DNA from: Microcystis viridis FACHB-1342
GTDB lineage: Bacteria > Cyanobacteriota > Cyanobacteriia > Cyanobacteriales > Microcystaceae
Assembly (NCBI RefSeq): GCF_014698335.1
Contig: NZ_JACJSV010000052.1
Coordinates: 1-33,726 of the forward strand
DNA length: 33,726 bases
Reading direction: 5' to 3'
Below, one piece after another: positions 1 through 33,726 of the stretch; within the stretch, counting starts at the first letter, position 1, and the number at the start of each line of letters is the position of its first letter. The notes under the pieces are model-generated. The model ran no database searches, had not been told where the DNA came from, and saw only the letters and a list, made by a program, of their open reading frames with translations. The translations under genes and the position numbers were made by a program.

Positions 1-118
1 TCATTTTGGGTCTGATTTGTTTTTGTTAATGATCAGACAGTACCTGATGAGCCTTTCTTTGTCAACTCTTGAGGTTGATGCGTTTCATTTTTGAATTGGC
101 GTAGTGACAGTCATAGAA
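1..118. other. Left edge, no gene seen
   Basis: AT-rich stretch downstream of the first methyltransferase gene. I see no open frame, RNA or strong terminator hairpin in it. Confidence 0.5.
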
Positions 119-811
119 CTACATTTTTTTTGCTATGATAACCTTCTGATCTTCAATTACATTGCGCGTCGAGTTTACTAGACGTATTTCAGCGTGAAAA
201 CCACAACTTTCTAAGCGTTCAGTTATATCCAATCCGTAATTTCTGAAGGCAAGAACTCTTCCCTGTCCACGGATCTGATCGCCATGATACTCAGGTTCAA
301 GTTTATGTATGATAGTCCCATCAGGCTGCAAGAAACATCTTTCAACTGTCTTCGGGTTATCCGATAAAGGCACGGTAAAGATAAAGTATCCATCTTTTTT
401 TAAGACTCTGTAAATTTCAGAAAAACCCTTGTTATCATCAGGAACATGCTCGAAAACTTCGGTGGAAGTCACTAAATCAAAAGATTCGTCGTTGAGAAGA
501 AGATTTTGAACGTCTTGACAGACAACAGAGTTCTTCATCAACCCTAGAGGTACATCATCAAAGTATTCAGAAAAGTATAAATTCTTAAATTTACCTTTTA
601 AGAATTTATAGAAAGCTCCGCGAGAAGACAACTCATAAACAGAGGTACTGGTTGAAAAATTTAGAGATTCAATTGTCAAACCAACTGCTCTATGAATTTT
701 AGTAGATCTACAGTTTAAACAACGAGTACCAAAATATCCTGGATGTATCCGAACCACCACAGAACCGCACAAATTACAAATCCCAATAGTCATAGATGTT
801 TTCCTCGTCAT
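119..811 (-). CDS. Class I SAM-dependent methyltransferase with N-terminal zinc ribbon
   Basis: A 230-residue protein. The N-terminus holds two CxxC pairs (C12/C15 and C31/C34) that look like a small zinc ribbon. From about residue 75 onward it resembles the Methyltransf_11 fold: a DxxxLLLNDESFDLV strand, an EVFEHV motif near 118-123, and RVLKKDGYFIFTVP near 135-148, the usual post-motif region of class I enzymes. The glycine-rich SAM loop is poorly recognisable, so the N-terminal half is divergent. Its ATG overlaps the stop of the upstream glycosyltransferase as ATGA, which argues for translational coupling. Role is inferred from neighbours: methylation of a sugar or lipid-linked glycan in surface polysaccharide synthesis. 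The substrate cannot be read from sequence. Confidence 0.85.
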   Translation of the reverse strand: MTRKTSMTIGICNLCGSVVVRIHPGYFGTRCLNCRSTKIHRAVGLTIESLNFSTSTSVYELSSRGAFYKFLKGKFKNLYFSEYFDDVPLGLMKNSVVCQDVQNLLLNDESFDLVTSTEVFEHVPDDNKGFSEIYRVLKKDGYFIFTVPLSDNPKTVERCFLQPDGTIIHKLEPEYHGDQIRGQGRVLAFRNYGLDITERLESCGFHAEIRLVNSTRNVIEDQKVIIAKKM

Positions 812-1896
812 TCAGTAGTAGAGAGTATAACGTTTTCGATAGATTTAGCTATATTATTCCAGTCGAGACTTGTATGTTTCCTTTTAAGATTTAAGGAAAT
901 AGACTCATAAAGCTCTTTATTGTCAATTAGAGCCAAAATACCCTCTTTAATCGATTCAGAATCGGAATTTACGAAAATTGCTTCAGCATCTGGAACTAGC
1001 TGATCTTTAAGTCCACCCACTTTTGTACAAACCATGGGAATACAAGCAGAAACACCTATAGAGACTACCCCTGACTGGGTTGCAATAGTATAGGGAAGAA
1101 CTAAAATATCAGCTTCATTGAAAAACTTAGAGATTTCATTTTCTGGGACATAATTATCTATAAAAACAATTTTACTACTAGAGTAAATATTTCTATCAAT
1201 ATCTAGGGGATAGAAATGCTTTCCAACTATAACTAATTTATTATATTTTTCTGTTGCAATCTTCAAACAGGCGTGGATTAAATTCTCAACTCCTTTGGAA
1301 CGGGTTATCTGGCCAAAAAAGAGAATGTTAGGCAATGGATTATGATTCCTGGATACTTGCCTTAGACCTTCTGGTATTATTAAGCCGAGAGGAATAACAT
1401 GACAATCATCTTTTCTCCCATATCTTTTTTGAAATTCGTTTTTTACATATTCCGACAAAAAAATTAATTCATCCGAAGAGTAAATAGATTTCTCTTTAAG
1501 ATAATCTACAATTTTGCCTTTGAAATTGTTCTGATTTTTATCCCCTATACATCCGTCATGTATGGTAGTTATTACCTTTTTATTAAACAGCTTAAAAATG
1601 AATACAAAAAAAATATTCCAGTAATGAAAATAAGGAAGATAAATAGAACTATATTTGTTAACTGTCAAATCACAGAACAAGCTGATCATATATAGAGGTA
1701 ATAAAGTAAAAGAATAGATAAAGAACTCATATACATTTCTATGAGCAATCCATTTATAATTGTGGCGTGGAGTTTTTACCAAAGAGCCAAAAGGGACGAT
1801 AACGGTTTTTTCAATCGAAAGACGATCAATAACTTCTTGTGCATATATTACCGTACCACCTCGGACTCCAAGAGACAATATCAAAACAGGTTTCAT
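808..1896 (-). CDS. Glycosyltransferase, GT4/GT1-like (GT-B fold)
   Basis: A 362-residue protein. The N-terminal half begins with a beta strand and a glycine-rich loop (LSLGVRGGT, residues 8-15) and carries a hydrophobic stretch at about 56-110 likely to associate with membrane. The C-terminal half matches Glycos_transf_1: ILFFGQITRSKGVENL near 191-206, LVIVGKH near 221, and a DILVLPY segment at 263-269. The usual EPFG-type nucleotide-sugar motif is weak: the segment after DILVLPY reads TIATQSGVVSIGVSACIP, so the conserved glutamates are not obvious. It lies between another glycosyltransferase and a methyltransferase on the same strand and overlaps the latter by 4 bp. It probably transfers a sugar from an NDP-sugar to a glycan chain; the sugar is unknown. 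Confidence 0.88.
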   Translation of the reverse strand: MKPVLILSLGVRGGTVIYAQEVIDRLSIEKTVIVPFGSLVKTPRHNYKWIAHRNVYEFFIYSFTLLPLYMISLFCDLTVNKYSSIYLPYFHYWNIFFVFIFKLFNKKVITTIHDGCIGDKNQNNFKGKIVDYLKEKSIYSSDELIFLSEYVKNEFQKRYGRKDDCHVIPLGLIIPEGLRQVSRNHNPLPNILFFGQITRSKGVENLIHACLKIATEKYNKLVIVGKHFYPLDIDRNIYSSSKIVFIDNYVPENEISKFFNEADILVLPYTIATQSGVVSIGVSACIPMVCTKVGGLKDQLVPDAEAIFVNSDSESIKEGILALIDNKELYESISLNLKRKHTSLDWNNIAKSIENVILSTTE

Positions 1897-2186
1897 GCTA
1901 AACTCCCTTCACTAAATTAACTACCAAGATAAGCGCATCTTAACAATCCTTGAAAAAATGAACTTTATGTGGGTTGCTTACCCACGGTTCAGGCATATTT
2001 GAGTAGAATTTGCCATCTCAATCGCTTATCAAGCAAAAATCGGCCAAATGGGTCGAGTTCGTAACTATTCTAACTGACTGGGATCACTTGAAATTCCCAA
2101 GCGAATCACAAGATCGGTCAATTGTCAATAGCGTTTGAGATGCTCTCAGCCCGAATTAATCACTGAACCACCTAGTCAAATCTTAA
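1897..2186. other. Intergenic spacer within the glycan cluster
   Basis: About 290 bp without a convincing gene. The only structure I noticed is a short hairpin, GTGGGT / ACCCAC with a TGCTT loop, at 1969-1985. It has no T-tract, so it is not a clear terminator. Confidence 0.4.
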
Positions 2187-3239
2187 TCAATCTCTTTTAT
2201 GACGATATCGGTAATAAGTTGACAACAGTGGCTCACTGAGTAGTGGCTTGACAATTTGCTTTATACCGTTTACTAGAAGTACAAATACAAAAATCAAAAA
2301 GTTTTTTGCCAAGGATATATTGTCTTTTCTAACTTGAAAACTTTCCTTGGCTTTAATCCATATACTCATAATGCCTTCCTCCGATAAACCACCTAACCTC
2401 ATAGAGGTCAAGAAATCATCTATTATCAAAAATTTAACTTTACGAGAATGAAAGGCTCTATAAATAAAATCGTAATCTCCTGCTATTTTATATTTAGTGT
2501 TAAATGCACCAATTGTTTTATATACATCACAAGATACAAAAGTAGCTGGATGATGCAGAGGCATTCTCCACTCTATTTTTTCTTCTAACGACTTATGTGA
2601 TGTGTAAAGTCTAATCTTGATATTTCCCTGGCTATCAGTGCGAAAAATTGACCCACTTATAATAACGAATCTCAGTTTCTGAGGATTGACATATTGATCG
2701 GTTACTTTCGATACTGTACCATCATTGTATATATCATCACTATTAATTAATCCAATTAGCTCTCCTGTTGCCAATTGGATTCCTTTGTTCATCGCATAGT
2801 ATAAACCACCATCAGGCTCACTCACCCAATAATCAATCTTATCTTCATACTTACGAATAATATCAACTGTACCATCCGTAGAACCGCCATCTATAATAAC
2901 ATACTCAACATTATCATAATTTTGATTGATTACACTCTGAATTGTCTGCTCTAAATACTTCTCACCGTTGAAGACTACAGTAATAATAGTAACTAAAGGA
3001 AGAGGTAAATTGCCAGACAAATCGCTCTCTTCATCATAAGACTTTTTGAAATATCCCTTAGTTCTCAATCCACCTTCTCCTCTTCGTTCTGGATTTGGTG
3101 GTAAAAACAAAACAGATTGTACTTTTGAGGAGGGATCGTTAATTATGACTGGTTTCTCCCGCATCACTAGGCGAGTAGTAGAAAAATTGGGGTCTAGAGC
3201 GATCGCGTTTTTGTTTTGATTGACTGGGGGAAGCGTCAT
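2187..3239 (-). CDS. Glycosyltransferase family 2 with N-terminal extension
   Basis: A 350-residue protein. The GT-A domain starts near residue 82 with LVTIITVVFNGEKYLEQTI, continues with VIIDGGSTDGT (115-124) and has the metal-binding acidic motif NSDD at 166-169. This is the layout of GT2 enzymes that use NDP-sugars. Residues 1-80 form an extension outside the usual family core, polar and proline rich. A hydrophobic segment near the C-terminus (FLIFVFVLLVNG) could anchor it to the membrane. The start ATG at 3239 lies 9 bp below the stop of a truncated upstream frame at 3249. A partial, decayed copy of its 5' half is found upstream at 3462-3700. Likely role: synthesis of cell-surface polysaccharide with its neighbours. 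Confidence 0.9.
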   Translation of the reverse strand: MTLPPVNQNKNAIALDPNFSTTRLVMREKPVIINDPSSKVQSVLFLPPNPERRGEGGLRTKGYFKKSYDEESDLSGNLPLPLVTIITVVFNGEKYLEQTIQSVINQNYDNVEYVIIDGGSTDGTVDIIRKYEDKIDYWVSEPDGGLYYAMNKGIQLATGELIGLINSDDIYNDGTVSKVTDQYVNPQKLRFVIISGSIFRTDSQGNIKIRLYTSHKSLEEKIEWRMPLHHPATFVSCDVYKTIGAFNTKYKIAGDYDFIYRAFHSRKVKFLIIDDFLTSMRLGGLSEEGIMSIWIKAKESFQVRKDNISLAKNFLIFVFVLLVNGIKQIVKPLLSEPLLSTYYRYRHKRD

Positions 3240-3248
3240 AATTGTGAT

Positions 3249-3464
3249 TTAGCAGTAGGTTTCAGGCATTGTAACTCGCTTCAAAACCTCTGTCAAGGGT
3301 AGTAAAGAGAGGTGATTGACAAACTCATCAATAAACTCGTCAATTGAATTGGCAGCCAGTTCCACAGCCATTACTTCTTCTAATTGTTCTACGCTTGACT
3401 CTTCTAAGGAAGATTGAATCTCTAGAGGGACAGATTCAATCTTGATTTGCAGTGATCGATCTTA
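3249..3464 (-). pseudogene. Truncated open frame, 3' end of an unknown gene
   Basis: An open frame of about 70 codons, acidic (SLEESSVEQLEEVMAVEL), ending in a TAA at 3249. There is no plausible start codon at its upstream edge, where it meets the glycosyltransferase relic in a different frame. It looks like the last part of a gene that once preceded the GT2 gene by 9 bp and whose 5' part was replaced. I do not recognise the family. Confidence 0.4.
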
Positions 3465-3700
3465 CCATCCCTAGAACCACCATCTATAACAATACAATCA
3501 ACATTATCATAGGTTTGATTAATCACAATCTGAATCGTTTGCTCTAAATAATTCTCACTGTTGAAAACTACGGTAATGATAGTAACTCAAGGAAGCGGTG
3601 AATTGTCAGACAAACCACTAGCTTCATCGTAAGACTGTTTGATTTGAAATATCCCTTTGTTCTTAATCCCCCTTCTCCCTTGCCTTCTGGATTTACTGGA
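3462..3700 (-). pseudogene. Decayed duplicate of the GT2 gene 5' region
   Basis: Read on the minus strand this segment aligns with about 2873-3110 inside the intact GT2 gene: both encode VIIDGGS-like and VTIITVVFN-like stretches, with scattered substitutions and a small insertion near 3636-3646. After the DGGSRDGK motif the frame runs into a stop within about a dozen codons. No complete catalytic domain remains. It is most simply a partial tandem duplication or the remains of a second GT2 gene recombined here. Confidence 0.75.
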
Positions 3701-3832
3701 GATAATATTGGATATTGTGGGCGAACACCGGAGTGACTTTCTATTTATAGGAGTCCTTGAATGAGTTTATGAATTGTGAAAAAGTTATGATTAGGATTAA
3801 TTATTTTCATGGTTTTCTAGGGCGAGTAGTTT

Positions 3833-4765
3833 TCAAGCAATCATCCAGAAAGAACCGGGTAATCGATCTTCATTATAAGCATTGATATTCTCAAGAAACA
3901 CAGAATTCTTATAATGAGATACCATAGATAAGGATGCCAAAATTTTAAACTTTTTGTTAAATTGTAAAAAAGTTTCTAAAAAGTATTGCTCGTTCCAGTA
4001 TCGTGATTCTCTCAGATTCCATTCGATGGGATAATCATAGGGAAAGAATATATCGTGAATATGAACTAAGACTCCTGTGTGTAAACGGGGATAAACTTGA
4101 AGAAATTCAAACTCCACATCACTACCAGACTTAAATACATGACTGGAATCAACGAACAGAATATCATTGGTTTGCAGGGATTCAAAAACAGACAAATCTA
4201 CGGCTTCTACTTTCTGGATAAGCAAACTAAATTCTAGAAAATCTTTACTAACATTAGCAAAGTCTTTTAAAAAATCTTGAGGATAAGGCTCGATCGAGAT
4301 CAGTTGTGATTTTTGGGAATTTTCTATAAAATTCATTTTTAAAGCTGCGGCGATAATCTTAGTGCTACCACCTGAGCCAATTTCAATTACCCGATTAGGT
4401 TTTTTTTCTCTGACCATAGCATAGAGGACTTCCGCATCACCACTAATGAGACCAGAACTATCTTCGGAATAACCAAACGCTGAAAAAATTTCTTTATTGT
4501 TAAATTCTAACGCATATTTTTCTAGTAAATACCTAACCAGTTCAGTTTGCTTGTCTAGATGCCATTCAATTGAGCTAAGAGGCCTTTCCTTGCCCGCGTA
4601 TGTCATAATTTCCTGACGGTTGGGTATCGGCTGATAAAAATGGTCAGTAATTAGGGTGTAGCCAATATTTCTTAAGAGGGGATTGAATATTTTTTTGGCT
4701 AGGGCAAATTTAATATTTTTTCTACCCTGTTCGGTTTGCATACGGTTAAGTAATTTTTTCAACAT
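3833..4765 (-). CDS. Class I SAM-dependent methyltransferase-like protein (Methyltransf_24 type)
   Basis: About 310 residues. A classic SAM-binding motif I is visible, RVIEIGSGGSTKII, followed by the acidic motif LISIEPYPQDF and a motif DILFVDSSHVFKSGSDVEFEF, then a VHIHDIFFPYDYP segment. These are typical of Methyltransf_24 proteins found in surface-glycan clusters. The reading frame can be extended to a TTG at 4771, but ATG at 4765 is preferred because an AGAAGG ribosome-binding sequence sits 6 bp upstream of it. It is the first gene of the minus-strand glycan cluster and is separated from GT2 by relic DNA. Substrate unknown; a sugar or glycan methyl transfer is inferred from context. Confidence 0.82.
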   Translation of the reverse strand: MLKKLLNRMQTEQGRKNIKFALAKKIFNPLLRNIGYTLITDHFYQPIPNRQEIMTYAGKERPLSSIEWHLDKQTELVRYLLEKYALEFNNKEIFSAFGYSEDSSGLISGDAEVLYAMVREKKPNRVIEIGSGGSTKIIAAALKMNFIENSQKSQLISIEPYPQDFLKDFANVSKDFLEFSLLIQKVEAVDLSVFESLQTNDILFVDSSHVFKSGSDVEFEFLQVYPRLHTGVLVHIHDIFFPYDYPIEWNLRESRYWNEQYFLETFLQFNKKFKILASLSMVSHYKNSVFLENINAYNEDRLPGSFWMIA

Positions 4766-4774
4766 TGTCAACCT

Positions 4775-5094
4775 TCTTTATACTACTAATATTTACCGTC
4801 ATGTTTTGTCGTCAAAGCCAACTGGGAACTGGCATCCTTCATCAAAATGCTTTAATTTGGTTGCCTCCTATTAAATCTTGACAAAATACTGCTACGGCAG
4901 TGTGTCACCGAATAATGGACAATTTAATTAACCGACCAGTTCAAGACCCAATTCAATAGGTATATTGGGTACACCCTACCCGATGATCAACTTTTTGTCA
5001 AGGTAATTAGTCAGTGCACAGCAATTCCAAATTCAGAATCTAGCAAATAATACGGAATATAAAACGCTTTTGCCCGGCACATCCCAATCCAACA
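4775..5094. other. Intergenic, no gene seen
   Basis: No credible coding frame. It contains a weak hairpin ACCCAAT / ATTGGGT around 4950-4972. It presumably holds the promoter of the glycan cluster, but I cannot pick a confident -10/-35 pair. Confidence 0.35.
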
Positions 5095-5450
5095 TCAAGA
5101 AGAATTAACGAGAGCCCTAGGGATGGCATCATCGAGCATAAAGTCTAGAAGGTGTTGCCAGCCTTCAAACAACAGATACTTGGTCAGACAAATAACATCT
5201 TGAAAAAAGCCCCAGCGAGTCCCTCGTTGAAGCCGAGCCCGTTGATAGCGTTCATCAGTACTGAGTCCCATGTAGGGTGACGAGTAAGTTGCCATCCAAG
5301 GCGGCAAATAGCCTCAAATAGCCTTGGTCTCCCAGACCTTGATAAATCCATTTGAACAGGGGAAAAAGATGCTTTGCGGCTATTCCATCAAGGATGTTCC
5401 GCATCTGCTCTACTGTCGGGATATTGACCAAACCAAACAGACTTTCTGTC
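5095..5450 (-). pseudogene. Transposase remnant (DDE type, internally deleted)
   Basis: From 5440 downward the minus strand reads LFGLVNIPTVEQMRNIL, then FKWIYQGLGDQGYLRLF and LLVTLHGTQY before a stop near 5260. This resembles the N-terminal half of a widespread cyanobacterial DDE transposase type in which the last motif is normally LDGTQY with the first catalytic Asp; here that position is His. A second frame (to 5095) then gives GTRWGFFQDVICLTKYLLFEG and a WQHLLDFML tail. The two pieces lie in different frames with the central catalytic region missing, so the element is dead. The family assignment is from memory of motifs and is tentative. Confidence 0.55.
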
Positions 5451-5482
5451 GGTCAACAAACTGGTCAAACTAATCTATTGAA

Positions 5483-5603
5483 AGATTAAATAATACCTTT
5501 AAACAAAGGATTTCTCGGCTGGTGAGAGAGAGTCTATCTTTCTCTAAAAAAATGGAGAATCACCTTGGGGAACCCTTTGGTATTTTATCCATGACTACAA
5601 TGC
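5483..5603 (+). pseudogene. IS1-family transposase C-terminal remnant
   Basis: The plus strand encodes RLNNTFKQRISRLVR followed by SLSFSKKMENHLG, then after a one-base frame change WYFIHDYNA. This is the characteristic end of cyanobacterial IS1-type (InsAB-like) transposases. The 5' two thirds of the gene are missing and the frame is broken near 5570, so it cannot be functional. With the neighbouring minus-strand remnant it marks 4.9-5.7 kb as repeatedly hit by insertion sequences. Confidence 0.7.
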
Positions 5604-5863
5604 ACAGCAAAGCAAAGGATTAAGCCGCCATCACTACTACCGAATCACCACCCCTTTTTTCAGTACCCAAGCAAAATCAATGACACATCTTGCTAATCCT
5701 TTTGCCGCTCTCAACCCTAGGTAGGTAATTATGCCAGTTAAGAAAGCGGCACGCTTAACCTTTCCCTAACCTATAAATTGCTATATATTTTAATTGTGTG
5801 AGGAGTGAGAAGAAAGCAAAGTCCTTGGGGTCGAAACACGGCAAGACTCCCAAGGGCTTTTCC

Positions 5864-6532
5864 ATGTCTAGGGAACAATTGTCAGTCATGAACCAGCCTC
5901 AAGAGCGAGAACCTTTTGCCAGTTTAGTTTTATATCATCTCTTTAAATGGTCGATCGTTAGCCCAACCCTACACGGCTATTTTCGCGGTCGCGTTTACGG
6001 AGTGGAAAATGTCCCCCGTCGTCATCCTCTGATTATCGTCTGCAATCACGCCAGTTACTTCGATCCACCCCTATTATCCTGTGCCGTGCGTCGTCCCGTA
6101 GCTTATATGGCTAAAGAAGAATTATTTACCATCCCGATTTTAAAACAGGCGATCGCTCTTTACGGGGCCTATCCCGTCAAACGCAGCAGTGGTGATCGCG
6201 GAGCCATTCGGGCGGCGATGGGAGCATTAGCAGCGGGCTGGGCAGTGGGAGTGTTTCTGGAGGGAACCCGCACCGAGGACGGATTGATCCATCAACCAAA
6301 ACTAGGCGCGGCGATGATTGCCGCTAAAGCGGGAGTTCCCCTGCTACCCGTCAGTTTGTGGGGGACAGAAAAGATTTTTCAAAAAGGTTCTTCTTTTCCC
6401 CATAGTATCCCCTTAACTATTCGCATCGGAGAAGTGCTGCCGCCACCGATTTCTAGCAAAAGAGAAGCTTTACAGGCAGTTACCGAGCGCTGTGCCGAAA
6501 TTATTAACGGATTACACGCTCTCGGACGCTAA
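5864..6532 (+). CDS. plsC: 1-acyl-sn-glycerol-3-phosphate acyltransferase (PlsC family)
   Basis: The PlsC/LPLAT fold is clear: the HX4D catalytic motif appears as NHASYFDPP, followed by AKEELFTIP, then the FLEGTR motif (the family's FPEGTRS block) and PLLPVSLWG. These enzymes add the second acyl chain to lysophosphatidic acid, giving phosphatidic acid for membrane lipid synthesis at the cytoplasmic or thylakoid membrane. The open frame reaches a GTG at 5798, but the extra 22 residues are basic and low in conservation signals. ATG 5864 (MSREQL) or ATG 5888 (MNQPQ) are more plausible starts; no strong Shine-Dalgarno decides between them. It is monocistronic, flanked by IS remnants upstream and a G-rich repeat downstream. 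Confidence 0.9.
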   Translation: MSREQLSVMNQPQEREPFASLVLYHLFKWSIVSPTLHGYFRGRVYGVENVPRRHPLIIVCNHASYFDPPLLSCAVRRPVAYMAKEELFTIPILKQAIALYGAYPVKRSSGDRGAIRAAMGALAAGWAVGVFLEGTRTEDGLIHQPKLGAAMIAAKAGVPLLPVSLWGTEKIFQKGSSFPHSIPLTIRIGEVLPPPISSKREALQAVTERCAEIINGLHALGR

Positions 6533-6536
6533 CTAG

Positions 6537-6630
6537 GGTCTGCGGCAAAAAGTTTTTCTTGGGGACAGGGTGTGGGGTGTGGGGTGTGGGGTGTGGGGTG
6601 TGGGGTGTGGGGTGTGGGGTGTGGGGGTTA
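6537..6630 (+). repeat. G-rich TGTGGGG heptamer tandem array at an IS-like end
   Basis: Eight perfect head-to-tail TGTGGGG units occupy 6571-6626. They follow a segment, GGGTCTGCGGCAAAAAGTTT, that resembles the GGGTCTGCTGAAAAA ends seen elsewhere in the window (10791, 11334, 17122). The same combination (AAAAAGTTTTTC, GGTGGCAGGG, TGTGGGG repeats) recurs at 11334-11371. The G-runs fit a G-quadruplex pattern on the plus strand. Confidence 0.85.
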
Positions 6631-6644
6631 GAGTCCGAATAGAG

Positions 6645-6953
6645 CTAATTACGGGGTAAGAACTCTGGGCACCTGTTTTTAAGGGCGTTTTTGACGATCA
6701 TCTCTGTTCTGGCCTTGTTAATAATGTCATTTACCTCCCGTTGCAGTGTAGATGACGGGTCACGGCTGTTGTTTTGCTCAACGGCATATTTGATTGCATT
6801 TACAGTTTCCCCTAGCGTCAATCCAGACTTAAGGTGTTGACAGGTTCTTTTTTCGAGAATTTCTTGAGTGTGAGTATCAAGAGGTCTAAGGGTGTTGGAA
6901 AGTGCCGCCGTAGGTGACAAGACAAAAATCAGGGAAATTAGAACGGCTTTCAT
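6645..6953 (-). CDS. Small secreted hypothetical protein
   Basis: About 102 residues from ATG 6953. The N-terminus MKAVLISLIFVLSPTAALS is a good Sec signal peptide with a probable cleavage after ALS. The mature part is about 80 residues, polar, with two cysteines (in KRTCQHL and NRCPEF) that could form a disulfide in the periplasm, and a helical region EILEKRTCQHLKSGLTLGET. The frame can be extended upstream to 7001, but the earlier residues are charged and would bury the signal peptide. I do not recognise a family. It sits alone between the TGTGGGG array and the TGTTGAC box cluster. Confidence 0.55.
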   Translation of the reverse strand: MKAVLISLIFVLSPTAALSNTLRPLDTHTQEILEKRTCQHLKSGLTLGETVNAIKYAVEQNNSRDPSSTLQREVNDIINKARTEMIVKNALKNRCPEFLPRN

Positions 6954-7076
6954 GATTTCGGGTAAAAGCCTATTCTCCCTGATTTTTGTTTTATGTGTCA
7001 ATTTTTAGTATGGTTTTTTAGAGAGACTTAAGCAGATTCAAGATTAACGGATGCTCCTGTTGACTAGGTTCTTAAA

Positions 7077-7300
7077 TGTTGACACCCCGTCAACACACTA
7101 AAACCCTTACTGAATAAGGGTTTTGGGTTTTTGTTGACAGTGTTGACAGCAACCCTAGAAAAAGAGAAAAATAGGAAAATGCTATACAAAAAAGACAATC
7201 GGGGAAAGCGTCAACATTGTCAACAAATAGATAAAAGTATTGATATATATATCTTTTCCCTTGTTGACATCCCGTCAACACCTGTCAACATTGTCAACGC
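7077..7300. repeat. Iteron-like cluster of TGTTGAC / GTCAACA boxes
   Basis: About nine copies of the heptamer TGTTGAC or its complement GTCAACA occur within 224 bp. Two form near-identical inverted pairs with a 5-base spacer: 7077-7095 (spacer ACCCC) and 7262-7280 (spacer ATCCC). Others are direct pairs: TGTTGACAG twice at 7132-7149, GTCAACATTGTCAACA at 7210-7226, and TGTCAACATTGTCAAC at 7283-7298. The spacing and repetition look like binding sites for a dimeric DNA-binding protein or replication-type iterons. No matching regulator or replication gene lies next to it. Confidence 0.8.
7100..7124. terminator. Strong symmetrical hairpin inside the box cluster
   Basis: A perfect 10-bp stem, AAAACCCTTA / TAAGGGTTTT, with a 5-base loop CTGAA. 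It ends in a T-run on both strands and could act as a bidirectional terminator, or be part of the palindromic element formed by the surrounding TGTTGAC boxes. No gene clearly ends into it. Confidence 0.5.
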
Positions 7301-7586
7301 CCAAGTTACTCCCGTCTACCCCCTTGACCTTTTTGATGCCGCTAAGAAACCCCCTGTAAGACTTCTTAGAACGGATTTATCTTTTAGCTGGGTTGAAGTG
7401 GTTTTGTTAGTCGCTTTTTAACAATTTTCAGACTCATTAAAAACTTCTGAGTAAAGGTACTTAATCCTGATAAGGTCGAGTTTTAGCCTCTTACCTCCCA
7501 CTCAGGGCGAACACGGCCACGGGGTGTAGGGGGAGTGGGAATTATGAATTATGAATTGGGGAGGTGGGGAAGTGGGGAAATTGAAC
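7301..7586. other. Intergenic, low-complexity
   Basis: No supported gene. A plus-strand open frame across 7131-7421 exists, but it is made largely of the repeated boxes and resembles nothing I recognise. The 3' part (7518-7578) is rich in GTGGGG and GAATTATGAATTATG runs typical of decayed intergenic repeats. Confidence 0.4.
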
Positions 7587-7681
7587 TATAGCCATTTCAG
7601 ATAAGTCTGATACAATCTAGACCAGTGAAACCCTTATGAACTCTGGCATTGATATTCTCAATCTTAATTGAAATGACTATA
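7587..7681. mobile_element. MITE-like element, about 95 bp
   Basis: The ends are imperfect terminal inverted repeats of about 19 bases: TATAGCCATTTCAGATAAG at 7587-7605 and its near complement CTTAATTGAAATGACTATA at 7663-7681. There is no coding capacity. Such ends are typical of non-autonomous IS630/IS5-type derivatives in Microcystis-like genomes, but no parent element is present in this window. Confidence 0.6.
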
Positions 7682-7716
7682 AAACCCCAAAACCCCAAAA
7701 CCCCAACCCCCAAAAC
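7681..7716. repeat. AAAACCCC octamer tandem repeat
   Basis: Three perfect AAAACCCC units at 7681-7704 followed by degenerate copies to 7716, directly abutting the MITE-like element. A second low-complexity tract of CCGACCGC-type units follows at 7756-7785. The complementary strand is TTTTGGGG, capable of G-quadruplex formation. Confidence 0.8.
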
Positions 7717-7834
7717 CTGTGTCCTATCTCCTGACTCCTGAATACTGACTCCTGCCGACCGCCGACCGCCCCCTACCGACCGCCTGATCTCAACAAGCAA
7801 TTTAAATACGCAGGCAGCTTCTTAGATTTCTTTC

Positions 7835-7854
7835 CCCGACACTTTCAAGTCGGG
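7835..7854. promoter_or_regulatory. Hairpin upstream of the membrane protein gene
   Basis: A 6-bp stem, CCCGAC / GTCGGG, with an 8-base loop lies 42 bp before the start codon at 7897. It could be a leader structure or a terminator remnant. Function unknown. Confidence 0.35.
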
Positions 7855-7896
7855 AATCTAGGCTAAAATTGGCATAACTCGACCATCGCCTCGATC

Positions 7897-8271
7897 ATGT
7901 TCTTTTTTGTCCTCGGCTTCAATCTAGGCTTAACTTTATTTAATTGCTTTCTAGTCTGGAAATTGTGGCAATTGCGGCGGATTTTAGGGCGAGTGACCAA
8001 AATTTTAAACCGGGTGGAACGACGTTTACACCACATTTTTTACCCCGCCCCAGAATATATTATCATCGCCGGGGCAAAAACCTATTATCTCCGACAAAAC
8101 TATCAACGCATCTGCGGACAGATACAGATACTGCAATCCCTATTCTTGACCTTCTCCCTGATTATCCGTTACTGGCAGCGTCAATCCCGTCAACGCCGTC
8201 GCCTCTGGTCGCTAAAATTGAGCAAAATCTCTAGCAATCAAGCAGCTGACAGCGATCGCCAGCCAAAGTAA
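7897..8271 (+). CDS. Conserved-looking small membrane protein, unknown function
   Basis: A 124-residue protein with an N-terminal transmembrane helix (about residues 2-22, FFFVLGFNLGLTLFNCFLVW), then a basic coiled segment (RRILGRVTKILNRVERRLH), a middle region EYIIIAGAKTYYLRQNYQRI and a very basic C-terminus (YWQRQSRQRRRLW). It is not a recognised enzyme; the pattern suggests an inner-membrane protein with a positively charged cytoplasmic tail. The last 60 bp overlap the convergent cobD gene, so the two transcripts would be complementary at their 3' ends. Confidence 0.6.
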   Translation: MFFFVLGFNLGLTLFNCFLVWKLWQLRRILGRVTKILNRVERRLHHIFYPAPEYIIIAGAKTYYLRQNYQRICGQIQILQSLFLTFSLIIRYWQRQSRQRRRLWSLKLSKISSNQAADSDRQPK

Positions 8272-9192
8272 TACACAAGTACGAGTTAAATTCAAAGCCT
8301 GTTCGACGGTTTTGACGGTAATCGGGTTGAGGTTATCGCCCAATAAAGGTTTTTCCACAATCTGGCCTCGATATTGATTTTTTCCCCCCAATTGCACCCC
8401 CAAAATCGCCCCATAGACGCATTCACTCCAACCGGAATTAGGACTAGGATCCCGACGGGCATCGCGCCAACAAATGCTTAAAACTCGCCCCGGCCGGCCC
8501 GAAATTAGGGCGAGAGTTAAGACCGTTAAACGACAGGGTAGCCATGTCAAAACATCCTCGCTTTTGGCACTAAACCAACCCATATGGGTGTAGGGTGGCC
8601 GACGATAGCCAATCATCGAATCGAGGGTACTAGCGGCTTTATAAGCGCAAGCGAGGGGTACTGGTCCCACCCCCAGAAAGGCACCGAGAAGGGCATAAAA
8701 AAGCGGCGCGGTAACTCCATCCACACCATTTTCACTGACGGTTTCTAAGAGGGCGCGAAGGATTTCTTCCTGGCCGAGATTATCTGTGTCGCGACCAACG
8801 TATAAACTTAGTTGGCAACGAGCTAAGGTGATATTTTCCGCTTGTAAAGGTGCGATGACGGTTTCGGCAGCCCTGCGTAAACTTCTACCGGCTAAACAAC
8901 TGGCCAAGAGAATCATTTGTACTAGGCAACTCAGCAGCAAATTGACCTGACCTAACCATTGGATTCCTAGCCAAGTTAAGACCCCGGCCAAGATAATTAA
9001 ACCTAGTCCCAGAATTATGCCCGCTAAACGTTGGCAAATTTTTTCCTGCGTCCAATTAAGAATAACTTTTGTGGCCACGGCAATAATCGCCCCCATCACC
9101 TGCACCGGATGAATCCATCCCCAAGGATCGCCCACCAGATAATCTAAAACTGCCCCTAATACTAAAATGATCGCCGTTGCCGTTCCCTTCAC
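8212..9192 (-). CDS. cobD: Adenosylcobinamide-phosphate synthase CobD/CbiB
   Basis: A 326-residue integral membrane protein. The N-terminal signature LDYLVGDPWGWIHPVQVMG is diagnostic, followed by several hydrophobic helices, a central SLYVGRDTDNLGQEEILRA block and VSENGVDGVTAPLFYALLGA, both conserved in the family. It joins aminopropanol phosphate (or aminopropanol) to adenosylcobyric acid in cobalamin or pseudocobalamin synthesis at the membrane. It starts with GTG at 9192, preceded by a GGGAG ribosome-binding sequence, 2 bp after the stop of the GFA-type gene, so it is probably co-transcribed with it and the Rrf2 gene. Length matches the family. Confidence 0.95.
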   Translation of the reverse strand: MKGTATAIILVLGAVLDYLVGDPWGWIHPVQVMGAIIAVATKVILNWTQEKICQRLAGIILGLGLIILAGVLTWLGIQWLGQVNLLLSCLVQMILLASCLAGRSLRRAAETVIAPLQAENITLARCQLSLYVGRDTDNLGQEEILRALLETVSENGVDGVTAPLFYALLGAFLGVGPVPLACAYKAASTLDSMIGYRRPPYTHMGWFSAKSEDVLTWLPCRLTVLTLALISGRPGRVLSICWRDARRDPSPNSGWSECVYGAILGVQLGGKNQYRGQIVEKPLLGDNLNPITVKTVEQALNLTRTCVLLWLAIAVSCLIARDFAQF

Positions 9193-9194
9193 AA

Positions 9195-9602
9195 TTACTC
9201 CCTTTTCCCATCGATAGCCCGAATTTTCTCAATATTGTCTTCCCAGTTAGCCCCATCAAAGAACTGGATCTGAAAATCTTCCAAGACATTGCCATCCAAA
9301 CAGCGCAGGTTTATATCTATAGCGTCAGGATGGGAGCGGGGACGATAGAAAGGATGAATACCACAAACACGACAAAAATAATGTTGGGCTGTGTGGGTAT
9401 TAAATGTATAGGTACTTAAGAAATCTTCACCGCTTAGGAGGGTAAATTGTGCTGAAGGAACAATCAGATGCAGAAAGCCTTTTTTCTGACAAATCGAACA
9501 ATTACAGTCTAGAGCTTGATCATGCTCGATCGCCACTTGAAAACGGATCGCTCCACAGTGACAACCTCCCCCATAAATCTTTCCTTGAGTTGTTGCTGTC
9601 AT
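9195..9602 (-). CDS. GFA/CENP-V family zinc protein
   Basis: A 135-residue protein from ATG 9602 (an upstream in-frame extension to 9668 would run into the Rrf2 gene). It has the zinc-ligand pattern of the glutathione-dependent formaldehyde-activating (GFA) fold: CHCG near 14-17, CNCSIC near 33-38, and CRVCG near 78-82. Early members were called formaldehyde-activating enzymes, but most relatives have no proven activity. The spacing to the upstream Rrf2 gene (13 bp) and downstream cobD (2 bp) suggests a three-gene transcript. A role in thiol or formaldehyde handling is family inference only. Confidence 0.88.
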   Translation of the reverse strand: MTATTQGKIYGGGCHCGAIRFQVAIEHDQALDCNCSICQKKGFLHLIVPSAQFTLLSGEDFLSTYTFNTHTAQHYFCRVCGIHPFYRPRSHPDAIDINLRCLDGNVLEDFQIQFFDGANWEDNIEKIRAIDGKRE

Positions 9603-9615
9603 AACTTCTAAACTA

Positions 9616-10059
9616 CTAAACAATAAAGCTGGTTTCCTCTCCCCTAGAGGCGATCCAGCTACGCGCATCGTAGTATAAATCGGCTAAGGTAATCTTCCCC
9701 AGGGCCTCTTTTAATTTCTCGTGGAGGTGTTTCCAGATAGTAAATGTCACCCAATCTTCTGCCTGTTCGTCCCTGGGATGATAACCTGATAATGGCTCGA
9801 TCGTCTCTCCCACTGCCTCCAAAATTTGCCCCAACGAGATACGATTTGCCGGCCTAGCTAACTGATAACCCCCTTGCGATCCCCGAAAGGAACGAACTAA
9901 CCCCGCTCGTCGCATTTCTATCAGCAATTTCTCTAGATAAGCAGCCGGGATATCTTGACGCAGGGCGATCGATTTTACCGATACGGGAGTCCCCCTCGGT
10001 TGTAAACTAAGATCCAGCAAGGCTTTAACACTATAGTGACCCCTAGTTGTTAGCTTCAT
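9616..10059 (-). CDS. Rrf2-family transcriptional regulator, cysteine-free
   Basis: A 147-residue protein with the full Rrf2 winged-helix N-terminus: MKLTTRGHYSVKALLDL, VKSIALRQDIPAAYLEKLL and the wing GLVRSFRGSQGGYQLAR. Members such as IscR bind an Fe-S cluster through three cysteines after residue 90; this protein contains no cysteine, so it cannot hold such a cluster that way and must sense something else or act constitutively. It heads a probable operon with the GFA-type gene and cobD, and is divergent from a cyAbrB gene 300 bp away. A palindrome in the shared region is a candidate operator. Confidence 0.93.
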   Translation of the reverse strand: MKLTTRGHYSVKALLDLSLQPRGTPVSVKSIALRQDIPAAYLEKLLIEMRRAGLVRSFRGSQGGYQLARPANRISLGQILEAVGETIEPLSGYHPRDEQAEDWVTFTIWKHLHEKLKEALGKITLADLYYDARSWIASRGEETSFIV

Positions 10060-10358
10060 TATCCCTCATTTTTACCTCTTGATCTCTATCCTACCCCGGC
10101 TCTCATTGATGAGAGAAAGGCTAACCTCCCTTACCCCGGCATCTCGATCAACATTGATAAATTCTCTTAAGATTTCGATCGAGAGATAGAGTGTAATCCA
10201 TTACAATCAATTTCCCCAAGCAAGTGATAATTTTTAGTTTATACCGTGTAAGATAAGTGTAGAGATCAATCGTAACCCGATTGTTTCTGGTCAGGGGGAG
10301 CAATTCTCCTCGACTAGCCTTGATGACCCTAACCGTTACTTATCTACTGCGAACTTAA
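10060..10358. promoter_or_regulatory. Divergent regulatory region between Rrf2 and cyAbrB genes
   Basis: No gene seen. A perfect inverted repeat, TGTAAT-CC-ATTACA, lies at 10192-10205, and a CGATCGAGAGATAGAG segment is just upstream of it. The palindrome is the right size for a dimeric winged-helix or AbrB-type protein. The AT-rich stretch 10228-10260 before the cyAbrB gene probably carries its promoter; I cannot assign boxes with confidence. Confidence 0.45.
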
Positions 10359-10748
10359 ATGAACACAACTACCAATCCAGAACCCCTGACTGGCCTCGAA
10401 CTAATTGAGAAAGTTAAACAGCTAGGCAACCTCAGCAAAGAGGAAAAAGCCCGGGAATGCGGCTACTATACCATGACAAAAAATGGTATTGAACGCGTTA
10501 ATATGATGAAATTTCTCAATGCTCTAATCGATGCCGAGGGAATTGACTTAGATAGCAGTGCCAATGGTCACGGACGAGGTGGGCGCTCGGCCAGCTACCG
10601 GATCAGTGTCCAATCTAATAATAATCTCCTGATCGGTTCGGCCTACACCAAAAAAATGGGACTCAAACCCGGAGATGAATTTGAAATTACTTTGGGGAGA
10701 AAACATATTCATCTCAAGCAAGTTGGCGCCAGCGACGACGACGAATAG
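10359..10748 (+). CDS. cyAbrB-type transcriptional regulator
   Basis: A 129-residue protein with the cyanobacterial AbrB layout: an N-terminal domain TGLELIEKVKQLGNLSKEEKA followed by ECGYYTMTKNGIERVNMMKF, a glycine/arginine linker HGRGGRSASYRI, and a C-terminal AbrB-like DNA-binding domain, LIGSAYTKKMGLKPGDEFEI then GRKHIHLKQV. cyAbrB proteins are global regulators of carbon/nitrogen balance in cyanobacteria. The sequence looks closer to the cyAbrB2 clade (Synechocystis Sll0822) than to cyAbrB1, but that is a judgement by eye. The C-terminus is strongly acidic. It is monocistronic and followed by a hairpin. Confidence 0.92.
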   Translation: MNTTTNPEPLTGLELIEKVKQLGNLSKEEKARECGYYTMTKNGIERVNMMKFLNALIDAEGIDLDSSANGHGRGGRSASYRISVQSNNNLLIGSAYTKKMGLKPGDEFEITLGRKHIHLKQVGASDDDE

Positions 10749-10756
10749 CCATAATT

Positions 10757-10784
10757 AAGGAGAGAGCCGTTTCACTCTCTCCTT
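10757..10784 (+). terminator. Hairpin terminator after the cyAbrB gene
   Basis: A perfect 10-bp stem, AAGGAGAGAG / CTCTCTCCTT, with an 8-base loop starts 8 bp after the stop codon. The T-run is short (CCTT), so termination strength is uncertain. Confidence 0.7.
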
Positions 10785-10790
10785 GCAGAT

Positions 10791-11524
10791 AGGGTCTGCT
10801 GAAAAATTCACTCCAGAAATCATGCTATTGAATGCCACTGATTTGTCGCCCAATTGATAAGTTTTACTTAGGCAAAACAAATTTAAACATGATTTTTATT
10901 AAAGAGAAGGACTATCTTAGTTCATTTGTTCGCAAAAAAGCCAGAAAGACAAAAAAAGCCCAAAAAAACTGCCGAAGCAGTTGGGAAAGATTGACAACCA
11001 AAAAGATAATAGCAAGGACAGTTCCTGAAGTTTCAGGTAGTTTTGTCATGACCAGATTGAAACTAAATCTTCTCTTAGCTTGTCCAGACTTTCTGGGAGC
11101 ATCTCAGATGTGCAGAAATAACGACAATCAACAATGATCAGTCATCCTTAAATTAGTACGAATGTATGAACAACCGCATCTAAGCATCCCACTGCAAAAG
11201 CTAATCTGCGGCGGGATTGAGGAAAAAATCGCCATTAAGCGCGAATTTTAGAAGATAGTTTCCTTGGAAAAATCCCCACTGGGTAGATTGACAAAAATCA
11301 GATGCACCCCTAGGTAGGGTATACTGAAAAAGTTTTTCCTGGTGGCAGGGTGTGGGGTGTGGGGTGTGGGGTTTTACCAGTTTTGAGGTGGCCAATTACC
11401 TAATTTTCAGGGAAAAAGTCCAGGGATTTTCCCCCTGATCACTCCCATGCCTGGTACTTTTTGATTGACAAAAAGTCTAAAAGTCTTACCCAACAAGGTT
11501 TTTAGATTTTTTCAGCAAACCCTA
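10791..11524. mobile_element. Decayed insertion-sequence/MITE composite
   Basis: The left end reads AGGGTCTGCTGAAAAA (10791) and the right end TTTTTTCAGCAAACCCT (near 11508-11524), an imperfect terminal inverted repeat pair. Inside, at 11334-11371, is a second internal end-like block (TACTGAAAAAGTTTTTC) followed by TGTGGGG units, as at 6551-6626, suggesting nested insertions. A plus-strand frame of about 100 codons (10832-11137; lysine/arginine rich, FVRKKARKTKKAQK) lies within it, but I see no transposase motif. Type and parent element cannot be named from sequence alone. Confidence 0.6.
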
Positions 11525-11539
11525 GGTAAAGGCTATAAT

Positions 11540-12298
11540 TCACTCGATCCCGAACGTCACCGAAACCACTGCGGTAATATCTTTGTCGATCGAGGAAGTG
11601 TCGTAAATTCCCGAATCGCTCACGTCAGTGGAATTGCGCGAGGTGATCTGAAAAACTCCCGTTTTCGCATCGCGCACCCTTCCCACCCGACTGCCGGTAC
11701 TACTAGCGATCGCCTCAGCCCTCGCTCTCGCATCTTTGGTCGCCGCCGCCACCATTTCCACCCGCAGCTTATCCAGTTGGGTGTAAAGATATTGGGGAGG
11801 TTCAGAGACGAGGTTAATTCCCTCCTCAATCAATTCCGTTACCTGCCTAGAAAGTTCCGTGTAACGGGCCACATCGCTCGCTCGGATCTCGAAGCGTTGG
11901 GTGAGACGATAGGCGAGAATTTGCCCGGTTTCCTGGCCGTTAACTGTTACTTCGGGAATCGCCATCGTCTCGATCGCGTTGGTGGTGATTGCGTCTTCGG
12001 GAACTTGTTTTTCTTTGAGATAAGCTCGTATCCGCTGGGTTTGCCGGATCAGATCGCGGTAGGCATCTTGGGCGGTAGGTTGTTGACTGGAAACCGATAA
12101 ACGCCAGAGAAGATAATCGGATGTAATCGCCCTTTTGGCCGAACCAGTGACGACAAAAACATCGCTCGCCCGTTTCACCGCCAAGAACGAGCGTGCCGCT
12201 ATCCACGAACTCAAGACGAGAGCGATCGATAGCACTGATAAACCCGCGAACACCTGTGGGAAACGTCGAAATATAGAACTGTCTTTCATCATCCCCAT
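11540..12298 (-). CDS. SIMPL-domain (DUF541) periplasmic/membrane-anchored protein
   Basis: A 252-residue protein. Residues about 14-36 (VFAGLSVLSIALVLSSWIA) form a signal anchor. The rest matches the SIMPL fold (DUF541): VFVVTGSAKRAITSDYLLWRL at the start, a TQRIRAYLKEKQVPEDAI repeat unit, LAYRLTQRFEIRASDVARY, and ARARAEAIASSTGSRVGRV in the second half. SIMPL proteins are small periplasmic or membrane-attached proteins of largely unknown role, some linked to stress resistance. It lies downstream of eno on the same strand, but 450 bp of repeats separate them, so a common transcript is unlikely. Confidence 0.88.
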   Translation of the reverse strand: MGMMKDSSIFRRFPQVFAGLSVLSIALVLSSWIAARSFLAVKRASDVFVVTGSAKRAITSDYLLWRLSVSSQQPTAQDAYRDLIRQTQRIRAYLKEKQVPEDAITTNAIETMAIPEVTVNGQETGQILAYRLTQRFEIRASDVARYTELSRQVTELIEEGINLVSEPPQYLYTQLDKLRVEMVAAATKDARARAEAIASSTGSRVGRVRDAKTGVFQITSRNSTDVSDSGIYDTSSIDKDITAVVSVTFGIE

Positions 12299-12499
12299 CC
12301 TAGAAATCCGACGTCTCTATCCTATGCTAGTAGCGAGTGCCTTGAAATTATTATTTACAAAAATCAATGGAGGTCGCAATCTGACGGGATGCTTTCCCTT
12401 CCCCAAAAACTCCCTAGCGCTGACGGCGACAACGCCCGATAAGTTCAGCTTGACCATGGAATGGGCTTTATCCCCCTCTGTTTAACCCGAACTGTGGTT

Positions 12500-12718
12500 A
12501 AATAAATACTTCGCCGAAAAAGGTTTCAGCGAAGTACCACAATAGTCAGTGACCAGTTATCAGTTATCAGTACCTTTACTATAACACCTTTGATCCAAAA
12601 ATCATAGCTTGGTGCAAAAAAAAGGCCACAAATAAATACTTCGCCGAAAAAGGTTTCAGCGAAGTACCACAATAGTCAGTGACCAGTTATCAGTTATCAG
12701 TACCTTTACTATAACACC
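12500..12718. repeat. 89-bp perfect direct repeat pair with internal hairpins
   Basis: 12500-12588 and 12630-12718 are identical over 89 bp, 130 bp apart. Each copy contains an inverted repeat, ACTTCGC / GCGAAGT (12508-12535 in the first copy), and a TCAGTTATCAGT tract. They occupy the space after the eno stop codon. The 41-bp spacer holds an A9 run. Confidence 0.93.
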
Positions 12719-12751
12719 CTTTTTCGATCACTGCAAGACTTTTTGCAAATT

Positions 12752-14053
<1,302 letters not shown>

Positions 14054-14096
14054 TTATCGTCTCCAACTCAATTTACGGGGTAATTTCGGCTGATTA

Positions 14097-14858
14097 CTAA
14101 TTGCCTAAAGGGAAATCCACGTTGACAATCTGCTTTTGATCATCAAAAACGAGGATTAAAGTATCCGTCAGTTTTTCAAATTGAATCGTCACCAACACCA
14201 AATCCACACCGTCCGTATCCGCACCTTTTCTGACCTGAGTTCCCACGACCCGACGCACGGGGCCGGTACGCTTAAGTAAATTTTCCCAAGCGCCTTGCAC
14301 TCTGGTGGGGAAAACCTCAGCTTTGAGAAAAGGGTGTAGATAGCCTCTGGCCAGGCCGTAGTCTTTATTGGCCAAAGCCTTGACAAAAGCATCGCCAATC
14401 TCAGAAATACTACGAAATTCGGGAAAATTGGCGGCAACTATCTGACCTGACTGGTTAAAGGTAATTACCACATCTTCAGTGAGTTTCTCAAATTCAACGG
14501 TGACAATCACCAGATTGGCATTGATAGCATCGAGTAGCTTGCTTTTGACAATGCGCTTAAACGGTCCAGTATGGTCAGTGACTTGGCTTTCCCAGACCTT
14601 TTGCAGTTTTTCGGCAGTCCAGAGGGGTTTTAGTTGGGGTGACAAAGCTGCAATAACTTTACCGTATTGTTTAGTTCCCAACCATTCCACTATCTGCCGA
14701 GCTTGCTTTTCTTCTCGAACGGGATCACCAAGAGCGATCGCAGTCGGTTCTAGGTTCGCCTGTACTGGTGAAGCGCTGAACGGAGTCCAAGGCAGGGAAA
14801 AACCAATTAAACACAAAGAGAGAATCGATACCCGTTTCGCTAATGAAAGCCGCATCAT
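14097..14858 (-). CDS. Secreted protein with two DUF3887 repeats
   Basis: About 253 residues from ATG 14858 (MMRLSLAKRV). The frame extends upstream to 14918, but the signal peptide (RVSILSLCLIGFSLPWTPFSA) fits the shorter start. Two similar domains follow: ARQIVEWLGTKQYGKVIAAL to LVIVTVEFEKLTEDVVITF, and DAFVKALANKDYGLARGYL to LVLVTIQFEKLTDTLILVF. The matching VTVEFEKLT and VTIQFEKLT segments show the internal duplication. This is the DUF3887 (NTF2-like) pattern, usually extracytoplasmic and often attached to hydrolases; here it stands alone. Function unknown. It is downstream of glgX on the same strand. Confidence 0.85.
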   Translation of the reverse strand: MMRLSLAKRVSILSLCLIGFSLPWTPFSASPVQANLEPTAIALGDPVREEKQARQIVEWLGTKQYGKVIAALSPQLKPLWTAEKLQKVWESQVTDHTGPFKRIVKSKLLDAINANLVIVTVEFEKLTEDVVITFNQSGQIVAANFPEFRSISEIGDAFVKALANKDYGLARGYLHPFLKAEVFPTRVQGAWENLLKRTGPVRRVVGTQVRKGADTDGVDLVLVTIQFEKLTDTLILVFDDQKQIVNVDFPLGN

Positions 14859-14973
14859 TTCAGCTATTGCTCCGCAAATAAATAACGTTTTTCCACTTGA
14901 CGATTGAATTGATGCCATTGTTCATTAGTTAAAGCATTCAACATCGGTCGATCGAGCAATATCTCTCCCCTTG

Positions 14974-17052
14974 TTATACTGATTTAACGATTAAAACTAC
15001 CGCCGAACGCGCTTGCACCCGATAATTTTCCGATTCAATAGCGGCGGCGGCATCTAAATCACAGGCTGCCTCGGACAATTGCCCAGCAGTATCAATGACG
15101 CGATGCCATTTTTCCCCTTGTCCCAAGGGTGGTAACTGGAAGTTGAGAGATTCCCAGTAAGCGTTGAGCATAATGTGTAAATACTCGTTTGCCTTAGGAT
15201 GACGCAGGGAAAAAGCTAAACTGCGGGAATCTTCCGACCAATCGGGTTTACTCAACTGTACACCATGCCAACTGAGATGGGGTTCAAGACTGGTATAGGT
15301 GACTTCTAGCAATTTTTCTTGACGGAAAAGAGCTAATTTTTTATTAAAATCGATCAGTCTCCTTACGAAACACCAAAGATCGAACTCTTGCTCTACCGCA
15401 CTCCAATCGAACCAACTTAACTGGTTATCCTGACAATAGGCGTTATTGTTGCCCTTTTGGGTGCGTCGCACTTCGTCCCCCATCAACAGCATAGGTGTTC
15501 CTTGAGAAATGAACAGGATCGTTAAGAGATTTTTTATTTGTTGCAGTCGCAGGGTTTTAATCGCCTCGTTATTGGTTTCCCCTTCTATCCCACAATTCCA
15601 GCTAAAATTATCGTTGCAACCGTCCCGATTCTCCTCACCGTTAGCCTCGTTGTGTTTCTCGTCGTAGGACACTAGATCGTTAAGGGTAAAGCCGTCGTGA
15701 CAGGTAACAAAATTTATACTTCTCTTGACATTGTTGTCAGGTCTGTGGTATATGTCGGGGCTTCCTAAAATCCGCGCCGCTAATTTGCTGACTATGCCGG
15801 TATCTCCCCGGACAAAAGCGCGCACATCATCGCGAAAAGGACCATTCCACTCGGAAAACCAATCGGCAAATTCAACAAATTGACCGACACTATACAATCC
15901 TGCCGCATCCCAAGCTTCGGCGATTAATTTTGTCCCGGCTAAGACCGGATCCGATTCGATCGCCCAGATCATGTTATAACCTTTTTGCAGGATCGGTTCC
16001 CCGTCCACATTGCGCGATAATACGGCCGCTAGGTCAAAGCGAAAACCATCCACGTGCATTTCTGACACCCAATAGCGCAAACAATCGAGAATCATTTTGC
16101 CAACAATCGGATGACTGCCCTTGAGGGTGTTACCACAGCCGGTATAGTTGCTATAGAGGCTTTTATCGACCGCATCGAGGATGTAGTAGGTGCGATTATC
16201 GATACCTTTCAAGGAAAGAGTCGGCCCGGTTTCGTCCCCCTCGGCGGTATGATTGAAAACCACATCGAGAATCACTTCGATCCCCGCTTTGTGTAAAGCT
16301 TTCACCAGATCCCGAAATTCATTCAAAGGACCCAGGGGTGAGCGATCGCTACTATAACCGGCATGGGGCGCAAAAAAGCTGATCGTGCTATAACCCCAAT
16401 AGTTAGTTAACCCCGGCATGGCCGAAGCAGGATCAAAGTAATGAATCGGTAACAATTCCACGGCAGTAATGCCTAGGTTTTTCAAATAGGGTATTTTTTC
16501 GATTAATCCCGCAAAAGTACCTCTTTTTTCCTCGCTAACGCCGGAATTCGGGTTGCGAGTAAAGCCACCGACGTGCATTTCGTAGATAAAACTGGCAGAG
16601 TAGGGAGTGCGTAACGGTTTGTCATCTTCCCAATCGTAGCGGCCCGTATCCACTACCAGACCCCGCAAAGCTCGATGACAATTATCGCCTTTTTCGCTGG
16701 CCGCTTGTCGATCATAAATTTCTGCACCGACAATCGCTTTCGCATAGGGATCGAGAACTACTTTATCAGGATCGAAGCGATGACCCTGGGCTGCATTATC
16801 TGGACCATAGACTCGATAAGCATACACTTGACTGGCTCCAATCCCGTGAACGAAAATATGCCAATAGAAAAAAGTGCGATTTTCTTGGGGATTGAGACGA
16901 ATAATTTGACTAGGTTGCGGGGAATTGGCATCATCAAATAATAATAATTCGATCGCAGTGGCATACTTAGAAAATAGTGAGAAGTTGACACCATCGGCCA
17001 AGACAGTCGCACCGACGGGATGGCTTTTACCGTGATCGGTTTCTAAGGTCAT
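14974..17052 (-). CDS. glgX: Glycogen debranching enzyme GlgX (isoamylase type)
   Basis: About 692 residues. N-terminal CBM48-like module (HPVGATVLADGVNFSLFSK), then the GH13 barrel: DVVFNHTAEGDETGP (region II), DGFRFDLA with the nucleophile Asp near residue 340, LIAEAWDA with the acid/base Glu near 379, and FVTCHDGFTLNDLVSYD (region IV). The loop GCNDNFSWNCGIEGET is characteristic of GlgX. It hydrolyses alpha-1,6 branches of glycogen after phosphorylase trimming. The frame opens at a TTG (17058), but ATG at 17052 (MTLETDHGKSHPVG) is the likelier start. No strong ribosome-binding site is seen. The C-terminal region is a beta sandwich ending AVVLIVKSV. Confidence 0.96.
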   Translation of the reverse strand: MTLETDHGKSHPVGATVLADGVNFSLFSKYATAIELLLFDDANSPQPSQIIRLNPQENRTFFYWHIFVHGIGASQVYAYRVYGPDNAAQGHRFDPDKVVLDPYAKAIVGAEIYDRQAASEKGDNCHRALRGLVVDTGRYDWEDDKPLRTPYSASFIYEMHVGGFTRNPNSGVSEEKRGTFAGLIEKIPYLKNLGITAVELLPIHYFDPASAMPGLTNYWGYSTISFFAPHAGYSSDRSPLGPLNEFRDLVKALHKAGIEVILDVVFNHTAEGDETGPTLSLKGIDNRTYYILDAVDKSLYSNYTGCGNTLKGSHPIVGKMILDCLRYWVSEMHVDGFRFDLAAVLSRNVDGEPILQKGYNMIWAIESDPVLAGTKLIAEAWDAAGLYSVGQFVEFADWFSEWNGPFRDDVRAFVRGDTGIVSKLAARILGSPDIYHRPDNNVKRSINFVTCHDGFTLNDLVSYDEKHNEANGEENRDGCNDNFSWNCGIEGETNNEAIKTLRLQQIKNLLTILFISQGTPMLLMGDEVRRTQKGNNNAYCQDNQLSWFDWSAVEQEFDLWCFVRRLIDFNKKLALFRQEKLLEVTYTSLEPHLSWHGVQLSKPDWSEDSRSLAFSLRHPKANEYLHIMLNAYWESLNFQLPPLGQGEKWHRVIDTAGQLSEAACDLDAAAAIESENYRVQARSAVVLIVKSV

Positions 17053-17121
17053 TGTCAAGAGATAAGAAGTGATTAGGAGTAGTATAAGATTATTCGGCGT
17101 TGTTGAATTGGCGTACCATTA

Positions 17122-17260
17122 TTCAGCAGACCCTAAGTAGGTAGGTGTTAAAAACCATCAGCGCCCCTTATTAAGGGTAGTAGGGTTGACTCATGAATCA
17201 ACCCTAGGATCAAGGGGGTATCAGCGCCCCCCTTATTAAGGGGATATCAAAGGCGAAATC
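17122..17260. repeat. Palindromic repeat cluster with a solo IS-like end
   Basis: It begins with ATTCAGCAGACCCT (17121-17134), matching the complement of the GGGTCTGCTGAAAAA ends. It is followed by two copies of TCAGCGCCCC..TTATTAAGGG (17158-17177 and 17221-17242), each centred on a CCCCTTA-T-TAAGGGG type palindrome, with a third palindrome between them (AGGGTTGA / TCAACCCT, 17180-17205). A related AGGGTTGATTCAT and CCCCCCTTGATAAG segment occurs at 33410-33443. This looks like a repetitive extragenic element family. Confidence 0.7.
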
Positions 17261-17286
17261 TATCTTCAATTTAATTGAAACGACGA

Positions 17287-17565
17287 TCATAAAAGACTAT
17301 GATCGTGTTTGTTGCGAAGTTGCTGAAGGGTTTTGCGATCGCTCTCTAGATCGACTTCATTGTAATGTAAATCGGCATCGTGGTTTTTCAAAAAAGCATC
17401 CACCACCCAACGAGAAGATAGACCTAAAATACTTCCGACCTCGGCACTGGTGATTTTTTCCGCTCGGTAGGCCTGCACCACCAAAGCCTCTAAAATTTCA
17501 CGGGTAAGATTATTGTAGTTGTAATGTTGAAGCAATTCATCGGGAATATCGATAGTAATTTTCAT
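17287..17565 (-). CDS. UPF0175 family small protein (antitoxin-like)
   Basis: A 92-residue protein. N-terminal MKITIDIPDELL, then LTREILEALVVQAYRAEKIT and a helix-turn-helix-like SAEVGSILGLSSRWVVDAFL: the standard UPF0175 arrangement. Many cyanobacterial members precede a PIN-domain (DUF3368) toxin and are treated as antitoxins. Here no PIN gene follows: downstream lies the palindromic repeat cluster. It is therefore an orphan antitoxin or a regulator on its own. Its ATG at 17565 is preceded by AGGAAGC. It is about 140 bp from the neighbouring small membrane protein, so probably separately transcribed. Confidence 0.85.
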   Translation of the reverse strand: MKITIDIPDELLQHYNYNNLTREILEALVVQAYRAEKITSAEVGSILGLSSRWVVDAFLKNHDADLHYNEVDLESDRKTLQQLRNKHDHSLL

Positions 17566-17708
17566 GATTTAGCTTCCTTTTTTTTGGGGGTTACTGATAA
17601 TGTTTATAGAACTTAGGTTGAGTTAAAGCATGAAACCCAACGCTTATTCTACACCTTCTCAACAGGATTTAGTATAACTTTTGGATATGGATAAAGCTGG
17701 CATTTCTA

Positions 17709-18017
17709 TTACTTCGCTTCAAATAATTTACAAATCTCTTTAATAGAAATATAGATACCGAGAACAGCACCTAGCAAAAGAGGGATTTGACTATCCGAAC
17801 CAAGGCATTTCTGAAAATTTTCATCGGTTAACACTTTATAGACGACCTTAACTAGGGTAAATGCAGTCCACAAAGTTAACCCAGAAACAAAAAGAATTTC
17901 TAGATAAGATTTATTGTTTCCCCGTCTTGGCTGTTTTTTTGTAACCAGTGCCACGCTTGCGGTAATGACCAAGGTTCCGATTAACAAAAGAAAGTTTTCA
18001 ATGTTAACAATCTTCAT
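17709..18017 (-). CDS. Three-helix small membrane protein, third gene of the TPR-CHAT operon
   Basis: About 102 residues from ATG 18017 (a TTG precedes it in frame). Three hydrophobic segments can be read: FLLLIGTLVITASVALV (about 8-25), LEILFVSGLTLWTAFTLVKVV (about 40-60) and IPLLLGAVLGIYISI (about 81-96), separated by short charged loops (KKQPRRGNNK, LTDENFQKCLGSD). No family recognised. It starts 7 bp after the stop of the 179-residue gene and shares the strand with the TPR-CHAT protease, so all three are probably co-transcribed and co-translated. Its size and topology would fit a membrane effector, a holin-like protein or a membrane partner, but that is inference. Confidence 0.65.
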   Translation of the reverse strand: MKIVNIENFLLLIGTLVITASVALVTKKQPRRGNNKSYLEILFVSGLTLWTAFTLVKVVYKVLTDENFQKCLGSDSQIPLLLGAVLGIYISIKEICKLFEAK

Positions 18018-18024
18018 CAAAAAT

Positions 18025-18564
18025 TTATGCTGATTTTGCTTTCCTAAAGGTAATATACCATCCGCAGCCCGCCGCTAATATCGCACCAATAACCGCACCG
18101 TAAACTCCCGCAATCGATCCCCCTAGGGCCGCACCTCCCACCGTTACCACCATCAGGCGATCGGCTTTATCCCAAAATCGAGGGGAATCAGCACCCTCGT
18201 GATCAAGGGGGGATCCAGCTAATTTTTGGGCAGTTTTTACCCAATCTTGGCTAGGAATAACATCATTAATAAATAGGGCCTCGAAATCTAAACTATCGGG
18301 AAAAATGACGCTTAAACTTTTGGCGCATTCTTGGTTAGCATAGGCTGCGTCTAATTCTTCGATCGCTTTTTTATAAGCTTTTTCTAGGGGGGGAAAATCC
18401 TTGACAAGTTGCCGCAATTGTGTTGCTGCCTGGGGTTGTTCTTCCCTTAATAATCGTTCAATTTCTTTGAGCGATCGCTGTAGATATTCTGGCAAGGGTT
18501 CAGTCTGCTGTGCGAGGGCGATTAGCAGCGCTTCAAGATCGATAATTGCTTTGGGGATTTCCAT
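18025..18564 (-). CDS. Coiled-helical protein with C-terminal glycine-rich membrane hairpin, second gene of the TPR-CHAT operon
   Basis: A 179-residue protein. Residues 1-95 are charged and helical (EYLQRSLKEIERLLREEQP, TQLRQLVKDFPPLEKAYKK), like a small alpha-helical adaptor. A linker around 100-135 (PSQDWVKTAQKLAGSPL, GADSPRFWDKADR) precedes a hydrophobic glycine/alanine-rich hairpin, MVVTVGGAALGGSIAG and AVIGAILAAGCGWYITF, before a basic tail FRKAKSA. Such hairpins are seen in pore-forming or membrane-inserting effectors (DUF456/Gly-zipper style). Its ATG lies 3 bp after the protease stop codon, implying coupled translation. I do not recognise a named family. It is a candidate substrate or effector of the CHAT protease. 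Confidence 0.68.
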   Translation of the reverse strand: MEIPKAIIDLEALLIALAQQTEPLPEYLQRSLKEIERLLREEQPQAATQLRQLVKDFPPLEKAYKKAIEELDAAYANQECAKSLSVIFPDSLDFEALFINDVIPSQDWVKTAQKLAGSPLDHEGADSPRFWDKADRLMVVTVGGAALGGSIAGVYGAVIGAILAAGCGWYITFRKAKSA

Positions 18565-18567
18565 AAG

Positions 18568-21500
18568 TTAGTCCTGTCCAGTCAGGGTATAGGCTGCCCA
18601 ATAGTAAGGATCACTGTATTCTGTTAGCTGATCTAGCCCTATTGTACTGCCTTCCTTTAAAATATTCGCCGCCCTCACCTCCAGTCGATCGACCCCTTCC
18701 CTTAGGTCGGGAAGTTGTCCAAGTTGCTCGATCCAGTTAGCTAGTTGCTGCCAAGTGATATTTTTTAACCAATTTTGTGTATTTTTCAGAGCTAGGGCCG
18801 GGGATTCACCCGCTAATAATCTTTGATAGAAGTTAATCATAAACCAAGCACTAGAAATCTCCTTCACCGGCCAGAGGGTACTGACCACATTAGTCGCACC
18901 CGCTGCCCGGAAAGCACTGACGAGGCCGACGTATTCGGTAGTAATGCCATCCTTACCGGTGAGAGCGGTTTCACAGGCAGCCAGACAGACGAGACGGTAA
19001 CTAGAGAGGTTGAGCTTGTTGATATCCCGGACAGTCAATAAACCATCACTAAGGGCGATCGCAGACTCCTGGGGACGAAAAGAGTCATAAAAGCCGTGAC
19101 CAGTGAAATGAAAGGTTTTATGGGCATTTTCGAGGGCTTTGCGGACGTTTTCCCGTGATGCCTTTTTCGGGCTAATTCTCTGGCTCGGTTGCAGGATATG
19201 GCTAATAATTGCTGATTCCAGTTGGGCGAAATCCATGGGTTTTTGTTCCGTTTTGGGGTCTTCGACGCTGAGGAGGGGAGAATAGGAGGAATCGCCGGAC
19301 TGGGGACGCAAACCGACCTGAGCAGAGGGGAGATAGGTGGCGGTGTATTTTTCGGGGAAGAGGGTATGTAGGGGGAAGCGGTGCAGATCCCGGTGGGGGA
19401 TGAGAATGAGGGAATCAACGGAAACCGGCAAAGGTTCGAGAATTTTATCGATCTGTAAAATCCGCTTTAATTGGGCAAAACGGCTGTTAAGTGACAATCT
19501 CCAGGGGTGATTTTGTTTATTCTCGGTTTCTTTTTTACTGGCATAGTCAAGGTATTGTTTATCCCATTCAGTTAACCAAGTCCGAAACTGTCGCGCTGGT
19601 TGACGGCGTTGTTCTGGCTCGACAATGACGGGATCAGCCTCTGGGGTGATAATAAAGGTGGTGAGATTGTCCTCGCTGAGATACCAGTAAATAATCGCCT
19701 TATTCGGACCTGTCAGGCTTTGGATAGTGGCATAATCGGGACTGGTGGGGTTTTCTTGCCAATTATCGAGAATCCAAGTCAAACAACGATTTTTATAAAA
19801 TTCTGCCTGTTCAATTGCGTCTAGGGGATGATTTTCCTCGATCAGTAAATCGATTTCTAGGTGACTAAAACTGCTGAATTTTGCCTCAAAAGCCGGTTTA
19901 TCCCGTTTCTGGGCGCGTAGTCGGGTGAAAAGGTGGCGCCCCTGTTGTTGATAGAATCGCGCTTCAGGGATTTCCTGTAGGGAAAGATGAGCGCGGATCA
20001 ATCCTTGCAGAATTTCTAAATGATCTTCCGGGAAGTCTTTTTCGCTGAGAATCGGTAAAGCGATTTGATAATGTCGGATCGCTTCGCGCCAATATGGACT
20101 AGCTTTCTCTTTATACTGGGAATGTTCCAGATAAGCTTCCCCTAGATAGCGATAAATTTGCCCCCACGGAGGCGATCCTTGAATGAGGTGGGGAAGTGCC
20201 TCCCGGAGGGCGAAAATATGGGGTTCTCGGTCATTAAGGGCTACTATCGGTTTACGGTAAATGAGAGCTTCTAGACTAGGAGTAGAAATACGATTTTTAC
20301 TCAGAGAACAAACGGCCCACCCTCGGCCGTACCAAGCTTCATGTAAATCGGGTTTAATTTCTAAAGCTCGATCAAAGGATGCGATCGCTTGTTCAAATCT
20401 GCCTAAATCAGCTAACGCAACCCCTCGGTTGTACCAAGCTTCATGGTCATCGGGTTTAATTTCTAAAGCTCGATCGTAGGATGCGATCGCTTCTTCAAAT
20501 CTGCCTAAATTCTTTAACGCAATCCCTCGGTTGTTCCAAGCTTGATGTAAATCGGGTTTAAATTCTAAAGCTCGATCGTAGGATGCGATCGCTTCTTCCA
20601 ATCTGCCTAAATCAGCTAACGCATTCCCTCGGTTGTTCCAAGCATAATAGTAATCGGGTTTAATTTCTAAAGCTCGATCGTAGGATGCGATCGCTTGTTC
20701 AAATCTGCCTAAATTAGCTAACGCAATCCCTCGGTTGTCCCAAGCTAGATGGAAATCGGGTTTAAATTCTAAAGCTCGATCATAGGATGCGATCGCTTCT
20801 GCCCATCTGCCTAAATCAGCTAACGCAACCCCTCGGTTGTTCCAAGCTAGATGGAAATCGGGTTTAAATTCTAAAGCTCGATCATAGGATGCGATCGCTT
20901 CTGCCCATCTGCCTAAATCAGCTAACGCAACCCCTCGGTTGTTCCAAGCTTCATGGTAATCGGGTTTAAATTCTAAAGCTCGATCGTAGGATGCGATCTC
21001 TTGTTCAAATCTGCCTAAATTACCTAACGCAACCCCTCGTTTGTACCAAGCTTGATGGTCATCGGGTTTAATTTCTAAAGCTCGATCGTAGGATGCGATC
21101 TCTTGTTCAAATCTGCCTAAATTACCTAACGCAACCCCTCGTTTGTACCAAGCTTGATGGTCATCGGGTTTAATTTCTAAAGCTCGATCGTAGGATGCGA
21201 TCTCTTGTTCAAATCTGCCTAAATTACCTAACGCAACCCCTCGTTTGTACCAAGCTTGATGGTCATCGGGTTTAATTTCTAAAGCTCGATCGTAGGATGC
21301 GATCGCGCCAATAAAATCCCCATTCATGTATTTCTGGTATCCTTGCTCAAACCAGAATGCGGCATCCTGAACCACTTCCGTTAAATCCGTCTCCTTTGGG
21401 CATAGATTTTCCTCCTCCACACTGGAAACATCCCTCACCGCGTCGCGTAACTGGAGGCTAATCCGTTGGGACACTTCCCCCAGATTTCCCGTCATCACCT

Positions 21501-21810
21501 TCCCTAAAGCCGCCAGATCTCGCCCTAAAGTTTGATAATCTTCTGGATACTGTAGCCATTCCTCGCTTTTGACCCCTAACCACCGCGCCAGCTTTTTATC
21601 GTCACAATGGCGACTGTATAGCCATCCCCGTAACCCGCCGGTAGTGGTTCCCGCCGCCACCTGCTCGAATAACCCCATCAATATCCCTTCATATTCCCCA
21701 TCGCTGGGTTCTGGAGGAGTATTTTTGACTTCTTTGGGGTTAATTGCCTTTGGACTGCCAATAAAGAGCGATTTTAGCCAATTCCAGAGCTTTTTTAGTA
21801 AGGATAGCAT
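18568..21810 (-). CDS. TPR-CHAT protease (caspase-like, HetF-associated)
   Basis: A 1080-residue protein. Residues 1-36 are basic/hydrophobic (LLKKLWNWLKSLFIGSP), an amphipathic helix that may touch membrane. Residues 37-130 form an unrecognised helical domain. Residues about 151-490 are ten tandem 34-residue TPRs, several identical. A second helical, TPR-like region follows, then from about 740 the CHAT domain: catalytic His905 in HFTGHGFYD and Cys946 in LAACETALTGKDG, with ATNVVSTLWPVKE after it, exactly as in caspase-fold CHAT proteases. It is expected to cleave protein targets on sensing a signal through the TPRs. It heads a tight operon with two small membrane proteins. Fragments of its first 110 bp are found twice upstream, beside DUF2887 genes. 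Confidence 0.93.
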   Translation of the reverse strand: MLSLLKKLWNWLKSLFIGSPKAINPKEVKNTPPEPSDGEYEGILMGLFEQVAAGTTTGGLRGWLYSRHCDDKKLARWLGVKSEEWLQYPEDYQTLGRDLAALGKVMTGNLGEVSQRISLQLRDAVRDVSSVEEENLCPKETDLTEVVQDAAFWFEQGYQKYMNGDFIGAIASYDRALEIKPDDHQAWYKRGVALGNLGRFEQEIASYDRALEIKPDDHQAWYKRGVALGNLGRFEQEIASYDRALEIKPDDHQAWYKRGVALGNLGRFEQEIASYDRALEFKPDYHEAWNNRGVALADLGRWAEAIASYDRALEFKPDFHLAWNNRGVALADLGRWAEAIASYDRALEFKPDFHLAWDNRGIALANLGRFEQAIASYDRALEIKPDYYYAWNNRGNALADLGRLEEAIASYDRALEFKPDLHQAWNNRGIALKNLGRFEEAIASYDRALEIKPDDHEAWYNRGVALADLGRFEQAIASFDRALEIKPDLHEAWYGRGWAVCSLSKNRISTPSLEALIYRKPIVALNDREPHIFALREALPHLIQGSPPWGQIYRYLGEAYLEHSQYKEKASPYWREAIRHYQIALPILSEKDFPEDHLEILQGLIRAHLSLQEIPEARFYQQQGRHLFTRLRAQKRDKPAFEAKFSSFSHLEIDLLIEENHPLDAIEQAEFYKNRCLTWILDNWQENPTSPDYATIQSLTGPNKAIIYWYLSEDNLTTFIITPEADPVIVEPEQRRQPARQFRTWLTEWDKQYLDYASKKETENKQNHPWRLSLNSRFAQLKRILQIDKILEPLPVSVDSLILIPHRDLHRFPLHTLFPEKYTATYLPSAQVGLRPQSGDSSYSPLLSVEDPKTEQKPMDFAQLESAIISHILQPSQRISPKKASRENVRKALENAHKTFHFTGHGFYDSFRPQESAIALSDGLLTVRDINKLNLSSYRLVCLAACETALTGKDGITTEYVGLVSAFRAAGATNVVSTLWPVKEISSAWFMINFYQRLLAGESPALALKNTQNWLKNITWQQLANWIEQLGQLPDLREGVDRLEVRAANILKEGSTIGLDQLTEYSDPYYWAAYTLTGQD
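20337..21360 (-). repeat. Ten-unit 102-bp TPR-coding tandem repeat
   Basis: The TPR array is nearly identical at DNA level: units 2, 3 and 4 have the same sequence over most of their length, and units 5 and 6 are a second identical pair. Most units carry a HIP1 octamer (GCGATCGC) at the same position, but units 2-4 share GCGATCTC instead (Ala to Glu in the IASY motif), which shows those three arose by recent local duplication. Confidence 0.9.
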
Positions 21811-21840
21811 CGAAGAAAGGGGGAAAGGAAGATAAGGAAA

Positions 21841-21890
21841 TTATATCTCTACTGCCGAAAGTCGTCCCTTTCGGGGTTCATACTCGTCCT
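21841..21890 (-). pseudogene. Relic of the 3' end of the 103-residue gene
   Basis: About 50 bp matching the end of the gene at 23999: here it reads DEYEPRKGRLSAVEI then stop, against DEFEPVEGRLSPVEI in the intact gene. The following 30 bp up to the TPR-CHAT start (GGAAAGGAAGATAAGGAAAT type leader) also match 23969-23998. It shows that the ancestral order was the 103-residue gene directly followed by the TPR-CHAT gene. Confidence 0.8.
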
Positions 21891-21927
21891 AAAAGGGGAA
21901 ATCAGCAATCAAACTTCTGAAAATACC

Positions 21928-22836
21928 CTAGCGATCGCTCTCTCCCAGCGAGCGAGCCACTTCTAAGACCTGTTCAAGAGATAATCCCAGAGAAGCGGCG
22001 ATTTCTTGGGGATTAACCCCCGCTCGCAATAATAAGGGAATAGAAGCTAATTTTCCGATGATTTCCCCTTCTTGACGACCTTCTTGACGACCTTCTTGAC
22101 GACCTTCTTGGCGACCTTCTTGGCGACCTTCTTGGCGACCTTCTTGACGACCTTCTTGACGACCTTCTTGGCGACCTTCTTGACGACCTTCCTCTAGGGC
22201 CTCCTGAAACACACGCGTCTGTCTTAACTCGCTTAAACTAAACATAGCTTCTATCTCCTTTCGAGTAATCTGCGGCAACTTGTAAATCAAAATCGTCTCT
22301 ATCAATTCTAAAAGTTCCTGTGGGCGATTTTCTACCCCCGTTTCCCTCACTCGCACGATTAACTCCCTTCCCCGGTTGATCACTTGCGCTTCGGGTAAGC
22401 TTACTAACTCTAGCGTCGCTAATCCGAGCGAATCTGGTGGAATATCAGCTAATTCCTCGAGATAAATCCTTTGTACTCTTGTTTCTTGTAATAGCTCTCT
22501 ATATCGCTCTATATTCTCCTTTTCCACCCTTCGATTCGGATAGATCACCACCCCGCGCCAATTATTTTTTAACTGCGTCTGTTTGAGATAGAGAAAAATT
22601 TCGGCGAAAAAACGCGCATAAAACTCCGGATCATTCTGAAACTGAACTTCGGTAAAATAAATTGGTAAATCTTCCCGTTCTGGTAGAAAGACTCCATCGA
22701 TGCGAAAAGATAGTTGTTTCACCTCTACGGAGGAAAATCGATAGAAATTGGCTAATTCCCTGGGAAAGTCGATTAACTCAAACAGAAGATCGGGAAAGGT
22801 TTGAAAAAGTCGGTAGAAAATCGTGTCGGTTTTCAT
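21928..22836 (-). CDS. DUF2887 (Rpn-like PD-(D/E)XK) protein, copy 1
   Basis: A 302-residue protein. The start MKTDTIFYRLFQTFPDLLFEL is typical of cyanobacterial DUF2887, an Rpn/PD-(D/E)XK nuclease-like family. The catalytic pattern is visible as FRIDGVF with D47 and IYFTEVQFQ with E63 and Q65. Residues up to about 210 form the conserved domain. It is followed by ten RQEG units (a 12-bp tandem repeat, 22069-22188) and a C-terminal helical domain, IIGKLASIPLLLRAGVNPQEI. Family members are variously described as recombination-promoting nucleases or transposase-like proteins; activity here is unproven. Nearly identical to the neighbouring copy. Confidence 0.88.
   Translation of the reverse strand: MKTDTIFYRLFQTFPDLLFELIDFPRELANFYRFSSVEVKQLSFRIDGVFLPEREDLPIYFTEVQFQNDPEFYARFFAEIFLYLKQTQLKNNWRGVVIYPNRRVEKENIERYRELLQETRVQRIYLEELADIPPDSLGLATLELVSLPEAQVINRGRELIVRVRETGVENRPQELLELIETILIYKLPQITRKEIEAMFSLSELRQTRVFQEALEEGRQEGRQEGRQEGRQEGRQEGRQEGRQEGRQEGRQEGRQEGEIIGKLASIPLLLRAGVNPQEIAASLGLSLEQVLEVARSLGESDR
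22069..22188 (-). repeat. RQEG-coding 12-bp tandem repeat, 10 units
   Basis: Ten units of CTTCTTGACGAC / CTTCTTGGCGAC on the plus strand, encoding RQEG. The units are pure 12-mers with only an A/G difference, so the reading frame is kept whatever the copy number. Confidence 0.95.
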
Positions 22837-22861
22837 GAGTTCGGTCTATCCCTCTGGTGCG

Positions 22862-22960
22862 TCGCTGGCTTCTGGAGGAGTATTTTTGACTTTTTTGGGG
22901 TTAATTGCCTTCAGACTGCCAATAAAGAGCGATTTTAGCCAATTCCATCGCTTTTTTAGT
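22862..22960 (-). pseudogene. Fragment of the TPR-CHAT gene 5' end (relic 1)
   Basis: Matches 21701-21799 in the TPR-CHAT gene (encoding KRWNWLKSLFIGSLKAINP and VKNTPPEASD) but lacks the start codon: the homology stops at CTTTTTTAGT, joined directly to the end of the second DUF2887 unit. It lies just upstream of DUF2887 copy 1. Confidence 0.85.
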
Positions 22961-22972
22961 TCTGAAAATACC

Positions 22973-23833
22973 CTAGCGCTCGCTCTCTCCCGGCGAGCGA
23001 GCCACTTCTAAGACCTGTTCGAGAGATAATCCCAGAGAAGCGGCGATTTCCTTGGGATTAACCCCCGCTCGCAATAATAAGGGAACAGAAGCCAATTTTC
23101 CGATGATTTCCCCTTCTTGGCGACCTTCTTGACGACCTTCTTGGCGACCTTCTTGACGACCTTCTTGGCGACCTTCTTGACGACCTTCCTCTAGGGCCTC
23201 CTGAAACACACGCGTCTGTCTTAACTCGCTTAAACTAAACATAGCTTCTATCTCCTTTCGAGTAATCTGCGGCAACTTGTAAATCAAAATCGTCTCTATC
23301 AATTCTAAAAGTTCCTGTGGGCGATTTTCTACCCCCGTTTCCCTCACTCGCACGATTAACTCCCTTCCCCGGTTGATCACTTGCGCTTCGGGTAAGCTTA
23401 CTAACTCTAGCGTCGCTAATCCGAGCGAATCTGGTGGAATATCAGCTAATTCCTCGAGATAAATCCTTTGTACTCTTGTTTCTTGTAATAGCTCTCTATA
23501 TCGCTCTATATTCTCCTTTTCCACCCTTCGATTCGGATAGATCACCACCCCGCGCCAATTATTTTTTAACTGCGTCTGTTTGAGATAGAGAAAAATTTCG
23601 GCGAAAAAACGCGCATAAAACTCCGGATCATTCTGAAACTGAACTTCGGTAAAATAAATTGGTAAATCTTGCCGTTCTGGTAGAAAGACTCCATCGATGC
23701 GAAAAGATAGTTGTTTCACCTCTACGGAGGAAAATCGATAGAAATTGGCTAATTCCCTGGGAAAGTCGATTAACTCAAACAGAAGATCGGGAAAGGTTTG
23801 AAAAAGTCGGTAGAAAATCGTGTCGGTTTTCAT
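22973..23833 (-). CDS. DUF2887 (Rpn-like PD-(D/E)XK) protein, copy 2
   Basis: A 286-residue protein, almost identical to copy 1. Over the first 210 residues I see one change (RQDLP for REDLP). It keeps D47, E63 and Q65. It has six RQEG units rather than ten (23114-23185), which accounts exactly for the 16-residue difference, and a few substitutions near the C-terminus (VNPKEI for VNPQEI; SPGESER for SLGESDR). The two copies sit in a direct tandem duplication with a repeat distance of 1045 bp. A 41-codon mini-frame derived from the TPR-CHAT 5' end stops 9 bp before its start. Confidence 0.88.
   Translation of the reverse strand: MKTDTIFYRLFQTFPDLLFELIDFPRELANFYRFSSVEVKQLSFRIDGVFLPERQDLPIYFTEVQFQNDPEFYARFFAEIFLYLKQTQLKNNWRGVVIYPNRRVEKENIERYRELLQETRVQRIYLEELADIPPDSLGLATLELVSLPEAQVINRGRELIVRVRETGVENRPQELLELIETILIYKLPQITRKEIEAMFSLSELRQTRVFQEALEEGRQEGRQEGRQEGRQEGRQEGRQEGEIIGKLASVPLLLRAGVNPKEIAASLGLSLEQVLEVARSPGESER
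23114..23185 (-). repeat. RQEG-coding 12-bp tandem repeat, 6 units
   Basis: Six units of the same 12-mer as in copy 1. The plus strand alternates CTTGGCGAC and CTTGACGAC units. Confidence 0.95.
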
Positions 23834-23842
23834 GAGTTCGGT

Positions 23843-23968
23843 CTATCCCTCTGGTGCGTCGCTGGCTTCTGGAGGAGTATTTTTGACTTTTTTGGGGTTA
23901 ATTGCCTTCAGACTGCCAATAAAGAGCGATTTTAGCCAATTCCATCGCTTTTTTAGTAAGGATAGCAT
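23843..23968 (-). pseudogene. 41-codon mini-ORF from the TPR-CHAT 5' end (relic 2)
   Basis: An intact short frame with the original ATG (23968): MLSLLKKRWNWLKSLFIGS, then KAINPKKVKNTPPEASD, ending APEG and a stop at 23843. It keeps the start and about 36 residues of the TPR-CHAT N-terminus, then diverges. It retains the amphipathic basic helix. It stops 9 bp before DUF2887 copy 2. Most likely a truncation relic, although it could still be translated. Confidence 0.75.
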
Positions 23969-23998
23969 CGAAGAAAAGCGGAAAGGAAGATAAGGAAA

Positions 23999-24307
23999 TT
24001 ATATCTCTACTGGCGAAAGTCGTCCCTCTACCGGTTCAAATTCGTCCTCTAGTAGCCAATTTTCCGCTTCCTCGTAACTCGCACCGGTAAATACCACCTG
24101 ATAACCCTCAGAGGGATCGTACACGCGATAGTTTCCTGAAGATTCAGCCAGTAAAAGCAAGATATAGGGAGGAGATAGCAGCGGATCGATCCAAACCTCG
24201 GCAAAATTCCAATTATTATCAGCTAGGTTGGCTGCAGGGGATAACGTCCTAGGGGTTTTCTGCATCGATCTAATTTTTTCTAGAATGGGGAGAAAAGTAA
24301 TTGCCAT
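23999..24307 (-). CDS. Hypothetical protein, about 102 residues
   Basis: ATG at 24307 (a TTG precedes it in frame). The protein has no signal peptide. The recognisable part is NNWNFAEVWIDPLLSPPYILLLLAESSGNYRVYDPSEGYQ, read here as two pieces: WNFAEVWIDPLLSPPYILLL and SSGNYRVYDPSEGYQVVF, followed by SYEEAENWLLEDEFEPVEG. The WxLxxDE-like end resembles small cyanobacterial proteins of unknown function. Its 3' end is duplicated in front of the TPR-CHAT gene. Its start is 6 bp from that of the divergent ATPase gene, so a shorter start (for example MQKTPRTL at 24262) is possible. Confidence 0.6.
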   Translation of the reverse strand: MAITFLPILEKIRSMQKTPRTLSPAANLADNNWNFAEVWIDPLLSPPYILLLLAESSGNYRVYDPSEGYQVVFTGASYEEAENWLLEDEFEPVEGRLSPVEI

Positions 24308-24313
24308 CAATCC

Positions 24314-26224
24314 ATGATTCAGAGTATCTCGTCCTCTTGGTTTTCTGAGTATTCCTCGGCAGTTGCCGCAGGAATTTGCGCTATTTTAGTCTTTTTTGGT
24401 TGGTTATGCCTACACTTTAACCTGATCGGCCCAGCTTTCATCCTACTAGCGATCGCCTATGTGGTGGGAGGATACGAGAGTACCCAAGCAGGATTGACGA
24501 CTTTATGGGAGGAAAAAGAACTAGATGTGGACCTGTTAATGATTGTAGCGGCCTTGGGGGCGGCGATTTTGGGACTCTGGGATAGTAATTACTATCTCAT
24601 CATCGATGGAGCCGTTTTAATCCTGATTTTCGCTATTAGTGGCGCTTTAGAACAGATTGCCATGGCAAAAACCGATCGCAATATTCGTTCTCTCATGGCC
24701 ATGACTCCCGATACTGCTAGATTAATCACGGGAGACAGGGAAAAAGAGGTTCCTATCAAGCAATTACAGATCGGTGATACAGTTTTGGTCAAACCGGGTG
24801 AATTAATCCCCATTGACGGCATTATTATGGAGGGAAACAGTCCCATCAATCAAGCGCCAATTACCGGAGAATCCCTTCCGGTGGATAAAACCATCGGGGA
24901 AGAAGTCTTTGCGGGAACTCTCAACGGTGCGGGAGTGCTACGTTTAAAGGTGGAAACTCCCCCCGAAAGTCGCTTAATTGAGAGGGTGATTCGTTTGGTA
25001 GAAAAGGCACAAAATGAATCCCCTCCCTCCCAAGAGTTTATCGAAGGTTTCGAGCGAGGTTATGCGAAAATTATCGTGATTTTGGGCTTAATTTTCGGGA
25101 TTTTACCGCCTTTTTTCTGGGGTTGGACCTGGGAAACTACTATCTATCGGGCCTTAATTTTTCTCGTGGTGGCTTCTCCCTGTGCTTTAATGGCCTCGAT
25201 TATGCCAGCTTTGTTATCGGGTATCGCTAACGGGGCAAAACAGGGGATTTTATTCAAAAATGGCGCAAGATTGGAGATGATCGGCCGCATACGAGCGATC
25301 GCTTTTGATAAAACCGGCACTCTCACCCTTGGTAAGTTGCAAGTGGTGGAAATTATCCCTATCCATGCAGTCAGCGAAAATGAGGTGTTAGCGGTGGCTG
25401 CATCCCTAGAATCCTGTTCGGAACATCCCATCGGATCCGCTATTACCGCCACAGCCAGGGAACGTGGTATAAATTTCTTCAGTGCTAATCAGGTGCAAGC
25501 GGTATCGGGACGGGGTATCACGGGAAAAATTGCCGATAAGTCGGTATCTGTGGGCAATTTTACCTATATTCGTGACCATATTACTGATCTTGACCAGAAT
25601 ATTTTAGCTATCCGCGAACGTTTACAAAAAGAAGGCAGAACCCTCGTCTGGGTAGTACAAGAGAATCAGATAATCGGGGCGATCGCCGTGGCCGATACCC
25701 TGCGGGAATCGGCAGTTAATCTGGTGAAGCAGCTAAAAAAGATCGGTATCGAACATATCGTTTTAATTACGGGTGATAATCAACAAAGTGCCGATCAAGT
25801 CGCTGAAAAACTCGGCATTGAGGAGGTTTACGCTGATTTACTGCCCGAAGATAAGTTAAGCGTGATCAAAAATCTGCAAGAAAAATATCACACTGTCGCT
25901 ATGGTGGGGGATGGCATTAATGACGCGCCCGCTTTAGCTATGGCTAATGTGGGGATTGCCATGGGAAAAGCTGGTAGTGATGTGGCCTTGGAAACGGCCG
26001 ATATTATCCTTATGTCCGATAATTTAGCCAAAATTCCCAGCGCAATTAACCTCGGTCGTCGTGCCAATCGCATCGTTAAACAGAATATCACCTTCGCCCT
26101 CGCGTTTATCGGCATATTGCTGATAGCCAATTTTGCCGGTGATATAACTTTACCTCTGGGTGTCATCGGTCATGAAGGATCGACGGTATTAGTGACTCTA
26201 AGCGGTTTAAGATTGTTCAAATAG
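24314..26224 (+). CDS. coaT: P1B-4-type heavy-metal ATPase, probable cobalt exporter
   Basis: A 636-residue P-type ATPase. It has no N-terminal metal-binding (HMA) domain. Actuator motif TGES at 184-187; the membrane metal site is SPC at 288-290 rather than CPC; phosphorylation motif DKTGT at 332-336; SEHP in the N-domain; GDGINDAP at about 532; and HEGST at 620-624 in the last helix region. SPC plus HEGS/GT with about six helices is the P1B-4 signature, whose best-known cyanobacterial member is the Co2+ exporter CoaT of Synechocystis. Zn or Fe transport cannot be excluded. No CoaR-like MerR regulator lies beside it. It is followed 20 bp later by hisS. Confidence 0.9.
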   Translation: MIQSISSSWFSEYSSAVAAGICAILVFFGWLCLHFNLIGPAFILLAIAYVVGGYESTQAGLTTLWEEKELDVDLLMIVAALGAAILGLWDSNYYLIIDGAVLILIFAISGALEQIAMAKTDRNIRSLMAMTPDTARLITGDREKEVPIKQLQIGDTVLVKPGELIPIDGIIMEGNSPINQAPITGESLPVDKTIGEEVFAGTLNGAGVLRLKVETPPESRLIERVIRLVEKAQNESPPSQEFIEGFERGYAKIIVILGLIFGILPPFFWGWTWETTIYRALIFLVVASPCALMASIMPALLSGIANGAKQGILFKNGARLEMIGRIRAIAFDKTGTLTLGKLQVVEIIPIHAVSENEVLAVAASLESCSEHPIGSAITATARERGINFFSANQVQAVSGRGITGKIADKSVSVGNFTYIRDHITDLDQNILAIRERLQKEGRTLVWVVQENQIIGAIAVADTLRESAVNLVKQLKKIGIEHIVLITGDNQQSADQVAEKLGIEEVYADLLPEDKLSVIKNLQEKYHTVAMVGDGINDAPALAMANVGIAMGKAGSDVALETADIILMSDNLAKIPSAINLGRRANRIVKQNITFALAFIGILLIANFAGDITLPLGVIGHEGSTVLVTLSGLRLFK

Positions 26225-26244
26225 GGATAAAAATACAGAGAACT

Positions 26245-27525
26245 ATGGGCGAAATCCAGGCAATCCGAGGCACAAAAGATATTTTACCGGCGGAGATCGG
26301 TTACTGGCAGTGGTTAGAGGAAACTGCCAGCAGAATTTTAGGGACTGCGCTGTATCAAGAGATACGAACTCCCATTTTTGAACAGACGCAACTTTTTGAA
26401 CGGGGTATCGGGGAAGCGACGGACGTGGTGGGTAAAGAAATGTACACTTTCCTCGATCGCGGTCAACGTTCCCTGACTTTGCGACCGGAGGGAACGGCTG
26501 GGGTCGTTCGCGCCTATATTGAACACAAATTACAGGCCGCCGGAGGAGTACAAAGACTCTGGTATAAGGGGCCGATGTTTCGTTATGAACGTCCGCAAGC
26601 GGGTAGGCAGCGACAGTTTCATCAAATTGGGGTCGAATTGTTGGGAACTGATGACCCTAGGGCGGATGTGGAAGTAATTACCCTTGCCAGCGAGATATTA
26701 AAAGCTGTGGGGCTAGAAAACCTAAAATTAGATATTAATTCCCTGGGAAATGCCCAAGATAGGCAAAATTATCGTCAGGCCCTGCTAGATTATTTGACTC
26801 CCTACAAAGCTGATTTAGACGCGGATTCTCAACAGAGATTAGAAAAAAATCCCCTGCGAATTTTGGATAGTAAGGACGAGAAAACCAAGATTATCTGTAA
26901 GAATGCCCCCAGTATTCTTGAACATCTCGGTAGTGATTCTCAAAAGCATTTTGAACGGGTGCAATCTTTACTAACCGATTTGGGAGTTATCTATAATCTT
27001 AATCCCTCTTTAGTGCGCGGATTGGACTATTACACCCATACGGCCTTTGAAATTCAGTCCGATGATTTAGGCGCTCAAGCTACGGTTTGCGGTGGTGGTC
27101 GTTATGATGGTTTAATAGCTCAATTAGGCGGTCCAGACACGCCGGCAGTGGGTTGGGCGATCGGTTTAGAACGTCTGATTATATTATTACAACAAAAGCA
27201 ATCTTTATCTTTTTTGGTTCCCGATTTTTATCTCGTCTCCAAAGGAGAAAAAGCTGAGGCCCGCAGTGTGGTGTTAGCGCAACAATTACGCGGATTGGGG
27301 TTTAGCGTTGAGTTAGACTTAAGCGGCAGCGCTTTCGGGAAACAATTTAAACGGGCCGATCGAGCTAAGGCCGTGGGCTGTATAATTTTGGGGGATGCTG
27401 AGGCTGAAAATGGCACGGTACAACTGAAATGGATGGCCACCCAAGAACAAATTAGTCTAACCCAAGCGGATTTACTGACACAAGCAGGGGAATTAAAAGC
27501 GCAAATCTCCCGGCACAAATCCTAA
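26245..27525 (+). CDS. hisS: Histidyl-tRNA synthetase
   Basis: A 426-residue class II synthetase. IRGTKDILPAE at the start, RTPIFEQTQLFERGIGEATD (motif 1 region), LRPEGTAGVVRAYIEHKL and FRYERPQAGRQRQFHQIGVE (motif 2), LVRGLDYYTHTAFEI (HisA-type loop) and GWAIGLERL (motif 3). The C-terminal anticodon-binding domain follows (LRGLGFSVELDLSGSAFGKQF). It charges tRNA-His with histidine in the cytoplasm. It starts 20 bp after the ATPase gene and may be co-transcribed with it. Confidence 0.97.
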   Translation: MGEIQAIRGTKDILPAEIGYWQWLEETASRILGTALYQEIRTPIFEQTQLFERGIGEATDVVGKEMYTFLDRGQRSLTLRPEGTAGVVRAYIEHKLQAAGGVQRLWYKGPMFRYERPQAGRQRQFHQIGVELLGTDDPRADVEVITLASEILKAVGLENLKLDINSLGNAQDRQNYRQALLDYLTPYKADLDADSQQRLEKNPLRILDSKDEKTKIICKNAPSILEHLGSDSQKHFERVQSLLTDLGVIYNLNPSLVRGLDYYTHTAFEIQSDDLGAQATVCGGGRYDGLIAQLGGPDTPAVGWAIGLERLIILLQQKQSLSFLVPDFYLVSKGEKAEARSVVLAQQLRGLGFSVELDLSGSAFGKQFKRADRAKAVGCIILGDAEAENGTVQLKWMATQEQISLTQADLLTQAGELKAQISRHKS

Positions 27526-27566
27526 GTTTTAGCGTCATGGCCAAACATTAGGCCTAGGCTAGGATT

Positions 27567-28217
27567 ATGGAATTTATACTGCAAAAACAAGGGGAAAATC
27601 ACGGACGCACAATTTCTACTAATTCCCTAGAAATTGTCTCGGGAAACTATCGTCTTTTGGCCCGTCTGGATTCTCCTTTTGCTCATATTGAAGTGCGTAT
27701 CGATTACGAATCTCCCGAAAGTAGTGAACGATATACCCATTATTATCGATCGGATGCTGGGAGGTGGCTGGAAATTTTTTCCTATCGAGATTTAGGAATA
27801 GGTAGCTGGAAAATTCGCTGTTATGGGGATATTTTGGCCGAATTAGGGGGGCAAGGTTGGCAAGAAATGTTAACTTTAATTGTTACTCCTGTTAAGATCA
27901 ATTATCTGGCTCAATTAGAACAGTTAATTAAAACCGAAATTGAACCTTTCTTAGCACGAGAATCCTCTCGAGAAATGGTAAAATTAGAACTGGCCGATTT
28001 AACTAATAATTCTGCGTTTGTTTTTGATTTATGCCTACCAGAGGAAACAATGACTGCTGGGGAAGGGGTAACTCTAGAACTGCCGGAACCTGCTAATATG
28101 AAAAAGAGCCTTCAAAGTTTATCTAATCGCAATTCTGCACCCCTACCCCCGAAAATATCCGGTTCTAATTCTCGCCGAAAATCACCGCAACTGCCCCCAA
28201 TTCCTAAAAATAAATAA
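27567..28217 (+). CDS. Conserved cyanobacterial-type hypothetical protein
   Basis: A 216-residue protein. The first ~120 residues are beta rich with aromatic and charged alternation (YRLLARLDSPFAHIEVRIDY; YTHYYRSDAGRWLEIFSYRD; GSWKIRCYGDILAELGGQGW), resembling an immunoglobulin-like or CBM-like sandwich. The tail is proline/serine/lysine rich (PPKISGSNSRRKSPQLPPIP) and probably disordered. No enzyme motif and no signal peptide are seen. It follows hisS by 41 bp on the same strand and converges on murJ. Function unknown. Confidence 0.65.
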   Translation: MEFILQKQGENHGRTISTNSLEIVSGNYRLLARLDSPFAHIEVRIDYESPESSERYTHYYRSDAGRWLEIFSYRDLGIGSWKIRCYGDILAELGGQGWQEMLTLIVTPVKINYLAQLEQLIKTEIEPFLARESSREMVKLELADLTNNSAFVFDLCLPEETMTAGEGVTLELPEPANMKKSLQSLSNRNSAPLPPKISGSNSRRKSPQLPPIPKNK

Positions 28218-28258
28218 CCTGATAGTATGTAATGATGAGGTGAGGCAGCAACTTAAAC

Positions 28259-29857
28259 CTAAGATTTTTTCAAGAACTTCTGACGAACTCGCGAGATTAA
28301 CAGGTCTAATTCAGGTAACTTCAATAACATCGCACCGAGGAGGAATAAACCCACCGCTACCGTTGAGGCAAAACCTAACTGTAATAATTGTAGGAAAATA
28401 TTACCAGCACCGAAAACCTTTTCCCATCCCCAACTAGCTCCCCAACTAGCAACACCAGAAAGCATTGTAATTACCGTTAATCCCAATAAGGATAAACCCC
28501 ATTCTCCCAAAGGTAAACCTCCTAAACGACGATTTAAAATCACCGTAAAAATGCCCATAGAAAGGATATTAACCCCCACGGTTGCTAAAACAATCCCCGG
28601 AGTACCAAAAGGTCTATACAAGAGGAAATCCAGCGCACCATTGAGAAAAATATTTACCATACTCACCTTAAAAGGAGTTTCGCCATCACCCAAAGCATAG
28701 AACACTCGTACTAAAACATCGCGACCGAGATAGAAAAACATCCCGAAACCGTAGGCCATTAATACGGGAACCACCTGTTCCGAGGCAGCCAGATTAAAGG
28801 CACCCCGTTGATAGATAACCCGCACTACCGGGAAAGCGAGGGCGATAAAGATAGCGGTGAAGGGTAACATGGTTAAAGCCGTCAATAATAAACCCTGACG
28901 GATTCTTTGCTTCAATTCTCCCCAATTTTCCGGTTCCGTCAGTCGAGAAAATATCGGCATAAACGGCACGAGAATCATGTTAGACATGATGCCCAAGGGC
29001 GTGAGAACGATAAAACTGGCGTAACGCATGGAAGCAGCGGCATTTTCGATAAAAGAAGCGAAAAAGAGGTCAGTATAAACGTTAATATGCAACATTCCCG
29101 AAGATAAGGTGGCCGGAATCATCACCCGCAACACCTCCGACACCCCCGGTATCCGCCAATCCCAACGAAATATTAATTTTCCTAAACCTGCCTTGACTTG
29201 TGCGCCCACTTGTGCTAACCATTGCCAGAGCGCCCCGACGAGAGTACCACCGGCGAGGACAAAACCCCCCAGTTGCACATATTGCGGCTCATCAATGCGA
29301 TCGCCAAGAAACCAAGCCAGCAAACCCACCCCGATAATCACCGCCACACTGGAAAAAAGCGGACTGAGACTCGGTAGCCAGTATTGGTCCGCCGCGTTGA
29401 GAGTACCGAAACCGATGCCGATTAAACCAGCTAAAACCGCCATGGGGGCCATAATTTGCAGTTGTTGAATGGCCATGCTGCGGGTGGCGGCATCTAAACC
29501 GGGAGCGAGAACATCGATAAAAATATTGGCAAAAACGATTAAAAAGACGGTGACAGTTAATAAAATCGCACTGACTAGGGTGGTGACAGTCTCGACAATC
29601 GGCGCGGACTCGGATTTATCTCTTTTGGCCAAAACACTGACCAAAGCACTGTGAAAGGGGCCGTTAATGCCACCGAGGAGAATTAACAGAAAACCGGGGA
29701 TAACGTAGGCAAAAGCGTAGGCGTTCACCACCGGCCCGACACCGTAGGCAGCGGCGATTACCTGTTCGCGGACTAAACCAAAAACCTTACTGATTAAGGT
29801 GGCAACGGCGACAATTCCGGCAATACCGGCTAAGGAACGGGTAGCTTTCTTATTAAT
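28259..29857 (-). CDS. murJ: Lipid II flippase MurJ (MviN)
   Basis: About 532 residues if started at codon 29857. Fourteen hydrophobic helices and the family hallmarks SLAGIAGIVAVATLISKVFG, REQVIAAAYG, GGINGPFHSALVSVL and YQRGAF are present. It moves lipid II across the cytoplasmic membrane for peptidoglycan synthesis. The start is unusual: the homologous N-terminus begins at INKKATRSLAG, but no ATG, GTG or TTG lies there. An ATT codon at 29857-29855 has a GAGGTG sequence 6-12 bp upstream. The nearest canonical in-frame starts (GTG 29968, ATG 29986) lie inside the upstream SH3-like gene. The coordinates given use the ATT and are a guess. Confidence 0.9.
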   Translation of the reverse strand: MNKKATRSLAGIAGIVAVATLISKVFGLVREQVIAAAYGVGPVVNAYAFAYVIPGFLLILLGGINGPFHSALVSVLAKRDKSESAPIVETVTTLVSAILLTVTVFLIVFANIFIDVLAPGLDAATRSMAIQQLQIMAPMAVLAGLIGIGFGTLNAADQYWLPSLSPLFSSVAVIIGVGLLAWFLGDRIDEPQYVQLGGFVLAGGTLVGALWQWLAQVGAQVKAGLGKLIFRWDWRIPGVSEVLRVMIPATLSSGMLHINVYTDLFFASFIENAAASMRYASFIVLTPLGIMSNMILVPFMPIFSRLTEPENWGELKQRIRQGLLLTALTMLPFTAIFIALAFPVVRVIYQRGAFNLAASEQVVPVLMAYGFGMFFYLGRDVLVRVFYALGDGETPFKVSMVNIFLNGALDFLLYRPFGTPGIVLATVGVNILSMGIFTVILNRRLGGLPLGEWGLSLLGLTVITMLSGVASWGASWGWEKVFGAGNIFLQLLQLGFASTVAVGLFLLGAMLLKLPELDLLISRVRQKFLKKS

Positions 29858-29930
29858 GACGACACCTCGAAAGAAAACAACTGCATTGATCGATTTTACC
29901 CGTTTCTGTGTTCCCGTAGAAAAGCGATCT

Positions 29931-30467
29931 CTAGTTGTCAAATTTAATTTGACTGGAATGTATAACACCCATTTCCCCACAGACATTCGTATAATACCAA
30001 GAGCCAACTGAACCATAAATATTGATGGTTCTACGTTCTCTGACTGAACAGATGATATTGCCATTGGGGGATGTTCTCACATTTGATGGTGGAGAAAACA
30101 CTATTGCTGTAGCGATTCTTGATGTGGATTGAGAACTATTAAATCTGTAACTACACACCACCTCTAGCATTGTTTGAGTCGCCTGAGAGCGGGGACGATG
30201 AATTTGTCTTTCGGGAAAAGTCGTCCAAGTTCCGTTATCACAATTAGCTTGGCTAACCAGTCGTTGATTTCCTAAATAATAAACAAAGTCAACACTACGC
30301 GAACTAGCCGGAACAATTGAACATAAATCGATGTTAACGCTTTTTCCCGTCACAGCAGTTCCGGCAAAGTAATTACAAGTTTGAGCCAAAACTATATTGG
30401 GTTTTGCCCAGGAAGTACCGACTACCATTGTCAAAGATAGACTAGAAATCAAAATAATTTTTTTCAT
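29931..30467 (-). CDS. Secreted protein with C-terminal SH3-like domain
   Basis: A 178-residue protein. The signal peptide MKKIILISSLSLTMVVGTSWA is clear. A middle beta-rich domain has two cysteine pairs (TCNYFAGTAV, DLCSIVP, ANCDNGTW, EVVCSYRF). The C-terminal part (SNVRTSPNGNIICSV, then TINIYGSVGSWYYTN, GVIHSSQIKFDN) has the form of a bacterial SH3b domain, which binds cell wall in other proteins. It is 73 bp upstream of the murJ ATT codon on the same strand. Its last 100 bp, with the sequence just beyond its stop, are duplicated at 30573-30702. Confidence 0.78.
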   Translation of the reverse strand: MKKIILISSLSLTMVVGTSWAKPNIVLAQTCNYFAGTAVTGKSVNIDLCSIVPASSRSVDFVYYLGNQRLVSQANCDNGTWTTFPERQIHRPRSQATQTMLEVVCSYRFNSSQSTSRIATAIVFSPPSNVRTSPNGNIICSVRERRTINIYGSVGSWYYTNVCGEMGVIHSSQIKFDN

Positions 30468-30572
30468 GGTTGATTTGACATTTTCTGGAGGCTTTTTCTG
30501 AGATCATTTTATACTCAATTGAATTGCGGCTAGAACCTGATGGCGACAAAATATTAGTATTTTTTATCTAAT

Positions 30573-30702
30573 TCTCTGTTCCCGTAGAAAAGCGATCGCT
30601 AGTTGTCAAATTTAATTTGACTGGAATGTATAACACCCATTTCTCCATAGACATTCGTATCATACCAAGAGCCAACCGAACCATAAATATTGATGGTTCT
30701 AC
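30573..30702 (-). pseudogene. Duplicated 3' end of the SH3-like gene
   Basis: About 130 bp nearly identical to 29905-30034: it contains the SH3b end (TINIYGSVGSWYDTN, GVIHSSQIKFDN, stop at 30599-30601) and the bases just past the stop (GTTCCCGTAGAAAAGCGATC). It lacks the rest of the gene. The duplication crosses into what precedes murJ. Confidence 0.85.
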
Positions 30703-30769
30703 TCTTGATTACAAAAATCCCCCGTTCAAGAAAACTTAACAATGCCCACCAGCGATCGCAGTTGACAAG

Positions 30770-30952
30770 ACTAAAGCGATCGCACTAGATAAAAGGGTTT
30801 CTAACGCGATCGCCAAAGGTTTAAGGATGCGAGGGATTGATGTTACAATGTCTTCAGAGAAAGAGCTAATGGGGGTTTCTGATGAGGAACAGTTAGCTTA
30901 TGCTTTATTGCAAGGCCGAGTTATTTTCACTTTTGATGATGGCGATCGCTGA
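30770..30952 (+). pseudogene. DUF5615 (PIN-like toxin) gene remnant
   Basis: The plus strand encodes AIAKGLRMRGIDVTMSSEKE, then GVSDEEQLAYALLQGRVIFT and FDDGDR before a stop at 30950. This is the middle part of DUF5615 PIN-like toxin genes, whose full length is about 110-120 residues. The normal MKFLADE start is degraded and the C-terminal part is lost at the first FDDD motif, so it is inactive. Usually paired with a DUF433 antitoxin, not seen here. Confidence 0.7.
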
Positions 30953-31003
30953 TGCTTCTACGCGCTGTGCTAACATCTCCAATATTATAGGTGTTTTTGC
31001 TTT

Positions 31004-31210
31004 ATGAAAAATCAGTTATTAAAATTAGCTTTTGAAGTAGAAATTGAAGAAGGGGAGCAACTCAATCTTCCCAGTTCTATTGTGCAAGGAATTGGTAAAG
31101 GGAAGTGGGTGATTACTATTCAGCCCAAAACCTTAGTTAGCGATCGCCTTCATTCTTCTTTTCTGAATAGTTATGCCTCAGAAGACGAAGGTTTATATGA
31201 CGATTATTAA
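31004..31210 (+). CDS. Small antitoxin-like protein
   Basis: A 68-residue acidic protein (KLAFEVEIEEGEQLNLPSSI then GIGKGKWVITIQPKTL). Its last 14 bases overlap the start of a MazF/PemK-type toxin frame at 31197, the organisation of a type II toxin-antitoxin pair. The toxin is truncated, so this antitoxin would now be an orphan. The family is assigned by context rather than by motif. Confidence 0.6.
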   Translation: MKNQLLKLAFEVEIEEGEQLNLPSSIVQGIGKGKWVITIQPKTLVSDRLHSSFLNSYASEDEGLYDDY

Positions 31211-31310
31211 AGGAGGTGAGTTCTGGGTTGCCAAAATTCTATTTACTGATGGTACATCATCAAAAAAAAGACCTGTGTTGATTCTTTGGGTTGATGGAGA
31301 TGACGTGTGA
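31197..31310 (+). pseudogene. Truncated MazF/PemK-family toxin
   Basis: The frame gives MTIIKGGEFWVAKILFTDGT then [17 protein letters not shown] and a TGA at 31308. FTDG and [10 protein letters not shown] are the typical N-terminal motifs of MazF/PemK mRNA endonucleases. Only 37 codons remain; the rest (about 80 residues) is replaced by psbA sequence that begins at the same spot. Confidence 0.75.
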
Positions 31311-31702
31311 GTGGTTATACAACGGTGGTCCCTACCAGTTAGTCATTTTCCACTTCTTACTAGGTGTCTTCTGCTACCTCGGTCGGACGTTTAATCTTCC
31401 AATACGCTTCTTTCAACAACAGCCGCTCTCTGCACTTCTTCTTAGGTGCTTGGCCGGTAATCGGTATCTGGTTTACGGCAATGGGTGTTAGCACCATGGC
31501 GTTTAACCTCAACGGTTTCAACTTCAACCAGTCGATTCTCGATTCTCAAGGTCGTGTAATCGGTACCTGGGCCGATGTGTTAAACCGCGCTGGTATCGGG
31601 ATGGAAGTAATGCACGAGCGTAATGCTCACAACTTCCCCTTAGACTTAGCTAGTGGCGAACAGGCTCCTGTAGCTCTGACCGCTCCTGCTATCAATGGTT
31701 AA
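31309..31702 (+). pseudogene. psbA: psbA (photosystem II D1) pseudogene, truncated and internally deleted
   Basis: The frame from 31309 gives [20 protein letters not shown] and FCYLGR (D1 residues about 104-129). It then jumps, with a one-base frame change at 31381-31388, to [20 protein letters not shown] and on to the C-terminus ALTAPAING (D1 residues about 256-360, stop at 31700). About 125 codons, including the pheophytin/chlorophyll-binding region around His198 and His215, are missing, as are the first ~103 codons. The surviving 3' half is undamaged: the Mn-cluster ligands (HERNAHN, DLA) and [15 protein letters not shown] are intact. It cannot make a functional D1. Confidence 0.9.
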
Positions 31703-31718
31703 TTCCTAGTCTGAACGA

Positions 31719-31747
31719 AAAGGCACTCCCGCGAGGGGGTGCTTTTT
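31719..31747 (+). terminator. psbA-type rho-independent terminator
   Basis: A stem AAGGCACTCCC / GGGGGTGCTTT with GCGA loop followed by T6, directly after the psbA relic stop. It is probably the original psbA terminator carried along with the 3' end. Confidence 0.75.
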
Positions 31748-31849
31748 TGTTTCTTTCAGAGAAGAAACCAGAATCTAGGGATAATGGGGGACAAGGATCC
31801 TTTATTTATACTCTCTAGTTTACTTTTTCTCTTTTCTGTCAGTCTGGGG

Positions 31850-32224
31850 TTAGGCTTCGCTGGTGCGGCGAATACCTTCGTCGAGAATGAAGAACTGAGG
31901 GTTAAGAGAAGCCAACGGCTCCCGCAGCTTTTCGATTTCGGCAGCGGGAGCGTGAACTTCTAGGCGAATAATCTTGGCGATTTTGAGAAGTTCGTCTAGC
32001 AGTTCCCCGACGTTTTGCAGGTGGGCAAGAACTGCGGAAGCATCGACGTAACCCTCGCGGCAATGAAGAATATTGCCGCTAAAGGAAAAAGCATAATGGA
32101 TACAGCCCTCTTCGGTGCGGGTTCTCTCAATGAACTTGGGGCTTAGTTCCTTGAACGCAGCAATTTTTCCTTCTGGTACTTCAAAGTAGGGTACGAGGGT
32201 ACAGCAAGTATCGATTTTGAACAT
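31850..32224 (-). CDS. Antibiotic biosynthesis monooxygenase (ABM)-fold protein
   Basis: A 124-residue protein: LVPYFEVPEGKIAAFKELSP, then TRTEEGCIHYAFSF and EGYVDASAVLAHLQNVGELL, and a C-terminal part with a second strand block (RLEVHAPAAEIEKLREPLAS, FILDEGI). The E-GC-Y and H-...-F patterns fit the dimeric ferredoxin-like ABM fold, also found in quinol monooxygenase-like and stress proteins; most are of unknown reaction. ATG at 32224 has an AAGGAGA ribosome-binding site. It is 226 bp downstream of the FGE-fold gene and on its strand. Confidence 0.8.
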   Translation of the reverse strand: MFKIDTCCTLVPYFEVPEGKIAAFKELSPKFIERTRTEEGCIHYAFSFSGNILHCREGYVDASAVLAHLQNVGELLDELLKIAKIIRLEVHAPAAEIEKLREPLASLNPQFFILDEGIRRTSEA

Positions 32225-32450
32225 TAGATTCTCCTTTTAGGTGGTGCGGAGGGATACCTCGCGTTTGTGGTCTCTTCTGTCAGTCTTGAAAATTTTAACG
32301 AATTTACGTCGTTTCAGGCTAGGAGAAATCAAGATTTCAACCCACTTTGACAAAAGAGAGATCATTCTCTCAATCCCTTTGTAGTACACATATAGTACAT
32401 TTGCCCAAAAAAATCGAACAAGGGTAAAAAGGGAAAAAAGAGGAAAAGGG

Positions 32451-33344
32451 TTACAGAGTCCCCCCGAATACGCACACCACCCGAAAACCGCAGCCGTAGC
32501 TGATGAAGTCGCGGCTGCGGCTGCCGATGCGGAAAGCGGAACGGCAGCTATCCGGAGGGTTGAACCAAGAACCGCCCCGCAGCACTTTTGTAGTAGATTT
32601 GTTCTTGCTAATCCAAGCACTCCCATCAGTGGGTGCGCCTTGATAATTAGGGTGATAATCGTCCTCGCACCATTCCCAAACGTTTCCGTGCATATCGTAC
32701 AGTCCAAAGGCATTAGCTACCTTAAAATAGCCTACTGGTGTCGTCTGTTTTCGATCGATGCCTTTTAGTCCCCTTCCATAATTCCCTGGATAAACTTTTT
32801 TGTCTCTTTCCCAATCAGTTCCTCTGTAATTAGCCAAATCTGTGGTAATCGTCTCCCCAAAATGAAAGGCGGTTGTTGTCCCCGCTCTACAGGCATATTC
32901 CCATTCTGCCTCACTCGGTAGCCGATACTCCCGTTTTGTTTCCCTTGATAGTCGTTTACAGAATTCTGTTGCTTGCTCCCAGTTGACTTGTTCTACGGGT
33001 CTTGTCCATCTATCCTGCTCTTGATATGGCTCTTTGAAGTGGGAAGGCTCTAGTTCTAGATCGATGTCTATTTTAGCAGTTGCGGCGATCGCTCGCCACT
33101 GTGCTTGGGTGATGGGATAGCGTCCCATGAAAAAAGCTGAAATATTAACGGTGTGTTGAGGACTTTCTCTTTGGAAATAGTCTAGATCGTATTCTTTACA
33201 GAGTCTTTCTATTTCTTGATCTGGGGTTCCCATCTGGAAGGAACCGCTAGGGATAAGCATCATGTCGAGATTAATGTCTTCCCCTAAATTCTCGCTGTAA
33301 TATTGTGCTTCTCGTTGCTGTCGGTGAATGATTAATTTAGTCAT
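32451..33344 (-). CDS. FGE/SUMF1-fold protein with retroelement-type variable C-terminus
   Basis: A 297-residue protein of the formylglycine-generating-enzyme (SUMF1, C-type-lectin-like) family. Motifs in order: MLIPSGSFQMGTPDQEIE near the start, FFMGRYPITQAQW, VNWEQATEFCKRLS, EYRLPSEAEWEYACRAG, LYDMHGNVWEWCEDDY, VLRGGSW and GFRVVCVFGG at the end. The two-cysteine active site of true FGE (CHRSYC then RC) is not preserved in the RGGSW-to-CRSAFR stretch, so it is unlikely to make formylglycine. The last ~45 residues have the codon pattern of a DGR variable region. Its role is probably ligand or surface binding. ATG at 33344. Neither a reverse transcriptase nor a template repeat is in the window. 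Confidence 0.88.
   Translation of the reverse strand: MTKLIIHRQQREAQYYSENLGEDINLDMMLIPSGSFQMGTPDQEIERLCKEYDLDYFQRESPQHTVNISAFFMGRYPITQAQWRAIAATAKIDIDLELEPSHFKEPYQEQDRWTRPVEQVNWEQATEFCKRLSRETKREYRLPSEAEWEYACRAGTTTAFHFGETITTDLANYRGTDWERDKKVYPGNYGRGLKGIDRKQTTPVGYFKVANAFGLYDMHGNVWEWCEDDYHPNYQGAPTDGSAWISKNKSTTKVLRGGSWFNPPDSCRSAFRIGSRSRDFISYGCGFRVVCVFGGTL
32480..32570 (-). other. Candidate DGR variable region (VR) at the 3' end of the FGE-fold gene
   Basis: Between the RGGSW motif and the GFR motif the gene has 15 consecutive codons ending in C (TTC, CGC, ATC, GGC, AGC, CGC, AGC, CGC, GAC, TTC, ATC, AGC, TAC, GGC, TGC; 32490-32534), plus AAC, TTC, AGC and TGC just upstream. That is what randomising the adenines of AAC template codons gives. 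The end is followed by a G-rich GTGGTGTGCGTATTC and GGGGGG block like the initiation site (IMH) of known DGRs. Confidence 0.55.
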
Positions 33345-33564
33345 TTTTTCTGAAGCGGTTAAGTAGCTGGTTATAATTAAATTGAAGATGGATTTTGGGT
33401 TCGATCCCCCCTTAATCCCCCCTTGATAAGGTAGGGTTGATTCATTTAAATTAAGTATAGCTGATTTTGAGTCAATAAATTTGATCGAGGATTCTCAAGT
33501 TTATCTTTTTCTAATCAAAAGAGTTAGTCATAATAACTAATCTTTAATCTTCTGCCAATATTTA
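33345..33564. other. Intergenic with repeat fragment
   Basis: Contains a fragment (33396-33443) related to the palindromic element at 17158-17242: CCCCCCTTAATCCCCCCTTG and AGGGTTGATTCAT. Nothing else recognised. Confidence 0.45.
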
Positions 33565-33726
33565 TTATGAATAGATTGATAAAGCCTGTTCCCAAGCCAC
33601 TAAAAGCCTATCTCTCTTGAAATTGTCGAGAGTACATCCTGTTAATTTAGCTAATTTTTCTGCTTCTTACGTCGATAAAACTATCAGTTTTTCCCAACGT
33701 TCAGCTAACCACCTCTGTCCCTCCGT
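33565..33726 (-). pseudogene. Truncated and interrupted frame at the right edge
   Basis: The minus strand reads GQRWLAERWEKLIVLST, an in-frame TAA near 33668, then EAEKLAKLTGCTLDNFKRDR and LLVAWEQALSIYS before the final stop at 33565. The two parts fit one protein split by a stop codon. The 5' end lies outside the window. Family not recognised. Confidence 0.45.

Follow-up and report, generated by a model that had tools for sequence, protein, structure and literature searches.

Does the gene near one end of this stretch of Microcystis viridis DNA (33,726 nucleotides, the window) owe the end of its reading frame to a diversity-generating retroelement (DGR), and is that end still being rewritten? 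The product carries Pfam FGE-sulfatase at residues 27-290 (E 1.8e-54), the only domain that a domain scan returned, and the candidate variable region (VR) lies at the 3' end of the gene, as in DGR targets of the C-type-lectin (CLec)/FGE fold, with 12 codons between the end of the VR core and the stop codon. The features of the locus are as follows.

32451..33344, minus strand: FGE-fold DGR target gene, stand-alone; open reading frame of 297 residues with an ATG start and its stop codon at 32451-32453
32565..32582, minus strand: constant 5' block of the VR, CTGCGGGGCGGTTCTTGG, LRGGSW, from comparison with templates
32490..32564, minus strand: VR core, GGSW to GFR, 25 codons, 20 of them ending in C
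32490..32534, minus strand: run of 15 consecutive NNC codons from CRSA to GFR, read from the codons
32454..32489, minus strand: constant 3' block of the VR, GFRVVC and a G-run, aligned with template tails
32401..32450, minus strand: pyrimidine-rich 3' flank behind the stop codon, 82% C/T

Homology of this VR to templates in related species covers about 32454-32582, slightly past the borders that the sequence-only reading had drawn. Only 382 bases separate the start of the gene from the contig end, and a psbA-like fragment lies 0.7 kb from it on the plus strand (31364-31702; Photo_RC E 6.4e-07, profile positions 211-254 of 260).

That reading had listed fifteen codons after CRSA as all ending in C, third positions elsewhere in the gene as mixed, and a run of G downstream, and each of these holds: 15 of the 15 codons at 32490-32534 are NNC, only 54 of the 256 codons before GGSW are and their longest run is 3, and GGGGGG is present on the gene strand near 32460. 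Chance or local composition, in the form of a GC-rich stretch that happens to hold NNC codons, would have to produce a given run of 15, an event with a probability of about 7e-11 if the NNC frequency of the gene itself is applied, and would have to do so again in 10 other full-length copies in the same genome and across the genus; we give it practically no credence.

These copies emerged from a VR search of the M. viridis genome, which gave 24 matches at E <= 10 and 12 at E <= 0.001, the latter being 11 full-length VRs (that of the window included) and one 3' fragment on contig C65. The ten other full-length copies have the same constant blocks and an NNC-rich core, CTGCGGGGCGGTTCTTGG is mostly common to them, and the positions that vary in their alignment are mostly the first and second positions of NNC codons. 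The domain scan describes their genes, together with atypical ones, as follows.

C116 and C119: TIR-FGE
C84: caspase-FGE
C96 and C130: atypical targets, caspase-nSTAND-FGE and KAP-NTPase-FGE
C105, C73, and C68: frames of 624-926 residues with no second Pfam domain at E <= 1e-5

The target genes are not all whole, as the one on C126 is cut by the contig start and a second one on C116 is a frame of 154 residues.

The comparison set comprises 12 Microcystis genomes, one per species, including that of the window (G000), and all 12 have VR matches. In total there are 126 VR-type matches (E <= 0.001, templates included), and most, not all, of these places were fetched; an extraction rule applied to the fetched loci (exact GGSW...GFR, length divisible by three) yielded 108 repeats, of which 104 are VRs and 4 are templates. 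The rule misses some matches, among them the orthologue of the window gene in G007 and several repeats of G009 (M. aeruginosa FD4), and it admits three atypical repeats of the M. viridis genome (L013, L031, and L039). RVT_1 is matched in 10 of the 12 genomes, and a full-length match to the DGR-type reverse transcriptase (RT) of G004 is present in four: G002, G003, G004, and G009. The same four have Avd matches over most of its length and an AAC-rich template repeat (TR) directly 3' of the RT. Cassettes and templates are thus seen directly in sister species, with RT, Avd, and TR together in G004 and G009, where the Avd proteins match the NCBIfam equivalog NF033474 (E 1.7e-38 and 8.6e-40, respectively). 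The RT has 352 residues and contains the stretch LPIGNLTSQ, which we take to be the DGR form of the motif; none of the NCBIfam RT models named for DGRs matched, the best match being group_II_RT_mat, far under its cut-off. The G004 cassette is ordered target (CHAT/NB-ARC/FGE), avd, RT, TR, and in FD4 the intact RT and TR are on the 43.6-kb plasmid p1FD4 (NZ_CP046974.1), where an IS5-like transposase gene separates avd from the RT. Phages were considered as donors of the RT and rejected, as all 129 matching phage-collection records are below 60% identity and two viral_contigs loci are at 34-36%.

Set against the G004 template without gaps from GGSW to GFR, the window VR mismatches at 21 of 30 A positions and at 5 of 66 others (Fisher p 6.4e-10), so that congeners do offer a template repeat whose adenines, and few other positions, coincide with the differences in the VR. 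The 5' block CTGCGGGGCGGTTCTTGG is exact in the G003 and G004 templates and one base off in those of G002 and G009, and the tail of the VR is closest to the G009 template tail; the tails of VR and TR align as homologues that differ little, which fits a role for the 3' block (32454..32489) as the candidate initiation site of mutagenic homing. None of the congener templates is the exact template of the window VR, since its core is nearest to G004, its tail is nearest to G009, and five non-A mismatches are left. Two of these five are T-to-C changes, and against the G004 template two T-to-C changes are also seen in 7 of the other 11 VRs scored in the M. viridis genome, and one in L006 and L007; for L012 (no T-to-C) and L013 (two) the G009 template was the reference instead. 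The recurrence suggests that the positions were probably already C in a local template now lost. Summed over the 12 VRs of this genome, with L031 and L039 left out, mismatches amount to 185 of 348 at A and 46 of 780 at non-A positions; the scoring favors A mismatches where gaps are needed, and the window VR itself aligns ungapped with the G003, G004, and G009 templates.

The adenine-specific pattern is also observed directly among orthologues. Six were compared (the window gene and those in G003, G006, G007, G009, and G010), the other five being 96.5-97.6% identical to the window gene in nucleotides upstream of the VR core, and with columns gapped in any sequence (one codon) dropped, all 28 template-A columns vary, against 9 of the 44 non-A columns (Fisher p 1.7e-12 for this contrast) and 62 of the 780 upstream ones. 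The expectation that variation among strains would concentrate at template adenines is thus borne out, and this, with congener templates that adjoin DGR-type RTs, strongly supports the proposal of a DGR VR in an FGE/C-type-lectin-fold protein. Positive selection or recombination among paralogues could in principle have made the VR variable without retrohoming, since recombination is open to eleven paralogues that share a genome and two G010 loci with different flanks have identical VRs; the variation, however, falls on positions that are A in a template of another species, fewer third codon positions are variable (5 of 24 columns in four orthologues) than first and second positions (30 of 48), and the templates directly adjoin DGR-type RTs, so that we consider this route very improbable. 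Three of the orthologous loci (L124, L123, and L190, in G003, G006, and G009, respectively) are accompanied on the same strand by another VR at a distance of 1.7-2.4 kb. For the part of the window gene upstream of the VR, dN/dS values against three orthologues are 0.83, 0.50, and 0.28, and selective upkeep of the gene is accordingly uncertain.

The machinery is a different matter. The sequence-only reading had the VR served by a template and an RT outside the window, for which the M. viridis assembly (138 contigs, rated 99.97% complete) offers no support. It contains no RVT_1 match and hence no intact DGR RT, and tblastn with the G004 RT recovers solely residues 262-325, at 94%. Avd gives no match at E <= 10, with avd-start fragments only, on C84 and C65. 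With the VR or the G004 template as query, everything recovered is a VR copy, the C65 fragment, or a match that is short and weak, so that the proposed search for a template with matching sequence in the same genome came back empty. The C65 fragment was rejected as a template because it consists of a VR 3' end and its flank with about 20 bp of the avd start behind, downstream of an unrelated gene.

The wreckage of a cassette is directly visible in this genome. Downstream of the caspase-FGE target on C84, the start of avd is fused to RT sequence, of which 168 bp are left (98.8% identical to G004), with the template absent behind it; the RT remnant is interrupted by a short GC-rich repeat and is about 3.4 kb inside a 112-kb contig, and is therefore not an assembly edge. 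The same avd-to-RT junction and the same inserted repeat are present on G003:C15, indicating that the wreck probably arose once and was then inherited or transferred. The repeat, about 24 bp long, interrupts the RT remnant at an identical place in both genomes (G000:C84, about 108,925-108,948; G003:C15, L120 about 4251-4276), and on C84 part of it is found again where the remnant ends on the opposite side. Decay of this kind is seen in several congeners: the FD4 chromosome has RT residues 1-220 at 96% to G004, G001 has a 30-residue RT end, and G002 and G007 have avd starts.

We therefore regard the window gene as very likely a genuine DGR target that was orphaned through decay of its cassette, and its VR as now most likely frozen. 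By analogy with established DGR biology, a template RNA with randomized adenines would have been the source of mutagenic retrohoming into the 3' end of the FGE/CLec-fold gene, and retrohoming is presumably what wrote the window VR. A cassette of the order target, avd, RT, TR would later have been destroyed, leaving 11 full-length dispersed VRs orphaned and most likely frozen. Since RT, Avd, and TR are absent, we infer that diversification in the M. viridis genome has ceased.

It is conceivable instead that the VR is still being rewritten in trans, with an intact RT and its template residing on a plasmid or falling into a gap of the assembly. The FD4 DGR is on a plasmid while 10 of the 13 FD4 VR matches (template not counted) are on a chromosome-sized contig, and an FD4-like DGR plasmid could be missing from an assembly in 138 contigs. 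Cyanobacterial DGRs on plasmids have been published (PMC7517822), and trans activity best explains some loci in another bacterium (PMC10907252), as far as the available portions of these reports describe them. Against this, a genome of such completeness has no RT, Avd, or TR match, the RT remnant is well within its contig, and the same state is found in two genomes of 1 and 2 contigs (G001 and G011), which have no full-length DGR RT yet have 13 and 11 VR matches. We consider present activity in trans unlikely, with some weight left to it.

VR counts are much the same with and without an RT. In genomes with no full-length DGR RT the VR matches (E <= 0.001) number 12 in G000, 13 in G001, 7 in G005, 11 in G006, 6 in G007, 5 in G008, 14 in G010, and 11 in G011, and in those with one, with templates subtracted, 7 in G002, 15 in G003, 8 in G004, and 13 in G009, giving ranges of 5-14 without an intact RT versus 7-15 with one. 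The genome's own template is the best match for 7 of the 31 extracted VRs in the four RT-positive genomes, a count that depends on the same scoring, with its leaning toward A mismatches at gapped alignments. FD4's own template is best for 2 of its 8 extracted VRs, both with 0 non-A mismatches, and the 0 of 9 obtained for G003 should be taken loosely, as the G003 and G004 templates are much alike. That likeness, together with the scoring, makes best-template labels rough. Single genomes that lack the matching machinery contain VRs whose nearest templates are of two or more types.

To follow VRs between genomes we used 75 reciprocal-best pairs with upstream similarity of at least 0.93, which may still hold some paralogue pairs; a looser screen (900 pairs, at least 85% upstream identity) was dropped because it mixed paralogues. 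VR identity is at least 0.987 in 32 pairs (21 identical and 11 one base apart) and at most 0.848 in 43, with none between, which implies that VRs either pass down almost unchanged or are replaced as a block. A single locus supplies 25 of the 32 same-VR pairs. Counted as same and different VRs, there are 18 and 20 pairs where both genomes lack the RT, 13 and 20 where one has it, and 1 and 3 where both do. The presence of an RT was tested as a predictor of VR change and showed no association over the 75 pairs, and while the VRs of the M. viridis genome are probably frozen, VR sameness does not track RT status. Between the targets of G004 and the FD4 plasmid there are only 4 differences in 450 upstream bases and the VRs are just 70% identical, so at least some block replacement within the genus is recent. 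In a TIR-FGE gene on G000:C116 (L117 2764-4131), the VR is identical in six species and one base off in two more (8 of 12), with 10 A and 0 non-A mismatches to the FD4 plasmid template, and on this comparison appears to be a VR kept unchanged. Taken with the VR counts and the minority of own-template matches, it indicates that targets appear to outlast the cassettes that wrote them. Two loci in G010, which has no DGR RT (L163 and L168, on G010:C165 and G010:C77), have identical VRs and upstream regions only 88% identical over 383 bases, which looks like duplication or gene conversion of the VR.

The flanks of VR loci also have a signature. A 3' flank of at least 80% C/T follows 63 of the 104 extracted VRs and none of the 4 templates (0.34-0.44), and may serve in targeting or be a trace of spread by duplication. 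A GC-rich hairpin behind the VR was considered as a required element and is unsupported, being present in 40 of the 104 extracted VRs and absent from that of the window.

A wider reading, which we put forward tentatively and would not yet favor, is that Microcystis DGR machinery may be a transient, partly plasmid-borne mutator that rewrites chromosomal FGE-fold sensors in trans and is then lost, leaving between visits a frozen repertoire that a later matching cassette could reopen. The hints are mixed template types without machinery, similar VR counts with and without an RT, and a C116 VR unchanged in 8 of 12 species. The sensor repertoire would then be long-lived, with some members fused to TIR, caspase, nSTAND, or NB-ARC/CHAT domains, and in its frozen state would be a heritable record of past diversification in each lineage. 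DGR surveys commonly start from the reverse transcriptase, and genomes without one are thus missed even when they have a dozen hypervariable genes. Microcystis species with and without an RT that share orthologous targets offer a setting in which to ask whether frozen sensors keep their value, how rapid the turnover of cassettes is, and whether targets are re-armed by plasmids.

A limited search of the open literature (titles and abstract starts) turned up no description of orphaned VR sets in Microcystis. Remote DGR targets in cyanobacteria are already known, and targets outliving their DGR are the interesting part. In Trichodesmium, 18 TR/VR loci, of which 11 or more are hypervariable in metagenomes, are recorded in the available part of a review (PMC8867640), and a global DGR survey states, in the section accessible to us, that remote targets would escape detection (PMC8144416). 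The cyanobacterial DGRs of Vallota-Eastman et al. 2020 (PMC7517822), to the extent that the available text describes them, have many remote CLec variable proteins per genome and some plasmid locations, and resemble the M. viridis set in their CLec-fold targets, 3'-end VRs, template-adenine pattern, many remote targets, and N-terminal regulatory domains; their remote targets, however, are assigned to the DGR or DGRs of their own genome, whereas M. viridis has targets and visible remnants with no intact RT or template. The putative antigen sensors of Thiohalocapsa PB-PSB1 (PMC10907252) are likewise FGE-subtype CLec proteins with conflict-system domains and incomplete loci, and trans activity is the favored explanation at some of them; diversification was observed there at every incomplete or remote locus except one, according to the portion of that report available, in contrast to M. 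viridis, in which a functional cassette was not found. Within the genus, the Avd-type DGRs of G002, G003, G004, and G009 share the same constant VR blocks and FGE targets with the M. viridis set, and these 4 of the 12 genomes keep a full-length RT and TR where M. viridis retains only a scar, of the G004 lineage.
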